A DNA stretch of 64,000 bases, taken from contig NZ_BMMS01000013.1 in NCBI RefSeq assembly GCF_014646055.1, forward strand, positions 142,658 to 206,657. The letters are read 5' to 3'. The DNA is from Wenjunlia tyrosinilytica (GTDB lineage Bacteria; Actinomycetota; Actinomycetes; Streptomycetales; Streptomycetaceae). Positions 1 to 64,000 of this stretch are shown here, piece by piece. Under the pieces are notes generated by a model, which had not been told where the DNA came from, did no database searches, and saw only the letters and a list, made by a program, of their open reading frames with translations. Position numbers and translations under genes: made by a program. Position 1 is the first letter of the stretch. Every line of letters starts with the position of its first letter.

Positions 1-144
1 GGGCCGGGCCCCGGGGCCGGGAACGGGTACCGACGTCTGCTGAGACATCGGTCCCAGCACATGGACATGCTGTCCGAATGCCGGTAGCGCGGCGTAGGCT
101 CGACAGAACTCCAAGAGCTGAGCCAGGTAGGGAGTGGAGCGACA

Positions 145-1998
145 GTGCCCAGCATGAGGTCTCGTACCGTCACTCATGGTCGGAACATGGCGGGCGCCCG
201 CGCCCTCCTGCGTGCGGCAGGCGTCGAGCGCGAGGACTTCGGCAAGCCGATCATCGCCGTCGCCAACAGCTTCACCGAGTTCGTACCCGGCCACACCCAC
301 CTCCAGCCGGTCGGCCGGATCGTCTCCGACGCCATCAAGGCCGCGGGCGGCATCCCGCGCGAGTTCAACACCATCGCGGTCGACGACGGCATCGCCATGG
401 GCCACGGCGGCATGCTCTACTCGCTGCCGTCCCGGGACCTGATCGCCGACTCGGTCGAGTACATGGTGGAGGCGCACTGCGCCGACGCGCTGGTCTGCAT
501 CTCCAACTGCGACAAGATCACGCCGGGCATGCTCATGGCCGCGCTGCGGCTGAACATCCCCGCGGTCTTCGTCTCCGGCGGGCCCATGGAGGCCGGCAAG
601 ACGGTCCTGGTCGACGGCACGGTGCGCACCAACCTCGACCTGATCAGCGCCATGTCCGACGCGGTGTCCGACAGCGTCTCCGACGAGGACCTCGCCCGCG
701 TCGAGGAGGCCGCCTGTCCGACCTGCGGCTCCTGTTCGGGCATGTTCACCGCGAACTCCATGAACTGCCTGGTCGAGGCGCTGGGACTGGGCCTGCCGGG
801 CAATGGTTCGGTGCTCGCCACCCACACCGCCCGCAAGGCACTGTACGAGCAGGCCGGCCACACGGTCGTGGACATCACCCAGCGGTACTACGACCAGGAC
901 GACCAGACCGTGCTCCCGCGCACGGTCGCCTCGCGTTCCGCGTTCGAGAACGCCATGGCGCTCGACGTCGCCATGGGCGGCTCCACGAACACCGTGCTGC
1001 ACCTGCTGGCCGCCGCCCGCGAGGCCGAGCTCGAATTCACCATGACGGACATCGACGCCGTCTCCCGCCGCGTCCCGTGCGTGTGCAAGGTGGCCCCCAA
1101 CGGCAGCTACCACATGGAGGACGTGCACCGGGCGGGCGGCATCCCGGCCATCCTCGGCGAGCTCCACCGCGCCGGACTGCTCCACGAGGACGTGCACAGC
1201 GTCCACTCGCCGTCCCTGGCGGACTGGCTGAAGAACTGGGACGTGCGCGGCGGCTCGCCGTCGGCCGAGGCGGTGGAGCTCTTCCACGCGGCCCCCGGCT
1301 GTGTGCGCTCGGCCACCGCGTTCTCCCAGTCCGAGCGGTGGGAGACGCTGGACGTCGACGCGGCGGGAGGCTGCATCCGCGACGTGGCCCACGCCTACTC
1401 CGCCGACGGCGGCCTGGCCGTCCTGTACGGCAACCTGGCCGAGGACGGCTGCGTGGTGAAGACCGCGGGCGTGGACGAGTCGATCTGGACCTTCGAGGGC
1501 CCGGCCGTGGTCGTGGAGTCGCAGGAGGACGCCGTCGACGCCATCCTCACCAAGCGGGTCAAGGAGGGCGACGTGGTCGTCGTCCGCTACGAGGGCCCCA
1601 AGGGCGGTCCCGGAATGCAGGAGATGCTCTACCCGACGGCGTTCCTCAAGGGCCGCGGGCTGGGCGCCAAGTGCGCGCTGGTCACCGACGGGCGCTTCTC
1701 CGGCGGCACCTCGGGCCTGTCCATCGGCCATGCCTCCCCGGAGGCGGCGGCCGGCGGCACCATCGCCCTGGTCCAGGACGGCGACCTGATCGCCATCGAC
1801 ATCCCCAACCGCAGCATCGAGCTCAAGGTGTCGTTCGAGGAGCTGCACGACCGCCGGACCAAGCTGCTGGAGACCCTGGGCGGCTTCCGCCCGGTGGCCC
1901 GTGAGCGCAAGGTCTCCGCGGCCCTGCGGGCCTACGCGGCGCTGGCGACCTCGGCGGACAACGGCGCGGTGCGCGACCTCGGCCAGGTGGAGAAGTAG
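145..1998 (+). CDS. ilvD: Dihydroxy-acid dehydratase
   Basis: Dehydrates 2,3-dihydroxy-isovalerate and its methyl-valerate homologue to 2-keto acids, the third common step of valine, leucine and isoleucine synthesis, in the cytosol. At 617 residues it is normal length for IlvD. The iron-sulfur cysteines are in the NCDKITPGM motif (Cys about 122) and the [11 protein letters not shown] motif (about 191-197); the C-terminal GRFSGGTSG motif is also present. The GTG start follows two GGAG elements with good spacing; an ATG three codons later is the alternative. It stands alone, without other ilv genes, and its last codons are copied in the repeats just downstream. Confidence 0.97.
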
Positions 1999-2078
1999 AC
2001 CACGTGGAGAGGTAGACCACGTGCAGACCGCGTGCAGAGGTGGGCCACGTGGAGAGGTGGGCCAGGTGGAGAAGTAGC
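1983..2078. repeat. Tandem repeats copying the ilvD 3' end
   Basis: Degenerate units of about 16 bp around a GCCACGTGGAGAGGT core follow the ilvD stop. The last ilvD bases, including the stop (GCCAGGTGGAGAAGTAG), recur exactly at about 2062-2078. This suggests the array grew by duplicating the gene's end. The rest of the gap to the kinase gene shows nothing recognisable. Confidence 0.75.
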
Positions 2079-2177
2079 CACCGGCCCGTTCGGTCCCGTC
2101 CTCGCCGGGCTCACCCGGACCGCGACCGGTTCACCCCCGACCGGCTCACGTCGATCCGCTCACCGGCGGCCTCGGCC

Positions 2178-4289
2178 TCACCGGCCGAGCCTGCCTGCGT
2201 CCACGGAGAAGATCGTGCCCCTCGGGGTGTAGCCGTAGACGCGGTCGCCGACCGCCATGGGCGCGGGCTGGTCGGCGAGCATGCCCCGCCCGGCCGGGTC
2301 GTTGCGCGGCTCGGTCTGCGCGGTGAGCTCCCCCTTGCGCAGATCGACCTTCAGCAGGCGGCCGTCCGGGGCGGACAGGTACAGCCAGTGACCGGAGACG
2401 GTCGCGGGGGAGGGGTTGCTGACCGAGGTCTGCACCTCCCAGGGCGAGGTGGTGTGCTGGTCGGTCTCGCGGGTGTCGACGGCCATGAGGCTGCCGTTCG
2501 CGCTCAGCAGGTAGACCATGCGGCCGCGCACCGTGACCGAGCCGCCGCCGACGGAGTAGGGCAGCGGGGAGCGGGTGGTCCGGCGGCGGCCGGGCTCGTA
2601 CCGCACGACCGCCACGGTGTCGGTGGCCAGCTGCCGGTCGGATTCGGTCAGATACAGCGCGTCCCCGTCGGCGCCCACCGGTAGCACCGAGCCCCGGAAG
2701 CGCTGCGACCACAGGGCGTCTCCCTTGTCGGCGCGCACGGCGGTCACCCGTGTGGTGGTGCCGTCGTCGGAGGTGGTCGTGACGTAGAGGGTGCCGCCGA
2801 AGTAGCCGAGGACGGGGAGCGGGTGGCCGTCGAACAGGTGCGTCCAGCGCTGCCTGCCCGTCCTTCCGTCGAGGGCGGTGACCGTGCCGTCCTCCGTCGT
2901 CATCAGGACCGTGTCGCCGGCGAAGGTGCAGCACCCGTCGAACATCGAGACGTCCTTGCTCCACACCGGCCGCCCCGAGCGGGGGTCGAGCGCCCGCAGG
3001 GTGCCGTCGCGGACCACCTGGACCAGGCCGCCGGACAGCCGCGGTGCGTCGACCCAGTCCTCCTCCATCTTCCGCACGGCGGGGCCCTTGCGGATCCATT
3101 GGACCTTGCCGGTCGCGGCGTCGATACGGGCCGCCGCCACCCCGTAGTCCGCGCAGTACAGGGCGGTGGCGGTGGCGGCGCACTTCGCCGCGCGGACCAT
3201 CTTGGACTCGCTGGCGGCGGCGACCGCGATCCCGTTCTCCCAGTCCTTGGCGGCCCGGCCCCGAGCATCATGGGCCTCGGTGGCGCGGGAGCCGAGCTCC
3301 TGGGAGGTGACGAAGGCACCCGCGGCGAGCAGGACGGCGGCGGCGGAGCCCACCAGCGCCCAGCGGGCCCGGTGACGGCGCCACCTCGGGCCGTGCGGTT
3401 CGGTGTCCTGCTGCTTCGGGGCGGGATCGGGTTCGGTGTAGGGAGCGGAGTCGCCGTGCCCACCGCGCAGCGCCGCCATCAGCTCGTCCGGCTGGGGCCG
3501 CTGCGCCGGGTCCTTGGCCAGGCAGCGCGCCACCAGCGGCCGCAGCTCGGCGGGCACCTCGCTGAGGTCGGGCTCGTCGTGGACGACCTGGTAGGCGACC
3601 AGGTACGGGCTGTCGGCGTCGAACGGGCCGCGCCCTATGGCCGCGTGCACCAGCAGGCAGCCGAGCGCGAAGACGTCGGCGGCCGGTCCCACGTCCCGGG
3701 GGCTGCGGAACTGCTCGGGGGCCATGAACGGCGGCGTCCCGATCACCTTGCCGGTCTCGGTCCGCAGATCGCTGTCGGCGGCCCGGGAGATCCCGAAGTC
3801 GATGACCTTGGGGCCGTCCTCGGCGAGCAGCACATTGCTGGGCTTGAGGTCGCGGTGGACGACACCCGCCCGGTGGATGTCCCGCAGCGCCTCGGCGAGG
3901 CCCGCCGCGAGCTGTCGCAGCTCCGCCGTCGAGAACGGTCCGTCCCGCTTGACCTTCTCCGCCAGCGTGGGGCCGGGCACGTAGAGGGTGGCCATCCACG
4001 GCCGTTCGGCGTCCGCGTCGGCGTCGACGACCGGTGCGGTGAACGCTCCGCTGACCCTGCGGGCGGCCGCCACCTCCTGCTGGAAGCGGGCGCGGAACTC
4101 CGGGTCCGCGGCCAATTGCTCGTGGACGACCTTGACGGCCACCCGGCGTCCCGAGGCGGAGTGGGCCAGGTGCACGACGCCCATTCCGCCGGAGCCGAGA
4201 CGGGATTCCAGGATGTAGTGGCCTACGGAAACGGAGTCCGCTCCACCCGCGTCGCGTGGGATCCCATCCGCCGCTTCTCCCACTGACAT
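2178..4289 (-). CDS. Membrane Ser/Thr protein kinase with PQQ-like beta-propeller
   Basis: A 703-residue PknB-type kinase. The cytoplasmic N-terminal domain has the glycine loop GSGGMG near residue 32, the invariant lysine in VAVKVV, the catalytic loop HRDLKPSN near 145 and DFGISRA. A proline-rich linker and one membrane segment follow at about 320-345. The extracellular half (about 380-700) has repeated blades such as ALDPRSGRPVW and ALDGRTGRQRW, typical of PQQ/WD-like beta-propellers. The architecture implies sensing outside and phosphorylation inside; ligand and substrates are unknown. The ATG at 4289 was chosen because a GGGGG element lies just upstream. No phosphatase or obvious substrate gene is adjacent. 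Confidence 0.9.
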   Translation of the reverse strand: MSVGEAADGIPRDAGGADSVSVGHYILESRLGSGGMGVVHLAHSASGRRVAVKVVHEQLAADPEFRARFQQEVAAARRVSGAFTAPVVDADADAERPWMATLYVPGPTLAEKVKRDGPFSTAELRQLAAGLAEALRDIHRAGVVHRDLKPSNVLLAEDGPKVIDFGISRAADSDLRTETGKVIGTPPFMAPEQFRSPRDVGPAADVFALGCLLVHAAIGRGPFDADSPYLVAYQVVHDEPDLSEVPAELRPLVARCLAKDPAQRPQPDELMAALRGGHGDSAPYTEPDPAPKQQDTEPHGPRWRRHRARWALVGSAAAVLLAAGAFVTSQELGSRATEAHDARGRAAKDWENGIAVAAASESKMVRAAKCAATATALYCADYGVAAARIDAATGKVQWIRKGPAVRKMEEDWVDAPRLSGGLVQVVRDGTLRALDPRSGRPVWSKDVSMFDGCCTFAGDTVLMTTEDGTVTALDGRTGRQRWTHLFDGHPLPVLGYFGGTLYVTTTSDDGTTTRVTAVRADKGDALWSQRFRGSVLPVGADGDALYLTESDRQLATDTVAVVRYEPGRRRTTRSPLPYSVGGGSVTVRGRMVYLLSANGSLMAVDTRETDQHTTSPWEVQTSVSNPSPATVSGHWLYLSAPDGRLLKVDLRKGELTAQTEPRNDPAGRGMLADQPAPMAVGDRVYGYTPRGTIFSVDAGRLGR

Positions 4290-4316
4290 GACCGCAACCC
4301 CCGTGTGCCCCCGCGC

Positions 4317-4328
4317 GTCCTTAAGGAC
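4317..4328. promoter_or_regulatory. 12-bp perfect palindrome upstream of the kinase gene
   Basis: GTCCTTAAGGAC is perfectly self-complementary and lies 28-39 bp before the kinase start codon. It could be an operator. No regulator is identified, and a palindrome this short can arise by chance. Confidence 0.25.
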
Positions 4329-4494
4329 CACAGCCTAGGAAACCTGATTTCCGCGCGGCACACGGGCCGGGCCCAGCAGTCGCGCAGATCGGGTGTACAA
4401 GGCGCGAAGGTGTTGAAAAGACGCCGGTCGGCGGGGGGTTGCCGCCGGTCCGCGCCGGGGGGCTGGAGAGTCGGGTCAGAGACGGGGGAGTCAG

Positions 4495-4854
4495 ATGTCC
4501 ATCGACGATGCGCCAGATGTCGTACAGGAAGCCGAACAGGATCTCGTGTCCGAGGCGGCGGAGACCGCCGAGACCGCGGAGACCGCCGAGGCGGGCGGGA
4601 TCTCGGCGTCGCGGGTGTACTACACGACGAGCGAGAAGACGACGAAGGTCCGCTCCGGGCCGTCCACGAGCCACCGGCTGGTGCGCACGCTGCCGAAGCA
4701 CTCGGCGGTGAACATCGGTTGCCAGTGCGACGGGGAGAAGGTCAGCGGGCCGTACGGGACATCGAAGATCTGGGACCGGATCGCACCGGGCCAGTACATT
4801 CCGGATGCCTATGTCCACACCGGAAGCGACGGCTACGTGGCGCCGAGGTGCTGA
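4495..4854 (+). CDS. Small SH3-domain protein
   Basis: A 119-residue protein. The N-terminus is acidic, with a threefold Glu-Thr-Ala run (about residues 22-31) encoded by a 9-bp tandem repeat. The C-terminal 80 residues resemble a bacterial SH3 (SH3b) domain: RVYYTTSEKTTKVRSGPST, then GYVAP at the end, with the VRSGPS motif typical of that fold. No signal peptide is visible, although SH3b domains usually bind cell-wall peptides outside the cell. An ATG start with GGGGGAG upstream supports translation. Divergent from the kinase gene; function unknown. Confidence 0.7.
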   Translation: MSIDDAPDVVQEAEQDLVSEAAETAETAETAEAGGISASRVYYTTSEKTTKVRSGPSTSHRLVRTLPKHSAVNIGCQCDGEKVSGPYGTSKIWDRIAPGQYIPDAYVHTGSDGYVAPRC

Positions 4855-5066
4855 GGCACCGAGGCTGAGGCATTGAGGCACTGAGCGACGGGGCCCCAGG
4901 GCCACTCCATAGGGGGACACAGGCCACAGCCACAGGGCCGCACGGCCGCACGGCCGCACGGCCACACGGCCACACGGCCAGAGGGACACACGGCCAAGGG
5001 ACAGAGGGACACAGGGCCACACGGCCAAGGGACACACGGCCAAGGGACACACGGCCACACGGCCAA
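4848..5066. repeat. Dense short tandem repeats
   Basis: Two arrays follow the SH3 gene. At about 4848-4885, units around CTGAGGCA overlap its stop codon. At about 4920-5066, many 9-10 bp units of the type GGCCACACGG and GGCCGCACGG alternate with GGGACAC and CCAAGGGACA. The minus-strand reading frames here are artefacts of the repeat. The remaining bases up to 5216 hold only the sigma-factor leader. Confidence 0.8.
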
Positions 5067-5216
5067 TGGGCCTGACGGGTGCCGACAGTGCGGGGTCCGG
5101 GCCGCCTCCGGCTGGGGGCGACCACCTCGCGCTGCCCGGATGTCACAGCCGGGGGCGCCGCGTCGTCCTTCCAGGGGGCGTCCACGATGGAACGCCCGAC
5201 CCGGGAGGAGATCGCA

Positions 5217-6092
5217 GTGGCCGACATGGAGGACTTCGAGGCGAACCGCGGGCATCTATGGGGAATCGCCTACCGCATCTTGGGGACGGCGAGCGACGCC
5301 GACGACGCGGTCCAGGAGGCATGGCTGCGCTGGCGGCGCGCCGACCGGGCCGAGGTCGTGGACGCCCGCGCCTTCCTCACGACCGTGGTGAGCCGTATCT
5401 GCTACGACCTGCTGGGCTCCGCGCGTGCCAGGCGCGAGGCCTACGTCGGCGAGTGGCTGCCCGAGCCGCTCGTCTCGCATCCGTCGGCCGAGCTGTCGCC
5501 GGAGGACCGGGTCACGCTCGACGAGTCGGTCGGGATGGCGCTCCTGACCGTGCTGGAGCGCCTGACCCCCGCCGAGCGAACGGCGTTTGTGCTGCACGAC
5601 GTATTCGCGGTGCCGTTCCCGGAGATCGCCGAGGTCGTGGGCCGCACCCCCGACGCGGTACGGCAACTGGCCTCGCGCGCCCGCCGCCGTGTCCAGGAGC
5701 ACGCCCCCAAGCGGTCGGTGAACCGCGATGAGCACCAAAAGGCGCTGGACGCCTTTGTGTCGGCGGCGCTGCGGGGCGACTTCCAGGACCTGATGGCCGT
5801 GCTGGACCCCGATGTGGTGTGGCGGGCGGACGGCGGCGGACTGGTCTCGACGGCCCGCCGCCCGGTCCTCGGCGGGGACAAGGTGGCACGGCTGGTGCTC
5901 GGCATCCTGCGCGGCTTCGACCCCGAGACCATGTCCGTCCAGGCCCGCGAGGTGAACGGGGCACCGGGCCTTGTCTTCCTTGACCCGTCCGGGCGCAGCG
6001 CCGGGGTCCTCGCCTTCACGGTCGCCGACGGCCGGATCACGGAGGTCGACGCCGTCCTCAACCCAGAAAAGCTCAGCCACCTCGCGCCATGA
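5217..6092 (+). CDS. ECF41/SigJ-type RNA polymerase sigma factor with SnoaL domain
   Basis: A 291-residue extracytoplasmic-function sigma factor. Region 2 spans about residues 8-75 (NRGHLWGIAYRILG, DADDAVQEAWLRW), region 4 about 110-165 (LTPAERTAFVLHDVFAVPF), and a SnoaL/NTF2-like extension about 180-285. The extension carries the DGGG element and terminal NPEKL, close to conserved ECF41 motifs. In that family the fused domain modulates activity in place of a separate anti-sigma factor. The GTG at 5217 was chosen because GGGAGGAG lies six bases upstream. The usual ECF41 partner, a carboxymuconolactone-decarboxylase or oxidoreductase gene, is not next to it. Confidence 0.92.
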   Translation: MADMEDFEANRGHLWGIAYRILGTASDADDAVQEAWLRWRRADRAEVVDARAFLTTVVSRICYDLLGSARARREAYVGEWLPEPLVSHPSAELSPEDRVTLDESVGMALLTVLERLTPAERTAFVLHDVFAVPFPEIAEVVGRTPDAVRQLASRARRRVQEHAPKRSVNRDEHQKALDAFVSAALRGDFQDLMAVLDPDVVWRADGGGLVSTARRPVLGGDKVARLVLGILRGFDPETMSVQAREVNGAPGLVFLDPSGRSAGVLAFTVADGRITEVDAVLNPEKLSHLAP

Positions 6093-6096
6093 CCAC

Positions 6097-6125
6097 GGCG
6101 CCCGCCCTTCCCGGGGGCGGGCGCC
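6097..6125 (+). terminator. Terminator after the sigma factor gene
   Basis: The inverted repeat GGCGCCCGCCC / GGGCGGGCGCC has a short loop and starts five bases after the stop. No U-tract is present, as is common in high-GC actinobacteria. The following stretch to about 6380 holds three GGGTTGGCGG-type repeats (6288-6330) and nothing recognisable as a gene. Confidence 0.7.
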
Positions 6126-6383
6126 ACCGGCAACGCCGTTCGCCCGGCAGGCCGATCCTCCCGGCCCGCGTGATCCCGTGACTACTCGTCGTCGACGCGC
6201 GCGCAGACATGAGCCGGTGCCCGCGCCGCCCGCAACGGCGATTGCCCCCTGGGTCTTGGCTGCTCTGGGTGATTCGCTCGGTGGCCCGGGTGGGTTGGCG
6301 GATGGGTTGGCGGGTGGGTTGGCTCCGGGGGTCGCGTCGTGCGTGGGGGCAAGCTGCTCAGTGGTGATGTTGGGTTGTCCGTC

Positions 6384-6418
6384 GAGGACGGCCGGGGTTG
6401 TTTTCCGGGGCCGTCCTC
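6384..6418 (-). terminator. Terminator after the MazG-like gene
   Basis: Arms GAGGACGGCC and GGCCGTCCTC, separated by about 15 bases, begin a few bases past the stop codon of the minus-strand gene. Confidence 0.65.
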
Positions 6419-6422
6419 CGCG

Positions 6423-6794
6423 TCAGGTCAAAGAACGTTCGGCGATGTGAGAAAGACGCTCCTCGAAGACCTTCTGTGCATCCGGGGTCAACGTCGCCAA
6501 CGCGACCATGGCTGTCAGGATGACGTCGCACAACTCCTCCTGCACGTCCTCCCACGTGTGGCTCGCGCCCTTACGGGGATTTGACCCCATCACGCCGTGG
6601 ACAGCTTCGGCGACTTCTCCGGCTTCCCCGTTGATCTTCAGGACGCGCAGGAGACGCGCGACTTCCGGGGCCACCGGGCTTTCGGAGTCAAGCCACCCCA
6701 CGAGTCGGTCAATGGTGCCCCAGTTGCTCTGGTCGATGCTCGCGCTGCTCCGTGTGTCGGTCCTGCGTGTCAGGAACGCCGTACGGAGCGGCAA
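6423..6794 (-). CDS. MazG-like nucleotide pyrophosphohydrolase
   Basis: About 105 conserved residues fit the all-alpha NTP pyrophosphohydrolase (MazG-like) family: NWGTIDRLVGWLDSE, then the metal-binding helices LKINGEAGEVAEAV (ExxE) and EDVQEELCDVILTAM (ExxxD). Such enzymes hydrolyse non-canonical or excess NTPs. The N-terminus is odd. No ATG or GTG precedes the conserved part, and the only start seen is TTG at 6794, one codon after a stop that ends a broken nuclease gene in the same frame. The native start may have been lost, so expression is uncertain. Confidence 0.7.
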   Translation of the reverse strand: MPLRTAFLTRRTDTRSSASIDQSNWGTIDRLVGWLDSESPVAPEVARLLRVLKINGEAGEVAEAVHGVMGSNPRKGASHTWEDVQEELCDVILTAMVALATLTPDAQKVFEERLSHIAERSLT

Positions 6795-6797
6795 TGC

Positions 6798-7160
6798 CTA
6801 GAACAACGTGTCCGGCTCCGGCGCGGCGGTCGGATTGGAGACTAGCAACGGTTGTGCGCCCGGCAGCGAGAGTTGCAGAGACAGCCCGGAGTGGTCGGTG
6901 AGCCGCGTCTGCGTGCGTGGTTCGTGGACGTACGCGCACCCTCCGGTCTCCCTCTCCAGAGCACCGGAGACGAACGCGTGATCGTAGCGGTAGCCATCCC
7001 CGGTGCGGCCCACCCAGGAGTATTCGGCGGCCGCGGGGTGCAGTAGCCGAAAGGCGTCGCGGTATCCGGCCTCCCCCAGCCACCGGTGAAAGTCGTACTC
7101 GAACGGCCGGAAGAACGGATACCGGGGCTGGGTCCAGTTCATCGGTTGGCTGCATGCCGA
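6798..7160 (-). pseudogene. C-terminal remnant of an endonuclease/exonuclease/phosphatase-family protein
   Basis: The minus-strand frame ending at 6798 encodes a stretch resembling the C-terminus of EEP nucleases: FEYDFHRWLGEAGYRDAFR, EYSWVG, RYDHAFVS and RLTDHSGLSL. The YDH and DHSGL motifs match the catalytic His/Asp end of the exonuclease III fold. Upstream (7160-7321) the frame degenerates and no N-terminal half or start is found, so the gene is broken. It abuts the MazG-like gene, which may have been recombined onto it. Confidence 0.55.
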
Positions 7161-7321
7161 GGCCAGGAACGACGCCGAGGCGGTCCGATGGCTGACTGCG
7201 GCGGAAGTTCTCGCCGATGATTTGGACGATGGCGTACTTGCGGCACCACGGACGGCCCCGGCGGCTACCACGTCGGGGCCGTCGCACCGCCCGCCCGTTG
7301 CCCCGTCCCGTTCCCCCGCCG

Positions 7322-7777
7322 TCAGGGTCTTCTTGAGCGGGAGAACGAGCCGGTCACGCCGACGACGGCGGCCACGAGAGCGCCGCGCCACAGGCCGTCC
7401 CAGAGGCTGGCGAAGAAGGTCTCGCCGGTGAGTATCCGGCGCATCACCACATCGCCGGCGAACAGCAGCGCCGCCGGGACCGATGCCACCTGCCAGGGGT
7501 GCTCGGCCGCCCAGTCGCGGATGCGCCGGTTCGAGCGGTCGCCCCCCTTCCCCAGGACGGAGCCCACTCCGCCGACGAGGAAGAAGAGCATGAGGGCGAA
7601 CGACAGCGACCCGGCGAGCACGCCGAGGCCGAAATCGCCGCCGAGGGTGTCCAGGGCCAGCGCCACAGCGCCGCCCACCGCACCGACCGCCGTGGCCGTC
7701 CGCCACGGGCCAAGAGTCGCCGAGGCCACGGCGAGCTGCCGCTTCTCGGTCCGCGATACATCGGAAGAACGCCTCAT
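7322..7777 (-). CDS. Predicted membrane protein of unknown function
   Basis: A 151-residue protein with about four hydrophobic stretches: TATAVGAVGGAVALAL, GVLAGSLSFALMLFFLVGGV, VASVPAALLFAGDVVM and GALVAAVVGVTGSF. The N-terminus is charged (MRRSSDVSRTEKRQ). The ATG at 7777 gives a compact protein beginning just before the first hydrophobic segment. No family is recognised. It is divergent from putB. Confidence 0.6.
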   Translation of the reverse strand: MRRSSDVSRTEKRQLAVASATLGPWRTATAVGAVGGAVALALDTLGGDFGLGVLAGSLSFALMLFFLVGGVGSVLGKGGDRSNRRIRDWAAEHPWQVASVPAALLFAGDVVMRRILTGETFFASLWDGLWRGALVAAVVGVTGSFSRSRRP

Positions 7778-7956
7778 GGCCCAAGAGTGCTCCCACCGCA
7801 CCGGCCGCACCATGGGGACAGGTCCCGGATCCAAGGTGGGGACAGCCCCCCTTTCCCACCTCTGTCCACCTCTGCGCTCCCCGCCAGCCCCGCCTCCCTC
7901 AGGCGGCTGAGCTGGGCCTTACGCTGTGGGGGAAAGGCCCGAGGAAAGGACCGCGC

Positions 7957-8886
7957 GTGCTCCGCCAGATGCTCCTCGCCGCATCCCACCACGACGCGGT
8001 CAAGAGGGTCGTCGAGAACGCCCCCGTCTCACGCGGTGTCGTCGACCGCTTCATCGCGGGCGAGGACGCCGGGCCGGCGCTGGCGGCCACCGCCCGGCTG
8101 CTGTCCCAGGGGCTCTCGGTCACCCTCGACCACCTCGGCGAGGACACCCGCGACCGGGAGCGGGCCGCGGCCACCCGCGACGCCTACACGACGCTGCTGA
8201 GCCGCCTGGCCGACGAGGGGCTCAGCCATGGTGCCGAGGTTTCGCTCAAGCTCTCAGCGGTCGGGCAGTTCCTGCCCCGGGACGGGGAGAAGATCGCCCA
8301 GGACAACGCCCTGGCGATCTGCGAGGCGGCCGCGGTGGTCGGCACGACGGTGACCCTCGACATGGAGGAGCACACCACCACCCCCTCCACCCTCGCCATC
8401 GCCCGTGAGCTGCGCCGGGACTTCCCCTCGCTGGGCGTGGTCCTCCAGGCCGCCCTGCACCGTACCGAGGCCGACTGCCGGGAGCTGGCCACGGCGGGTT
8501 CGCGGGTGCGGCTGTGCAAGGGCGCCTACAACGTCCCCGAGTACGCCGGATTCCAGGCCCGGCACGAGGTGGACCTGGCCTACGTGCGCTGCCTCAGGAC
8601 GCTGATGTCCGGCGACGGGTATCCCATGGTCGCCACCCACGACCCCCGGATGATCGAGATCGCGGGCGCTCTCGCCGTCCGCCACGGCAGGTCGCGGGAC
8701 TGCTACGAATACCAGATGCTGTACGGCATCCGCCCGGACGAGCAGCGCCGCCTCGCCTCCGCCGGGGAGAGAGTGCGCGTCTACGTCCCGTATGGCGACC
8801 AGTGGTACGGATATTTCATGCGGCGCCTGGCGGAGCGCCCTGCCAATGTGGCGTTCTTCGTGCGTTCTGTGCTCAGCAAGGGGTGA
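7957..8886 (+). CDS. putB: Proline dehydrogenase
   Basis: A 309-residue monofunctional FAD enzyme oxidising proline to pyrroline-5-carboxylate. Family features are the barrel strands VSLKLSAVGQF, VTLDMEEHTTT and LGVVLQAALHRTEAD, then RVRLCKGAYNVPE and the C-terminal YEYQMLYGIRPDEQRRLA motif that binds flavin and substrate. The GTG start is preceded by GAGGAAAGGA. It lies 7 bp upstream of proC, so oxidation and reduction of the same proline/P5C pair are co-transcribed, an interesting possible proline cycle. Confidence 0.95.
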   Translation: MLRQMLLAASHHDAVKRVVENAPVSRGVVDRFIAGEDAGPALAATARLLSQGLSVTLDHLGEDTRDRERAAATRDAYTTLLSRLADEGLSHGAEVSLKLSAVGQFLPRDGEKIAQDNALAICEAAAVVGTTVTLDMEEHTTTPSTLAIARELRRDFPSLGVVLQAALHRTEADCRELATAGSRVRLCKGAYNVPEYAGFQARHEVDLAYVRCLRTLMSGDGYPMVATHDPRMIEIAGALAVRHGRSRDCYEYQMLYGIRPDEQRRLASAGERVRVYVPYGDQWYGYFMRRLAERPANVAFFVRSVLSKG

Positions 8887-8893
8887 CTCTTCC

Positions 8894-9706
8894 ATGACTC
8901 AGCGAGTCGCGGTTCTCGGTACCGGCAAGATCGGCGAGGCTCTGCTCTCCGGCATGATCAGGGCGGGCTTCAGCCCGTCCGACCTGGTCGTGACCGCGCG
9001 CCGGTCCGAGCGGGCGGCCGAGCTGCGCACCCGTTACGGCGTGGAGGCGGTCTCCAACGCGGAGGCGGCCAAGACCGCCGACACGCTCATCCTCACCGTC
9101 AAGCCCCAGGACATGGGGGCCCTGCTCGACGAGCTGGCGCCGCATGTGCCCGCCGAGCGCCTGGTGATCTCGGGCGCGGCGGGCATCCCCACCGCCTACA
9201 TCGAGCAGCGCCTGGCCGACGGCATCCCGGTGGTGCGGGTGATGACCAACACTCCCGCGCTGGTCGACGAGGCCATGAGCGTGATCTCCGGCGGCACCCA
9301 CGCCACCGAGGCGCACCTGGCGCACGCGGAGGAGATCTTCAACGCGGTCGGGAAGTCCATCCGCGTCCCCGAGACCCAGCAGGACGCGGCGACGGCCCTG
9401 TCCGGCTCCGGGCCGGCGTACTTCTACTACCTGGTCGAGGCCATGACGGACGCGGGCATCCTGCTCGGCCTGCCCCGCGCCCAGGCGCACGATCTGATCG
9501 TGCAGGCCGCCATCGGCGCCGCCGTGATGCTCCGCGACTCCGGCGAGCACCCGGTCAAGCTCCGTGAGGCGGTCACCTCCCCGGCCGGAACCACGATCAA
9601 CGCCATCCGCGAGCTGGAGAACCACGGTGTCCGCGCCGCCCTGCTGGCCGCGCTGGAGGCCGCCCGCGACCGCAGCCGGGAGCTGGCCTCCGGCAACAGC
9701 AACTGA
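8894..9706 (+). CDS. proC: Pyrroline-5-carboxylate reductase
   Basis: A 270-residue cytosolic enzyme reducing P5C to proline with NAD(P)H. The N-terminal Rossmann motif is VLGTGKIGEAL, and the C-terminal helical domain has the family signature around ALSGSGPAYFYYLVEAM and PAGTTINAIRELE. The ATG at 8894 lies 7 bp after the putB stop, consistent with an operon. Its stop is followed at 9708-9740 by three copies of a CCACGAGGCC unit. Confidence 0.97.
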   Translation: MTQRVAVLGTGKIGEALLSGMIRAGFSPSDLVVTARRSERAAELRTRYGVEAVSNAEAAKTADTLILTVKPQDMGALLDELAPHVPAERLVISGAAGIPTAYIEQRLADGIPVVRVMTNTPALVDEAMSVISGGTHATEAHLAHAEEIFNAVGKSIRVPETQQDAATALSGSGPAYFYYLVEAMTDAGILLGLPRAQAHDLIVQAAIGAAVMLRDSGEHPVKLREAVTSPAGTTINAIRELENHGVRAALLAALEAARDRSRELASGNSN

Positions 9707-9707
9707 C

Positions 9708-9740
9708 GCCACGAGGCCACCACGAGGCCGCCACGAGGTC
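9708..9740. repeat. Three short tandem repeats after proC
   Basis: Three imperfect 10-12 bp units of the form CCACGAGGCC directly follow the proC stop codon. Confidence 0.6.
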
Positions 9741-9877
9741 CCGGTCGGGGCCTGTTCCCTGCCGCCTCGTGCCTCCCGATGTCCGGTGGGCGATCAAGAT
9801 CTAACCTGGAAGTAAGCCGTAAATCCGGCAGTTTTTCCGATCCCGCGCTGCCGGAGGACGATTCCGGGAGGCGTGTG

Positions 9878-10570
9878 ATGACATTCGTGCAGATCATCGA
9901 CTGCAAGACCGACAGGGCCGACGAGCTCGACAAGATCATGGACACCTGGGTGGAGACGACGCAGGGCAGAAGGACCGCCACCCACTCCATGGTCGGACGG
10001 GACCGGGCCGCCGACGACCACTTCGTGGAGATCGTCGAGTTCCCGTCCTACGAGGACGCGATGCGGAACTCGCGGATGCCCGAGACCAACCGCGTCTTCG
10101 AGGAGATGGTGGCGCTGTGCGTCGAGCCGCCCACCTTCACCAACCTCGACGTCGTCAGGGACGAACAGCTCAACAAGGCCACCGCCCGGCGTTTCTTCGA
10201 GGCCGCGAGCGCGGGAGACCTCGACGCGCTGCCCGAGATCCTGACCGACGACTGCCGCGACCACGACCCCACCAGCGAGGAGGACCTCGTCGGAGTGCGG
10301 GCCGTCAGCGACCGGGTCGCCATGTACCGTGCGGCGTTCGACTTCCGGGCCACGGTCGAGGACCAGACCGCCGAGGGGAACCGGGTGTCCACGCGGTGGA
10401 CCTGGCGGGCGACCCACCGGGGTGAGTTCATGGGCACGGCGCCCACCGGCAAGGAGGTCATGATGACCGGTCAGACGGTCCACAGCTTCCGCGACGGGAG
10501 GATCGCGGAAGCCTGGTGGAACTTCGACACGCTCGGCCTGCTGCGCCAGCTCGGCGCGGTCGACCTGTAA
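9878..10570 (+). CDS. Two-domain protein: ABM-like half plus SnoaL/NTF2-like half
   Basis: A 230-residue protein. Residues 1-100 (MTFVQIIDCKTDRADELDKI, HFVEIVEFPSYEDAM) look like a dimeric alpha+beta barrel domain. Residues 105-230 resemble the SnoaL-like ester cyclase/NTF2 fold: ARRFFEAASAGDLDALPEIL, DHDPTSEED, TRWTWRATHRGEFMG, GQTVHSFRDGRIAEAWWNFD. SnoaL-like proteins include polyketide cyclases and many of unknown role. The ATG at 9878 has a GGGAGG element. Substrate unknown; it stands alone downstream of proC. Confidence 0.75.
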   Translation: MTFVQIIDCKTDRADELDKIMDTWVETTQGRRTATHSMVGRDRAADDHFVEIVEFPSYEDAMRNSRMPETNRVFEEMVALCVEPPTFTNLDVVRDEQLNKATARRFFEAASAGDLDALPEILTDDCRDHDPTSEEDLVGVRAVSDRVAMYRAAFDFRATVEDQTAEGNRVSTRWTWRATHRGEFMGTAPTGKEVMMTGQTVHSFRDGRIAEAWWNFDTLGLLRQLGAVDL

Positions 10571-10642
10571 TGCCGCGGTGACGGTCGGCCTGGCCGGGGC
10601 TCGGCCCGGTCAAGGCCGGACTCCCAACCCGCCCGGCGCCCT

Positions 10643-10777
10643 TCACGCCGGCGGCAGCAGCCCGATCGCCCGGTCGGCGCGGTGCTGTTCCTCCTCGGCC
10701 CACCGCCGCACCGCGCCCAGGTGGTTGCCCAGGGCCGGATGACCGGTCGGCTTGATCCCACTGAAGACGCGTGCCAT
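10643..10777 (-). pseudogene. trpS: Drastically shortened tryptophanyl-tRNA synthetase gene
   Basis: The 44-codon frame starts like class I TrpRS: ARVFSGIKPTGHPALGN then HLGAVRRWAEE, covering the HIGH-type nucleotide-binding element. After about 35 residues it passes directly into AIGLLPPA and a stop, which resembles a TrpRS C-terminus; the roughly 300 residues between are missing. This looks like an internal deletion rather than random decay. The KMSKS loop and tRNA-binding parts are absent, so it cannot charge tRNA. It sits behind an apparently intact Trp leader and hairpin. From memory, S. coelicolor has its auxiliary indolmycin-resistant TrpRS gene (SCO3334) in this neighbourhood. Confidence 0.75.
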
Positions 10778-10838
10778 GTTCCCGTTCTCCTGCGCCGGGA
10801 CCGCCGCCTGCGCAGGACCGGGCTCCGGATACGGGAAC

Positions 10839-10857
10839 GGCCCCCGAGGCGGGGGCC
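10839..10857 (-). terminator. Putative attenuator hairpin before the trpS remnant
   Basis: GGCCCCCGCCTCGGGGGCC (minus strand) forms a 7-bp GC-only stem between the Trp leader peptide and the trpS start. A second inverted repeat, GGGCCGCC / GGCGGCGCCC at about 10880-10897, overlaps the leader stop codon and could be the competing pause hairpin. There is no U-tract after the stem. Confidence 0.5.
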
Positions 10858-10887
10858 GAAAAACGGGTGCGTCGATGGGCGCCGCCG

Positions 10888-10917
10888 TCAGGCGGCCCAC
10901 CACTTACCGGTGTTCAT
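10888..10917 (-). CDS. Trp leader peptide of a ribosome-mediated attenuator
   Basis: A nine-residue frame, MNTGKWWAA, contains two consecutive TGG codons and is followed by hairpins and then the trpS remnant. Adjacent Trp codons in so short a frame are the hallmark of tryptophan-responsive attenuation. Its ATG overlaps the last codons of the upstream XRE regulator gene in another frame, so the transcript would start within or before that gene. Confidence 0.65.
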   Translation of the reverse strand: MNTGKWWAA

Positions 10918-11788
10918 GCGCACGCTCGTCGGCGTACCAAGCGCGCGAGGGCTCGCAGGCGAGCGTCGCCAGCAGTTTCAGCGCCGTCTCGGAGGGGGAG
11001 CCCGGCTCCGCCGTGTACGTGCACAGCGCCTGGTCGGGGTCGTCGGCGAGGCGGAAGGTCTCGAACTGGAGCGTGAGCTCACCGACCACGGGGTGGTTCA
11101 TGCGCTTGGACCCGTGCGTCTTCTCGCGGACCTCCTGGCCCGCCCACAGCCTGCTGAAGTGCTCGCTCTTGACCGACAGCTCCCCCACCAGGGCGGCGAG
11201 CTGGGGATCGTCCGGGTAGCGCCCGGCCTCCATACGCAGGCACGCGACCGTGTCGCGTGCCGCCTTCTCCCAGTCCACGTAGAAGTCCGCGGCGGCGCCG
11301 TCGAGGAAGGCATGGCGCACCATGTTGCGCTGCTCGCGCGGCAGTTCGGCGAAGTCGACGCCGAGCACGGCGACCGCCATGCGGTTCCAGGCGAGGACGT
11401 CCATCCTGCGGCCCAGGACGAACGCCGGGACGCCCTCCATGGCGGCCAGCAGATGCTCCAACGTGGGCCGCACCCGCTGCGGGCGCGGCGCCGGACGCCG
11501 CTTGCCCCTGGCCGGGCGGGCGAGATGGCGAAGGTGCTCGTGCTCGTCCGCGTCCAGGGCCAGCGCCCGGCCGACGGCGTCGAGCACCTCTTCGGAGACG
11601 TTCTGGCCCCGGCCCTGCTCCAGGCGGATGTAGTAGTCCACGCTCACACCCGCGAGCTGCGCCAGTTCCTCCCGCCGCAGCCCCGGCACCCGCCGGCGGT
11701 TGCCGTACGCCGTGAGCCCGACGTCCTCGGGCTTCAGGCGCGCTCTGCGCGACCGAAGGAAGTCGCCCAGTTCCGCACGTCTGTCCAT
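10904..11788 (-). CDS. XRE-family regulator with MmyB-like ligand-binding domain
   Basis: A 294-residue regulator. The helix-turn-helix occupies about residues 12-75 (LGDFLRSRRARLKPEDVGL, GLRREELAQLAGVSVDYY, RLEQGRGQNVSEEVL). The C-terminal half is an MmyB-like domain (PAFVLGRRMDVLAWNRMA, NMVRHAFLD, FETFRLADDPDQALCTYTAE) that in this family binds a small lipid-like ligand. Such genes usually lie divergent from a short-chain dehydrogenase that they control, as seen here with the gene at 11987. The ATG at 11788 matches the conserved family N-terminus. Confidence 0.92.
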   Translation of the reverse strand: MDRRAELGDFLRSRRARLKPEDVGLTAYGNRRRVPGLRREELAQLAGVSVDYYIRLEQGRGQNVSEEVLDAVGRALALDADEHEHLRHLARPARGKRRPAPRPQRVRPTLEHLLAAMEGVPAFVLGRRMDVLAWNRMAVAVLGVDFAELPREQRNMVRHAFLDGAAADFYVDWEKAARDTVACLRMEAGRYPDDPQLAALVGELSVKSEHFSRLWAGQEVREKTHGSKRMNHPVVGELTLQFETFRLADDPDQALCTYTAEPGSPSETALKLLATLACEPSRAWYADERAHEHR

Positions 11789-11817
11789 GGCCCCAGTATC
11801 GGCCGCCCCCGGAGCCG

Positions 11818-11884
11818 GTGCCTGGTCCTGGCTGTACCAGGCACGGTGGTCCCAGGCACGGTGGTCCCGGGCACGGCGGTCCCG
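11818..11884. promoter_or_regulatory. Inverted repeat plus three 15-bp direct repeats in a divergent promoter
   Basis: GTGCCTGGT (11818-11826) and ACCAGGCAC (11836-11844) form a perfect 9-bp inverted repeat with a 9-base spacer. Overlapping it, the 15-mer GGCACGGTGGTCCCA/G is repeated three times at 11840, 11855 and 11870. The block lies 30-96 bp upstream of the XRE start, facing the SDR gene. It is a good candidate operator for the XRE regulator. Confidence 0.5.
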
Positions 11885-11986
11885 GGTTCGACGGCACCCT
11901 GGGTAGGCGGCGGACGCGGCACCAGGCTCGTTGACGACCGGCGGACACACCCGTCGGCAACGACACCAGCAGGGAGCCGACCGAAA

Positions 11987-12754
11987 ATGATCGACACCAA
12001 CCTCACCGGCCGCACCGCACTGGTCACCGGCGCCTCCAGCGGCATCGGCGCGGCCACCGCGCGGCTGCTCGCCGAGCACGGCGCCCGGGTCGCCCTGTGG
12101 GCCCGCAGGGCCGACCGGCTCGACGAGCTCGCCGGGAAGATCAACGCCGCCGGAGGTCAGGCCGCCTCCTTCGCCGTGGACGTCGCCGACCCGGCGGCCG
12201 TGGACGAGGGCGCCCGCCGGGTCGGCGAGGCGTTCGGAGCTGTGGACCTCGTCGTCGCCAACGCAGGTGTGATGCTTCCCCACCCCATCGAGGAGGGGCA
12301 CGCCGACGAGTGGAAGAGCATGATCGACGTCAATGTCACCGGACTGCTCGCCACCGTGCGCGCCTTCCTTCCGCAGCTCGTGGAGGCTGCGGCGGACGGT
12401 GACCGCGCGGCCGACCTGTTCACCGTCTCCTCCATCGCGGCGCACATGACGTTCCCCAACTACGCCGTCTACTGCGCCACCAAGGCCGCCGTGACCTCGC
12501 TCGCGGCCAACCTGCGCACCGAACTCGGCCCCAAGGACGTACGGGTGACCAATGTCGAACCCGGCCTGGTGACCACCGAGCTGCGTGAGCACGTCACCGC
12601 CGACGGAGGGCTGCGCGACGAGCTCTACACCTGGTTCGAGACCATGAACGCCCTGGTCCCGGACGACATCGCGGAGCTCATCGCCTTCACCGCGAGCCGC
12701 CCCAAGCACGTCAACTACCGCCAGCTGGTGGCCCTGCCGACCCGGCAGGCCTGA
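11987..12754 (+). CDS. Short-chain dehydrogenase/reductase
   Basis: A 255-residue classical SDR of the YdfG/clavulanate-dehydrogenase-like type. It has the cofactor motif TGASSGIGAAT near residue 13, NAGVMLP near 87, the catalytic serine in FTVSSIAAH and YAVYCATKAAV with Tyr and Lys about residues 158-162. Basic residues after the second strand (WARRADRLDEL) favour NADP(H). Substrate unknown. Transcribed away from the XRE regulator, which probably controls it. Confidence 0.92.
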   Translation: MIDTNLTGRTALVTGASSGIGAATARLLAEHGARVALWARRADRLDELAGKINAAGGQAASFAVDVADPAAVDEGARRVGEAFGAVDLVVANAGVMLPHPIEEGHADEWKSMIDVNVTGLLATVRAFLPQLVEAAADGDRAADLFTVSSIAAHMTFPNYAVYCATKAAVTSLAANLRTELGPKDVRVTNVEPGLVTTELREHVTADGGLRDELYTWFETMNALVPDDIAELIAFTASRPKHVNYRQLVALPTRQA

Positions 12755-12806
12755 TCCCGCACGGTTCCCGCACGGCTTCCCGCAGAGCGCCCCAGCAGGC
12801 CTGCCG

Positions 12807-14816
12807 CTACAGCAGCGCGGGACGCACCCACTCCTTGTCCAGGACGTGGTGGTCCACGAAGTTCAGGACCGTCTCGTACCAGACCTTGGCATTGTTCGGG
12901 GACAGGATCCAGTGGTTCTCGTCGGGGAAGTACAGGTACTTCGCCGGTACCTCGAAGCGCAGCAGGTCGTGCCACAGCGCCATCGCCTCGCCGACCGGGA
13001 CCCGGTAGTCCCGGGCGCCGTGGATCACCAGCATCGGGGTGGAGATCTTCTTGGCGTGCAGGTGCGGGGAGTTCTCCTCGTACCGCTCGGTGCGCTCCAG
13101 GGGGTCGCCGAAGATCCGGGTGAAGTGTGCGGGGCTGTCGGTGTCACCGGCGAACCCGGGGAGGTTCCACAGGCTGGCGTGCGAGACGATCGCGCGGAAG
13201 CGGTCGGTCTGGCCCGCGACCCAGTTGGCCATGTACCCGCCGTAGGAGCCGCCGAGCAGTCCCGTCCTGGCCTCGTCGATGTCGTCGCGGGCCACGGTCG
13301 CGTCGGTCAGCGCCATCACATCGCGGTACGGCTGCTGGCCCCAGCCGCTCCAGCCGCGCTGGTGGTGGTGCTGGCCGTACCCGGTGGACAGCGCCGGGTC
13401 GGGCATGAGGACGGCGTAGCCGCGGGCGGCGGCGTTCCACGGGTTCCACCGCCAGTGCCAGGAGTTCCAGCTGGTCTGCGGGCCGCCGTGGACGAACACG
13501 AGCAGCGGGGCGGGCCGGTCCGCCGCCGCTGCGTCGGGAAGGACGAGCCAGCCGCGCAGCGCGGCGCCGTCGTCGGCCGTCGTGTGGACCTCGGTGAGCG
13601 TGCCCGGCAGTTCGACGTCCGCGCCGGGGGCCTTCAGCCGCACCGGCTCCTGGTCGCCGGCGTCGGCCCGCAGGCGCACGGGGACGGGCGGGGAGTCGAC
13701 GGTGTTGCGCAGCGCGTACACCGACCCGCCGTCGGCCGAGACCACGACGTCGCCGTACGCCCCGGACGCGGTCAGCCGGGTCACCTCCCCGTCGGGGGAG
13801 AGCCGGAACACCGGGCTGTGGCCGAATTCGTCGGCGGTGAAGAACACCTCCCCGGTGCGGGCGACGACCGGGCGGGTGGGCCACTGGTCGAAGTCCGGTG
13901 TCAGATCCCGCCCGGAGCCCTCGCAATCGCCGAGGCCGAACCGCCACAGGGTGCAGTTGCCCGAGGCCTCCCAGGTGGGCCGGGTGAAGCGCAGGCACAC
14001 CACCGCCCGCCCGTCGGGGGTGAACGCCGGCTCGGAGAACTCGTGGTCCGGCGACTCCAGGACGTGCAGCCGCTTGCCGCTGGAGGCGTCGGCGATCACC
14101 ACCGCCATGCCCTTGTCCTGCGGCAACTGGCCGACGTAGGCGGTGTAGGCGATCAGCGAGCCGTCCGGGGAGGCCGCGATGCCCTCGGCGATCTGGCCGC
14201 GCGCCCCGGCGTCCACGGGGGCGCCGGCGCTGTCCGCGCCGGGCCGGGCGACGAACACGTGCGGGACGCCGGGGCCGAGGTCGACATCCCAGTACCGGAC
14301 CGGTCCGGAGTCGTGCAGGATCGCGGAGACCTTGGCCTTCTCGCGCGCCTCGCGCCGCCTGGCGTCGTCCTCGGAGTCCTGGGCCGCCGTCAGAAGCGAG
14401 GCCGCGAAGGCGATGTGGCCCGAGGACTCGGCCACGGCGAAACCGCCGATGCCGCCCGCCCGCGTCAGCACCCGCTCGGCCTCACCGCGCACCGGGAGCC
14501 GCCAGATGGCCGGCTCCTCGCGGTCCTTGTCGTCCTCGGCGGAGTCCGGCACCGCGCGCTCGGACAGGAACAGCAGCGAGCCGTCGGGTGCGAACGCGGG
14601 AGCACTCTCGCCGCTTTCGGAGCGGGTCAGGCGGACGGCCTCGCGTTCCCCGGCCGGATCCACCTCCCACAGGGCGGGGACGTAGCGGGTCCCGTCCCGG
14701 GACAGCTCAGCCGCGCTGGTGATCAGTCGGGTCCCGTCCGGGGACAGCGCCAGGCCCGCGATGCGGGGAAGGGCGACGAACGCGGAAAGGTCGTGGAACG
14801 CGGTCGCATCAGCCAT
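12807..14816 (-). CDS. S9-family prolyl oligopeptidase-like serine peptidase
   Basis: A 669-residue protein. An N-terminal beta-propeller (about 10-390; blades such as LALSPDGTRLI and PAFAPDGSLLFLSER) caps a C-terminal alpha/beta hydrolase. The catalytic triad is visible: Ser in GGSYGGYMANW, Asp in HGARDYRVP and His in FPDENHWIL. Family members cleave short peptides, often as acylaminoacyl peptidases. No signal peptide is seen, so it is likely cytosolic. The ATG at 14816 follows a GGCAGG element; upstream codons in frame look like leader. Confidence 0.93.
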   Translation of the reverse strand: MADATAFHDLSAFVALPRIAGLALSPDGTRLITSAAELSRDGTRYVPALWEVDPAGEREAVRLTRSESGESAPAFAPDGSLLFLSERAVPDSAEDDKDREEPAIWRLPVRGEAERVLTRAGGIGGFAVAESSGHIAFAASLLTAAQDSEDDARRREAREKAKVSAILHDSGPVRYWDVDLGPGVPHVFVARPGADSAGAPVDAGARGQIAEGIAASPDGSLIAYTAYVGQLPQDKGMAVVIADASSGKRLHVLESPDHEFSEPAFTPDGRAVVCLRFTRPTWEASGNCTLWRFGLGDCEGSGRDLTPDFDQWPTRPVVARTGEVFFTADEFGHSPVFRLSPDGEVTRLTASGAYGDVVVSADGGSVYALRNTVDSPPVPVRLRADAGDQEPVRLKAPGADVELPGTLTEVHTTADDGAALRGWLVLPDAAAADRPAPLLVFVHGGPQTSWNSWHWRWNPWNAAARGYAVLMPDPALSTGYGQHHHQRGWSGWGQQPYRDVMALTDATVARDDIDEARTGLLGGSYGGYMANWVAGQTDRFRAIVSHASLWNLPGFAGDTDSPAHFTRIFGDPLERTERYEENSPHLHAKKISTPMLVIHGARDYRVPVGEAMALWHDLLRFEVPAKYLYFPDENHWILSPNNAKVWYETVLNFVDHHVLDKEWVRPALL

Positions 14817-14903
14817 GGTCATCATCCTGCCGGTAGGTTCTCGCAACAGGTAGACCATTTACCGGCCCGAGAGCGGCACAACAAGACCGCCTAGAGTTGC
14901 CCC

Positions 14904-15548
14904 ATGCGGTACGACCTGGTCATTTTTGACAACGATGGTGTCCTTGTTGATAGCGAACCGATCGCGAACCGGATCCTCTCGGACTACCTCACCGAGCTGG
15001 GCCACCCGACCACCTACCAGGACTCCCTACGCGACTACATGGGCTCGGCCGTTCACCGCGTCCACGACCTCATAAGGGAGCGCTCGGGGCGCACTCTCCC
15101 GGCGCACTTCGATGAAACCCTGCACATCCGCACCTTCGAGGCCTTCAACCGCGAACTCCTGCCCGTCGAGGGCATCGTGGACGTCCTGGACAAGCTGGCC
15201 GCCGACGACGTGCCCTACTGCCTGGCCTCCTCCGGCACCCATGAGCGCATCCGCGTCGCCCTGCGCAGGACCGGCCTGTACGAGCGGTTCGGCGAGGACC
15301 GCATCTTCAGCTCCCAGGACGTCGGCCGGGGCAAGCCCGCACCCGATCTGTTCCTCCACGCGGCAGCGGCGATGAGCACCGCGCCGCGGCGCTGCGCCGT
15401 CGTCGAGGACAGCCCACTGGGCGTGCGCGCCGCCGTGGCGGCGGGAATGGACGTCTACGCCTACACCGCGATGACCCCCGTCGAGCGGCTGGACGGGGCG
15501 ACCGCGCTCTACGCGCACCCCGCGGAGCTGCCCGCCCTCCTGGCCTGA
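14904..15548 (+). CDS. HAD-family phosphatase, beta-phosphoglucomutase-like
   Basis: A 214-residue HAD hydrolase. Motif I is FDNDGVLVDSE near residue 8, with Asn-Asp in place of the usual Asp-x-Asp spacing read from the first Asp. Motif II is CLASSGT, and motifs III/IV are GKPAPDLFLHAA and VVEDSPLGVRAAVAAGM. The cap domain is of the small helical type. Members dephosphorylate sugar phosphates or similar metabolites; the substrate is not predictable. Divergent from the S9 peptidase gene and 51 bp before the MFS gene. Confidence 0.9.
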   Translation: MRYDLVIFDNDGVLVDSEPIANRILSDYLTELGHPTTYQDSLRDYMGSAVHRVHDLIRERSGRTLPAHFDETLHIRTFEAFNRELLPVEGIVDVLDKLAADDVPYCLASSGTHERIRVALRRTGLYERFGEDRIFSSQDVGRGKPAPDLFLHAAAAMSTAPRRCAVVEDSPLGVRAAVAAGMDVYAYTAMTPVERLDGATALYAHPAELPALLA

Positions 15549-15599
15549 GCGGCGCATTCCTCTACCCATTGGTAGCCCGCAGGCCGTACGTTCTGCGCC

Positions 15600-16784
15600 A
15601 TGGTCGACACAACGCCGCGGCTGCGGCTGCGGCAGGCGCGCGGCGCCCTGCTGGCGTGCTTTCTCGTGCAGGGCGCCTCGTTCGCGGTGCTGGTCACCCG
15701 GATTCCCGCGCTCCAACGGCAGTACGGGCTCAGCGACGGGGCGCTGACCGTGCTGCTCGCCGTGGTGCCGATCGTGGCCGGAGCCGGCAGCGTCAGCGCC
15801 GAGACCCTGGCGAGGCGGTTCGGGCTCCGGCACGTCCTGCGCTGGGTGCAGCCGGTCGTCTGCCTGTCCTTGATCGCCGTGGGCGCGGGCTCCACGCTGG
15901 CCGAACTCGCGGTCTCCCTGCTCGTGTTCGGCCTCTGCCTGGGGGCCGTGGACGCCACCGCCAATATGCAGGGCGTCGCACTCCAGCAGGCCTACGGCCG
16001 CAGCATCATGCTGGGCTTCCATGCCGCCTTCAGCCTCGGCGGCATCGCCGGCGCCTCCCTGGCGTGGGCCGGGGCGCACTGGAACCACTCCCTGATGGCG
16101 CTGTTCGCGGCGACGGCCTGCGTGACCGTGCCCACCGCGCTCACCGCCAGCCGCTGGTACGCCGACAAGCCGCCCGTCGAGGGCAGCGCCGAGGAGGAGC
16201 CGGGGGCCCGTTTCCCCTGGAAGCCCCTGCTCCCGCTCTGCGCGGTGATGGCCATCGCGTTCATCGCCGACTCCACCGTCGCCAACTGGAGCGCCAAGTA
16301 CCTCGAGGACGTCCTGCACAGCTCCGAGCAGGTCGCCACCGTGCCCTACAACGCCTACCTCGTAGCCACCCTGGCCGGCCGCTCCGTCGGCGACCTCGCC
16401 GTACGCCGCTGGGGACCCGCCGCCGTGGTGCGCTCCGGCGCGGTCCTGTCCGCTCTCGGCCTGGCGGTCACCGCGACCGCGAACGGGGCGTGGCTGGGGG
16501 TCGCGGGCTTCACCGTCCTCGGCCTGGGCCTGTGCGCGATCGTCCCGCAGACCTTCGCCGCCGCGGGCCGCATCCGGCCGGAGAAGTCCGACGCCGCGGT
16601 GGCCCGCCTCAACATCTTCAACTACGTCGGCGTGCTCCTCGGCTCCCCCCTCGTCGGCGCGATAGGCGACGCCTGGTCGTACCGTGCCGCCCTGGTCGTC
16701 CCGATGCTGCTCGTGCTCGCCATCCTCTGCCTCGGCAGGCCCTTCGGCGTGGTGCAGTCCACGCGGCTACCGTTGCGTGCATGA
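15600..16784 (+). CDS. Major facilitator superfamily transporter
   Basis: A 394-residue, roughly 12-helix transporter. Hydrophobic segments are spread over the length (GALLACFLVQGASFAVLV, LAVSLLVFGLCLGAVDA, ALVVPMLLVLAILCLG). It resembles the FucP/YbjJ-like group often annotated as sugar or fucose permease: VVPIVAGAGSVSAETLARRF and ATANMQGVALQ. Substrate and direction are unknown. It overlaps the following gene by four bases (ATGA), so the two are translationally coupled. Confidence 0.88.
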   Translation: MVDTTPRLRLRQARGALLACFLVQGASFAVLVTRIPALQRQYGLSDGALTVLLAVVPIVAGAGSVSAETLARRFGLRHVLRWVQPVVCLSLIAVGAGSTLAELAVSLLVFGLCLGAVDATANMQGVALQQAYGRSIMLGFHAAFSLGGIAGASLAWAGAHWNHSLMALFAATACVTVPTALTASRWYADKPPVEGSAEEEPGARFPWKPLLPLCAVMAIAFIADSTVANWSAKYLEDVLHSSEQVATVPYNAYLVATLAGRSVGDLAVRRWGPAAVVRSGAVLSALGLAVTATANGAWLGVAGFTVLGLGLCAIVPQTFAAAGRIRPEKSDAAVARLNIFNYVGVLLGSPLVGAIGDAWSYRAALVVPMLLVLAILCLGRPFGVVQSTRLPLRA

Positions 16785-17953
16785 CTTGCGCGGCGAAGCT
16801 GATGTGGGACGAGGCCGTGACCGGGTACGACTTCGGCCCCGGCCACCCGATGGACCCGGTGCGCCTATCGCTGACCATGCGCCTGGTCGAGTCCTTCGGC
16901 CTGGACAAACAGACCACGGTCGCCGCGGCGCCCGCCGCCGGAGAGTCGACCCTGCGGCTCGTCCACACCCGTGACTACATCGGTGCCGTCCGTGCCGCCT
17001 CCGCCGACCCGGACAGCGCCGACCCGCGGCGCGGCCTCGGAACGGAGGACGACCCGGCCTTCCACGGCATGCACGAGGTGTCCGCGCTGATCGCCGGGCA
17101 GTCCGTGGCCGCCGCCGACACCGTCTGGCGCGGCACCCACGCCCACGCCGTGAACTTCGCCGGCGGGCTGCACCACGCCATGCCCGACCGCGCCTCCGGC
17201 TTCTGCGTCTACAACGACGCGGCCCTCGCCGTCGCCCGGCTGCTGGAGTCCGGGGCGGAGCGCGTCGCCTACGTGGACGTGGACGTGCACCACGGCGACG
17301 GGGTGCAGACCGCGTTCTGGAACGACCCCAGGGTGCTCACCATCTCGCTGCACGAGCACCCGCACACCCTCTTCCCGCAGACGGGGTATCCGCACGAGAC
17401 CGGTGGTCCGGACGCCGAGGGCGCGGCCGTCAACGTCGCCCTGCCCGCCGGGACCGGCGACGACGGCTGGCTGCGCGCCTTCCACGCGGTCGTGCCGGAG
17501 CTCATCGGGGCGTTCCGCCCGCGGGTGCTGGTCACCCAGCACGGCGCCGACACCCATGTCGAGGACCCGCTGGCGCATCTCGCGGTGAGCCTGGACGCCC
17601 AGCGGGCGGTGGCCGAGTCCTGCCACGAGCTGGCGCACCGGTACAGCGACGGCCGGTGGGTGGCGCTGGGGGGCGGCGGCTACGCGGTCGTGGACGTCGT
17701 ACCCCGCTCCTGGACCCATCTGGTGGCCGTCGCGGCGGGTGAGCCGATCGACCCGGCCACCGAGATCCCCGACGAGTGGCGGCACGAGGTCTACCGCCGT
17801 ACCCGCCAGGACGCCCCGCGACGGATGACGGACGGCCGCACCCCGCATGTGCGCTCGTTCGAGGACGGCGGCTACGACCCGGCGGACCGGCTGGACCAGG
17901 CGGTGCTGGCCACCCGCCGGGCCGTCTTCCCGCACCACGGGCTGATGCCGTGA
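16781..17953 (+). CDS. acuC: AcuC-type histone deacetylase-family enzyme
   Basis: A 390-residue zinc-dependent deacetylase-fold protein. Metal and catalytic motifs are HHAMPDRASGFCVYND, YVDVDVHHGDGVQ (His-Asp pairs) and VTQHGADTHVEDP. In bacteria, AcuC removes acetyl groups from acetyl-CoA synthetase, reactivating acetate use, or deacetylates small amines. It starts in the stop codon of the MFS gene. Its final codons are repeated downstream. Confidence 0.9.
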   Translation: MTCAAKLMWDEAVTGYDFGPGHPMDPVRLSLTMRLVESFGLDKQTTVAAAPAAGESTLRLVHTRDYIGAVRAASADPDSADPRRGLGTEDDPAFHGMHEVSALIAGQSVAAADTVWRGTHAHAVNFAGGLHHAMPDRASGFCVYNDAALAVARLLESGAERVAYVDVDVHHGDGVQTAFWNDPRVLTISLHEHPHTLFPQTGYPHETGGPDAEGAAVNVALPAGTGDDGWLRAFHAVVPELIGAFRPRVLVTQHGADTHVEDPLAHLAVSLDAQRAVAESCHELAHRYSDGRWVALGGGGYAVVDVVPRSWTHLVAVAAGEPIDPATEIPDEWRHEVYRRTRQDAPRRMTDGRTPHVRSFEDGGYDPADRLDQAVLATRRAVFPHHGLMP

Positions 17954-17984
17954 CGGGCTGATGCTGTGACGGGCTGATGCCGTG
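17937..17984. repeat. Three 16-bp tandem repeats covering the acuC stop codon
   Basis: ACGGGCTGATGCCGTG occurs three times head to tail (one base differs in the middle copy). The first copy contains the acuC stop codon, so the repeat has duplicated the gene's end. Confidence 0.75.
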
Positions 17985-18142
17985 ACGAGTGCCGCCGTTG
18001 CCGGCAGAGCCGCCGTTTGCCGCGAGCGCGGTGGCAGGCGGCGCCGCGAGCGTCACCCCGGCCCCCGTCCCAACCCCCTCCCAATGGGCGCCTCTTCGGC
18101 GATTCCACCCCCAACCATCCCTTTTGGCCGCACAATCGGCGT

Positions 18143-18958
18143 GTGCCCAGCAGGGAGCAGTTGCGCGAGCATCTCGTCGCCACCCGTATCGCGGGCCCGG
18201 TGGCGACCACGCGCGAGCGGAACCTGCTCAGCTACCGCCTGTTCGCCGCGGGCGATCCCCGCGTCCTGCTCGGCCTCGACCCGGAACGCCTCTGGGACGT
18301 GCCCGGCCTGCTGCGGCTGATGGCGGACCGCTGCGGCGTCTCGCCCGACCCGGCCCACCGCCACGGGCCGGACACGATCGACCCCGAGCGGACCCTCTCC
18401 GCGCTCGACGCCTTCGCCGACCGGCTCGCCCGCGCCGCCGCCGACCGCGTCCCGGTCCTGTTCGGCACCGGACACCCCGAGCGGCTGCTCGGCTTCTACG
18501 CCGCCGTGGCCGCCGGTCTTGCCCGGGCCGGCTGCCCGGTGCTGACCCCCGCCCGCGGGCTGCCCCTGGAGCTTCCGACAGGCCGTGGAGCGCGGCCCTA
18601 TGTACTCGAGTACGTACGGTCCGTGGCACTTGTGCGACCGGATGGGGCGCACGGGTCAGGCACGAGCGCCCCCGCGCACAACCACTCGCCCCTGCCGGTC
18701 CGCGCGGCCCTCGGCGCCGCCGCGCAGGCCGGCGATCCACTGCCCCGACTGGTCGTCGGAGACCACGGATGGGTGTGCGGCGCAGGTCAGTTGGGCCTTG
18801 CCGCGCTTGGCCTCGCGGACACCAACGACCCCGCGCTGTTCGTCGGCGAGGCCGAGGGGAGAGTGCTCCTCACGGTCCCGCTCGATGACGCAGTGCGGTC
18901 TTCGTACTACCGACCGCTTACTCGTTATGTACTCAATCGGGCGTGTCTGTCACAGTAG
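18143..18958 (+). CDS. Actinobacterial phosphatase-like protein
   Basis: A 271-residue protein resembling the one annotated as phosphatase next to bdtA in Streptomyces genomes. Visible features are RLADRAAADRVPVLFGTGHPE-like sequence in the middle and VGDHGWVCGAGQLGLAALGLADTNDP-type sequence near residues 210-235. No classical phosphatase signature can be named, so the activity is by resemblance only. The GTG at 18143 was chosen because the preceding in-frame sequence looks non-coding and the conserved part begins there. A signal peptide is absent. Confidence 0.7.
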   Translation: MPSREQLREHLVATRIAGPVATTRERNLLSYRLFAAGDPRVLLGLDPERLWDVPGLLRLMADRCGVSPDPAHRHGPDTIDPERTLSALDAFADRLARAAADRVPVLFGTGHPERLLGFYAAVAAGLARAGCPVLTPARGLPLELPTGRGARPYVLEYVRSVALVRPDGAHGSGTSAPAHNHSPLPVRAALGAAAQAGDPLPRLVVGDHGWVCGAGQLGLAALGLADTNDPALFVGEAEGRVLLTVPLDDAVRSSYYRPLTRYVLNRACLSQ

Positions 18959-19086
18959 GCAACCGATCGTGGCTCCTCTTCCCCACTAGTACCACCCGCA
19001 TCTACTCTGGGAAGAAGCGCACGTGCGTGTAGGTGTCACCGGAGGGGAAGCCGGTGCCTGTCACGTGCGGAAGGTTCAGGTGTGTC

Positions 19087-19296
19087 ATGGCTTCTGGCGA
19101 GAGGCCTCTCAACGAGGTCGTATTCCTGACCGTGGCCGAAGTAGCCGCGGTAATGCGAGTGTCCAAGATGACCGTGTACCGCCTGGTACACAGCGGTCAT
19201 CTGCCGGCGATCCGGGTGGGCAGGTCCTTCCGGGTCCCAGAACAAGCGGTCCATGCGTACCTGCGCGACTCCTATGTGGGAGCCGACACGGCCTAG
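19087..19296 (+). CDS. bdtA: Small helix-turn-helix DNA-binding protein, BdtA type
   Basis: A 69-residue excisionase/MerR-like protein: FLTVAEVAAVMRVSKMTVYR forms the helix-turn-helix, followed by GHLPAIRVGRSFRVPEQAV, the wing. It is close to S. coelicolor SCO3328 as I remember it, in the same family fold as BldC but clearly not BldC. It has no effector domain, so it probably binds DNA cooperatively as an oligomer. Its position between the phosphatase-like gene and bS22 is the conserved Streptomyces arrangement. Targets unknown. Confidence 0.85.
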   Translation: MASGERPLNEVVFLTVAEVAAVMRVSKMTVYRLVHSGHLPAIRVGRSFRVPEQAVHAYLRDSYVGADTA

Positions 19297-19448
19297 TCGA
19301 CGGCCGGCAGGGACCTCGATTACAACCGCGGCATTCGGGCGGGTAGGCTGAGCCGACGTAGGTCGTGTGGGCTCGGACGCCCCGCGCCGAGTGATCTGGG
19401 GCCGCGATGAGCGCGGCCTCAGGACGTATCCAGTGAGCGAGGGTAGTC

Positions 19449-19547
19449 GTGGGCTCTGTCATCAAGAAGCGCCGCAAGCGCATGGCCAAGAAGAAGCACC
19501 GCAAGCTGCTCAAGCGCACGCGCGTTCAGCGTCGTAACAAGAAGTAG
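19449..19547 (+). CDS. Ribosomal small-subunit protein bS22 / AURKAIP1-domain mini-protein
   Basis: A 32-residue, extremely basic protein beginning [19 protein letters not shown]. It is nearly identical at the N-terminus to mycobacterial bS22, which was found bound to 16S rRNA near the decoding centre in M. smegmatis ribosome structures, and related to the COX24/AURKAIP1 domain. The GTG start is preceded by GAGGGTAGTC. It is too short for most gene finders. The downstream gap to 19930 contains no gene; a hairpin of GGCGGGCAG / CTGCCCGCC arms at about 19566-19617 may terminate it. Confidence 0.9.
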
Positions 19548-19930
19548 GCGCGACGCTTCCAGCCTCTGCCCGCCACCCTGCCCCGCCGATCATCGGCTGA
19601 GCGGGGCGGCGGGCAGCGGTGCTTTTGGTGCCGCAGCCGTGCCGCTGACTCCAGTGCGCCGAGTCGGTGCCACTGGGCTTCGTGGACCTGGTTTGCGCTC
19701 GCGGGCGGCGTGGTATTCGTGGCTACCACCCCGACAACCCACTCGAAAGCCCAGCCGGAGCTCACCGAATCACCACCTCAGCGGCACCCGTCCAGCACGG
19801 TCCGATCGTAAAGGTGCTGCCAAAGGTGCCCTCAACGCGCAGCACGCAGTCACCCCGCAGCAACAACCACCAGATACGGTGAGCCGCCGGGAGTCCAACG
19901 CAGAGACCACCGCAGACAAGGGGCAGCGCT

Positions 19931-20992
19931 TTGGGCAAGGTCGTCCTCGTCACCGGAGTCGCACGCCACCTCGGTGGCCGGTTCGTACGCCGTATCAAGC
20001 GCGAGCCCGAAGTGGACCGGGTCATCGGCGTGGACGCCGTCCCACCCGAGCACGACCTCGGCGGCGCCGTCTTCGTGCGCGCCGACATCCGCCACCCCAT
20101 GATCGCCAAGGTGCTCGCCGAGCACTCCGTCGACACCGTCGTCCACATGGACGTCACCGGCACCCCGCTGGGCTCCGGAGGCCGGGCCTCGGTCAAGGAG
20201 ACCAACGTCATCGGCACCATGCAGCTGCTCGGCGCCTGCCAGAAGTCCCCGACCGTGCGCCGCCTCGTGGTCAAGTCCACGACCAGCGTCTACGGCTCCG
20301 CGCCCCGCGACCCGGCGGTCTTCACCGAGACGATGCTGCCCAAGGCCCTGCCGACCGGAGGCTTCGCCAAGGACGCCGTCGAGGTCGAGGGCTATGTGCG
20401 CGGCTTCGCCCGCCGCCGCCCCGACGTCGCCGTCGCCGTGCTGCGCTTCGCCAACATCCTCGGCCCCAAGGGCGGAACACCGCTGGCCGACTACCTCTCC
20501 CTGCCCGTCCTGCCGACCGTCCTCGGATACGACCCGCGGCTGCAGTTCGTGCACGAGGACGACGTCATCGACGTGCTGCGCCTGGCCTCCGTGGAGCCCC
20601 GCCGCGGGACGCTCAACAGCGGCACGTTCAACGTCGCGGGCGACGGCGTCCTGCTGCTGTCGCAGTGCTCCCGGCGCCTCGGCCGCCCCACCGTCCCCGT
20701 CCTGCTGCCCGCCATCACCTGGCTGGGGCAGTTCGTACGCACCGCGGGAATCCTCGACTTCTCGCCCGAGCAGATCCGCCTGCTCACCCACGGCCGGATC
20801 GTGGACACCACGCAGATGCGAGAGACACTGGGATACACACCCCGGTACACCACCCCCGAGGCGTTCCGCGACTTCGCGCGCAGCCACGGTCCGGGACTGC
20901 TCCCGCCCGACCAGGTCGCCCGCGCCGTCGACCGGCTCGCCGCCGTACTTCCCCCCGCCAGCGAACCCAAGGAGCACAGTGCCCATGGCTGA
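19931..20992 (+). CDS. NAD-dependent epimerase/dehydratase
   Basis: A 353-residue extended SDR. The glycine motif is VLVTGVARHLGG near residue 4, and the active-site region has VVKSTTSVYGS with later AVLRFANILGPKGGTPLADY. The TTG start fits the conserved N-terminus. It overlaps the acyltransferase gene by 8 bp. This pair (SCO3326-SCO3325 type, from memory) is conserved near bldN in Streptomyces and may work on a surface glycolipid or phospholipid, which is inference. Confidence 0.87.
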   Translation: MGKVVLVTGVARHLGGRFVRRIKREPEVDRVIGVDAVPPEHDLGGAVFVRADIRHPMIAKVLAEHSVDTVVHMDVTGTPLGSGGRASVKETNVIGTMQLLGACQKSPTVRRLVVKSTTSVYGSAPRDPAVFTETMLPKALPTGGFAKDAVEVEGYVRGFARRRPDVAVAVLRFANILGPKGGTPLADYLSLPVLPTVLGYDPRLQFVHEDDVIDVLRLASVEPRRGTLNSGTFNVAGDGVLLLSQCSRRLGRPTVPVLLPAITWLGQFVRTAGILDFSPEQIRLLTHGRIVDTTQMRETLGYTPRYTTPEAFRDFARSHGPGLLPPDQVARAVDRLAAVLPPASEPKEHSAHG

Positions 20993-22121
20993 CGCGAAGG
21001 TCATCCCGTTCGACGAAGACGGTCGCGGACGGCGGGGGGCCAAGGCGTCCAGGGTCAGGAACGGGCGCAAACGCTCCGACGCCGGCGGCGGACTGGCCCC
21101 TCTGCCACTGCCGGAGCAGCCTCTGCCCGCCCAGGCTGGAGCGGGCGACGCCCAGCAGCCGCAGGAGTCCCCGCGGCCGCCCACGGCCGCCGAGATCGCC
21201 GCGGACGCGGAGAAGCGCACCGAGGGCCTCGCCGAGGCGTTCAACCACGCCCTCGGTGCCGCCGCGGACCGGCTGCTCGGCGGCACCTGGGAACGCAAGG
21301 TCGCGCACGGCCTGGCCTTCCTGCGCCGCCGGGTCACCGGGGACTACGAGGTCGACGAGTTCGGGTACGACCGCGAACTGACCGACCAGGTCCTGATGTC
21401 GCTCATGCGGCCGCTGTTCCGGGACTACTTCCGGGTCGAGGTGCGAGGCGTCGAGAACATCCCCGACACCGGCGGAGCGCTCGTCGTCGCCAACCACTCG
21501 GGAACGCTCCCGCTCGACGCCCTCATGACGCAGATCGCCGTCCACGACCACCACCCCAAGGGCCGCCATCTGCGCCTGCTCGCCGCCGACCTGGTCTTCG
21601 TCCTGCCCGTGGTCAATGAGCTGGCACGCAAGGCCGGGCACACCCTCGCCTGCGCCGAGGACGCCCAACTCCTGCTGGAGCGCGGAGAAGTGGTCGGCGT
21701 CATGCCGGAGGGGTTCAAGGGACTCGGCAAGCCGTTCTCCGAGCGGTACAAGCTCCAGCGCTTCGGGCGCGGAGGCTTCGTCTCCACGGCGCTGCGCACC
21801 GGGGTGCCGATCGTCCCGTGCTCCATCGTGGGCGCGGAGGAGATCTACCCGATGGTGGGCAACGCCCGTACGCTCGCCCGCCTCCTCGGCTTCCCGTACT
21901 TCCCGGTGACGCCGACGTTCCCCTGGCTGGGGCCGCTGGGGGCCGTGCCGCTCCCCACGAAGTGGACCATCCAGTTCGGCGAGCCCATCCCCACGGACGG
22001 CTACCCGGCCGAGGCCGCCGAGGACCCGATGCTGGTGTTCAACCTCACCGACCAGGTGCGCGAGACCATCCAGCACACCCTGTACAAGCTGCTCGTCCAG
22101 CGCCGGTCGGTCTTCTTCTGA
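20985..22121 (+). CDS. Lysophospholipid acyltransferase-family protein
   Basis: A 378-residue protein. The first 90 residues are low-complexity and charged. The PlsC-like domain (about 130-350) has the catalytic NHSGTLPLDALM motif (His and Asp four residues apart), then GVMPEGFKGLGKPF and PIVPCSIVGAEEIYP. It is likely peripheral to the membrane, transferring an acyl group from acyl-CoA or acyl-ACP. Translationally coupled to the epimerase gene. Confidence 0.88.
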   Translation: MADAKVIPFDEDGRGRRGAKASRVRNGRKRSDAGGGLAPLPLPEQPLPAQAGAGDAQQPQESPRPPTAAEIAADAEKRTEGLAEAFNHALGAAADRLLGGTWERKVAHGLAFLRRRVTGDYEVDEFGYDRELTDQVLMSLMRPLFRDYFRVEVRGVENIPDTGGALVVANHSGTLPLDALMTQIAVHDHHPKGRHLRLLAADLVFVLPVVNELARKAGHTLACAEDAQLLLERGEVVGVMPEGFKGLGKPFSERYKLQRFGRGGFVSTALRTGVPIVPCSIVGAEEIYPMVGNARTLARLLGFPYFPVTPTFPWLGPLGAVPLPTKWTIQFGEPIPTDGYPAEAAEDPMLVFNLTDQVRETIQHTLYKLLVQRRSVFF

Positions 22122-22154
22122 GCGGTCGGCGCTGCGAGCGGCCGGTGACAACAC

Positions 22155-22188
22155 GAAGGGCCGCATTCCCGACGGAGTGCGGCCCTTC
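22155..22188. terminator. Bidirectional terminator
   Basis: Perfect arms GAAGGGCCGCA and TGCGGCCCTTC flank a 12-base loop between the convergent acyltransferase and rsbN genes. Confidence 0.85.
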
Positions 22189-22212
22189 GCCGTGTGCCCG
22201 GTCGCGGCCCGG

Positions 22213-23577
22213 TCAGTCGTCGGGGTTGTCCTCCGGGGCGAGTCCGAGGCCCGGGAGCAGGTCCGGGAGGAGCGGAGGCAGAGTGACCTCCTTGTCCGGC
22301 AGCCCCGGGACACCGGTGACGGCGCCGCCCTTGCCGCCCGTCGAGCCCGTGCTTCCGCTGGGGGAGGGAGTCTCCAGCACTCCACCGCCGATGAGGCCGC
22401 CGCCGTCCCCCTGCGAGGGCCTGGGGCTGGCGGAGTCGGTGCCCGGCCGGTCCGCCGTGCCCGGTGCGGGAGCCGCCGAGGACGAACCCGGGGCATGGGA
22501 ACCGTCGTGCCGCGAGCCGCCCTTGCCGCCCGGCAGAACACCATGGCGCCCACCGCTGCGCTTGCCGCCGTCCTGCGGCTTGGGCAGGAGCGACCGCAGC
22601 GGGCCGACCTCATCCTCTATGGCGTCAAGGACCGACGAGACCCCCTGCTTGGTCCGGGACAGCTCGGCGGGCAGCTGCGGACTGAGCTGCGACCAGTGCT
22701 CCCGCTGCTTGTCCGAGAACGCCGCCAGTGCCTCGATGGGCTGCAGCGAGCCATTCCTGCGGTACGCCTCCCGCAGCAGGGTGTGCCCCTGCGCGGCCTC
22801 CTCCTGCATAACGGACAGCGCCCGGCGGACATCCTTGACCTGGTCCGCGTCCAAGGGGCCCGCCTTGCGGCGCTCCATCAGGCGGCGGGCCTCCTTCAGC
22901 CGCGTCGACGCCAGATCCAGATAGACCTGGCCCCGCTCGGTGTCGTCGTCGGCCATGCTCAGGCGGAGGTCCTCCATGCTGCGTTTGAGGCCGTAGAGCG
23001 TGTCGCCCGGCAGCGCGTCGGAGCTGGCCACGGCCGCCCCGGTGAAGCCGCCTGCCGCCACGCCCACCGCGAGCCCGCTCACGGCCAGCCTTCGGCCCCA
23101 GCGGGTCCTCGGGCGGAACCGGCTGAGCCGGGCCTGGGCGGGACTCGCGCGATGACTGCCGTGCGCCTTGGCCCCGCGCTGCTCGGGGACCCTGACCTGC
23201 TCGGGATCGAGCGTGCCGCCCGCGAAAGCCGCCTCCATGGCGGCCACGAGCTGCGCCCGCTGGACGGTCTTCACCTCCGGATCGAGCCCGGGGGAGGGCA
23301 GGCCGCCGAGCGCGTTGGCCAGGGCGAGCATGTGCTCCTGGGCCGCGTCGGCGTTGCGGTCCGCGGCATGCGCGCCGCGGGACTGCGCCGGTCCATGGGC
23401 CGACGCGTGCGCCGGTCCCTTGGCACGCGGCGTCGGATCGGCTCGGCCGGCCCGGTCCTTCTCGGGCGAGCCAGCGCCTGCCGCCTCGCCCTCGATGGCG
23501 TCGGGCACCTCGGCCTGCGCGTCAAGGGCCTGGGCGAAGGCGTTCGCCCGCCGGTGTGCCGTCGCATTGGCGATCAC
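22213..23577 (-). CDS. rsbN: Membrane anti-sigma factor RsbN
   Basis: A 454-residue single-pass protein that holds sigma-BldN inactive. The cytoplasmic N-terminal part (1 to about 160, starting IANATAHRRANAFAQALDAQ) would bind the sigma factor. One membrane segment (LAVSGLAVGVAAGGFTGAAV) lies at about 165-185. The external part starts with SSDALPGDTLYGLKR, the DUF5667-type domain, and ends in a Pro/Gly/Ser-rich tail. The second of two GTG codons (23577) is preferred, since GAGGAGG lies correctly before it, while the first overlaps that site. It lies downstream of bldN with its own promoter. Confidence 0.9.
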   Translation of the reverse strand: MIANATAHRRANAFAQALDAQAEVPDAIEGEAAGAGSPEKDRAGRADPTPRAKGPAHASAHGPAQSRGAHAADRNADAAQEHMLALANALGGLPSPGLDPEVKTVQRAQLVAAMEAAFAGGTLDPEQVRVPEQRGAKAHGSHRASPAQARLSRFRPRTRWGRRLAVSGLAVGVAAGGFTGAAVASSDALPGDTLYGLKRSMEDLRLSMADDDTERGQVYLDLASTRLKEARRLMERRKAGPLDADQVKDVRRALSVMQEEAAQGHTLLREAYRRNGSLQPIEALAAFSDKQREHWSQLSPQLPAELSRTKQGVSSVLDAIEDEVGPLRSLLPKPQDGGKRSGGRHGVLPGGKGGSRHDGSHAPGSSSAAPAPGTADRPGTDSASPRPSQGDGGGLIGGGVLETPSPSGSTGSTGGKGGAVTGVPGLPDKEVTLPPLLPDLLPGLGLAPEDNPDD

Positions 23578-23721
23578 GGGCGGCACCTCCTCTCGTCGTC
23601 ACCTTCGACTCCCAGCAATGGCCGAAGGGTTGCACAGCCTCTGCGTCTGCACCCGGTCGAGTGAATCCCCGAATGTGCGTCGGCACAGCTTTTCGGCCCC
23701 CCGACGGGGCCCGCACTGCAT

Positions 23722-23750
23722 GCAACGAGCACCGTGCCACTCGGGTTACG
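23722..23750 (-). promoter_or_regulatory. Sigma-BldN-type promoter for rsbN
   Basis: On the minus strand CGTAAC is followed after 17 bases by CGTTGC. The known sigma-BldN promoter elements are CGTAAC (-35) and CGTTGA (-10), as at bldM p1. Only the last base differs. It lies about 145 bp upstream of the rsbN start. Confidence 0.7.
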
Positions 23751-23829
23751 CAGGCATGATGATGTGACCGGAATGCGGAGTTCGCGATGCTTCGCGGTGA
23801 AGTGCCTCACAGGGATCGGGGACCTCGGA

Positions 23830-24639
23830 TCACCGTGCGTCGTCGGGCAGGAGCCGGGCGAGCGTGCGCACGGCCCGGTACTGGAGGGTCTTGATCGCGC
23901 CCTCGTTCTTGCCCATGATCCGGGCGGTCTCGGCGACCGAGAGCCCCTGGAGGAACCGGAGCGTCACGCACTCCTGTTGCTGGGGGTTGAGCTTGCGCAC
24001 CGCCTGGAGCAGCGCCGCGTTCGACAGCGACTCCAGCACCGACTCCTCGGGGCTGCGCTCCACCTCGTTGGCGTCCAGCATCTCGCCCGTGGTGACCTCG
24101 AGGCGGAAACGGCTCGACTTGAAGTGATCCGCCACGAGGTTGCGCGCGATGGTGACCAGCCAGGCGCCGAAGTCGCGGCCCTGCCAGGTGAAGGTGCCGA
24201 TGCGGCGCAGGGCGCGCAGAAAGGTCTCGCTTGTGAGGTCCTCGGCGGTCGCCCTGCCGCCCACCCGGTAGTAGATGTACCGGTAGACCGTGTCGGAGTA
24301 CTGGTCGTAGAGCTGCCCGAACGCCTCGGCCTCGCCTGCCTGGGCGCGCTCGACCAGATCCATCATCCGGTTGCTGTCGCTGTCCGCCCCGGGCCGCCGG
24401 GCCGACTGGCCGCTGCCGCGCTGCTCCCTCGATGACGAGGAGGTGGTGCGGGTGCGGTGCGCTACGCCCGCGGGCGGGTTCGCCAAGGTGAGGACGGGGC
24501 CTGCGGAGATTGGTGCGGGGACATGTGCGGAGGCGAAGGCCGGCTCGGCGAACGCGGGGACGAGACCGCGCAGGTGGTGGTGCACCAGTGCGCGCAGCGT
24601 TGCCAGGCCTGAGGCGTCAACCCCGACGTGTGGGTACAC
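23830..24639 (-). CDS. bldN: Developmental ECF sigma factor BldN
   Basis: A 269-residue sigma factor, nearly identical through its core to S. coelicolor BldN, which directs chaplin, rodlin and bldM transcription during aerial hypha formation. Region 2 is at about 105-175 (YDQYSDTVYRYIYYR, AEDLTSETFLRALRR, GAWLVTIARNLV), and region 4 is at about 205-262 (LNPQQQECVTLRFLQGLSV, NEGAIKTLQYRAVRTLARL). The first 90 residues are a divergent, Pro/Ala/His-rich extension starting MYPHVGVDASGLATL; in S. coelicolor the equivalent is removed by proteolysis of a pro-protein. Confidence 0.96.
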   Translation of the reverse strand: MYPHVGVDASGLATLRALVHHHLRGLVPAFAEPAFASAHVPAPISAGPVLTLANPPAGVAHRTRTTSSSSREQRGSGQSARRPGADSDSNRMMDLVERAQAGEAEAFGQLYDQYSDTVYRYIYYRVGGRATAEDLTSETFLRALRRIGTFTWQGRDFGAWLVTIARNLVADHFKSSRFRLEVTTGEMLDANEVERSPEESVLESLSNAALLQAVRKLNPQQQECVTLRFLQGLSVAETARIMGKNEGAIKTLQYRAVRTLARLLPDDAR

Positions 24640-24753
24640 GGGACTCCCAGAGGCAGAACTTCCATCACGTGCAGTACGGAACCGTTCACCCGTCGTAGGG
24701 ACTGGTGGGTACCGGCGTGCGTCAGAGGAGAATAACGCTTCGTACAGGCGAGA

Positions 24754-24767
24754 CTACACCGAGTTGT
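24754..24767. promoter_or_regulatory. BldD-box-like site upstream of bldN
   Basis: CTACACCGAGTTGT matches the BldD consensus half-sites (AC-n-C and G-n-GT around a central base pair) with a mismatch at the central A/T and in the flank. It lies about 115-128 bp before the bldN start. bldN is a known BldD target in S. coelicolor. The rest of 24640-24976 is leader and promoter DNA with lower GC content and no gene. Confidence 0.4.
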
Positions 24768-24976
24768 CGAAATCGCCGGTTGGGTCCGTACGCTTACGCA
24801 TTGATGGCGGATCAAGTAGTGCGCAGTAGATGCGATTTGACCACTTCTTGATCGATCTTGGGCGGAATCGGCATGAATTGTGACCGGTCGGCAGTAACAA
24901 GCCAGCAGCCAGCGGGATGGTGGCGAGAAACCCGCCACGCCTACTTGCGCGGTTCAACCGATCAAAAGTTCACGTT

Positions 24977-25888
24977 TCACAGGCAGCGTCTGCGCCGCTG
25001 TATGGCCACGGCCGCCACCGCGCCGCCCGCCACCGCGCCCACTCCGGCCGCCGCCGGAATGCCGATCTTGGCCGCCTTGCGGCCCGTTCGGTAGTCCCGC
25101 AGCCGCCAGCCCTGCGTGTGCGCGTGCTTGCGCAGCGCCGAGTCGGGGTTGATGGCATAGGGATGGCCGACGAGGGAGAGCATCGGGATGTCGTTCGCCG
25201 AGTCGCTGTACGCGGCGCAGCGCGACAGGTCCAGATGCTCGGCGGCGGCCAGCGCCTTGACGGCCTCCGCCTTCGCCGGGCCGTGCAGGGGCTCGCCGAC
25301 GAGGCGGCCGGTGTACACGCCGTTGACGGACTCCGAGACGGTGCCGAGGGCGCCGGTGAGGCCCATACGGCGGGCGATGATCGACGCCGTCTCGACCGGG
25401 GCCGCCGTCACCAGCCACACCCGCTGGCCGGCGTCGAGATGGGCCTGGGCCAGAGCACGGGTGCCGGGCCAGATCCGGTCGGCCATGTACTCGTCGAAGA
25501 TGTCCTCGCCGATCTCCATCAGCTCTTCGACGCGGTGGCCCTTGATGATGGACAGCGCGCTCTCGCGCGCGTCGTGCATATGGCCGGCGTTCTCCGAGCC
25601 GGCGAGCCGGAACCACGCCTGCTGCCAGGCGAAGCGGGCGAGCTCGCGCTTGTGGAAGAACCTCCGCTTGTACAGCCCTCGGCCGAGGTGGAAGATCGCT
25701 GCGCCCTGCATCACCGTGTTGTCGAGATCGAAGAACGCGGCGGCGTAGGGGTCACCGGCGACCGGGAACTCGTCCTTGTCGCCCTCATGGGCGGCGGCCA
25801 CCGCCGCCTCGGCGGCAGCCTCGCCTGCCAGCACGGTCCGCTCGGTGACGGACCGCTTTCCCGGGGTGAGCCTTCGCAGCACGGCCAT
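24977..25888 (-). CDS. HAD-IB family phosphatase with C-terminal membrane segment
   Basis: A 303-residue SerB-like HAD hydrolase. Motif I is FFDLDNTVMQGAAIF near residue 52, motif II is VWLVTAAPVE, motif III is the Lys in GPAKAEAVKAL, and motif IV is AYSDSANDIPMLSLVGHP. A hydrophobic C-terminus (IGIPAAAGVGAVAGGAVAAV) followed by Arg residues suggests a membrane anchor. Relatives remove phosphate from phosphoserine, glycerol-phosphate-like or lipid head-group substrates. The ATG at 25888 gives the usual length. Divergent from the glutaredoxin-like gene. Confidence 0.9.
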   Translation of the reverse strand: MAVLRRLTPGKRSVTERTVLAGEAAAEAAVAAAHEGDKDEFPVAGDPYAAAFFDLDNTVMQGAAIFHLGRGLYKRRFFHKRELARFAWQQAWFRLAGSENAGHMHDARESALSIIKGHRVEELMEIGEDIFDEYMADRIWPGTRALAQAHLDAGQRVWLVTAAPVETASIIARRMGLTGALGTVSESVNGVYTGRLVGEPLHGPAKAEAVKALAAAEHLDLSRCAAYSDSANDIPMLSLVGHPYAINPDSALRKHAHTQGWRLRDYRTGRKAAKIGIPAAAGVGAVAGGAVAAVAIQRRRRCL

Positions 25889-25981
25889 GCGGCGAGCATA
25901 GCCAGTCCGCGGGGCGCAACTGAGGCAGGCAGGATTCCGCTTCGTGAACGCCGGGCGTCCGGACGTTGCACAATCGTTCCT

Positions 25982-26254
25982 GTGAGCCCACTGCTGCGCC
26001 GGGGCAAGGCCCCCTCCGACCACACCGTGACGTTGATCGGCAAGCCGGACTGCCATCTGTGCGACACCGCACGGGCGGTGGTGGAGAAGGTGACGTCGGA
26101 GTTGGGGGTGGAGTGGGAGGAACTCGACATCACCAAGGACGAGGAACTCCACCGGAAGTACTGGGAACAGATCCCGGTGACACTGATCGACGGCAAGCAG
26201 CACGACTTCTGGCGAGTGGACGAAGCCCGCCTCCGCAAGGCCCTGGGCGCGTAA
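25982..26254 (+). CDS. Glutaredoxin-family protein
   Basis: A 90-residue thioredoxin-fold protein with the redox motif CHLC in TLIGKPDCHLCDTARAVVE, and the cis-proline in WEQIPVTLIDGKQHDFW. It is of the DUF836/glutaredoxin-like type common in actinobacteria. The GTG start gives the normal length. In S. coelicolor a similar small gene lies near bldN and rex. Reductant and targets unknown. Confidence 0.88.
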   Translation: MSPLLRRGKAPSDHTVTLIGKPDCHLCDTARAVVEKVTSELGVEWEELDITKDEELHRKYWEQIPVTLIDGKQHDFWRVDEARLRKALGA

Positions 26255-26423
26255 GCACCGCAGGGCGCGCCGACGCGCGGAAATGTGGTCACCGCTGTGA
26301 TGACGGTCGCACCGCCGGGCGGTGGTGGGGTATGCGCGCTGCCGCGCGAAGGATCAGTGGCGCCAGCGGCAGCGGTGAGTGTGCGGGCGGCCTGGCCCGC
26401 GCTGCCGGGCGGCGGTCTGGGGC

Positions 26424-26456
26424 GCGGCCCCGAGCCGGGGTACGGGGGCCGCTTTT
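26424..26456 (+). terminator. Terminator downstream of the glutaredoxin gene
   Basis: Arms GCGGCCCC and GGGGCCGC enclose about 16 bases and are followed directly by TTTT. It lies 170 bp past the stop; the sequence between is GC-rich without a supported gene. Confidence 0.6.
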
Positions 26457-26616
26457 GAACTTGGTAGTGAGCTTGGGGCTGAGCGCCCCCGCGTGCACCT
26501 CCCCGCACGAATGTGACATTGCACCACCTTTTCCGAAAACGGCACCCACATACCCCCGCCGGGGGCGGATGCGGCGAGGAGACGAAAACGCCCGCACCCG
26601 CAGCCCCACCGCCCAC

Positions 26617-27750
26617 CGCGCGAAGCGCGCGGACCAGACCGCCGCTCGGCGGCGTAACCCAGCCCGCTCGGGGCTGTCGCCGCTGCTGTTGGCGCTTTTT
26701 GTCTTTCGCGCGGTAGCGCGCAGGTGGAACCGGTGCTCGGCGGTGTGACCGTCAGTTCGGTGGTAGTCGGCCGCTGCGCCTCCGGTCACCGCGCGAAGCG
26801 CGCAGATCAGACCGGCGCCCGGCGGTGTAACCCAGCCCGCTCGGGGGCTCCCTCCGCTGCTGTTGGCGCCTTTGTCTTTCGCGCGGTAGCGCGCAGGCGG
26901 CCCGGTACCCGGCGGCGTGACCGTCAGTTCAGCGGTGGTCTGCCGTAGCGAAGCCGCTGGCCCCAGGCCGTCGCGCGGAGCGCGCGGACCAGACCGGCGC
27001 CCGGCGGCGTAACCCAGCCCGCTCGGGGCTGTCGCCGCTGCTGTTGGCGCACGCCGAACCGGTGCCCGGCGGTGTGACCGTTGGTTCGGTGGCAGTCGGC
27101 CGCTGCGCCTCCGGTCACCGCGCGGAGCGCGCAGACCAGACCGGCGCCCGGCGGCGTAACCCAGCCCGCTCGGGGGCTCCCTCCGCTGCTGTTGGCGCCT
27201 TTGTCTTTCGCGCGGTAGCGCGCACGCGGCCCGGTGCCCGGCGGCGTGACCGTCAGTTCAGCGGTGGTCTGCCGTAGCGAAGCCGCTGGCCCCGGGCCGT
27301 CGCGCGGAGCGCGCGGACCAGACCGGCGCCCGGCGGTGTAACTCAGCCCGCTCGGGGCTGTCGCCGCTGCTGTTGGCGCACGCCGAACCGGTGCCCGGCG
27401 GTGTGACCGTTGGTTCGGTGGCAGTCGGCCGCTGCGCCTCCGGTCACTGCGCGGAGCGCGCGGACCAGACTGCCGCTCGGCGGTGTAACCCAGCCCGCTC
27501 GGGGCTGTCGCCGCTGCTGTTGGCGCACGCCGAACCGGTGCCCGGCGGTGTGACCGTTGGTTCGGTGGCAGTCGGCCGCTGCGCCTCCGGTCACTGCGCG
27601 GAGCGCGCAGATCAGACCGCCGCTCGGCGGCGTAACCCAGCCCGCTCGGGGACTCTCACCGCTGCCGTTGGCGCCCTTGTTCTTCGCGCGGCAGCGCGCA
27701 GACCGCACCGGCGCGCGGCAGCGTGACCGTCAGTTCAGTGGTGGTCTACC
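26617..27750. repeat. Higher-order tandem repeat array, seven core copies
   Basis: A core, GTAACCCAGCCCGCTCGGGG, occurs at about 26654, 26826, 27009, 27156, 27338, 27484 and 27632, preceded each time by GCGCG-GAG/GAA-GCGCGC and AGACCG. Spacing alternates between about 147 and 182 bp because two linker types follow. The short one carries CACGCCGAACCGGTG; the long one carries TTTGTCTTTCGCGCGGTAGC. The 330-bp pair 26826-27156 is repeated at 27009-27338. Several hairpins recur per unit, for example AGCCC-gctc-GGGGCT. Long open frames on both strands are products of the repeat and carry no known domain, so no protein is called. The flanks (26457-26616 and 27751-27795) hold no gene. Confidence 0.9.
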
Positions 27751-27795
27751 CCTGGGCCGCCGCGCGGAGCGTGGCTTTGAGCGGAAGCGCGGCCC

Positions 27796-28743
27796 CTACC
27801 CCTGCGGTGGGGTAGGGGGAGGGGGAGGTTCCGCGATGCCCGCAGTGGCGGTGCGGCGGAAGCCGACTCTTTCGTAGACGCGGGCCACCGCCTCGCTGTC
27901 GGCGGACAAGAAGATCAACGACGCCCCGCCCGCCAGGGCGTCCTGCGCCAGAGCCGAGGTCACGGCCGCTCCCAAACCGCCCCGCCGGTAGGCGGGGAGG
28001 GTGCCCACGCCCACTATCTCCGTCGTGTCGCCCACCGGCTGGTGGCTGCCCGCCGCGATCGGCCCCTGGGGCCCGTACGCCACGTACATCACCGTTCGAC
28101 CGGCCCGCAGCCGCCCGCGAAGGGCCTCGATCGCCTCGGGCTGCTCTCCCACCGCCGCCAGGTCCCGCTCCGCGGTCCCCGCCGACCCCCGCTCCGTCCC
28201 CGATGTGCTGAACGCCACGACCGGCACACTGTGGATCACCGCCAGGTCCTCGGCGTCGGCCTCCACCCTCCGGATCTCCACCGGCCCCTCCGGCGCCGAC
28301 ACCGGGGTGAACGCCTCGGGGTCCAGCGCCAGCAGGGGGTGCATATGGACATGCAGCCCCGCCTCCCGCGCGGCCCACCGCATCGACGGCGTCGTCTCGT
28401 CGACCCACTCGAACGCCTCGGGTATGGCCAGTTCCCGCTGGCGCTCCCGCACCGCCCGCACGTCCTGACCCGTCACGGTCGTCGGCCCGCCCTGCTCCCC
28501 GGCCAGCCGCGGACGGGCGTAGTACGGCCACCCCGCCCCGTTGCGCACGAACAGGACCAGTGGGCCCATGTGTTCGGTGCGCGCGGCGGAGCGCGGCACC
28601 GCGTCGTAGTACCGCTCGAGGCGGCGCAGAATCTCGGTCCGGGCAGGCGGGGCTTCGGTCACGACGGTCATCCAAGCGGCTGCCCGCGCCGCGCGGCGAG
28701 CGATTTCCGATTCAGGCACGTTTCCCCACTCTTTGTTCGACAT
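27796..28743 (-). CDS. GNAT-family N-acetyltransferase
   Basis: A 315-residue protein. The C-terminal 130 residues hold the acetyl-CoA-binding core: EIVGVGTLPAYRRGGLGAAV (motif A, R/Q-x-x-G-x-G/A variant) and VARVYERVGFRR. The N-terminal half is a divergent acetyltransferase-like region. Substrate unknown. The start is uncertain: ATG at 28743 (MSNKEWGN) and ATG at 28785 are both possible and neither has a strong ribosome site. Divergent from the exonuclease gene, and next to the repeat array. Confidence 0.82.
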   Translation of the reverse strand: MSNKEWGNVPESEIARRAARAAAWMTVVTEAPPARTEILRRLERYYDAVPRSAARTEHMGPLVLFVRNGAGWPYYARPRLAGEQGGPTTVTGQDVRAVRERQRELAIPEAFEWVDETTPSMRWAAREAGLHVHMHPLLALDPEAFTPVSAPEGPVEIRRVEADAEDLAVIHSVPVVAFSTSGTERGSAGTAERDLAAVGEQPEAIEALRGRLRAGRTVMYVAYGPQGPIAAGSHQPVGDTTEIVGVGTLPAYRRGGLGAAVTSALAQDALAGGASLIFLSADSEAVARVYERVGFRRTATAGIAEPPPPPTPPQG

Positions 28744-28833
28744 GTGGCACAGGCGTTCTATGGGGCGCCATTGTTCGTTTACCATCGAGGGGTTTTGTGC
28801 CACCCGGGGGGCGTTGGTTAGGAGTGTGAACAC

Positions 28834-29565
28834 GTGCTCTCCGGGCGATTCCAGGGATCGCCACGAGCCGGGCGCGCCGTCAGCGGCACGGGCGGCACCG
28901 GGTACGCCGTCGTGGACCTCGAGGCGACCGGTCCCAACCCCAAGCGTCATCGTGTCGTGGAGGTGGCCGTCGTGCTGCTCGACCGCGATTGCCGCGTGGA
29001 GGGCGAGTTCAGCACACTCCTCGACCCCGCGGGCCCCGTCGGCCCCACGCACATCCACGGCATCGCCGGGCACGACACCGAGGGCGCCCCAGCTTTCGCC
29101 GACATCGCCCCCTACCTGCTCAGGTTGCTGCACGGCCGCGTCCTCGTCGGCCACCACGTCAACTGCGACCGCGGCTTCCTCGTCGGCGAGTACTCCCGCC
29201 TCGGCGTCGTCTTCCCCGACGTGCCCACCCTGTGCACCATGCGCCTGGCCGCGGACCACCTCCCCGCGCTCGCCACACCCTCCCTGCGCGCCTGCTGTGC
29301 CGCCGCCGGGCTGCCCGCCTACGCCGAGCACACCGCGCTGGGCGACGCCCACGCCGCCGCGGCCCTTCTCGGGCACTACGCCGCGAGGGACCGCCTCGAG
29401 GAGCGAGCATGGAATCAGGTGCTGCTCGAGGCGGTTGGGCTGCAATGGCCCGTGATGGCCTCTGGCGGAGTGCCGCGGACGTGGCACAGGAGTGACGCAC
29501 GGGGCCTGAAGGGGAACGTGTGGCGCAGTCACATGGTGCCGGTTGCCCGAAAAGGGAGTGCGTGA
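28834..29565 (+). CDS. DnaQ-like 3'-5' exonuclease
   Basis: A 243-residue DEDDh exonuclease: Exo I is YAVVDLEATGPNPKRHRVVE, Exo II is GHHVNCDRGFL, and Exo III is HTALGDAHAAAAL with the catalytic His and Asp. It resembles the proofreading epsilon fold of DNA polymerase III but stands alone, so it may act in repair or RNA turnover. The GTG start follows TAGGAG. The C-terminal 45 residues have no recognisable domain. Confidence 0.88.
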   Translation: MLSGRFQGSPRAGRAVSGTGGTGYAVVDLEATGPNPKRHRVVEVAVVLLDRDCRVEGEFSTLLDPAGPVGPTHIHGIAGHDTEGAPAFADIAPYLLRLLHGRVLVGHHVNCDRGFLVGEYSRLGVVFPDVPTLCTMRLAADHLPALATPSLRACCAAAGLPAYAEHTALGDAHAAAALLGHYAARDRLEERAWNQVLLEAVGLQWPVMASGGVPRTWHRSDARGLKGNVWRSHMVPVARKGSA

Positions 29566-29602
29566 TGCCCGTCACTTCCCTAGGACAATTTGGACACCAT
29601 CT

Positions 29603-29620
29603 TTGTGCACGCGTTCACAA
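29603..29620. promoter_or_regulatory. Rex operator upstream of rex-hemACD
   Basis: TTGTGCACGCGTTCACAA matches the Rex operator consensus TGTGAACGCGTTCACA at all but one core base and is nearly palindromic. It lies 77-94 bp before the rex start. In S. coelicolor Rex represses its own rex-hemACD operon when the NADH/NAD+ ratio is low. Confidence 0.93.
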
Positions 29621-29696
29621 AGGCATAGCCTTCAGTGCACAGGACGGCCCCGGGGACAGTGGCCGCCCGCAGCCCAGCTCTACCCGCAGGAGCATC

Positions 29697-30554
29697 GTGG
29701 CAACTGGCCGAACACACCGACCGGCGAGCCGGAGCCGAGGAATCCCGGAGGCAACGGTTGCCCGTCTTCCGCTGTACCTCCGCGCCCTGACCGCGCTGTC
29801 AGAGCGTTCCGTGCCGACGGTCTCCTCCGAGGAACTCGCCGCCGCGGCGGGAGTCAATTCCGCCAAGCTGCGCAAGGACTTCTCCTACCTCGGCTCGTAC
29901 GGCACCAGGGGTGTCGGCTACGACGTCGAGTACCTCGTCTACCAGATCTCCAGGGAACTGGGCTTGACCCAGGACTGGCCGGTCGTCATCGTCGGCATCG
30001 GAAACCTGGGCCACGCGCTCGCGAACTACGGGGGATTCGCCTCCCGTGGTTTCCGAGTCGCGGCCCTGATCGACGCCGACCCGTCCGCGACCGGAAAGAT
30101 CACCGCCGGTCTGCCGGTTCGGCACACGGACGAGCTCGAGACCATCATCCGGGAGAACCAGGTGTCCATCGGCGTCATCGCGACACCCGCGGGCGCGGCG
30201 CAGGAGGTGTGCGAACGCCTGGTCGCGGCCGGGGTCACCAGCATCCTGAACTTCGCCCCGACGGTCCTCTCCGTGCCGGACGGTGTGGACGTGCGCAAGG
30301 TGGACCTGTCCATAGAGCTGCAGATCCTCGCCTTCCACGAGCAGCGCAAGTCCGGTGAGGAGGCGCTCGCCGCCGCCGCGGAGGCTGCCGACGCCGATGG
30401 CCCCGGCACTCGGGGAAAGCCCGAAAAATCCCAGAAGGCCACGCCGCTCGCCGCTCCCGCCAAGGCCGCCAAGGCCGCGGTGAAGGCCGCCGTGGCACGC
30501 AAGACCGGGCGCTCGGGCCCTGACGGGGAAGTCCCCGCCGTGATGCCGGCATGA
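29697..30554 (+). CDS. rex: Redox-sensing transcriptional repressor Rex
   Basis: A 285-residue repressor that binds DNA unless NADH occupies its Rossmann domain. The winged helix is at about 15-80 (IPEATVARLPLYLRAL, SSEELAAAAGVNSAKLRKD); the NADH site is VVIVGIGNLGHALANY near 95-110. A domain-swap C-terminal helix (VDLSIELQILAFHEQRK) is followed by an Ala/Lys-rich tail longer than needed. GTG at 29697 with GCAGGAG upstream reproduces the known MATGRTHRP start. It overlaps hemA by four bases. Confidence 0.97.
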   Translation: MATGRTHRPASRSRGIPEATVARLPLYLRALTALSERSVPTVSSEELAAAAGVNSAKLRKDFSYLGSYGTRGVGYDVEYLVYQISRELGLTQDWPVVIVGIGNLGHALANYGGFASRGFRVAALIDADPSATGKITAGLPVRHTDELETIIRENQVSIGVIATPAGAAQEVCERLVAAGVTSILNFAPTVLSVPDGVDVRKVDLSIELQILAFHEQRKSGEEALAAAAEAADADGPGTRGKPEKSQKATPLAAPAKAAKAAVKAAVARKTGRSGPDGEVPAVMPA

Positions 30555-31879
30555 GTGTCCTCGTCGTCGGCCTGAGCCACCGCTCCGCCCCGGTCAGCGT
30601 CCTCGAACGAGCCGCGCTCACCGGGGACGAGCAGGGCAAGCTGCTCCAGGACGCCCTCGCGGCGGAACCGGTTGCTGAAGCGGTTCTGCTGTCGACGTGC
30701 AACCGCATGGAGGTCTACGCCGACGTGGAGAAGTTCCACGCCGGTGTCGCCGAGCTGTCCACGCTCCTGGCGCTGCACAGCGGTGTCTGCCTCGAGGAGC
30801 TGACCCCGCACCTGTACGTGCACTACGAGGACCGGGCCGTCCACCACCTGTTCTCGGTGGCCTGCGGTCTGGACTCCATGGTCGTCGGCGAGGGCCAGAT
30901 CCTCGGGCAGCTCAAGGACGCCCTGGGCCTCGGCCAGGAGCTGCACAGCGCCGGACGGGCCCTGAACGACCTGTTCCAGCAGGCCCTGCGCGTCGGCAAG
31001 CGCGCCCACAGCGAGACGGGCATCGACAAGGCCGGGCAGTCCCTGGTCACCTTCGGCCTCGAACAGCTCTCCGGTGTCGTCGGTGAACTCACGGGCAAGC
31101 GCGCCCTCGTCGTCGGCGCGGGCTCCATGAGCTCGCTCGCCGCCGCGACGCTGGCCCGGGCGGGCGTCGGCGACCTGGTCATCGCCAACCGCACCCTGGA
31201 GCGCGCCGAGCGCCTCGCCGCCTCGGTGAACGGGCGCGCCGTACCGTTCACCCAGGTCCCCCGCGAGCTCGTCAAGGCCGACATCGTCGTCTCCTGTACC
31301 GGCGCGGCCGGCCTCGTGCTCACCCACGAAGCCGTCGCCGAGGCCGTGGCCGAGCGTGAGACCTGCGGACTGCACGGCTCGCTCGCCGTCCTCGACCTCG
31401 CCATGCCGCGCGACGTGGACGCCGAGGTCCACCGCATCGAGGGCGCCCACCTCGTCGACCTGGAACTGCTCGCCGAGGCCGAGTCGCACGCCGCCGGCGC
31501 CGGTGACGTCGACCAGGTCCGCAGGATCGTCTCGGCGGAGGTCGCCTCCTTCGGCGCCGCCCAGCGCGCCGAGCGCATCACCCCGACCGTGGTCGCCCTG
31601 CGCGCCATGGCGGCCGACGTCGTCGCCGGTGAGATCGCCCGGCTCGACGGCCGCCTGCCCGACCTCGACGACAAGCAGCGCGCCGAGATCTCCCAGACCG
31701 TGCGCCGTGTCGTGGACAAGCTCCTGCACGCGCCCACCGTGCGGGTCAAGCAGCTCGCGGGTGAACCCGGCGGCGCCGGGTACGCGGATGCCCTGCGCGA
31801 ACTGTTCGACCTCGACCCGCAGGCGGTCACCGCCATCAGCCGGGCCGACATCGGCGACCCGAATCGAGGGCGGCCATGA
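30551..31879 (+). CDS. hemA: Glutamyl-tRNA reductase
   Basis: A 442-residue enzyme making glutamate-1-semialdehyde from Glu-tRNA with NADPH, the first committed C5-pathway step to haem. The active-site cysteine is in LLSTCNRMEVYA near residue 50. The NADPH domain is around ALVVGAGSMSSLAAATL, and the C-terminal dimerisation helix is present. It sits inside rex-hemA-hemC-cysG/hemD-hemB with overlapping ends. Confidence 0.97.
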   Translation: MSVLVVGLSHRSAPVSVLERAALTGDEQGKLLQDALAAEPVAEAVLLSTCNRMEVYADVEKFHAGVAELSTLLALHSGVCLEELTPHLYVHYEDRAVHHLFSVACGLDSMVVGEGQILGQLKDALGLGQELHSAGRALNDLFQQALRVGKRAHSETGIDKAGQSLVTFGLEQLSGVVGELTGKRALVVGAGSMSSLAAATLARAGVGDLVIANRTLERAERLAASVNGRAVPFTQVPRELVKADIVVSCTGAAGLVLTHEAVAEAVAERETCGLHGSLAVLDLAMPRDVDAEVHRIEGAHLVDLELLAEAESHAAGAGDVDQVRRIVSAEVASFGAAQRAERITPTVVALRAMAADVVAGEIARLDGRLPDLDDKQRAEISQTVRRVVDKLLHAPTVRVKQLAGEPGGAGYADALRELFDLDPQAVTAISRADIGDPNRGRP

Positions 31880-32871
31880 GCACCACCCCTGACACCCCCC
31901 TGCGGCTGGGAACGCGCCGCAGCCCCCTGGCGACGGCCCAGTCCGGCATGATCGCCGAGGCGGTGCGCTCCGCCACCGGCCGCCGCGTCGAACTGGTGGA
32001 GATCACCACCCACGGCGACACCTCCCGCGAGAACCTCGCCCAGATCGGCGGCACCGGCGTCTTCGTCTCCGCCCTGCGCGACGCCCTGCTCGCCGGGACC
32101 ATCGACTTCGCCGTGCACTCGCTCAAGGACCTGCCGACCGCGCCCGCCGAAGGGCTGGTGCTCGCCGCCGTGCCCGAGCGTGAGGACCCGCGCGACGTGA
32201 TCGTCGCCCGCGACGGCCTCACCCTCGCGGGGCTCGCGGCGGATTCCTCCCGAGGGGGTTCCTCCCGGGGCACCGCCCGCGTCGGCACCGGCTCCCCGCG
32301 CCGCATGGCCCAGCTCAACCACTGGGCCCGCGCGCACGGCGTGGAGCTGACCGCCGTGCCGATCCGCGGCAATGTCGACACCCGGATCGGCTTCGTGCGC
32401 TCCGGTGAACTCGACGCCGTCGTCCTCGCCCGCGCCGGGCTGTCCCGGCTCGGACGCCTGAGCGACGCCACCGAGACGCTCGACACCGATGTGGTTCTGC
32501 CCGCCCCCGGCCAGGGGGCACTGGCGATCGAGTGCGCTGCGGCCAACGCAGAGCTCGCCGCCCAGCTCGCCGTGCTCGACGACCCGCACACCCGGGTCGC
32601 CGTCACCGCCGAGCGATCCCTGCTCGCCGCCCTCGAAGCCGGCTGCTCCGCCCCTGTGGGCGCGCTCGCCGACATCGTGGAAGGCGACACTGTTACCGAG
32701 CTGCGCCTGCGCGGTGTCGTCGGCATGGTCGACGGCAGCTCGCTGGTGCAGATGTCCACCACCGGAACTGTCCCCCCATCCGGCGACGCAGCCGCGGCCC
32801 TGGGCCGTGAGCTCGCCGTCGAGATGCTCGCCAAGGGCGCAGCCGGTCTGATGGGGGAGCGAGCACTTTGA
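31876..32871 (+). CDS. hemC: Hydroxymethylbilane synthase (porphobilinogen deaminase)
   Basis: A 331-residue enzyme polymerising four porphobilinogens. LRLGTRRSPLATAQ starts the fold, TIDFAVHSLKDLPT carries the conserved catalytic Asp region, and AALEAGCSAPVGA holds the cysteine that binds the dipyrromethane cofactor (about residue 256). An insertion of serine and arginine near residue 120 (AADSSRGGSSRGTARVGTG) lengthens a surface loop. Confidence 0.97.
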   Translation: MSTTPDTPLRLGTRRSPLATAQSGMIAEAVRSATGRRVELVEITTHGDTSRENLAQIGGTGVFVSALRDALLAGTIDFAVHSLKDLPTAPAEGLVLAAVPEREDPRDVIVARDGLTLAGLAADSSRGGSSRGTARVGTGSPRRMAQLNHWARAHGVELTAVPIRGNVDTRIGFVRSGELDAVVLARAGLSRLGRLSDATETLDTDVVLPAPGQGALAIECAAANAELAAQLAVLDDPHTRVAVTAERSLLAALEAGCSAPVGALADIVEGDTVTELRLRGVVGMVDGSSLVQMSTTGTVPPSGDAAAALGRELAVEMLAKGAAGLMGERAL

Positions 32872-34511
32872 GCCCCACCACCGCCCAGCCCCAGTCCACC
32901 GGCCGACCCGGTCGGCGAGCTCTGGGCCATGTCACCTTCCTCGGTGCCGGGCCGGGAGATCCCGGCCTGCTCACCCTGCGTGCCGTCGAGGCGTTGGCCG
33001 AGGCCGACGTGCTCGTCGCCGACGCGGTCGTCCTCGACGCCGTGCGCAAGCACTCCGGCGCAGGCGTGGACATCGCGGACCCGAGCGCGGCCGGCGGCTC
33101 CGGCGAGTCCGTGGCCAAGCTTGTCATGTCGTCCTCGCGGGGCGGCAAGCGGGTCGTGCGTGCCGTCGCGGGCGATCCCGGCCTCGACGGCCGGGCCGCC
33201 GAGGAGATGCTGGCCTGCGCCAAGGCGGGCATCCCGTTCGAGGTGGTGCCCGGCGTCGCCAACGCCGTCGGTGTCCCCGCCTACGCGGGTATCCCGCTGC
33301 GCTCCGCCAGGGGCGCGGACGTCCGCTTCGTCGAGGCCGAGACCGCCTCGGAGCGGTGCTGGAACGAGGTCGGCGCCAGTGACGCCACTCTCGTCGTCAA
33401 CACCACCCTCGAGGCCGTCGCCGCCGCCGCGGCCGAGCTGATCGCCTCCGGGCGGAAGCCGGACACCCCGCTCACGGTCACGGTCGCCGGCACCACGACG
33501 CGCCAGCGCACCTGGACCGCGACGCTGTCGACGATCGCGGCCGAGCTCAAGGCCACGAAGGCCCTCCCGGCCGCCGAGCCGGGGCAGCCCGCCATAGCCG
33601 TGGTCGGTGAGCAGACCGGCCAGCGCGATCAGCTCTCCTGGTTCGAGACCAAGCCGCTTTTCGGCTGGAAGGTGCTCGTCCCCAGGACCAAGGAGCAGGC
33701 CGCTTCGCTCTCCGACCAGTTGCGCTCGTACGGCGCGGTGCCCCACGAGGTCCCGACCATCGCCGTCGAGCCCCCGCGCACCCCCCAGCAGATGGAACGG
33801 GCGGTCAAGGGCCTGGTCACCGGCCGCTACGAATGGATCGCCTTCACCTCGGTCAACGCCGTCAAGGCGGTCCGGGAGAAGTTCGAGGAGTACGGGCTCG
33901 ACGCCCGCGCCTTCGCCGGGATCAAGGTCGCCGCCGTCGGCGAGCAGACCGCCAGGTCCTTGGTCGAGTTCGGCGTCAAGCCGGACCTGGTGCCCAGCGG
34001 CGAGCAGTCGGCCGCGGGCCTGCTGGAGGACTGGCCGCCCTACGACCCGGTCTTCGACCCGATCGACCGCGTCTTCCTCCCCCGCGCCGACATCGCGACC
34101 GAGACACTGGTCGCGGGACTGATCGACCTCGGCTGGGAGGTGGACGACGTGACGGCCTACCGGACCGTGCGCGCCTCGCCGCCGCCCGCCGACACCCGTG
34201 AGGCGATCAAGGGCGGCGGCTTCGACGCGGTGCTCTTCACCTCGTCCTCGACCGTCCGCAATCTGGTCGGGATCGCGGGCAAGCCCCACAACGTCACCGT
34301 GATCGCGTGCATCGGCCCGGCCACCGCCAAGACCGCCGAGGAGCACGGCCTGCGCGTGGACGTGCTCTCCCCCGAGCCGTCCGTCCACGCCCTCGCCGAG
34401 GCCCTCGCCGAGTTCGGTGCCGCCCGGCGGGCCGCCGCCGTCGACGCCGGCGAGCAGGTCACCCGACCCAGCGAACGACGCCCCGGATCCCGCAGGAGGG
34501 CCCGCGGATGA
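32868..34511 (+). CDS. Fused uroporphyrinogen-III methyltransferase / uroporphyrinogen-III synthase
   Basis: A 547-residue fusion. The N-terminal SUMT (CobA/CysG-like) domain, about 20-250, has [20 protein letters not shown] and [21 protein letters not shown]-type sequence, methylating uroporphyrinogen III towards sirohaem and cobalamin. The C-terminal HemD domain (about 260-530; [31 protein letters not shown]) cyclises hydroxymethylbilane. The enzyme thus stands at the haem/sirohaem branch. The TTG start overlaps the hemC stop (TTGA). Confidence 0.93.
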
Positions 34512-35503
34512 GCACCATGTACGGCCAGTTCCCGGGAGCCCGCCCCCGCAGGCTCCGCACCACCCCGGCCATGCGCCGCCTGGCCGCCGAGACCCGGCTG
34601 CACCCGGCCGAGCTGATCCTCCCCGCTTTCGTCCGCGAGGGCATCAGCGAGCCGGTACCGATCTCCACCATGCCCGGTGTGGTCCAGCACACCCGGGACA
34701 CCCTCCGCAAGGCCGCGCACGACGCGGTGGCGGCGGGCGTCGGCGGCATCATGCTCTTCGGTGTCCCGGAGACCAAGGACGCGATCGGCTCCTCGGGCAC
34801 CGACCCGGACGGCATCCTCCAGGTCGCCATCCGGGACGTGATCTCCGAGATCGGCGACGCCGCCGTCGTCATGTCCGACCTGTGCCTGGACGAGCACACC
34901 GACCACGGCCACTGCGGTGTCCTGGACGAGCGGGGCGGGGTGGACAACGACGCCACGCTCGAGCGCTACGCGGAGATGGCCCGGGTCCAGGCCGACGCGG
35001 GTGTCCACGTCGTCGGCCCCAGCGGCATGATGGACGGCCAGGTCGGTGTGATCCGCCGTGCCCTCGACGAGGCGGGCCACCAGGACGTGGCGATCCTCGC
35101 CTACACGGCGAAGTACGCCTCCGGCCTCTACGGCCCGTTCCGCGAGGCCGTCGCCTCTTCGCTCAAGGGCGACCGCAAGACCTATCAGCAGGACCCGGCC
35201 AACGCCCGCGAGTCGCTGCGCGAACTGGCCCTCGACCTCGCCGAGGGTGCGGACATGGTCATGGTCAAGCCGGCGCTTCCCTGCCTGGATGTGCTGCGCC
35301 AGTTCGCGGACATCGCGGACGTCCCGGTCGCCGCCTACCAGATCTCGGGCGAGTACTCGATGGTCGAGGCGGCCGCCGCCAACGGCTGGATCGACCGCGA
35401 CCGCGTGATCATGGAGACACTGACCTCGATCCGCCGGGCCGGGGCGAGCAGCATCCTGACCTACTGGGCGACGGAGGTCGCCGGGCACCTGCGCGACCAG
35501 TGA
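34508..35503 (+). CDS. hemB: Delta-aminolevulinic acid dehydratase (porphobilinogen synthase)
   Basis: A 331-residue TIM-barrel enzyme condensing two ALA molecules. [16 protein letters not shown] is a metal-binding segment with His/Asp character, not the all-Cys zinc type; [19 protein letters not shown] and [19 protein letters not shown] (Schiff-base Lys) follow, with [14 protein letters not shown] bearing the second active-site lysine. It overlaps the preceding fusion gene by four bases and ends the operon. Confidence 0.97.
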
Positions 35504-35522
35504 CCGGATGACCCAGGACCCG

Positions 35523-35571
35523 GAAGGGGCCCTTCGAGGACGGCGTCGCACCGCCCTCGAAGGGCCCCTTC
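35523..35571. terminator. Bidirectional terminator between hemB and lipoprotein gene
   Basis: Arms GAAGGGGCCCTTCGAGG and CCTCGAAGGGCCCCTTC are perfect over 17 bp, extended by CGG/CCG after one mismatch, around a 7-base loop. It closes the haem operon and serves the convergent lipoprotein gene. Confidence 0.9.
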
Positions 35572-35601
35572 GTTCACGCGTCAACGGGACGCCGGCCGGC
35601 G

Positions 35602-36288
35602 CTACCGCACCTTGGCCAGCGCCTCCCTGGCGGCCTTGAGGGCTCCGGCCTCGATCTCCTTGGCGGCGGGGTCCTTGCCGTCCTCGAAGCCCGCGCCGTC
35701 GTACGAGACGGTCAGGGTGACATTGCTCCGGCGCACGACCACCGTCACATCCCGGTAGGTCTCCTTGTCCTTCTCCACCTCGGCGCTGACGAGCTGGGAC
35801 TCGTCGCCCAGCCCCGCCTCGCGCACGGACGGGTCCTGACCCTTCTTCAGGCCGTCCGGCCTGGCCGTGGAGGACCTCAGCTTCGCGAACGCGGTCTTCG
35901 CCTGCTCCTCGGCGCTGCCGATTCCCTGCACGCTGTCCGAGCGCCGGAACGCCACGTCCAGCCAGTGGTACTGGAACCCGTCCAGCCCGTTCCAGCTGCA
36001 ACTCGCCCGGGCGCTGGTGTCGGAGGACTGCGCGGCGTCGCCCGCCGCGTCCTTCGTCGCGGGCACCAGGGACGTCACCGTGCCCTTGGACAGCACCTTG
36101 CAGGGGTTGGGCAGCGCGGTGTACTTGGCGGGCGCCAGGCTCGGGGCGGCCGACTTCTTCACCTTCGGTGTGGACTTGTCGGACGAGCCGGAGCTGTTGG
36201 AGTCCGACGAGCCCGAACAGCCGGCGATGAGCACCGGCACGGCGGCCACGGCCAGCGCGCGGGCGATCCTGGAGGCTATTGGTCGCAT
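35602..36288 (-). CDS. Secreted lipoprotein, DUF3558-like
   Basis: A 228-residue lipoprotein. The signal peptide ends in the lipobox LIAGC (Cys about 23), then a Ser-rich linker. The mature domain has PNPCKVLSKGTVTSLVP, RASCSWNG and a C-terminal VTVVVRRSNVTLTVSYDG, a pattern found in DUF3558-type actinobacterial lipoproteins with a disulfide. Paralogous to the next gene. Function unknown. Confidence 0.82.
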   Translation of the reverse strand: MRPIASRIARALAVAAVPVLIAGCSGSSDSNSSGSSDKSTPKVKKSAAPSLAPAKYTALPNPCKVLSKGTVTSLVPATKDAAGDAAQSSDTSARASCSWNGLDGFQYHWLDVAFRRSDSVQGIGSAEEQAKTAFAKLRSSTARPDGLKKGQDPSVREAGLGDESQLVSAEVEKDKETYRDVTVVVRRSNVTLTVSYDGAGFEDGKDPAAKEIEAGALKAAREALAKVR

Positions 36289-36338
36289 GGTTCCTTCTGC
36301 TTGCGGTGGTTCGACGTAAACGGCCACAATACGCGGCC

Positions 36339-37130
36339 CTACTGCTCGCTCAGCCGCTCGGCGAGGTCCTTGGCCGCCATCCGCGCGGCTGTCTGGAGTT
36401 CGTCGCTGGAGGGCAGCGTCGAGTCCCGCTGCGGCCATTCCTGGTACTCGACGGTGACCACGACGTTGGCCTTGCGGAAGACGAGCGTCGCGTCGCGGTG
36501 CGGCAGGGCGTCGTCGGGGGCGGCCTTCTCCGTGATGAACGCCTCATCCCCTATCCCGTCCACGGCGTGGGGCACCACGGCCGCGTCACCGGAGTCCGCG
36601 GACGTGGAAGAGGAGGAGGCCGACGCGGCGCCACTGGGCACGTCCGCGCTGGTGGCGGTGTCCAAGTAGTCGTCCTGCGCCTGCTCTTCGTCGCTGGTGG
36701 CGTCGTCGTACGAGACGACCCGCTCGAAGTCCACATGCAGGTAGCGGGTCCACTCGTCGTTCTTGAGCGTCCACTCGCAGCCTGCGCGCCGGTCGTTGTC
36801 GAACGTGAGTGTGGCCTTGCCCACACCGTCCCCGTCGCCCACCGCGCTGTCGGAGCCGCCCTGCCGGGCGCTCGCGGCGGCGCTCTCCTTCGCTCCGGGA
36901 AGGAGCTTGCCGAGAGTGTCCTCGGAGACCGCCGCGCAGGGCTCCGGCAGCAGTTGGAACTTCCCCGGGGAAGCGGCCGGCTCCGCCTTGGTGGTCTCTC
37001 CGGGCTTGGGGGTGCTCTTGGCGGTGTCCTGGCCCGGGGAACCGGTGCAGGAGACACCCGCGAGCAGTAGTAGCCCGACGGCCGCCGGCACGGCGGCAGC
37101 ATGGCGAAGTCGCCTTGCCAGCAGGGCCAT
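36339..37130 (-). CDS. Secreted lipoprotein, paralogue of the neighbour
   Basis: A 263-residue lipoprotein with lipobox LAGVSC (Cys about 23). It follows the same plan: LLPEPCAAVSEDTLGKLLPG, RRAGCEWTLKND and ATLVFRKANVVVTVEYQEW. It carries an extra Ser/Asp-rich segment (about 155-180). The ATG at 37130 is preferred because GAGAGGAA lies upstream; it is 50 bp before the first lipoprotein gene, suggesting co-transcription. Probably a tandem duplication, now diverged. Confidence 0.82.
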   Translation of the reverse strand: MALLARRLRHAAAVPAAVGLLLLAGVSCTGSPGQDTAKSTPKPGETTKAEPAASPGKFQLLPEPCAAVSEDTLGKLLPGAKESAAASARQGGSDSAVGDGDGVGKATLTFDNDRRAGCEWTLKNDEWTRYLHVDFERVVSYDDATSDEEQAQDDYLDTATSADVPSGAASASSSSTSADSGDAAVVPHAVDGIGDEAFITEKAAPDDALPHRDATLVFRKANVVVTVEYQEWPQRDSTLPSSDELQTAARMAAKDLAERLSEQ

Positions 37131-37359
37131 TCGGCGTTCCTCTCCCCGAAAATCCATTGCCCACACCGTATCCACCATGGCTACATGGACCCCGCCACCT
37201 GTTCGAGACGACGAGGAAGGAGGGGGACGTTGACCTTCATTGTCTACCGCAGAGGCCGACGTATGCGCCTCTCCAGGGCCTGTTCCGCGCGCTGAATCCA
37301 CTTTTGCCGCGCTCGCCCGTATTCCTATGCTTTTTACGTATCGACCAGGAGGTCATGCA

Positions 37360-38553
37360 ATGAGTTACACCGAGGTGCCCGGCGTCAAGGTGCCGATCCG
37401 CATGTGGACGGACCCGGCCACGGTCGAGGGCCAGGCCATGCAGCAGCTGCGCAATGTCTCCTCGCTGCCGTGGATCAGCGGCCTCGCCGTGATGCCGGAC
37501 GTGCACTACGGCAAGGGCGCGACCGTCGGCTCGGTCATCGCGATGCGCGGTGCCGTGTGCCCGGCGGCGGTGGGCGTGGACATCGGCTGCGGCATGAGCG
37601 CGGTGAAGACCTCGCTGACCGCCCGCGACCTGCCCGACGACCTGTCCCGGCTGCGCTCGAAGATCGAGCAGGCCATCCCGGTCGGCCGCGGAATGCACCA
37701 GGAGCCCGTGGATCCGCGTGATCTGCACGGCTTCCCGACGGCCGGGTGGGGCGGCTTCTGGGAGCGGTTCGAGGGCCTGGCCGACGCGGTGAGGTTCCGC
37801 CGGGAGCGGGCGCTCTCCCAGATGGGGACGCTCGGATCCGGCAACCACTTCATCGAGTTCTGCCTCGACGAGTCGGGATCGGTCTGGCTGATGCTCCACT
37901 CCGGATCGCGCAACATCGGCAAGGAGCTCGCCGAGCACCACATGGGCGTCGCGCAGGGCCTGCCGCACAACCAGGGCCTGGTCGACCGCGATCTCGCCGT
38001 CTTCATCGCGGACACCCCGCAGATGGCGGCATACCGCGAGGACCTGTTCTGGGCGCAGGAGTACGCGAAGCTCAACCGCGCGGTGATGATGGCGCTCTTC
38101 CAGGACGTGGTCCGCGGGGAGTTCCGCAAGGCGAGGGTCACCTTCGACGAGGTGATCTCGTGCCACCACAACTACGTGGCCGAGGAGTCCTACGGCGGTG
38201 TGGAACTGCTGGTGACCCGCAAGGGCGCCATCCGGGCGGGCTCGGGCGACATGGGCATCATCCCGGGCTCCATGGGCACCGGCTCGTACATCGTGCGCGG
38301 CCTGGGCAACCCGGCGGCGTTCAACTCCGCCTCCCACGGCGCGGGCCGCAAGATGAGCCGCAACGCGGCGAAGAAGCGGTTCTCGACGCGGGACCTGGAG
38401 GAGCAGACCAAGGGCGTCGAGTGCCGCAAGGACTCCGGCGTCGTGGACGAGATCCCGGGGGCCTACAAGAAGATCGAGAAGGTCATCGAGCAGCAGAGCG
38501 ACCTCGTCGAGGTCGTGGCGAAGCTCAAGCAGGTGATCTGCGTCAAGGGGTGA
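37360..38553 (+). CDS. rtcB: RtcB-family RNA ligase
   Basis: A 397-residue RtcB-like protein. Signature motifs are GLAVMPDVHYGKGATVGSV, GVDIGCGM (metal Asp and Cys), GTLGSGNHFIEF (Asn/His for GTP), CHHNYV and SHGAGRKMSR, containing conserved residues of the GTP-dependent 3'-phosphate/5'-OH ligase. RtcB repairs cleaved tRNA or other RNAs. The start ATG lies seven bases after AGGAGGT, one of the best ribosome sites in the window. No archease or rtcA gene is near. Confidence 0.92.
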   Translation: MSYTEVPGVKVPIRMWTDPATVEGQAMQQLRNVSSLPWISGLAVMPDVHYGKGATVGSVIAMRGAVCPAAVGVDIGCGMSAVKTSLTARDLPDDLSRLRSKIEQAIPVGRGMHQEPVDPRDLHGFPTAGWGGFWERFEGLADAVRFRRERALSQMGTLGSGNHFIEFCLDESGSVWLMLHSGSRNIGKELAEHHMGVAQGLPHNQGLVDRDLAVFIADTPQMAAYREDLFWAQEYAKLNRAVMMALFQDVVRGEFRKARVTFDEVISCHHNYVAEESYGGVELLVTRKGAIRAGSGDMGIIPGSMGTGSYIVRGLGNPAAFNSASHGAGRKMSRNAAKKRFSTRDLEEQTKGVECRKDSGVVDEIPGAYKKIEKVIEQQSDLVEVVAKLKQVICVKG

Positions 38554-38606
38554 CAGCCCCTGCGCCGCGCCGAGGGCGTCCTGCGGCATGCCGGGGGCGT
38601 CCTCGG

Positions 38607-39236
38607 TCAGGTGCGGCGGCGCAGGCGGTACCAGTGCTCGTCGGCCTTGAGGCGCCGCATGAGCGGCGGCGGTTCGAGCATCGAGGCCACGGTGTCGGTG
38701 ATCCGCCAGCGGGGGAAGGCGGTCGCGACCTCCAGGCGGGTCGCGCCGCGGGGCAGCGGGCCGCGGTTCATCGGGGCCCACACCGCCATGAGGAGGGTGG
38801 CGTCGGGGGATGCCACGGCCGTGATCTCGCGGCCCATCGCGGTGCGCTGGGCGTCGGTCAGCGCGTGGAATGTCCCGGTGTCCAGCAGGAGCCGGAAGCC
38901 GGAGCCGACGTCCGCCGCGCCGAGGTCGGTCACATCGCCGTGGACGAACCCGGCGTCCACGCCCGCCTCGCGTGCCCGCCCCCGGGCCCGGCGCACGGCC
39001 TTCTCCACGATGTCCACGCCGGTGACCGCCCAGCCGCGCCTGGCCAGTTCCACACCCCAGACGCCGCTGCCGCAGCCGATGTCGAGCGCCCGCCCGAACG
39101 GCGGCTCGAGCCCGTCCTCCTCCCGGTCGAGGAGTTGCGCGAACTTCTCCGCGTACTCCTGGTTCTTGGCGGCGCCCTCCCAGGGGTGCAGGCCGATGCG
39201 GTAGGCCACGGTGAAGAACGTTCTGCCTGCGCCCAC
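38607..39236 (-). CDS. Class I SAM-dependent methyltransferase
   Basis: A 209-residue methyltransferase. Motif I is ALDIGCGSGVWGVELARRG, followed by VTGVDIVEKAVRRAR and a post-motif LLLDTGTFHALTDAQR. It resembles the thiopurine/tellurite-resistance-like small methyltransferases. The GTG start is preceded by CCAGGAGGT. Substrate unknown; it converges on rtcB. Confidence 0.88.
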   Translation of the reverse strand: MGAGRTFFTVAYRIGLHPWEGAAKNQEYAEKFAQLLDREEDGLEPPFGRALDIGCGSGVWGVELARRGWAVTGVDIVEKAVRRARGRAREAGVDAGFVHGDVTDLGAADVGSGFRLLLDTGTFHALTDAQRTAMGREITAVASPDATLLMAVWAPMNRGPLPRGATRLEVATAFPRWRITDTVASMLEPPPLMRRLKADEHWYRLRRRT

Positions 39237-39317
39237 GGCGAGTGACCTCCTGGCTGCGCGACGCGTTGTGCGTACGCAAACGCTATCCGTTACCCCGCCG
39301 AGTGCAAGGAGAACGTC

Positions 39318-39779
39318 GTGGACCTACGCCAACTCGCCCTGGTCGGTGCCGCCGGAGCCGCGCTCGTCCTGGGGGCGGCCTGCCCGGCGGAGGCCTGCCG
39401 CTGTGTGGACAGGACCGCGAAGGAGTACTTCGCCTCGGCGGACGGCGTGTTCACCGGTGAGGTCACCGCCCAGCGCACGGCCGACGGCCGCAGGCTCGCC
39501 GTGGTCAAGGTGCTGCGGGAGTACAAGGACCGCAAGAAGGTGATCGACGGGGTCACCGGTGTGGACACGGCCGACAGTCCGGGCTCCTGCGGTGTGCGGT
39601 TCAAGGACCACGCCACGTATGTCTTCTACGTGAAGGAGGACGCCAACGGCATGACCCGCACCAGTACGTGCAGCGGCACCCGCCCCATCCCGAAGGCGAA
39701 GGCCGAGGCGGAGGCGGACAAGACCCAGCCGCCCCTGGTCCTCGCGTCCACGGGCGGCCTCATCAACACCAGGCTCTGA
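39318..39779 (+). CDS. Secreted TIMP/NTR-like protein
   Basis: A 153-residue secreted protein. After a signal peptide (LALVGAAGAALVLGAACPAEA) the mature protein begins CRCVDRTAKEYFASADGVF, like tissue-inhibitor-of-metalloproteinase (NTR) domains, in which an N-terminal Cys-x-Cys is essential. GSCGVRFKDHATYVFYVKE and a distal CSGTRP supply the partner cysteines. The protein ends in a hydrophobic stretch without an obvious sortase motif. It could inhibit a secreted protease, but this is inference. The GTG start has AAGGAGAA upstream. Confidence 0.7.
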   Translation: MDLRQLALVGAAGAALVLGAACPAEACRCVDRTAKEYFASADGVFTGEVTAQRTADGRRLAVVKVLREYKDRKKVIDGVTGVDTADSPGSCGVRFKDHATYVFYVKEDANGMTRTSTCSGTRPIPKAKAEAEADKTQPPLVLASTGGLINTRL

Positions 39780-39847
39780 GGGGGCGGCCAGGCAGCCGGG
39801 CGGCCAGGCACCCGGGCGGGCCGGCGCCCGGCGCCCGGCCCTGCTCC

Positions 39848-40534
39848 CTACGCTCCGAAGCTCTTCCCGCCGCCGCTCCTGGCCTTCGCCTTGGCCCCCG
39901 GCAGCAGGTGCGGCGGCACCAGGTCGCGGGCGGGCTCGCTGTAGCCGACGGAGACGATCTTGTCGCCCTGGTAGGTGAAGGTCGTCAGGCTCGCGAGCGA
40001 GCACTGCCGCTTGCGCGGGTCGTGCCACAGGCGCCGCCGCTCGACGAAGCACCGGGTGACCCAGATCGGCAGCTGATGGCTGACGCACACCGCCTCGTGC
40101 CCGCGGGCCGCGTCCCGGGCGGAGTTCAGCGCCGCCATCATCCGCACGACCTGCTCGATGTACGGCTCGCCCCAGGAGGGGCGGAAGGGGTTGACCAGGT
40201 GCTTCCAGTACCCGGGGTTGCGCAGCGAGCCGTCGCCGACGCCGAAGGTCCTGCCCTGGAAGATGTTCTCCGCCTCCAGGAGCCGCTCGTCGGAGGCGAT
40301 CTCGAGCCCGTGCTCCTTGGCGATCGGCCCCGCGGTCTCCTGGGCGCGCTCCAGCGGCGATGCCACGACGTGTGTGATGTCGCGGTCGGCGAGGTGCTCG
40401 CCGACGCGCTCGGCCATCCGTACGCCCAGCTCCGACAGGTGGTAGCCCGGGAGCCGCCCGTACAGCACGCCGGAGGGGTTGTGGACCTCTCCGTGGCGCA
40501 TCAGGTGGACGACCGTGATGTCCTTGTCACTCAC
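39848..40534 (-). CDS. Histidine phosphatase-family protein
   Basis: A 228-residue phosphoglycerate-mutase-like protein. The RHG motif is [20 protein letters not shown], and the second catalytic His is in [15 protein letters not shown]. The C-terminus is basic. Overlap with the hemL stop (GTGA) indicates translational coupling. It may act on a small phosphorylated metabolite; no haem-specific role is established. The 39781-39840 gap holds two GGGCGGCCAGGCA-type repeats. Confidence 0.88.
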
Positions 40535-41850
40535 CCGGACTTCTCCTCCTCTGCCTCGGCCGCGGCCCGTGCCGCCGCCGGTAGTGCCGCCTCGATCCGC
40601 TCGATCGCGGCCCCGTCATGCGCCGCCGACACGAACCACGACTCGAACGCCGACGGGGGCAGGTACACGCCCTGCGAGAGCATCGAGTGGAAGAACGCGG
40701 TGAAACGGTACGCCTGCTGCTTTTTCGCTTCGTCGTATGTGGTGACCGGTGACTCGGTGAAGAACACCGAGAACATGTTCCCCGCCGTCTGGATCCGGTG
40801 GGCGACGCCTTCCTTCGCCAGCGCCCGCGCCACCAGCCCGGAGACCTCCGCGGCGACGCGGTCGACGGTGGCGTACACCTCATCGGTGCACAGCCGCAGC
40901 TGGGCAAGTCCGGCCGCGGTCGCCACCGGGTTCCCCGAGAGCGTTCCGGCCTGGTACACCGGGCCGGCCGGGGCGAGGCGGCCCATGACGTCCGCACGTC
41001 CGCCGAAGGCCGCGGCCGGGAAGCCGCCGCCCATGACCTTGCCGAACGTCATCAGGTCGGGCCGCACACCGTCGATGCCGTACCAGCCGGCCCTGGAGAC
41101 GCGGAAGCCGGTCATCACCTCGTCGGAGATGTAGAGCGCGCCATTGGCACGGCACAAATCGGCCAAACCCTGGTTGAAGCCGGGCAGCGGCGGGACGACG
41201 CCCATGTTGCCCGGCGACGCCTCGGTGATCACACAGGCGATCTCGCCGGGGTGCGCGGCGAAGGCCGACCGGACCGCGTCAAGATCGTTGTACGGAAGCA
41301 CGATCGTGTCACCTGCCTGCGCGCCCGTCACCCCAGGAGTGTCGGGTAGCCCGAAGGTGGCAACTCCGGAACCCGCCGCGGCCAGCAGCGCGTCCACATG
41401 TCCGTGGTAGCAGCCGGCGAACTTCACGACCTTGGCCCGGCCGGTGAAACCGCGCGCGAGGCGGATCGCGGACATGGTGGCCTCGGTGCCGGAGGAGACC
41501 AGGCGCACCTGCTCCACGGGCTCGACCCGCCCGACGATCTCCTCGGCCAGTGCCACCTCGCCCTCACCGGGCGTGCCGAACGATGTACCGCGGGCCACCG
41601 CCTCCTGCGCCGCCGCCGTCACTTCGGGGTGCCGGTGGCCGAGCAGCATCGGCCCCCAGGAGCACACCAGGTCGACATAACTGCGGCCATCGGCGTCGGT
41701 GAGGTACGGGCCGGTGCCGGACACCATGAACCGGGGCGTACCGCCCACGGCGCGGAAGGCGCGCACCGGAGAGTTCACCCCGCCCGGTGTCACCGCGGCA
41801 GCGCGGTCGAACAGGGTCTGCGAGACTGGGGCTTCGTAGGGATAGCTCAC
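40531..41850 (-). CDS. hemL: Glutamate-1-semialdehyde 2,1-aminomutase
   Basis: A 439-residue PLP enzyme converting GSA, the product of HemA, to 5-aminolevulinate. [17 protein letters not shown] starts the core, [15 protein letters not shown] and [12 protein letters not shown] are typical, and the PLP lysine is in [19 protein letters not shown] near residue 275. It lies in the opposite orientation from and about 5 kb downstream of hemB, so with the rex operon it completes the C5 route to uroporphyrinogen III. Confidence 0.97.
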
Positions 41851-41906
41851 GAAGCCAATGTTCTCAGAGCTTGATGGTGAGTGTGCAGCGGGCGTTTCGC
41901 GTACAT

Positions 41907-41928
41907 GTCTCAGAGGGTCATCTGAGAC
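41907..41928. promoter_or_regulatory. Palindrome in the hemL upstream region
   Basis: GTCTCAGA and TCTGAGAC form a perfect 8-bp inverted repeat around GGGTCA, 57-78 bp upstream of the hemL start. It lacks a U-tract and faces a divergent gene, so an operator is more likely than a terminator. The binding protein is unknown. Nothing else is seen between 41929 and 42118. Confidence 0.4.
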
Positions 41929-42118
41929 GATGATCGGGTTGCGCGGTTGGGTCTGCGAATGGTCGGGTAGTGAGATGCAGCGCGGTGGTGAACTGGGCGA
42001 AGGGGCGGACGACCCCGGACCAGACCGCGCGCTACCCGCTGGGCGGTCGAGGCGGCGCCGGGGACACGGCCCAACCGACCACGACGGAGCGGTGGAAGGT
42101 GGAAGCAGGGGTGGCCGT

Positions 42119-42553
42119 GTGGGGGTGACCTACAAGTACTTCGGCGCGCCCGACGGCGCCGCTGCCGCCCGCGTCCCGACGTCGTACAGCCGCGAGGAGC
42201 TGGGCGGGGACGAACTGGGCAACGGCCTGTTCACGAAGGTGAAGCCGGAGACCATGGCGGCGATGGTGCTCACGGGTATCGAAGGCATACCCCTGGCCAA
42301 GGTCCCGCCGCTGGAGCTGATCGTCCTCCACCCCGACTACGCGGTGGTCAAGCTCCCGGTGAACGTCGTCGAGCCGCTGCGCAAGGCCGATGAGGAGGCC
42401 CTGGGCGCCGCGGCCTTCATCTGGTCCACGGTGCCCGACCGGCGCGGCCCGAGGGATGCCTTCGTGATCTACAAGATGCTCCACGAGTGGCAGGACTTCG
42501 CCCACCGCCTCGACGAGGCGGGGCACCAGCTCTACTGCCTGGTCTGGCCCTGA
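42119..42553 (+). CDS. Conserved-looking cytosolic protein of unknown function
   Basis: A 144-residue protein with no motif I can name: [56 protein letters not shown] and [17 protein letters not shown]. Its composition is well-folded, with no membrane or signal segment. Two in-frame GTG codons (42119 and 42125) could start it; AGGGG lies well before the first. Codon use fits neighbouring genes. Confidence 0.6.
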
Positions 42554-42566
42554 CCGGCAACCGAGG

Positions 42567-42582
42567 TGTGACGTCTGTCACA
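42567..42582. promoter_or_regulatory. CRP-type palindrome upstream of an SDR gene
   Basis: TGTGACGTCTGTCACA is a perfect inverted repeat that fits the CRP/FNR-family consensus TGTGA-N6-TCACA exactly. It lies 97-112 bp upstream of the SDR start and 14 bp after the previous stop codon. Confidence 0.5.
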
Positions 42583-42678
42583 TCGTCGGATGCCGGTGGG
42601 GCTCACCGGGGCCCGGTCGGAGGGCCGTTGCGGCCGGGAGCCGGCCGGAACATTCCACGGAAGGTACGCAAACAGGCC

Positions 42679-43431
42679 ATGGAACGCACCGCAGTTGTCA
42701 CCGGCGCCAGCAGCGGGATCGGCGCCGCCACCGCGCGCCGCCTCGCCGAGGCCGGGTACCGCGTCGTGCTGACCGCCCGGCGCGAGGACCGGCTCAAGGC
42801 CATGACCGCCGAACTCACCGGGGAGGGCCACGACGCCGCGGCGCGGTTGCTCGACGTCACCGACCGCGCCGCCGTGGACGCGTTCGCCGCCTCCCTGGAG
42901 CGCTGCGACGTGCTGGTCAACAACGCGGGCGGTGCCATCGGCGCGGAGCCGGTGGCCTCCTCCGACCCCGCCGACTGGCGGACGATGTACGAGGTCAACG
43001 TCCTGGGAACCCTGCACATGACGCAGGCCCTGCTGCCGAAGCTCATCGAGAGCGGCGACGGGACCGTCGTCGTCCTCTCCTCCACCGCCGCGTTCACCGC
43101 CTATGAGGGCGGGGGCGGTTATGTCGCGGCCAAGAGCGGTGCCCACGCGCTCGCCGGGACCCTGCGGCTGGAACTGTGCGGGGAACCGGTGCGCGTGATC
43201 GAGATCGCGCCGGGAATGGTGCGGACCGACGAGTTCGCGGTGAACCGCTTCCGCGGCGACGAGGCCAAGGCCGCCGCCGTCTACCAGGGCGTCGACCAGC
43301 CCCTGCTCGCCGAGGACGTGGCCGACACGGTGGTCTGGGCGGTCACCCGGCCCTCCCATGTCAATGTGGACCTGCTCGTCGTACGCCCCCGCGCCCAGGC
43401 CGCGCAGCACAAGGTGCACCGCCGGGGTTGA
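42679..43431 (+). CDS. Short-chain dehydrogenase/reductase
   Basis: A 250-residue SDR with AVVTGASSGIGAATARRL near residue 4, LVNNAGGAI near 82, the catalytic Ser in VVVLSSTAAFTAYEGGGGY and Tyr-x3-Lys in YVAAKSGAHALAG. VLTARREDRL after strand two suggests NADP(H). It is a homologue of the SDR at 11987 but diverged. Substrate unknown. It precedes the PfpI-like gene by 77 bp. Confidence 0.9.
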   Translation: MERTAVVTGASSGIGAATARRLAEAGYRVVLTARREDRLKAMTAELTGEGHDAAARLLDVTDRAAVDAFAASLERCDVLVNNAGGAIGAEPVASSDPADWRTMYEVNVLGTLHMTQALLPKLIESGDGTVVVLSSTAAFTAYEGGGGYVAAKSGAHALAGTLRLELCGEPVRVIEIAPGMVRTDEFAVNRFRGDEAKAAAVYQGVDQPLLAEDVADTVVWAVTRPSHVNVDLLVVRPRAQAAQHKVHRRG

Positions 43432-43508
43432 GCTGTTTCGCCCTCCACTGCCGGGGCACTCGCGAGGAGATCCGGAATCCCCAGCAGTACGAGAGGACGG
43501 TGGGAACC

Positions 43509-44054
43509 GTGAGGGTTGCCTTCCTCGTGGCACCCGAGGGCATCGAGCAGGTCGAGCTGACCGACCCGTGGCAGGCCGTGCTGGAGGCCGGGGGCACTCC
43601 CCGGCTGGTGTCCACCAAGCACGGGCACGCGCAGGCGTTCAATCACCTCGACAGGGCGGACACCTTCAAGATCGACGAGACCGTCGACGAGACGAGCGCG
43701 GACGACTTCGACGCTCTGTTGCTCCCCGGCGGCGTCGCGAACCCCGACTTCCTGCGGATGCGGGACAACGCCGTGGCGTTCGTCAGGGGTTTCTTCGACG
43801 CCGGGAAGCCGGTCGCGGCGATCTGCCACGCCCCGTGGACGCTGATCGAGGCCGAAGTGGTGCGCGGACGCACGGTGACCTCGTGGCCGAGCCTGAAGAC
43901 CGATCTGCGCAACGCGGGGGCCGAGTGGGTGGACGAGAAGGTCCAGGTCTGCCACTCGGGGCCGAACGTCCTGGTCACCAGCCGCAAGCCGGCCGATCTG
44001 AAGTTCTTCGACGAAGCCGCCGTCACCGAGTTCGAGAAGGCGGTCAAGGGCTAG
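43509..44054 (+). CDS. DJ-1/PfpI-family protein
   Basis: A 181-residue DJ-1/PfpI protein. The nucleophile-elbow cysteine is in KPVAAICHAPWTLIEAEVV, with the supporting Glu in FLVAPEGIEQVEL near residue 12. DALLLPGGVANPDFLR is also typical. Members include glyoxalase III-like and chaperone or deglycase activities. GTG at 43509 and GTG at 43500 are both possible starts. Confidence 0.88.
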   Translation: MRVAFLVAPEGIEQVELTDPWQAVLEAGGTPRLVSTKHGHAQAFNHLDRADTFKIDETVDETSADDFDALLLPGGVANPDFLRMRDNAVAFVRGFFDAGKPVAAICHAPWTLIEAEVVRGRTVTSWPSLKTDLRNAGAEWVDEKVQVCHSGPNVLVTSRKPADLKFFDEAAVTEFEKAVKG

Positions 44055-44121
44055 CGCACAGCAGGTCAGCCCCTTCGGGGGCCTGAGTGAGAGGGGCCGG
44101 TAAAGGGGCCGAATCGGGCCA

Positions 44122-44137
44122 TGCGAAACTTTTCACA
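44122..44137. promoter_or_regulatory. Rex-operator-like sequence at the resA start
   Basis: TGCGAAACTTTTCACA retains both half-sites of the Rex consensus (TGTGAA and TTCACA) with one mismatch in the left half and a different centre. Its last base is the A of the resA ATG. The position over the start codon is unusual and suggests a promoter very close to it, perhaps a leaderless transcript. Confidence 0.4.
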
Positions 44138-44754
44138 TGAGTCTGACCCGCGCTCCGCGCCGCCCCCTCCGGCGCACCGCGGCACTCGCCGGTGCCGCGG
44201 TGCTCGCTTCGTTCGCGCTCGCCGCGTGCAGCTCCGGACAGAACGCGGGGGGCCCGAGCGACGGGCAGGGGTTCGTCGGCGGCAAGAAGGACGCCCGGAT
44301 CAACCAGTACCCGGCCAAGGACCGCAAGAGCGCCCCGGACATCACGGGCAAGTCCCTCGACGGAAAGCCGATCAAGCTCTCCGACTACAGGGGCGAGATC
44401 CTCGTCCTCAATGTGTGGGGCTCGTGGTGCAGCCCGTGCCGGGCCGAGGCCAAGTACCTTCGGGACGTGGCTGGGCAGACGCAGGACAAGGGTGTGCGGT
44501 TCCTCGGGGTCAACGTCCGTGACCCCGACCCGGCCAACGCCCGCGCGTTCGAGCGCAACCACCGGATGCCGTACCCGAGCATCTACGACCCCAGCAGCCG
44601 CCAGCTGGTGAGGTTCGGCTCCGCCGTACCCGTCACCATCCCCACGACGCTGGTGATCGACCGCGACGGGAAGATCGCCGCCCGCGCGATCATGCCGGTC
44701 AGTGACGAGAACCTGCACACCATGATCGACCCGCTCGTCGCGGAGAAGCGGTGA
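44137..44754 (+). CDS. resA: Thiol-disulfide oxidoreductase, ResA/TlpA-like lipoprotein
   Basis: A 205-residue exported thioredoxin-like protein. The lipobox is FALAAC (Cys about 31). The active site WGSWCSPCRAEAKYL holds CxxC, and the cis-proline is in VPVTIPTTLVIDRDG. It would keep the haem-binding cysteines of apocytochrome c reduced. First gene of the resA-ccdA-resB-ccsB run, 10 bp before ccdA. Confidence 0.92.
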   Translation: MSLTRAPRRPLRRTAALAGAAVLASFALAACSSGQNAGGPSDGQGFVGGKKDARINQYPAKDRKSAPDITGKSLDGKPIKLSDYRGEILVLNVWGSWCSPCRAEAKYLRDVAGQTQDKGVRFLGVNVRDPDPANARAFERNHRMPYPSIYDPSSRQLVRFGSAVPVTIPTTLVIDRDGKIAARAIMPVSDENLHTMIDPLVAEKR

Positions 44755-44764
44755 CGGGGGCACC

Positions 44765-45508
44765 GTGAACGAGACCGTCTACAGCGGTGCGCTCCTGCTC
44801 GCCGTTCCCGTGGCCCTGCTCGGTGGTCTGGTCTCCTTCTTCTCGCCGTGCGTGCTGCCGCTGGTGCCCGGCTACCTCTCCTATGTGACCGGCGTCTCGG
44901 GCACCGATCTGGCACAGGCCAGGCGCGGCCGCATGGTGGTGGGCGCGTCGCTGTTCGTGCTCGGCTTCTCCGCCGTGTTCGTCTCCGGTGGGGCGCTATT
45001 CGGCGGCTTCGGCACCCTGCTCCAGGAGCACCGGGAGACGATCACCAGGGCCCTGGGGGGCCTGACCATCGTGCTCGGTCTGTCCTTCATGGGCGTCGTC
45101 CCCGGACTGGGCTTCATGCAGCGGGAGATGCGCCTGCACAAGCGGCCCGCGGTGGGGCTGGCCGGGGCACCGATGCTGGGGGTGCTGTTCGGACTGGGCT
45201 GGACTCCGTGCCTGGGCCCGACCCTGTCCGCCGTCAACACCCTCGCCTACAACGAGGCGAGCGCGGCCCGGGGCGCCTTCCTCACGGCGGTCTACTGCGC
45301 CGGGCTGGGCCTGCCGTTCATCGTCGTCGCGGTCGCCTTCCGGCGTACCCTCGGCGCGTTCGCCTTCGTCAAGAGGCACTACGCCTGGGTCATGCGGATC
45401 GGCGGTGGCATGCTGGTCGCGGTCGGCGTCCTCCTCGTGACCGGGGCGTGGGACAGGATCATCGTCGAGATGCAGGTGTGGTCGGCCGACTTCACCGTGG
45501 GGATCTGA
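44765..45508 (+). CDS. ccdA: Cytochrome c biogenesis protein CcdA
   Basis: A 247-residue, six-helix membrane protein passing reducing equivalents from cytoplasmic thioredoxin to ResA. The paired cysteines are in FFSPCVLPLVPGYLSYV and LGWTPCLGPTLSAV. The GTG start lies 10 bp after the resA stop. Confidence 0.93.
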   Translation: MNETVYSGALLLAVPVALLGGLVSFFSPCVLPLVPGYLSYVTGVSGTDLAQARRGRMVVGASLFVLGFSAVFVSGGALFGGFGTLLQEHRETITRALGGLTIVLGLSFMGVVPGLGFMQREMRLHKRPAVGLAGAPMLGVLFGLGWTPCLGPTLSAVNTLAYNEASAARGAFLTAVYCAGLGLPFIVVAVAFRRTLGAFAFVKRHYAWVMRIGGGMLVAVGVLLVTGAWDRIIVEMQVWSADFTVGI

Positions 45509-45511
45509 GGA

Positions 45512-47227
45512 ATGGCCGAGAACACCGACACCGTCCGGGGCCGCGACACCGCCGAGGACCGCGACACCGCCGAGGACCGCGAGTTCGACGACGCCTCCCG
45601 GCTGAGCAGCGCACCCGAGGAGGAGGCCGCCGAGCCGGCCGCCGGTGAGCCCGTCGGCATAGGTGTGCTCGGCTGGCTGCGATGGATCTGGCGGCAGCTG
45701 ACCTCGATGCGGGTCGCCCTGATCCTGCTGTTCATGCTCTCCATCGCCGCGATCCCGGGCTCCCTGGTGCCGCAGGAGAGCGGCGAGTCCGCGCTGAAGG
45801 TCGACGACTTCAAGGCGCGCCACGAGACGCTGACCCCGATCTACGAGAAGATCGGGATGTTCCACGTCTACAGCTCGCCGTGGTTCTCCGCGATCTACAT
45901 TCTGCTGTTCGTCTCGCTGGCGGGCTGCATCCTGCCGCGCAGTTGGCAGTTCGTGGGGGTCCTGCGCTCCAAGCCCCCGGCCGCCCCGCGCAACCTCACC
46001 AGACTGCCCGTCTACACCACCTGGAGGACCGGCGCCGACCAGGAAGCCGTGCTCGCCGCGGCAGAGCGCGTCCTCAAGCGCCGCCGCTTCCGCGCGCACA
46101 CCGCGCACGGCGCGGTCTCCTCGGAGAAGGGGTATCTGCGGGAGGCGGGCAACCTCCTCTTCCACATCTCGCTCTTCGGCCTGCTCATCGCGGTGGCCAT
46201 CGGGCATCTGTGGAACGCTTCCGGAACGAAGATCGTCGTCGAGGGGGAGGGCTTCTCCAACATCCTCACCGACTACGACGACTTCAGCTCCGGCCCCTTC
46301 TTCAACGACGACAAGCTCAAGGGCTTCGGTTTCACCCTGGACAGCTTCGACGCCGCGTACGCGCGCTCGGGCAGCCAGCGCGGCACCGCGCGCAAGTTCC
46401 AGGCCAACGTGACCTACTGGGACGGCTCCGAGGGCGCGGACCGCAAGGGCACGATCAAGGTCAACGAGCCGCTGGAGATCGGCGGCTCGAAGGTCTACCT
46501 GACCGCCCACGGCTACGCCCCCGAGATCACCGTCCGCGACGGCCGCGGCGATGTGGCCTTCCGCGGCGCGGTCCCGTGCCTGCCGCAGGACGCCAACGCC
46601 ACGTCCCAGTGCGTCTTCAAGGTCCCGGACTACCGGACCAAGGACAACGGACGGGAGCAACTGGGCTTCCAGGGCTTCTTCGCCCCCACCTTCGGCGGCG
46701 CCACCCCGAAGGGCATGGTCTCGCAGTTCCCGGCGCTGGACTTCCCCGCGCTCCTGCTGACCGCCTACCACGGCGACCTGGGTGTGGACGCGGGCACACC
46801 GCAGAACGTGTACCGGCTGGAGACCACCCACCTCAAGCAGTTCAAGGACGCCAAGGGCGACCCGTTCCGCAAGGCGCTTCGGCCCGGGGAGAAGTTCTCC
46901 CTGCCGAACGGGGCGGGCACCTTCGAGTTCCGGGGCGTGCGCGAGTTCGCCAACTTCCAGGTCTCCGAGCAGCCGGGCAACGGGCTGGCGCTCGGCAGCG
47001 CGGTCCTGGCGATCGCGGGCCTGGCCGCGTCGCTGTTCATCCAGCGCCGCAGGGTCTGGGTGCGGGCGGCCGAGGACGAGGACGGCACAACGGTGGTGGA
47101 GATGGCCGGGCTCGGCCGCAGCGAGTCGGCGCGCATCGCGGACGAACTCGCCGACATCGCCGCCGACGTTCAGGCCGGGGCACCGGCCGCCGAGGACCGC
47201 CAGACCCGAGAGTCCGAAGAGGAGTGA
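45512..47227 (+). CDS. resB: Cytochrome c biogenesis protein ResB
   Basis: A 571-residue system II haem-lyase component. An acidic N-terminus (about 60 residues, with repeated RDTAEDRD) precedes membrane helices around SMRVALILLFMLSIAAIPGS, WFSAIYILLFVSLAGCIL and LLFHISLFGLLIAVAIGH. A large outside domain follows, and a last helix near residue 490 (LGSAVLAIAGLAASLFI). With CcsB it carries haem outside and attaches it to apocytochrome c. Confidence 0.93.
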   Translation: MAENTDTVRGRDTAEDRDTAEDREFDDASRLSSAPEEEAAEPAAGEPVGIGVLGWLRWIWRQLTSMRVALILLFMLSIAAIPGSLVPQESGESALKVDDFKARHETLTPIYEKIGMFHVYSSPWFSAIYILLFVSLAGCILPRSWQFVGVLRSKPPAAPRNLTRLPVYTTWRTGADQEAVLAAAERVLKRRRFRAHTAHGAVSSEKGYLREAGNLLFHISLFGLLIAVAIGHLWNASGTKIVVEGEGFSNILTDYDDFSSGPFFNDDKLKGFGFTLDSFDAAYARSGSQRGTARKFQANVTYWDGSEGADRKGTIKVNEPLEIGGSKVYLTAHGYAPEITVRDGRGDVAFRGAVPCLPQDANATSQCVFKVPDYRTKDNGREQLGFQGFFAPTFGGATPKGMVSQFPALDFPALLLTAYHGDLGVDAGTPQNVYRLETTHLKQFKDAKGDPFRKALRPGEKFSLPNGAGTFEFRGVREFANFQVSEQPGNGLALGSAVLAIAGLAASLFIQRRRVWVRAAEDEDGTTVVEMAGLGRSESARIADELADIAADVQAGAPAAEDRQTRESEEE

Positions 47228-48312
47228 GCGTGTTCATCGCTGCCGAGGCCAACGAGAACCTGGCCCATATCAGCAACGTCCTGATGTACTCGGCGATGGC
47301 CGTGTACACGCTGTCCTTCCTGGCGCACTGCGCCGAGTGGGTGTTCGGCGGCCGCAGCCGGATCGCCGTGCAGTCCGCGGCGATCGCCGCCCGGCGGGAG
47401 GAGCCGGCCGGGGAACGGGCCGTCACCGTGCAGGTGCGCCGGAGCGGCGCGGGGACGGCCACCCTCTCCCGCCCCAAGGTCGTCACCAAGCAGCCGGACC
47501 GTCCCTGCGAGGACGGTCCCGGCGCGGCCGGTGAGGACGAGCAGGCCGACCTGCTCGGCCGGATGGCCGTCTCGCTCATGGTGCTGGGTTTCCTGCTGCA
47601 CTTCGGCTCGGTGCTGTGCCGGGGCATCTCGGTGCAGCGTCCGCCGTGGGGCAACATGTACGAGTTCTCCACGACGTTCGCCCTGGTGGCCGTCGGCACG
47701 TACCTGGTCCTGCTGGCGTCGAAGCTGCGGGTGCGCTGGCTCGGCCTGCCCGTGGTCACCGCGGTCCTGCTGGACCTGGGCATCGCGATCACCAAGCTGT
47801 ACACGGAGTCGGACCAACTCGTCCCGGCGCTGCACTCGTACTGGCTGTGGATCCACGTCACCACGGCGATCCTGTCCGGAGCCGCCCTGTACCTGGGCGC
47901 GGTGACCGCGGTGCTCTACCTGTTCAAGGACGGCTACGAGACCCGGATCGCGCAGGGCGAGCCGGGCGGCAGGCTGACGACCGTGTGGCGGCGGCTGCCC
48001 GCGGCGGCGTCCCTGGACAAGTTCTCCTACCGGATCAACGCGATCATCTTCCCGCTCTACACCTTCGCGATCATCGCGGGCGCGATCTGGGCCGAGGGCG
48101 CCTGGGGCCGCTACTGGGGCTGGGACCCCAAGGAGACCTGGTCGTTCATCACCTGGGTGGGCTACGCCGCGTACCTCCACGCGCGTGCCACGGCCGGGTG
48201 GAAGGGCCGCAAGGCGGCTTACCTCGCGCTGATCGCCTTCGCGTGCTTCCTGTTCAACTACTACGGGGTGAACCTGTTCATCACCGGCAAGCACTCCTAC
48301 GCGGGAGTCTGA
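47224..48312 (+). CDS. ccsB: Cytochrome c biogenesis protein CcsB/CcsA
   Basis: A 362-residue multi-helix protein with the haem-binding WWD motif WGRYWGWDPKETWSFITW near residue 300 and conserved histidines in LHFGSVLCRGISVQRPPWG and LHSYWLWIHVTTAILSG. The GTG at 47224 overlaps the resB stop (GTGA); another GTG two codons on is possible. The loop at residues 55-105 is longer than usual and charged. Confidence 0.94.
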   Translation: MSVFIAAEANENLAHISNVLMYSAMAVYTLSFLAHCAEWVFGGRSRIAVQSAAIAARREEPAGERAVTVQVRRSGAGTATLSRPKVVTKQPDRPCEDGPGAAGEDEQADLLGRMAVSLMVLGFLLHFGSVLCRGISVQRPPWGNMYEFSTTFALVAVGTYLVLLASKLRVRWLGLPVVTAVLLDLGIAITKLYTESDQLVPALHSYWLWIHVTTAILSGAALYLGAVTAVLYLFKDGYETRIAQGEPGGRLTTVWRRLPAAASLDKFSYRINAIIFPLYTFAIIAGAIWAEGAWGRYWGWDPKETWSFITWVGYAAYLHARATAGWKGRKAAYLALIAFACFLFNYYGVNLFITGKHSYAGV

Positions 48313-48394
48313 GCCGGCCTGCGGGCAGGCCGCTTGAGCAAGCCGGGTGTTCGAGGACGCGGGTGCCACGGCCCGCGTCCGGGACAGGACCCGT

Positions 48395-48700
48395 TCAGTC
48401 GCGCTTGCCGTCCTCGTCGTCCCCGCGCTGCTCGAGCGACTTGAGGAACTCGGGGTTGTCGTCGGGGGCGACGAAGCGCGGGCCCGCCGTGGCCGGCCGA
48501 GTGCCGCCCCAGCCGCCCGCGGTCCGGGCGCGTCCGGTGATCAGCCAGGCGACCGGGCCGACGATCGTGAACAGCAGGATGATCAGCACCCAGGCCACCT
48601 TGGGCAGGTGACGGACCTTGTCCTCCTCGGTGTTGAGGCAGTCGATGAAGGCATAGATCGTCAGCCCCAGTACCAGCAGGATCGGCAGAAGCCTGGTCAT
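48395..48700 (-). CDS. Small membrane protein, PLD-nuclease N-terminal type
   Basis: A 101-residue protein with two helices: LLPILLVLGLTIYAFIDCLN and VAWVLIILLFTIVGPVAWLITGR, a pattern typical of PLDc_N proteins, where it precedes phospholipase domains but also occurs alone. The tail is charged (EFLKSLEQRGDDEDGKRD). It converges on ccsB. Function unknown. Confidence 0.82.
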   Translation of the reverse strand: MTRLLPILLVLGLTIYAFIDCLNTEEDKVRHLPKVAWVLIILLFTIVGPVAWLITGRARTAGGWGGTRPATAGPRFVAPDDNPEFLKSLEQRGDDEDGKRD

Positions 48701-48811
48701 CGGCGGCGGGCTCTCCCTCGACGCGGTCTCGGGCCCGACCGTCCCGGCGGACGCGGCGATCAAGGGCCCTGCTTACAGGGCCAGGGTAGTGGGTGGCGGA
48801 TACTGGCACGT

Positions 48812-50266
48812 ATGGCTTACGACGATCTTCGCGGGTTCCTGCGGGCGCTGGAGAAGGATGGCGACCTCAAGCGCGTCAAGGTACAGGTCGATCCCCACCT
48901 GGAGGTGGGAGAGATCGTCGACCGGGTGAACAAGGCCGGGGGGCCCGCCCTGCTCTTCGAGGACGTCAAGGGCTCGGACCTCCCGCTGGCGATGAATGTC
49001 TTCGGCACCGACCGGCGCCTCCTCAAGGCCCTGGGCCTGACCGGCTACTCGGACATCAGCGACAAGATCGCGGGTCTGCTCAAGCCGGAGCTGCCGCACG
49101 GCTTCACCGGGATGCGCGAGGCGTTCGGCAAACTCGCGGGCATGGCGCACGTTCCGCCGAGGAAGGTCAAGGACGCGCCGGTCCAGGAGGTCGTCCTGAC
49201 CGGGGACCAGGTGGACCTCGAGCGGCTTCCCGCCCTGTTCACCTGGCCGGAGGACGGCGGCTCCTTCTTCAACCTGGGGCTGACGCACACCAAGGACCCC
49301 GAGACGGGCGTGCGCAACCTCGGCCTGTACCGGCTCCAGCGCCACGACTCGCGCACCATCGGTATGCACTGGCAGATCCACAAGGACTCGCGCAACCACT
49401 ACCAGGTGGCCGCGCGGCGCGGTGAGAGGCTGCCGGTCGCCATTGCCTTCGGCTGCCCGCCCGCCGTGACCTACGCCTCCACCGCCCCGCTGCCCGGTGA
49501 CATCGACGAGTACCTGTTCGCCGGGTTCGTCCAGGGCAAGCGGGTGGAGATGGTCGACTGCAAGACCGTCCCGCTCCAGGTGCCCGCCCACGCCGAGGTG
49601 GTGCTGGAGGGCCGGCTCGAGCCCGGGGAGATGCTGCCCGAGGGCCCGTTCGGCGACCACACCGGCTTCTACACCCCCCAGGAGCCGTTCCCCGCGCTGC
49701 GGATCGACTGCGTGACGATGCGGCGCAGGCCGCTGCTCCAGTCGATCGTGGTCGGCCGCCCGCCGACGGAGGACGGCCCGCTGGGCAAGGCGACCGAGCG
49801 GTTCTTCCTGCCGCTGCTGAAGATCATCGTTCCGGACATCGTGGACTACGACCTGCCGGAGGCGGGCGGCTTCCACAACTGCGCCATCGTCTCGATCGAC
49901 AAGAAGTACCCCAAGCACGCGCAGAAGGTCATGCACGCCATCTGGGGCGCGCACATGATGTCGCTGACCAAGCTGATCGTGGTCGTCGACTCCGACTGCG
50001 ACGTGCACGACTACCACGAGGTCGCCTGGCGGGCGTTCGGCAACGTCGACTACAGCCGCGACCTGGTGGTCGCCGAGGGGCCCGTCGACCACCTCGACCA
50101 TGCCTCCTACCAGCAGTTCTGGGGCGGCAAGGCCGGGATCGACGCGACGAGGAAGCTGCCCGAGGAGGGCTACACCCGAGACGGCGGATGGCCGGAGATG
50201 GTCGCCTCCGACCCGGAGACGGCCGACAAGGTGTCGCGCCGCTGGAAGGAGTACGGGCTCGCATGA
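48812..50266 (+). CDS. mqnL: UbiD-family decarboxylase of the futalosine menaquinone pathway
   Basis: A 484-residue prenyl-FMN-dependent decarboxylase acting on the prenylated dihydroxynaphthoate intermediate. UbiD features include LYRLQRHDSRTIGMHWQIHK, IAFGCPPAVTYAS, EGPFGDHTGFYTPQE and KWCW-like metal/cofactor sites replaced here by family-typical residues. It is followed by mqnP with a 4-bp overlap, and ubiX, which makes its cofactor, is nearby, supporting the pathway role over ubiquinone, which actinobacteria lack. Confidence 0.9.
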   Translation: MAYDDLRGFLRALEKDGDLKRVKVQVDPHLEVGEIVDRVNKAGGPALLFEDVKGSDLPLAMNVFGTDRRLLKALGLTGYSDISDKIAGLLKPELPHGFTGMREAFGKLAGMAHVPPRKVKDAPVQEVVLTGDQVDLERLPALFTWPEDGGSFFNLGLTHTKDPETGVRNLGLYRLQRHDSRTIGMHWQIHKDSRNHYQVAARRGERLPVAIAFGCPPAVTYASTAPLPGDIDEYLFAGFVQGKRVEMVDCKTVPLQVPAHAEVVLEGRLEPGEMLPEGPFGDHTGFYTPQEPFPALRIDCVTMRRRPLLQSIVVGRPPTEDGPLGKATERFFLPLLKIIVPDIVDYDLPEAGGFHNCAIVSIDKKYPKHAQKVMHAIWGAHMMSLTKLIVVVDSDCDVHDYHEVAWRAFGNVDYSRDLVVAEGPVDHLDHASYQQFWGGKAGIDATRKLPEEGYTRDGGWPEMVASDPETADKVSRRWKEYGLA

Positions 50267-51183
50267 CCGCTGGTTCGGCAACGCCCGATGTCTTCGGAAC
50301 GGATCCCAAGTCGGGGCGGATCAAGGCGTTCCTCCGGGTGGTGATGATCGAGCACTCGGTCTTCGCCCTGCCCTTCGCCTACATCGCCTCGCTGACGGCG
50401 ATGCACCTGGACAACGGCTCCGTGCACTGGTGGGAACTTGTGCTGGTGACCCTCGCCATGGTGGGGCTGCGGACGTTCGCCATGGCCGCGAACCGCATCA
50501 TCGACCGGGAGATCGACGCCAGGAACCCGCGCACGGCCACCCGTGAACTGGTCACGGGGGCGCTGTCGGTGCGCAGCGCCTGGGCGGGCGCCCTGGTGGC
50601 GGTGGTGGTCTTCCTCTGCGCCGCCGCCGCGCTCAACCCGCTCTGCCTGGCGCTGGCGCCGCTGGCCGTGATCCCGATGGTGGTCTATCCGTACGGCAAG
50701 CGGTTCACCACCTATCCGCACGCCATCCTGGGACTGGCCCAGGCGATGGGACCGATCGGCGCGTGGATCGCGGTGACCGGCAGCTGGTCCTGGGACGCCG
50801 TGCTGCTGGGCCTGGCGGTCGGCATCTGGATCGGCGGCTTCGACCTGATCTTCGCCTGCCAGGACGTGGCGGCGGACCGGGCGCACGGCGTGCGCAGTGT
50901 GCCCGCGCGGTTCGGTGTCGCCGCCGCGCTCTACGGGGCCCGGGTCTGCCATGTGATCACGCTCGGGCTGTTCGTGTGGTTCGGGCTCGGCAGCGGCGCC
51001 GGAGTGTGGTGGTGGATGGGCCTGGTGATCGTGGCGAGCGCGTTCGTCTACGAGCACTCGCTCGTCAAGCCGCGTGACCTCTCCCGTCTCAACCGGGCGT
51101 TCTTCACGGTCAACGGGGCCATCGGGATAGCGCTGTTCGTCTTCGCCCTCACCGACCTCGTCACCCGCGGGCTGCACGGCTAG
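50263..51183 (+). CDS. mqnP: UbiA-type prenyltransferase of menaquinone synthesis
   Basis: A 306-residue integral membrane enzyme that adds the polyprenyl tail to 1,4-dihydroxy-6-naphthoate. The two Asp-rich motifs are ANRIIDREIDARNPR (NxxxDxxxD) near residue 80 and DLIFACQDVAADRAHG near 207. About eight helices. It starts in the mqnL stop codon. Confidence 0.92.
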   Translation: MTAGSATPDVFGTDPKSGRIKAFLRVVMIEHSVFALPFAYIASLTAMHLDNGSVHWWELVLVTLAMVGLRTFAMAANRIIDREIDARNPRTATRELVTGALSVRSAWAGALVAVVVFLCAAAALNPLCLALAPLAVIPMVVYPYGKRFTTYPHAILGLAQAMGPIGAWIAVTGSWSWDAVLLGLAVGIWIGGFDLIFACQDVAADRAHGVRSVPARFGVAAALYGARVCHVITLGLFVWFGLGSGAGVWWWMGLVIVASAFVYEHSLVKPRDLSRLNRAFFTVNGAIGIALFVFALTDLVTRGLHG

Positions 51184-51236
51184 CGGGCCCCTGACCCTGG
51201 CGCGCAGCGGCGGTCATCGGGGCGGCGCAGGGGCGC

Positions 51237-51857
51237 TCACGTCGTCCGGCGGAAGAGGAAGGGCGCGGCCAGGCCGCCGACGAGGCCGAAGAGGTGGCCC
51301 TGCCAGGAGACCCCGTTGCCGCTGGGCAGCACACCCCACAGGATCGACCAGTACAGCCCGGCCACGCCCAGGCCCACGGCTATGTCGAGCGGTTTGCGGT
51401 CGACGAAGCCGCGCGTGACCAGATAGCCGAACAGGCCGAATATCAGCCCGCTGGCGCCCGCGGTGTTGGTGTGGGACGGGGCGACCAGCCACACCCCCAT
51501 CCCGCTCACCACGATGATCGTCGTGGCCACGCCGAAGAACCGGCCCAGGCCGCCGCGTGCCGCCGCGAGGAAGCCGAGCACGAACAGCGGCAGGGTGTTG
51601 GCCGCCAGATGGCCGTACCCGAAGTGGATGAACGCCGACGGGATCACATCCCTGAGCTCACCGGGGTGGCGGGGGACGACGCCGTAGGTGTCCAGCGCGT
51701 GGCCGCCGGCCGTGTCCACCGCCTCCAGAAGCCACAGCAGCCCCACCCAGGCGGCCATCACCAGCGCGGCCGCGCGCGCGTCCGCCAGGGCGCCGCGGCG
51801 CCCGGTCCTTGGTCCGGCGGGCGGCACCGGGCGGTCGAAGAGAGGGTCGTGGGCCAC
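51237..51857 (-). CDS. Rhomboid-family intramembrane serine protease
   Basis: A 206-residue, six-helix protein. The catalytic Ser is in NTAGASGLIFGLFGYLV (GxSG) and the His in WQGHLFGLVGGLAAPFL. HFGYGHLAANTLPLFVLG matches the HxxxN stretch. It cleaves membrane protein substrates; none is suggested by the neighbours. The GTG start at 51857 gives the usual length. Divergent from ubiX. Confidence 0.92.
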   Translation of the reverse strand: MAHDPLFDRPVPPAGPRTGRRGALADARAAALVMAAWVGLLWLLEAVDTAGGHALDTYGVVPRHPGELRDVIPSAFIHFGYGHLAANTLPLFVLGFLAAARGGLGRFFGVATTIIVVSGMGVWLVAPSHTNTAGASGLIFGLFGYLVTRGFVDRKPLDIAVGLGVAGLYWSILWGVLPSGNGVSWQGHLFGLVGGLAAPFLFRRTT

Positions 51858-51965
51858 GGCTTCCCCCCGGATGCGGTGTCGGTGCTGTCACGATGGAGAA
51901 CGGCCGGAGCACCGGTCCTGGTTCCTGGAACCGTTCCCGGCCCGGCCGCCGGATAGGCTCCGGGT

Positions 51966-52637
51966 GTGGAGCCGAGCAACGAATCCAGCCACCGCCGACC
52001 CTGGGTCGTCGGAGTCTCCGGCGCCTCCGGCACTCCGTACGCCGCCGCCGTGGTGCGCGCCCTGCTGCACGCGGGGGAGGCGGTCGACCTGGTGGTCAGC
52101 CGTTCCGCCCGGCTGACCATCCTGGACGAGACCGGCGGGCCGTTCCGGGACGGGCACTGGCGCGAGGACCTGGCCCGCTGGCTGTCGCGGGACGCGGACG
52201 GCAACGAGGTGGCGGAACCCGATCTGAGCGCGGTGGCGTACTGGCCCGCGGGCGATTTCGCGGCGGGGCCGTCCAGCGGCTCCTATCCGGCGAAGGGGAT
52301 GCTCGTCGTTCCCGCGAGCACGGCCGCGGTGGCGGGCATCGCGCTGGGGCTGTCCAAGGACCTGCTCCAGCGGACGGCCGCGGTGACGCTGAAGGAGCGC
52401 AGGCCGCTGGTGGTGGCGGTGCGCGAGACCCCGCTGGCCGGGCAGACGCTGCGTCACCTGGTGTCGCTGGACGAGGCGGGGGCGGTGGTGCTTCCGGCCT
52501 CGCCGGCTTTCTACGCCGGGACCAGGGGTATCCAGGATCTCGTGGACTTCGTGGCGGGCCGGGTGCTGGACGTGGTCCGGGTGCCGCACAAGCTCTACCG
52601 CAGGTGGGAGGGGGAGCTTGGGGGCGGGAGGAAGTAG
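51966..52637 (+). CDS. ubiX: Flavin prenyltransferase UbiX
   Basis: A 223-residue enzyme making prenyl-FMN, the UbiD cofactor. WVVGVSGASGTPYAAAVVRAL is the FMN site; VPASTAAVAGIALGLSKDLL and RPLVVAVRETPLAG are diagnostic. Proximity to mqnL points to a dedicated role in menaquinone synthesis (the mqnM equivalent, from memory SCO4492). It uses a GTG start. Confidence 0.94.
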   Translation: MEPSNESSHRRPWVVGVSGASGTPYAAAVVRALLHAGEAVDLVVSRSARLTILDETGGPFRDGHWREDLARWLSRDADGNEVAEPDLSAVAYWPAGDFAAGPSSGSYPAKGMLVVPASTAAVAGIALGLSKDLLQRTAAVTLKERRPLVVAVRETPLAGQTLRHLVSLDEAGAVVLPASPAFYAGTRGIQDLVDFVAGRVLDVVRVPHKLYRRWEGELGGGRK

Positions 52638-52710
52638 GGGCCCCGGTGGGCGTCTCGAGGGCCGTCCCGGCGGGTGCTCCCGCGGTCGCGCGGGCGGCTC
52701 GGGACACGAC

Positions 52711-52740
52711 GAAGGGCCCCCGTCGGTGCGGGAGCCCTCG
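52711..52740. terminator. Terminator between ubiX and a small gene
   Basis: Arms AGGGC-CCCG and CGGG-AGCCCT pair with one bulge, 70-100 bp beyond ubiX. A second palindrome, GGTCCCCGGGGACC, follows at 52761-52774. Confidence 0.5.
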
Positions 52741-52794
52741 AAGTGCGTCGTCCGCGGGCCGGTCCCCGGGGACCGGCCTTCGGCTGCCGATGGG

Positions 52795-52923
52795 TCAGCG
52801 GCCGCCGCGGCGCTTGATGGAAGCGGGCGCCTTGGTGTGACGTGCCGTCTTGTAGGACCGCGAGCGGTTGGCCAGCTCCTGCAGCTCGCGCATGTGGGCC
52901 ATAGCCATCTCGAGGGTGTACAT
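52795..52923 (-). CDS. 42-residue basic small protein
   Basis: A short frame beginning MYTLEMAMAHMRELQELAN and ending KAPASIKRRGGR. Its amphipathic helix is followed by a highly basic tail. GGGGAGAG lies correctly upstream of the ATG. I recall a similar unnamed mini-protein at the same place in other Streptomyces. It could bind RNA or the ribosome, but function is unknown. Divergent from the Lrp-type regulator. Confidence 0.65.
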   Translation of the reverse strand: MYTLEMAMAHMRELQELANRSRSYKTARHTKAPASIKRRGGR

Positions 52924-53064
52924 GGTGAGGTTCTCTCCCCGTGATCGTCTTTGATCGTCGCCAGAAGCTGATGTGCTTCGAAAACTAGGGCTTGTGGCCC
53001 TTGTATGCCTTAGATTCTACACTGAACAGCGATACTTTGCGAATGAATGAAAGGTGCATGGTCG

Positions 53065-53520
53065 ATGGACACGACGGACAGGCAGCTCATCCAGGCGCTG
53101 CGGGAGAACGGCCGCGCCTCCTACGCCGAGCTCGGGCGGCTCGTCGGCCTGTCGGGCCCCAGCGTCACCGACCGGATCAACCGCCTGGAGCAGGCCGGAG
53201 TGATCACCGGCTACCGCGCCACCGTGGAGCCGGCCGCCCTCGGCCTCGGTGCCACCGCGCTGATCGGGGTTCAGCTCAGCGACGCCGCCGACCACGAGGA
53301 CGTGGCCCGGCGCCTTCGGGACCTCGACGAGATCGAGGACTGCTGGTTCATCGCCGGCGACGACTCGTTCATGCTCAAGGTCCGTGTCGCCGACGTCGAC
53401 GGACTGGAGCGGACCATCCGCCGCCTGTCCTCCACCAAGGGCGTCTCGCGCACCCGCACCACGGTCGTGCTCTCCACCAAGTGGGAGAACCGTGTCGGTG
53501 AACTCCCCGAGGGCTCGTAA
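53065..53520 (+). CDS. Lrp/AsnC-family transcriptional regulator
   Basis: A 151-residue regulator: helix-turn-helix at about 5-55 (RASYAELGRLVGLSGPSVTD, RINRLEQAGVITGY) and the RAM/AsnC ligand-binding domain at 65-145 (GDDSFMLKVRVADVDGLE). ATG at 53065 is preceded by AAAGGTG, while the ATG 18 bases upstream has no ribosome site. In Streptomyces this gene sits before mqnE; whether it controls menaquinone genes is unknown. Confidence 0.92.
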   Translation: MDTTDRQLIQALRENGRASYAELGRLVGLSGPSVTDRINRLEQAGVITGYRATVEPAALGLGATALIGVQLSDAADHEDVARRLRDLDEIEDCWFIAGDDSFMLKVRVADVDGLERTIRRLSSTKGVSRTRTTVVLSTKWENRVGELPEGS

Positions 53521-53583
53521 GGCCGCGCCGAGCCGCCGGCAGCGGGGGAGTAAGGTCGATCGGGACGAGGACGAGGAGGCCAT

Positions 53584-54747
53584 ATGGACGCCGGGCTCAA
53601 GCGGGAGCTGGAAGAGAAGGTCTACGCGGGGGACAGGCTCACCCGCGAGGACGGCATCGCGCTCTACGAGTCCGACGACCTGGCCTGGCTCGGCGGGCTC
53701 GCCCACCACGTCCGGACGCAGAAGAACGGCGACGTCGTCCACTTCAACGTCAACCGCCACCTCAACATGACGAATGTGTGCGCCGCCTCGTGCGCCTACT
53801 GCTCGTTCCAGCGCAAGCCGGGCGAGAAGGACGCCTACACGATGCGCATCGAGGAGGCCGTCCGCCTCGCCAAGCAGATGGAGGGCGAGAACCTCACCGA
53901 GCTCCACATCGTCAACGGGCTGCACCCCACCCTCCCGTGGCGGTACTACCCGCGCTCGCTCAAGGCGCTCAAGGAAGCCCTTCCGAATGTGTCGCTCAAG
54001 TGCTTCACGGCGACCGAGATCCAGTGGTTCGAGAAGATCTCCGGCCTTTCCGCCTCCGAGATCCTCGACGAACTCATCGACGCCGGTCTGGAGTCGCTGA
54101 CCGGCGGCGGCGCGGAGATCTTCGACTGGGAGGTCCGCCGGCACATCGTCGACCACGAGTGCCACTGGGAGGACTGGTCGCGCATCCACCGCCTGGCCCA
54201 CTCCAAGGGCCTCAAGACCCCCTCGACGATGCTGTACGGGCACATCGAGGAGCCCCGCCACCGGGTGGACCACGTGCTGAGGCTGCGTGAGCTCCAGGAC
54301 GAGACCGGCGGCTTCCAGGTCTTCATCCCGCTGCGCTACCAGCACGACTTCCACGACTCGCGCGACGGCAAGGTCCGCAACCGCCTCCAGGCCCGCACCA
54401 CCATGGCCACCGGGGCCGAGGCGCTGAAGACCTTCGCGGTCTCCCGGCTGCTGTTCGACAACGTGCCGCACGTGAAGGTGTTCTGGGTCATGCACGGCCT
54501 CGCCACCGCGCAGCTCGCGCTCAACCACGGCGCGGACGACATGGACGGCTCGGTCGTCGAGTACAAGATCACCCACGACGCGGACAACTTCGGCACGCCG
54601 GACAAGCTCACCCGCGACGACATCCTGGACCTGATCCGCGACGCGGGCTTCCGGCCGGTCGAGCGCAACACCCGCTACGAGGTCATCCGCGAGTACCCGG
54701 GACCGGACGCCGACCGCCGCGAGGCCCCGCAGCCGATGCGTCTTTGA
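53584..54747 (+). CDS. mqnE: Aminofutalosine synthase
   Basis: A 387-residue radical-SAM enzyme joining 3-enolpyruvylbenzoate (product of MqnA) to SAM to form aminofutalosine. The cluster cysteines are CAASCAYCSF near residue 68. LHIVNGLHPTLPW, CFTATEIQWFE and SLTGGGAEIFD are conserved. The start follows GAGGAGG. The remaining pathway genes mqnB, mqnC and mqnD are not in the window. Confidence 0.96.
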   Translation: MDAGLKRELEEKVYAGDRLTREDGIALYESDDLAWLGGLAHHVRTQKNGDVVHFNVNRHLNMTNVCAASCAYCSFQRKPGEKDAYTMRIEEAVRLAKQMEGENLTELHIVNGLHPTLPWRYYPRSLKALKEALPNVSLKCFTATEIQWFEKISGLSASEILDELIDAGLESLTGGGAEIFDWEVRRHIVDHECHWEDWSRIHRLAHSKGLKTPSTMLYGHIEEPRHRVDHVLRLRELQDETGGFQVFIPLRYQHDFHDSRDGKVRNRLQARTTMATGAEALKTFAVSRLLFDNVPHVKVFWVMHGLATAQLALNHGADDMDGSVVEYKITHDADNFGTPDKLTRDDILDLIRDAGFRPVERNTRYEVIREYPGPDADRREAPQPMRL

Positions 54748-54841
54748 CCGCCGAGCCCCCGCCGGATCCACCGCGCCGGGGCACCGATCCCGGGCGGAGG
54801 CGCTTGTCGGGGGCCGAGCCGCCGCCGGTATCGTCGCGGCC

Positions 54842-55360
54842 ATGCCTGTCAGCTTCACGCTCGACCCCGAGCTCACCCCGGCGCTCCGGAGCGAGATCGT
54901 CTCCCTGTGGGCGCGGGTGTCCAACGCGGGCGGGGCGGTCGGCTTCGTCCCTCCGGTGGCCGAGGACGACGTACGGCCCGAGATGGACAAGTACGTGGCC
55001 GCCATCGCGCAGGGGCGCACCCGCCTGCTCGTGGCGACCGAGGACGGCCGGGTCGTCGGCACGGCGTTCCTCAGCTTCAACACCCACCGGCTGATGCGGC
55101 ACTGGTGCTGGCTCTACACGGTCATGGTCGACCCCTCGTGCCAGGGCCGCGGCTTCGGCGCCGAGCTGATGCTCGAGGTCGAGCGCACGGGCCGCGGGAT
55201 GGGGCTCGAGGGTCTCAGGCTCGGGTGCCGCGGCGGCGCGGGACTGGAGCGCTTCTACGCCTCGGTCGGCTACAAGGAGGTCGGCCGCGTCCCATCGGCG
55301 ATCCGGGTGGCACCCGGCGACGACCGCGATGACATAACCATGTGGCTGGCCCTGAACTGA
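54842..55360 (+). CDS. GNAT-family N-acetyltransferase
   Basis: A 172-residue single-domain acetyltransferase: TVMVDPSCQGRGFGAELMLE (motif A with QGRGFG), then LGCRGGAGLERFYASVGYKEVG (motif B). Its length is usual for the family. Substrate unknown. Confidence 0.9.
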   Translation: MPVSFTLDPELTPALRSEIVSLWARVSNAGGAVGFVPPVAEDDVRPEMDKYVAAIAQGRTRLLVATEDGRVVGTAFLSFNTHRLMRHWCWLYTVMVDPSCQGRGFGAELMLEVERTGRGMGLEGLRLGCRGGAGLERFYASVGYKEVGRVPSAIRVAPGDDRDDITMWLALN

Positions 55361-55401
55361 GGCATGGTTCACTGGATGGCGTGCCCGAGAGGGGAGCCGT
55401 C

Positions 55402-55794
55402 ATGGATCAGATGGATCAGATGGATCAGATGGATCAGAAGGACCTGAAGGAAGAGGACGCCACCGTGTCCACCGCGCCCAGCGCCACCAAACACGCCGCC
55501 CTGCGCTACACCTCGCTGCGCGTGACGATCTTCGCCGCGTGCTTCCTCGCCGTCTATCTGCTGGCCGTGGCCGGCGTGATCGAGGTCAACGGCGCCAAGG
55601 GCATGATCCTTCTCCTCGCCGTCGCGGCACTGCTGTCCGCCCCGATCAGCTACGTCGTGCTGAGCAAGCAGCGGGACGCGATGTCCGCGCAGCTCGTCAC
55701 CAAGGTCGCCGAGACCAAGCAGCGCCTGGCGGACAACCGCTCCCAGGAGGACGAGGCCGACGACTCGGCCCGCCTCAGCGCCGGCGAGGCCTGA
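55402..55794 (+). CDS. DUF4229-type membrane protein with repeated start region
   Basis: A 130-residue protein. The first 12 residues are MDQ repeated four times, encoded by four exact copies of ATGGATCAG, so four ATG codons in frame could start translation. Two helices follow: VTIFAACFLAVYLLAVAGVI and GMILLLAVAALLSAPISYVVL, then a coiled basic tail. GAGAGGGGAG upstream favours the first ATG. It fits the small DUF4229 membrane family found near mqnE in Streptomyces. Function unknown. Confidence 0.78.
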   Translation: MDQMDQMDQMDQKDLKEEDATVSTAPSATKHAALRYTSLRVTIFAACFLAVYLLAVAGVIEVNGAKGMILLLAVAALLSAPISYVVLSKQRDAMSAQLVTKVAETKQRLADNRSQEDEADDSARLSAGEA

Positions 55795-55860
55795 GCGCCC
55801 GCTTCCCGGGCACCCCGCCGCCCCGCGTCAGCGCGGGACCGGACGAGCGCGCACCGCAGA

Positions 55861-55909
55861 AACAAGAGCCGCAACAAGAGCGGCAGAACAAGAGCGGCAG
55901 AACAAGAGC
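55861..55909. repeat. AACAAGAGCGGCAG tandem repeats
   Basis: Four imperfect 12-15 bp units of the AACAAGAGCGGCAG type lie between two convergent genes, directly before the shared terminator. Confidence 0.65.
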
Positions 55910-55935
55910 GGCCCCCTCCGCGTACGGAGGGGGCC
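55910..55935. terminator. Bidirectional terminator
   Basis: GGCCCCCTCCG and CGGAGGGGGCC are perfect arms around CGTA, between convergent genes. Confidence 0.85.
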
Positions 55936-55976
55936 GTTCGTCACTGCGTGCGGGTCCGTCACGGTCGTCCCGCGGG

Positions 55977-56657
55977 TCAGGCGCTGTCCCGGGACCTCCG
56001 GCGCAGCGCCACGGTACCGCCGGCCGCCGCCGCCGCGAGGACGGTGGCGCCGAAGGCGACCTCGGTGGAGTTCATCCGGCCGAGGCCCCCGCCGAGACCG
56101 CCCCGAGTACCGTGGCTGGGGTGCTGGGCGATCGTGAGCCTGGCGGTGGTGCTGTGGTCACCGCACCTGACCTTGACGGTGTGCTCGGCTCCGCCCTGGA
56201 CGTCGTCGGACACCGTCGTACTCCCCGTCAGGAGGCCGTCCTGGCGGTTGAGGGTGACCTCGCCGAAGGCGCCGTCCGAGTCCGCGGTGGCCGTGCCGCG
56301 GTCGCAGTCCCGCAGGACCAGCGACACGCGACCGCCCGGCTTGACCACGTTCGGAGTGACCACGCCCACCATCTCGTCGGGCTGCCCTGACCGCGCTGCC
56401 GCGTCCTCGCGCTGCTGGGACGGTTCCTCGGGGCGGCCCTGGGACTGCTCCTGGGCAAGCTCCTCGGATTCGGTCCTCGTGCCGACCGCCGGGGCGGAGT
56501 CCGCTGTGCGGGGATCCCTGGTCTCGGTCGCTGACGACTGACCCTGCGCGGCCTTGGTCTCCACCTGCGGCTCGGGCTCGACCACGGCCATCGCGGCCGG
56601 TGCCGACAGGCCGAGAGCGGTAGCGCTGAGCAGAACAGCCGTGGCTATGCGTCGCAT
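55977..56657 (-). CDS. Secreted cell-surface protein with C-terminal anchor
   Basis: A 226-residue protein. The signal peptide (ATAVLLSATALGLSAPAAMA) is cleaved near residue 26. A Gln/Glu/Ser-rich linker (27-90) leads to an Ig-like domain (VVTPNVVKPGGRVSLVLRDC, VKVRCGDHSTTARLTIA). The C-terminus has a membrane helix (VAFGATVLAAAAAGGTVAL) with an RRRSRDSA tail but no LPxTG-type motif. The ATG at 56657 follows GGGAGG. It probably sits on the outer membrane face; function unknown. Confidence 0.78.
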   Translation of the reverse strand: MRRIATAVLLSATALGLSAPAAMAVVEPEPQVETKAAQGQSSATETRDPRTADSAPAVGTRTESEELAQEQSQGRPEEPSQQREDAAARSGQPDEMVGVVTPNVVKPGGRVSLVLRDCDRGTATADSDGAFGEVTLNRQDGLLTGSTTVSDDVQGGAEHTVKVRCGDHSTTARLTIAQHPSHGTRGGLGGGLGRMNSTEVAFGATVLAAAAAGGTVALRRRSRDSA

Positions 56658-56852
56658 GGGTGAACCTCCCGTGTTCCGAGCGCAGTCGTGGCCCGTCACC
56701 ACGTCATCGGATTGCTGCGCTCTGTCACCTGCGACGCTAGGAGCGAGCTCCGGAGTGCCGCGATCGGAGGAGGGCCAATGGGGTGCGACTGTCCATCAGA
56801 TGATGTACGGGGATATCGGATCGATAACGGCCGCAAAGGGCGCGAGAAGCCG

Positions 56853-56949
56853 TCCGGGAAGTGCTCGGGAAGTGCTCGGGAAGTGCTCGGGAAGTGCTCG
56901 GGAAGCCGTCCGGGAAGTGCTCGGGAAGCGCCCGGTAACCGCTCGGGAA
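56853..56949. repeat. 11-bp minisatellite, about eight units
   Basis: CGGGAAGTGCT recurs about eight times in tandem with some variants (CGGGAAGCCGTC, CGGTAACCGCT). It lies between the secreted-protein promoter and the csp terminator. The rest of 56658-56852 is promoter DNA without a supported gene. Confidence 0.85.
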
Positions 56950-56954
56950 AGGGC

Positions 56955-56988
56955 AGGAGCCCCGCACCGTGGCCGGTGCGGGGCTCCT
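56955..56988 (-). terminator. Terminator after the cold-shock gene
   Basis: AGGAGCCCCGCACC and GGTGCGGGGCTCCT are perfect 14-bp arms around a 6-base loop, 25 bp beyond the csp stop. Confidence 0.9.
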
Positions 56989-57013
56989 TGGGTACTGCGC
57001 GAGGCGCGGTCGG

Positions 57014-57217
57014 TCAGACCGGCGTCACGTTCTCGGCCTGCGGACCCTTCGGGCCCTGCGTGACGTCGAACTCGACGGTCTGGTTCTCCTCGAGCGAGCG
57101 GAAGCCCGAGGCGTTGATCGCGGAGTAGTGGACGAAGACATCGGGACCGCCGCCGTCCTGGGCGATGAAGCCGAAGCCCTTTTCAGCGTTGAACCACTTC
57201 ACGGTTCCGGTAGCCAT
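57014..57217 (-). CDS. Cold-shock protein
   Basis: A 67-residue CspA-type RNA-binding protein: [18 protein letters not shown] carries RNP1 and [16 protein letters not shown]2, with [17 protein letters not shown] at the end. It melts RNA secondary structure and may act as an antiterminator. It has a long leader (over 130 bases) containing a terminator-like hairpin. Confidence 0.96.
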
Positions 57218-57304
57218 AAAATTCTCCTAGGCACAGACGCCGGGTTCCGCCTCTTGCGGACCCCAGATCGCTGCCGTTCTCGCCCCGCTTCAGAACCTTC
57301 TTAA

Positions 57305-58584
<1,280 letters not shown>

Positions 58585-58727
58585 GCCGGTAGTCGTTCGG
58601 GCTGCCCGGCAACGGACAGGCCGCCCGGCAGTGGACCGGCAGTAGAGGGGAGCCCGTAGACGGGAGCGGTGCCTCTACGGGGCGGTTGGCGTTCTCGGGC
58701 TGCCGCCCGGGCGGCGCCGACCCACGA

Positions 58728-59753
58728 CTACGGCAGGCGGCGGATGGTGAAGGTGTCCGCCGTTCCGTGGCCGCCGAGCAGGATGTCCAGCGCTCCGCTC
58801 AGGACGCGCACCTGGCCGCCCACGACCGCCGCCGCCGTCGGGGCCGTGTCCGGCCAGGGCACTTCGCGGGTCACGCGTGCCCGTGTCCAGTCGCAGTCCG
58901 CGCGGAGCACGGTCACCTTGTCGGCGCCGTCGGGGGCGCCAAGGGCGTTGTGCACGACGACCAGCGAGCCGTCCGGCCGCAGGGCGAAGCCGTCCTTACC
59001 CGCCAGGCGCTTGTCGAGGGCCACCTCGCTGACCGAGCCGTCCTTGGTGTCCACGCGGAAGATCCGGCCGTCGTCGTACTTGCCGACGATCAGGAAGCCG
59101 CGAGGGCTCAGCACAATGCCGTTCGCGCCGAAGCCCGCGCTCGCGCGCAGCCGCTCGTCGTGCGCGAGCACCGTCGCGCGGCCCCCGCGGTCCACCCGGT
59201 AGACGGTGGGGCTGAAGGAGTCGGTGACGTAGGCCGTGCCGTCGCCGGCGATCGCGATGTCGTTCGCGAAGTGGTTCTCGCCCGGCAGCAGGGCCGCCAG
59301 ATCGGTGCGGAAGAGCTCGTGGCCGTCGTCCAGGGAATAGGCGGCGACCACGGCGGTGTGCCCCTGCGTCGCCGGGGAGGTCCGCTCCCCGACCCCGGGA
59401 TCCGCCGCCGCCACCAGCACCCGGCGCCGGGCCGCGTCCACGCGGACGCCGATCGTGGAGATGTTACGCGGGTCGTCCACCAGCGTGCGGACCGAGCCGT
59501 CACGGTCGACCACCGAGACCGTGCCATGGCGCAGCGAGGTCACCACGAAGCGGTGCCGCAGCGGGTCGTAGTCGATGCCCTCCGGATGGAGCGAGGGCGC
59601 GTGGCCATCGATGACGGCCGCGGCATGAGTCGCCACGGACGTGCCGCGCTGCGCCGGAGCCGCGACGGCGGGCACGGCGGCCGGCAGCACGACGGCGGCA
59701 ACCAGCGCCGCCGCGGCCGCGGAACGGGAAAGAAACACTGAGTAGTTGGCCAT
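58728..59753 (-). CDS. Secreted SMP-30/NHL-type beta-propeller protein
   Basis: A 341-residue protein. The signal peptide AAAAALVAAVVLPAAVPAVA is cleaved near residue 32. The rest forms propeller blades: HPEGIDYDPLRHRFVVTSL, NISTIGVRVDAARRRVLVAA, NDIAIAGDGTAYVTDSFSP, GFGANGIVLSPRGFLIVG, in the SMP-30/gluconolactonase-like or NHL pattern. An export role in binding or lactone hydrolysis is possible; catalytic metal ligands cannot be assigned. The ATG at 59753 precedes the signal peptide. Confidence 0.82.
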   Translation of the reverse strand: MANYSVFLSRSAAAAALVAAVVLPAAVPAVAAPAQRGTSVATHAAAVIDGHAPSLHPEGIDYDPLRHRFVVTSLRHGTVSVVDRDGSVRTLVDDPRNISTIGVRVDAARRRVLVAAADPGVGERTSPATQGHTAVVAAYSLDDGHELFRTDLAALLPGENHFANDIAIAGDGTAYVTDSFSPTVYRVDRGGRATVLAHDERLRASAGFGANGIVLSPRGFLIVGKYDDGRIFRVDTKDGSVSEVALDKRLAGKDGFALRPDGSLVVVHNALGAPDGADKVTVLRADCDWTRARVTREVPWPDTAPTAAAVVGGQVRVLSGALDILLGGHGTADTFTIRRLP

Positions 59754-59822
59754 ACCGCCGATCTTGGCTCCGCCCGGCGGCCCCTGACAGAGCGTGGCGA
59801 TACCGGTGCCCCGACTACCAGC

Positions 59823-59984
59823 CACCGCCCGGGGCTCAGCCCAGACGAGCCCCTGCCGGAGGTGCTCGCGGGCCTTGTCCGGGCGCAGGTCCCCGATCCG
59901 GCGTTCATCGTGGACGCCGCGTGGAATCTGCGGGCGGGGAACGCCGCTGCCGGCGCACGCCCGGCCGGGAGGCTCAGTTCTTGA
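59823..59984 (+). pseudogene. Possible fragment of an MmyB-type XRE regulator
   Basis: A plus-strand frame reads EPLPEVLAGLVRAQVPDPAF then IVDAAWNLRAGNAAAG. This resembles the centre of MmyB-domain regulators (compare PAFVLGRRMDVLAWNRMA in the XRE protein at 10904). No helix-turn-helix, start or C-terminus is present, and it overlaps the 3' end of the opposite carboxylase gene. Probably a gene remnant; the short match could be chance. Confidence 0.3.
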
Positions 59985-61749
59985 TCTCGCACAGGACCGC
60001 GCCGCGGGCCACGCTCGCCCCGACCCGCGCCGCCAGGCCCTTGATCGTGCCCGAGCAGTGCGCGCTGAGCGGTTGCTCCGACTTCATCGCCTCCAGGACG
60101 AACAGCAGGTCGCCCTCGTTGACCAGCTGACCCTCCGCGACGGCGACCTTGACGATCGTGCCGTGCATCGGCGAGATCAGCGCGTCGCTGGAGACGGCCG
60201 CGCCCGTCCTCACCGCGGGCATGGGCCGGGGAGGCTGTGCTCCCCGCAGGGAGCTCGCCGCGGTGGCGACGAGGGCCTCGAAGCCGGAGGGCAGGACGAC
60301 CTCCAGCCGCCTCCCGCCGATCTCGACCACCAGGCTCTCGGGGGCGGCGGTCGCCGCCTGGTCCGCGCCGGGAGCGGGGAAGGGCTCGATCGCATTCGCG
60401 AACTCCGTCTCGATCCACCGGGTGTGGACGGTGAACGGGCCCGTGAAGCCCGACAGTTCGGGGGCGAAGGCCGGGTCCTCGACCACCGCGCGGTGGAAGG
60501 GCAGGACCGTGGCCATACCCTCCACCTGGAACTCGGCCAGCGCCCGCGCCGCCCGTTGCAGGGCCTCCCGGCGCGTGGCCCCCGTGATGACCAGCTTGGC
60601 CAGCATGGAGTCCCAGGCGGGGCCGATCACCGAGCCCGGCTCCACCCCCGCGTCGAGTCGGACACCGGGACCCGAGGGCGTGCGGAAGGCGGTGACGGTG
60701 CCGGGCACGGGGAGGAAGTCCTGGCCGGGGTCCTCGCCGTTGATGCGGAACTCGATGGAGTGGCCGCGTACCGGCGGGTCGTCGTAGCCCAGTGCCTCAC
60801 CGTCGGCGATGCGGAACATCTCGCGCACCAGGTCGATGCCGGTGACCTCCTCGGTCACCGGGTGCTCCACCTGCAGACGGGTGTTGACCTCCAGGAAGGA
60901 GACCGATCCGTCCTGGCCCACCAGGAACTCGCACGTCCCGGCGCCGACGTACCCGGCCGCCGTGAGGATCGCCTTGGAGACGGCACGCAGCTGCCGGTCC
61001 TGGGCCTCCGTCAGGAACGGGGCCGGGGCCTCCTCCACCAGCTTCTGATGGCGGCGCTGGAGCGAGCAGTCGCGGGTGGAGACCACGACCACCTTGCCGT
61101 GCCGGTCGGCGAGGCACTGGGTCTCCACATGCCGGGGCCGGTCCAGATAGCGCTCGGCAAAGCACTCGCCCCGGCCGAAGGCCGCCACCGCCTCGCGGAC
61201 CGCCGAGTCGTAAAGCCGCGGGATCTCCTCCAGGGTGCGGGCCACCTTCAACCCTCGTCCGCCGCCGCCGAAAGCGGCCTTGATCGCGACGGGCAGACCG
61301 TGCTGCTCGGCGAAGGCCACGATCTCCTCCGCCCCGCCCACCGGGTCGGGGGTGCCCGCCACCAGGGGCGCTCCGGCGCGCTCGGCGATCCGACGGGCGG
61401 CGACCTTGTCCCCGAGGTCGCGGATGGCCTGCGGCGGCGGCCCGATCCAGGTCAGCCCGGCGTCGATGACGGCCTGGGCGAACTCGGCGTTCTCCGACAG
61501 GAAGCCGTATCCGGGGTGGACGGCGTCCGCGCCGGAGTCCGCGGCGGCCCGCAGCACCTTGTCCATGTCCAGATAGCTGGCGGCCGGGGTGTCGCCGCCC
61601 AGCGCGAAGGCCTCGTCCGCCGCGCGGACGTGCACCGCGTCCCGGTCCGGATCCGCGTGGACGGCCACGCTGGCGATCCCGGCGTCCCGGCAGGCGCGGG
61701 CCACGCGGACCGCGATCTCTCCCCGGTTGGCGATGAGCACCTTGCGCAC
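59974..61749 (-). CDS. Acyl-CoA carboxylase alpha subunit (biotin carboxylase plus carrier)
   Basis: A 591-residue subunit. The biotin carboxylase domain (1 to about 445) has [19 protein letters not shown], the ATP-grasp [12 protein letters not shown] and [18 protein letters not shown]. The C-terminal biotinyl domain (about 520-591) has EAMKSEQPL, the lysine being biotinylated; Ser replaces the more usual Met after it. It carboxylates biotin for AccB to pass to acetyl- or propionyl-CoA. Last gene of the minus-strand accB-accE-alpha group. Confidence 0.95.
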
Positions 61750-61783
61750 GATGAGTCGCTCCCTCTCTCGCTACTTCCCGTTC

Positions 61784-61910
61784 CGGCCGGACGTTCTGGG
61801 CCGGACGTTCTGGGGCGGACGTTCTGGGGCGGACGTATGGGGCCGACCGTCCGGAGCCGACCCTCCGGGGCCGGACGTTCTGGGCCGGGACGTCCGGGGC
61901 CGGCCGTCCC
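61784..61910. repeat. GGCCGGACGTTCTGG minisatellite between accE and the alpha subunit
   Basis: Units of 13-16 bp such as GGCCGGACGTTCTG and GGGGCGGACGTTCTG recur about eight times, with degenerate copies (GGGGCCGACCGTCCG). It fills the gap between two genes that probably share a transcript. Confidence 0.85.
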
Positions 61911-61916
61911 GCCCCG

Positions 61917-62159
61917 CTACCGCCATACGCTCATGAGCCACGCCCCCGGCCCCGAGCCCGTCGGCTGCTGGGTCATCTGATGCCTGCGCGCGTTCCACCT
62001 ACGCGCCCCCGGCTTCGGCCGGGCGCCGGCCCGCGCCGCGACCGCCGCGCAGGCCAGCGCCGTGACCGCGACGACGAGCGCGGCCAGTTCCTCGTCCGTC
62101 GGACTGCCGCGGACCACACGCAGGCCGCTGTCCCCGCGCTGTGCTCCGCCGCCTTTCAC
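61917..62159 (-). CDS. accE: Acyl-CoA carboxylase epsilon subunit
   Basis: An 80-residue protein. The beta-subunit-binding core is [20 protein letters not shown]; the C-terminus ([11 protein letters not shown]) is typical of AccE/PccE. It joins the alpha and beta subunits of actinobacterial carboxylases and influences specificity. The GTG start overlaps the accB stop (GTGA), which supports this start against the much longer frame around it. Confidence 0.88.
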
Positions 62160-63760
62160 AGCGGGATGTTCCCGTGCTTGCGCGGCAGCCTGGTCACGCG
62201 CTTCGTGCGCAGCATGCGCAGGGCGCTCGCCACCTGGAAGCGGGTCTCCCGAGGCATGATCACCGCGTCGATGTAGCCGTGTTCGGCGGCGACGTACGGA
62301 TTGCACAGGGCGCATTCGTACGCCTCGCGCAGCCGTTCCCGCTCCGCCTCCGGGTCCGCGGACCGGCGCAGGGTCCCCCGGTGCAGGACGCTGACCGCGC
62401 TCTCGCCGCCCATGACGGCGATCTCGGCCGTCGGCCAGGCGAGGTTGATGTCCGTGCCGAGGTGCTTGGAGCCCATCACGCCGTAGCCACCGCCGTACGC
62501 CTTGCGGGTGACCACGGTGACCATGGGCACCGTGGCCTCCGCGTACGCGTAGATCAGCTTGGCTCCGCGCCGGATGATGCCCGCCCGTTCCTGGTCGATG
62601 CCGGGCAGGAACCCGGGCACGTCCACGAAGGTCAGCACGGGGATGTGGAAGGCGTCGCAGGTGCGGATGAAGCGGGCGGCCTTCTCGCTGGCGTCGATGT
62701 CCAGCGCGCCCGCCGCGCACATCGGCTGGTTGGCGACGACCCCGACGCTCTCGCCCTCGACCCGGCCGAAGCCGCAGATGATGTTCCGGGCGAACAGCGG
62801 CTGCACTTCCACGAGTTCGCCCCCGTCCAGGACACCGCACACGGCGTGGCGCATGTCGTAGGGCGTGCCGGGGTCGTCCGGGACGAGGCTGTCCAGCGCC
62901 AGGTCCGCCTCGTCGGTGCCGCGCCCGCGCGTGGGGGCGTACGAGGGCGGGTCCTCCATGTTGTTCGACGGCAGATGGCCCAGCAGGGCCCGGGTGTACT
63001 CGAACGCCTCCTTCTCGTCCTGCGCCATGTAGTGGGCGCCGCCGGAGACCGTGTTGTGGCCGGACGCCCCGCCCAGCTCCTCACGGTCCACGGTCTGCCC
63101 GGTGATGGTCCGCAGCACATCGGGGCCGGTGACGAACATGTGGGACATCCCGTTCACCATCACGACGAACTCCGTGATCGCGGGCGCGTAGACCGCCCCT
63201 CCGGCGCACGGGCCCATCATCAGCGAGATCTGCGGGATGACCCCCGATGCCTCGACATGCCGCTTGACCATCTCCGCGTACATGGCCAGCGAGGCCACGC
63301 CCTCCTGGATGCGGGCGCCGCCGGAGTCATTGATGCCGATGACCGGGCAGCCGGTGCGCAGGGCCAGGTCCATCACCTTGACGACCTTGTGGCCGTACAT
63401 CTCGCCCAGGCTCCCACCGAAGACGGTGAAGTCCTGGGCGAAGACGAACACCTGACGGCCGTCCACCATGCCGTACCCGGTCACCACGCCGTCGCCCGGT
63501 GGCCTGCGCTCCTCCATCCCGAAGTCGTGGCAGCGGTGGCGGACCAGGGCGTCCAGCTCCACGAACGTGCCCGGGTCCATCAGGGCCGTGACACGTTCGC
63601 GGGCGGTCATCTTGCCCTTGGCGTGCTGCCGGTCGACGGCCTCGGTCGAGGACGGGGAGAGCAGTTCCTCGTTCCTGCGCTCGAGCTCGTCGATCCGCTG
63701 CGCCGTGGTCCTCCGGGAGGAGGTGGCCCCGGGCCGCCTCCTCCCGTCCGCAGTGGTCAC
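62156..63760 (-). CDS. accB: Acyl-CoA carboxylase beta subunit (carboxyltransferase)
   Basis: A 534-residue carboxyltransferase. N-terminal [17 protein letters not shown] is followed by [36 protein letters not shown]-type acyl-CoA site, and the oxyanion holes around [16 protein letters not shown] and [15 protein letters not shown]. Members carboxylate acetyl- or propionyl-CoA to feed fatty-acid and polyketide synthesis. Specificity is not resolved here. It overlaps the esterase gene upstream (GTGA). Confidence 0.94.
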
Positions 63761-64000
63761 GCCGTCACCTGGAGGGCGGACAGCACGGAGGGCCAGGCCA
63801 GGTGCAGCTGCCGCTGCCAGTACGGCCAGGCGTGGCTGCCGGAGGGGTTGAGGTCGGCCGTCACGTCGATGCCCGCGGCGCGGAGCCGCTGGTAGAAGTC
63901 ACGCGTGGGCACGTAGACGGGGGACTCCAGGAAGCCCGCGAAGATGTCCTGCCCGGCGTCGAAGGGACCCGGCAGCCCCGCGGCGGCGGACAGGTACACC
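63757..64000 (-). CDS. Esterase / alpha-beta hydrolase, C-terminal part (cut by window end)
   Basis: Only the last 80 residues are present: [20 protein letters not shown], then [20 protein letters not shown] with the catalytic-type His in SHAWPYW. This matches the end of antigen-85/mycolyltransferase-like esterases that are secreted by actinobacteria. The start, signal peptide and Ser/Asp lie beyond the window. Its stop overlaps the accB start. Confidence 0.7.

Follow-up and report, generated by a model that had tools for sequence, protein, structure and literature searches.

The seven-unit repeat array in the 64,000-nucleotide stretch of Wenjunlia tyrosinilytica DNA analysed here (the window) forms one arm of a larger element, which is non-coding, spans approximately 26290–27770, and has further copies in the same genome (G000). 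With moderate confidence, we interpret this element as lineage-specific mobile DNA, foldback-like and non-autonomous, with inverted arms built of tandem repeats. This interpretation refines one option of the initial annotation, which had considered a recombination element or a binding array.

The Array in the Window

The 20-mer GTAACCCAGCCCGCTCGGGG occurs seven times, at 26654, 26827, 27009, 27156, 27338 (with one mismatch), 27485, and 27632, with spacings between successive copies of 173, 182, 147, 182, 147, and 147 bp. TRF assigns the array a 329-bp period (score 1453, 95% matches) and a 147-bp period (score 667). The seven-fold recurrence of a core with two linkers, as initially annotated, is therefore far beyond chance, while the proposed super-unit of about 330 bp stands as a period but repeats only 2.4 times. 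Two kinds of unit alternate with these spacings: long units of ~182 bp, which retain a hairpin termed H1, and short units (147 bp), which do not. The richness in inverted repeats is likewise borne out, with 28 perfect short hairpins in the array compared to 10.1 in dinucleotide shuffles (none of 200 shuffles reaches the observed number), and single units of the other copies also exceed their shuffles. GTAACCCAGCCCGCTCGGGG itself is specific to the window copy; the boxes found across the family are other sequences.

A protein-coding array was rejected, as unit lengths of 147–216 bp keep no common frame and, in line with the open frames without domains that had been noted, no array frame scores above the Pfam cut-offs. 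Nothing else in the window accounts for the array, as originally stated. The window contains three other tandem repeats: 8.7 copies of a 14-bp repeat, GGCCGGACGTTCGG (61785–61907); 8.5 copies of an 11-bp repeat, CGGGAAGTGCT (56855–56949); and an 8/16-bp array, CACGGCCA, with about 18 copies (4925–5065).

Anatomy of the Element

The limits first given for the array, 26617–27750, cover the right arm but miss a left arm and a core at 26290–26561. The complete element consists of one or more inverted units on the left, a palindromic core of ~125–130 bp, and units in direct orientation on the right, with both arrays facing outward. The left arm in the window is a single degenerate inverted unit (26290–26425, minus strand), identified by an inverted-repeat search and by a match to the H1 pattern (C13:168991–169014, plus strand). 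It was recognised because its first 62 nt (26290–26351) are 81% complementary to the distal unit of the right arm (27682–27743). This unit comprises Box3 (~26293–26308), Box2 (~26312–26322), and hairpin H1 (~26333–26352), and its outer end stops past Box3.

The right arm (26600–27770, plus strand) contains the seven units head to tail. Each unit carries one copy of hairpin H2, CGCGC-GAA/GGA-GCGCG with a GNA loop (26617–27610, plus strand; starts at 26617, 26790, 26974, 27121, 27303, 27450, and 27597). H1, CGCGC-GGTA/GGCA-GCGCG with a GNNA loop, is preceded by a T-rich tract and is confined to the long units (26698–27697, plus strand; starts at 26698, 26871, 27200, and 27676). The outer terminus of the arm is Box3, GACCGTCAGTTCAGTG (27725–27740, plus strand), near the end of homology with the other elements. 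Across the family, a unit read from the core outward contains a T-rich TTTTGTC, H1 (CGCGC-GNNA-GCGCG), Box2 (CCGCCCGGCGG), Box3 (ACCGTCAGNYCRGCG), a variable stretch, and H2 (CGCGC-GRA-GCGCG), and unit lengths of 147, 158, 160, 182, 214, and 216 bp occur among the copies. Because homology between elements ends shortly past Box3 on both sides, at most outer ends, the Box3-Box2-H1 series appears to behave as a terminal inverted repeat.

The core (26433–26561, ~128 bp, assigned to neither strand) aligns in five elements with 70–91% identity. It is an imperfect ~38-bp inverted repeat, GGGGTAYGGGG..CCGYTTTTGAA..TGGTRGTGA ... TTGCACCACC..TTYCRAAAACG..CCCAYATACCCC, with an asymmetric centre that contains CGCCCCCGCG. 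Half-sites of the form CACCACC-NN-TTYC-AAAACG are largely retained in every copy, and the covariance check proposed initially found no covariation of core base pairs (score 0.089 compared to 0.082 in shuffles, from five sequences only). Together, retained half-sites and absent covariation suggest that the core is a putative protein-binding dyad rather than an RNA, and an RNA function of the core was rejected.

Copies Elsewhere in the Genome

Five complete elements were identified in G000 (in the window, on contig C9, two on contig C19, here C19a and C19b, and one shared by C67 and C1), as well as two decayed ones (C4 and C7). The copies on C9, C19, C67, and C7 come from a DNA search of G000, while those on C1 and C4 were added by the hairpin pattern; as this is a single draft genome, the copy number is uncertain. 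The C67 copy runs off the end of its contig (L013), and the start of C1 (L169) has a matching arm followed by the expected next gene. These two contigs are adjacent by synteny, and their ends evidently form one element split by the assembly. Among the decayed copies, the one on C7 lacks a right arm and the one on C4 lacks a recognisable core; a 13-bp tandem repeat, GGAGCCGTCGAGC, occurs at the expected core position of the latter (L170:1920–2100).

The H1 pattern, with up to three mismatches allowed, has 32 matches in the genome, compared to 0 for the reversed control. All of them lie in complete elements, in the C1 continuation, or in the decayed C4 element, except for one match with three mismatches on C21. 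In complete elements the pattern is in plus orientation to the left of the core and in minus orientation to the right.

C19a and C19b, ~16 kb apart, have cores that are 91% identical, and their arms resemble each other by side (0.74 left to left and 0.73 right to right, compared to 0.55–0.61 otherwise), so the composite element was duplicated as a whole. Near C19b there is also a long degenerate array of 17–20-bp tandem repeats of the CCCGCCCCCAGCCCGGG type (L016:8449–8794). Units are more alike within an arm (identity 0.79) than between elements (0.59), which indicates local amplification or homogenisation of units.

Distribution and Insertion Sites

The core pattern has no match above control level in 297 further genomes of the family, and the core covariance model matches G000 alone among 200 genomes (0/199 others). 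A search of this genome and its relatives, as initially recommended, thus yields further copies in G000 and none in the other family genomes searched. Few candidates per relative were scored in the initial DNA search, on which neither the pattern search nor the covariance search depends. Against 84,980 species genomes, from which records of the source organism may have been excluded, the exact core pattern matches one unrelated Bacteroidetes contig. Short matches to the array in relatives appear to be due to chance or to other repeats: L002 contains no array, and L004 contains a different one. The latter (L004:1476–1668) is a 25/50-bp palindromic array of the GGGGTCCGGGGCGCAGCCCCG type with GTA, GCA, or GCG loops, situated in a spacer. 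A phage or plasmid origin was rejected, as viral contigs do not contain the core pattern and whole-element queries have no convincing match in phages or plasmids; the sole plasmid match (54 bp, Nocardia, E 0.01) was taken as chance.

At all five sites, relatives keep the neighbouring genes, separated by short spacers without the element. In G001, a member of the same genus that contains no repeat at these junctions, three spacers measure 181, 346, and 126 bp, compared to 1342, 1338, and 1671 bp in G000, respectively, and the fifth junction, from an aldo/keto reductase gene to a small gene, is short as well. At the junction in the window, G001 has ~170 bp before the next conserved gene, compared to 2.5 kb here. 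These element-free junctions indicate that the elements are lineage-specific insertions (or gains), apparently expanded and homogenised locally afterwards. The corresponding spacers in G001 and other genomes are too diverged to define an insertion point or to recognise a target-site duplication.

In the window, the element is flanked on the left by a glutaredoxin-like gene (PF05768; 25985–26254, plus strand) that is kept in relatives. On the right it adjoins a convergent GNAT acetyltransferase gene (27796–28650, minus strand), absent at the locus in 8/8 relatives compared, which was possibly acquired together with the element or later. The array does separate the bldN group from rex-hem, as had been pointed out, but this is incidental, as the four other copies sit between unrelated gene pairs. 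Flanking genes are convergent at five of the seven sites (window, C67/C1, C19b, C4, and C7), tandem at C19a and C9, and divergent at none; our own calculation gives P of about 0.013 for at least five convergent sites out of seven, assuming a convergent share of 25% among junctions.

Hairpin Loops

The loops of H1 are GGCA, GGTA, or GACA and those of H2 are GAA or GGA, belonging to the GNNA and GNA classes, respectively; such loops form exceptionally stable DNA mini-hairpins (PMC4686876). In every unit, strong GNA hairpins are confined to the outward strand, which has its 3' end directed away from the core. Of the seven array-arm changes within the 14 hairpin sites, five affect the two loop positions that are free to vary (intact elements, one spurious match excluded; p ~0.001, or ~0.005 with C19a and C19b treated as a single element); before this exclusion the count was 6/9, with p 0.0005. 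In the left arms of C9 and C19b, the H2 stem alternates between CGCGC/GCGCG and GCCGC/GCGGC without loss of pairing. In most C67 units and in the left arm of C19a, H2 pairing does not extend past three pairs. A general enrichment of GNA loops in streptomycetes was rejected, as they make up 15–20% of hairpins with 3-nt loops in relatives compared to 14% expected.

Interpretation of the Element

We infer that the element is mobile and that an enzyme mobilises it. A transposase or replication protein acting in trans would recognise the arm boxes and the core half-sites, perhaps through single-strand hairpins, and would move the element as a whole. After insertion, units would multiply through slippage or unequal crossing-over, and the element would persist in spacers at gene ends because insertion there does little harm. 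Consistent with this model are the plan shared by five copies, the element-free relatives, the whole-element duplication at C19a and C19b, the local amplification of units, the ends at Box3, the prevalence of convergent and lack of divergent sites, the absence of covariation and of an Rfam match, and the GNA and GNNA loops, which are kept while N varies. Against it, five copies are few for a mobile family, the core identities given above make the insertions look old, and activity is not visible because one genome alone carries the element. A profile search for PF01797 (Y1_Tnp), positive in five control genomes, has no match in G000.

An extension of this model, which we regard as doubtful, is that the element represents a bacterial foldback class acting through single-stranded DNA. 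The outward arrays of ultra-stable GNA/GNNA mini-hairpins, which resemble telomeres in loop and polarity, would then provide ends for a replication or transposition protein, and the dyad would be an origin or enzyme site. If the foldback-like interpretation is correct, foldback architecture would occur in bacteria, beyond the eukaryotic transposons, and a streptomycete would have internal arrays that share a type of DNA loop with streptomycete telomeres. Such an element would also offer a tractable system for studying how bacterial repeats acquire tandem arms, how palindromic arrays evade deletion, and what mobilises them.

Among the alternatives, a BIME-like element useful to the host is the most probable, though unlikely. 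Placed between convergent genes, it would block transcription from both directions or serve as a topological insulator, with each unit acting as a weak outward terminator with hairpins and the core dyad binding a nucleoid protein. The preponderance of convergent sites fits this possibility, as does the core half-site, kept without covariation as for a protein-binding dyad. Terminator-like matches also occur nearly all on the outward strand and exceed those in shuffles at three copies (4 compared to 0.5 in the window, 4 to 1.4 at C9, and 5 to 1.3 at C19b). However, the terminator stems are short, there is no enrichment at C19a or C67, and the convergent bias is also expected from selection against insertions into promoters. 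A general chromosome function is disfavoured by the small number of complete copies (five in 8.5 Mb) and by their absence from all relatives searched. A side effect of the element on transcription is possible.

It is improbable that the elements are relics of telomeres or of a mini-linear replicon, now integrated in the chromosome, in which an origin-like core would lie between two outward hairpin arrays of telomeric type. The loop classes and their position in every unit on the strand with the outward 3' end recall telomeres (PMC8743542, PMC4513846). Yet the elements are internal, their units lie 147–216 bp apart rather than tightly packed, the plasmid collection returned nothing beyond the 54-bp chance match, and a shared loop class alone says little given the near-background frequency of GNA-type loops in relatives.

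A partly wrong assembly, in which the element is real but the number or order of its near-identical units is not, seems equally improbable. The draft is divided into 172 contigs, with a contig break inside one element (C67/C1) and one N inside the C19a copy, but the copies differ internally, each has unique flanks, and the five independent loci are consistent with one another. The array is thus not an assembly artefact as such, an outcome that the initial annotation had named as a refutation.

That the element gives rise to a long hairpin transcript or to an array of structured non-coding RNAs, the latter as first suggested, is very improbable: although the core as RNA folds better than shuffles in 4/5 copies (z −4.1 to −7.7; in the window, −1.2 on the plus and −3.3 on the minus strand), its covariation equals that of shuffles, whole units show no gain in folding over their shuffles (z +0.64 as RNA, −0.32 as DNA), Rfam gives no match beyond a sub-threshold miRNA model, the arms are symmetric about the core, making the two strands equivalent, and the H1 loops are not of the RNA GNRA type.

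Comparison with Known Systems

REP and BIME sequences have a 20–40-nt palindrome tagged at its base by GTAG or CGTC, usually number more than 100 per genome, and are associated with RAYT (PMC2817692, PMC3733652, PMC3116915). Like REP, BIME, and REPIN sequences, the elements described here are extragenic, palindromic, species-specific, and tandemly amplified at gene ends (PMC2817692, PMC3733652, PMC3116915). They differ in their low copy number (32 H1 matches), the head-to-tail order within an arm, the lack of a tagged REP, and the lack of a Y1 transposase in the genome. Neither tag occurs at the stem base of H1 or H2; Box3 does contain a CGTC, but not where a stem begins. On the basis of tag, copy number, and the absence of Y1_Tnp from G000, REP/BIME membership and mobilisation by RAYT were rejected.

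In streptomycete telomeres, the hairpins of all six classes have mostly GAA, GGA, or GTA loops (PMC8743542), and in the typical telomere sheared G-A pairs close Palindromes II and III of the 3' overhang, to which Tap binds (PMC4513846). The elements share with telomeres the arrays of palindromes, the GNA loops, and the strand polarity (PMC8743542, PMC4513846). They are distinct in their wide unit spacing, in having no sequence similarity that we could find, and in their internal location, with genes conserved in relatives on both flanks rather than a replicon end.

The closest architecture is that of the eukaryotic foldback transposons FB, Galileo, and Tetris, which have inverted arms with variable numbers of tandem repeats and a non-coding middle (PMC4079207). 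The elements resemble them in having long inverted tandem-repeat arms (with units of ~220 bp in Tetris) around a non-coding middle domain, in being non-autonomous, and in having few complete copies (PMC4079207). The likeness is architectural only, as the present element is bacterial, measures 1–1.6 kb, and contains DNA mini-hairpins in its arms, and no target-site duplication was recognised; we found no bacterial foldback element in the open-licence papers searched.

As in MITEs, the elements are non-coding, are dispersed in several copies, and have inverted Box3-Box2-H1 series at both ends of most copies. Like the BrickBuilt MITE of Porphyromonas gingivalis (PMC4596501), they are bacterial, species-restricted, and intergenic, with internal tandem repeats and inverted ends. 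BrickBuilt has 19 copies, with 23-bp repeats between a leader and a tail and small inverted-repeat ends (PMC4596501), whereas the present elements have units of ~150–215 bp, arranged as two opposing arrays with a dyad core between them. BrickBuilt is the closest bacterial counterpart that we found.
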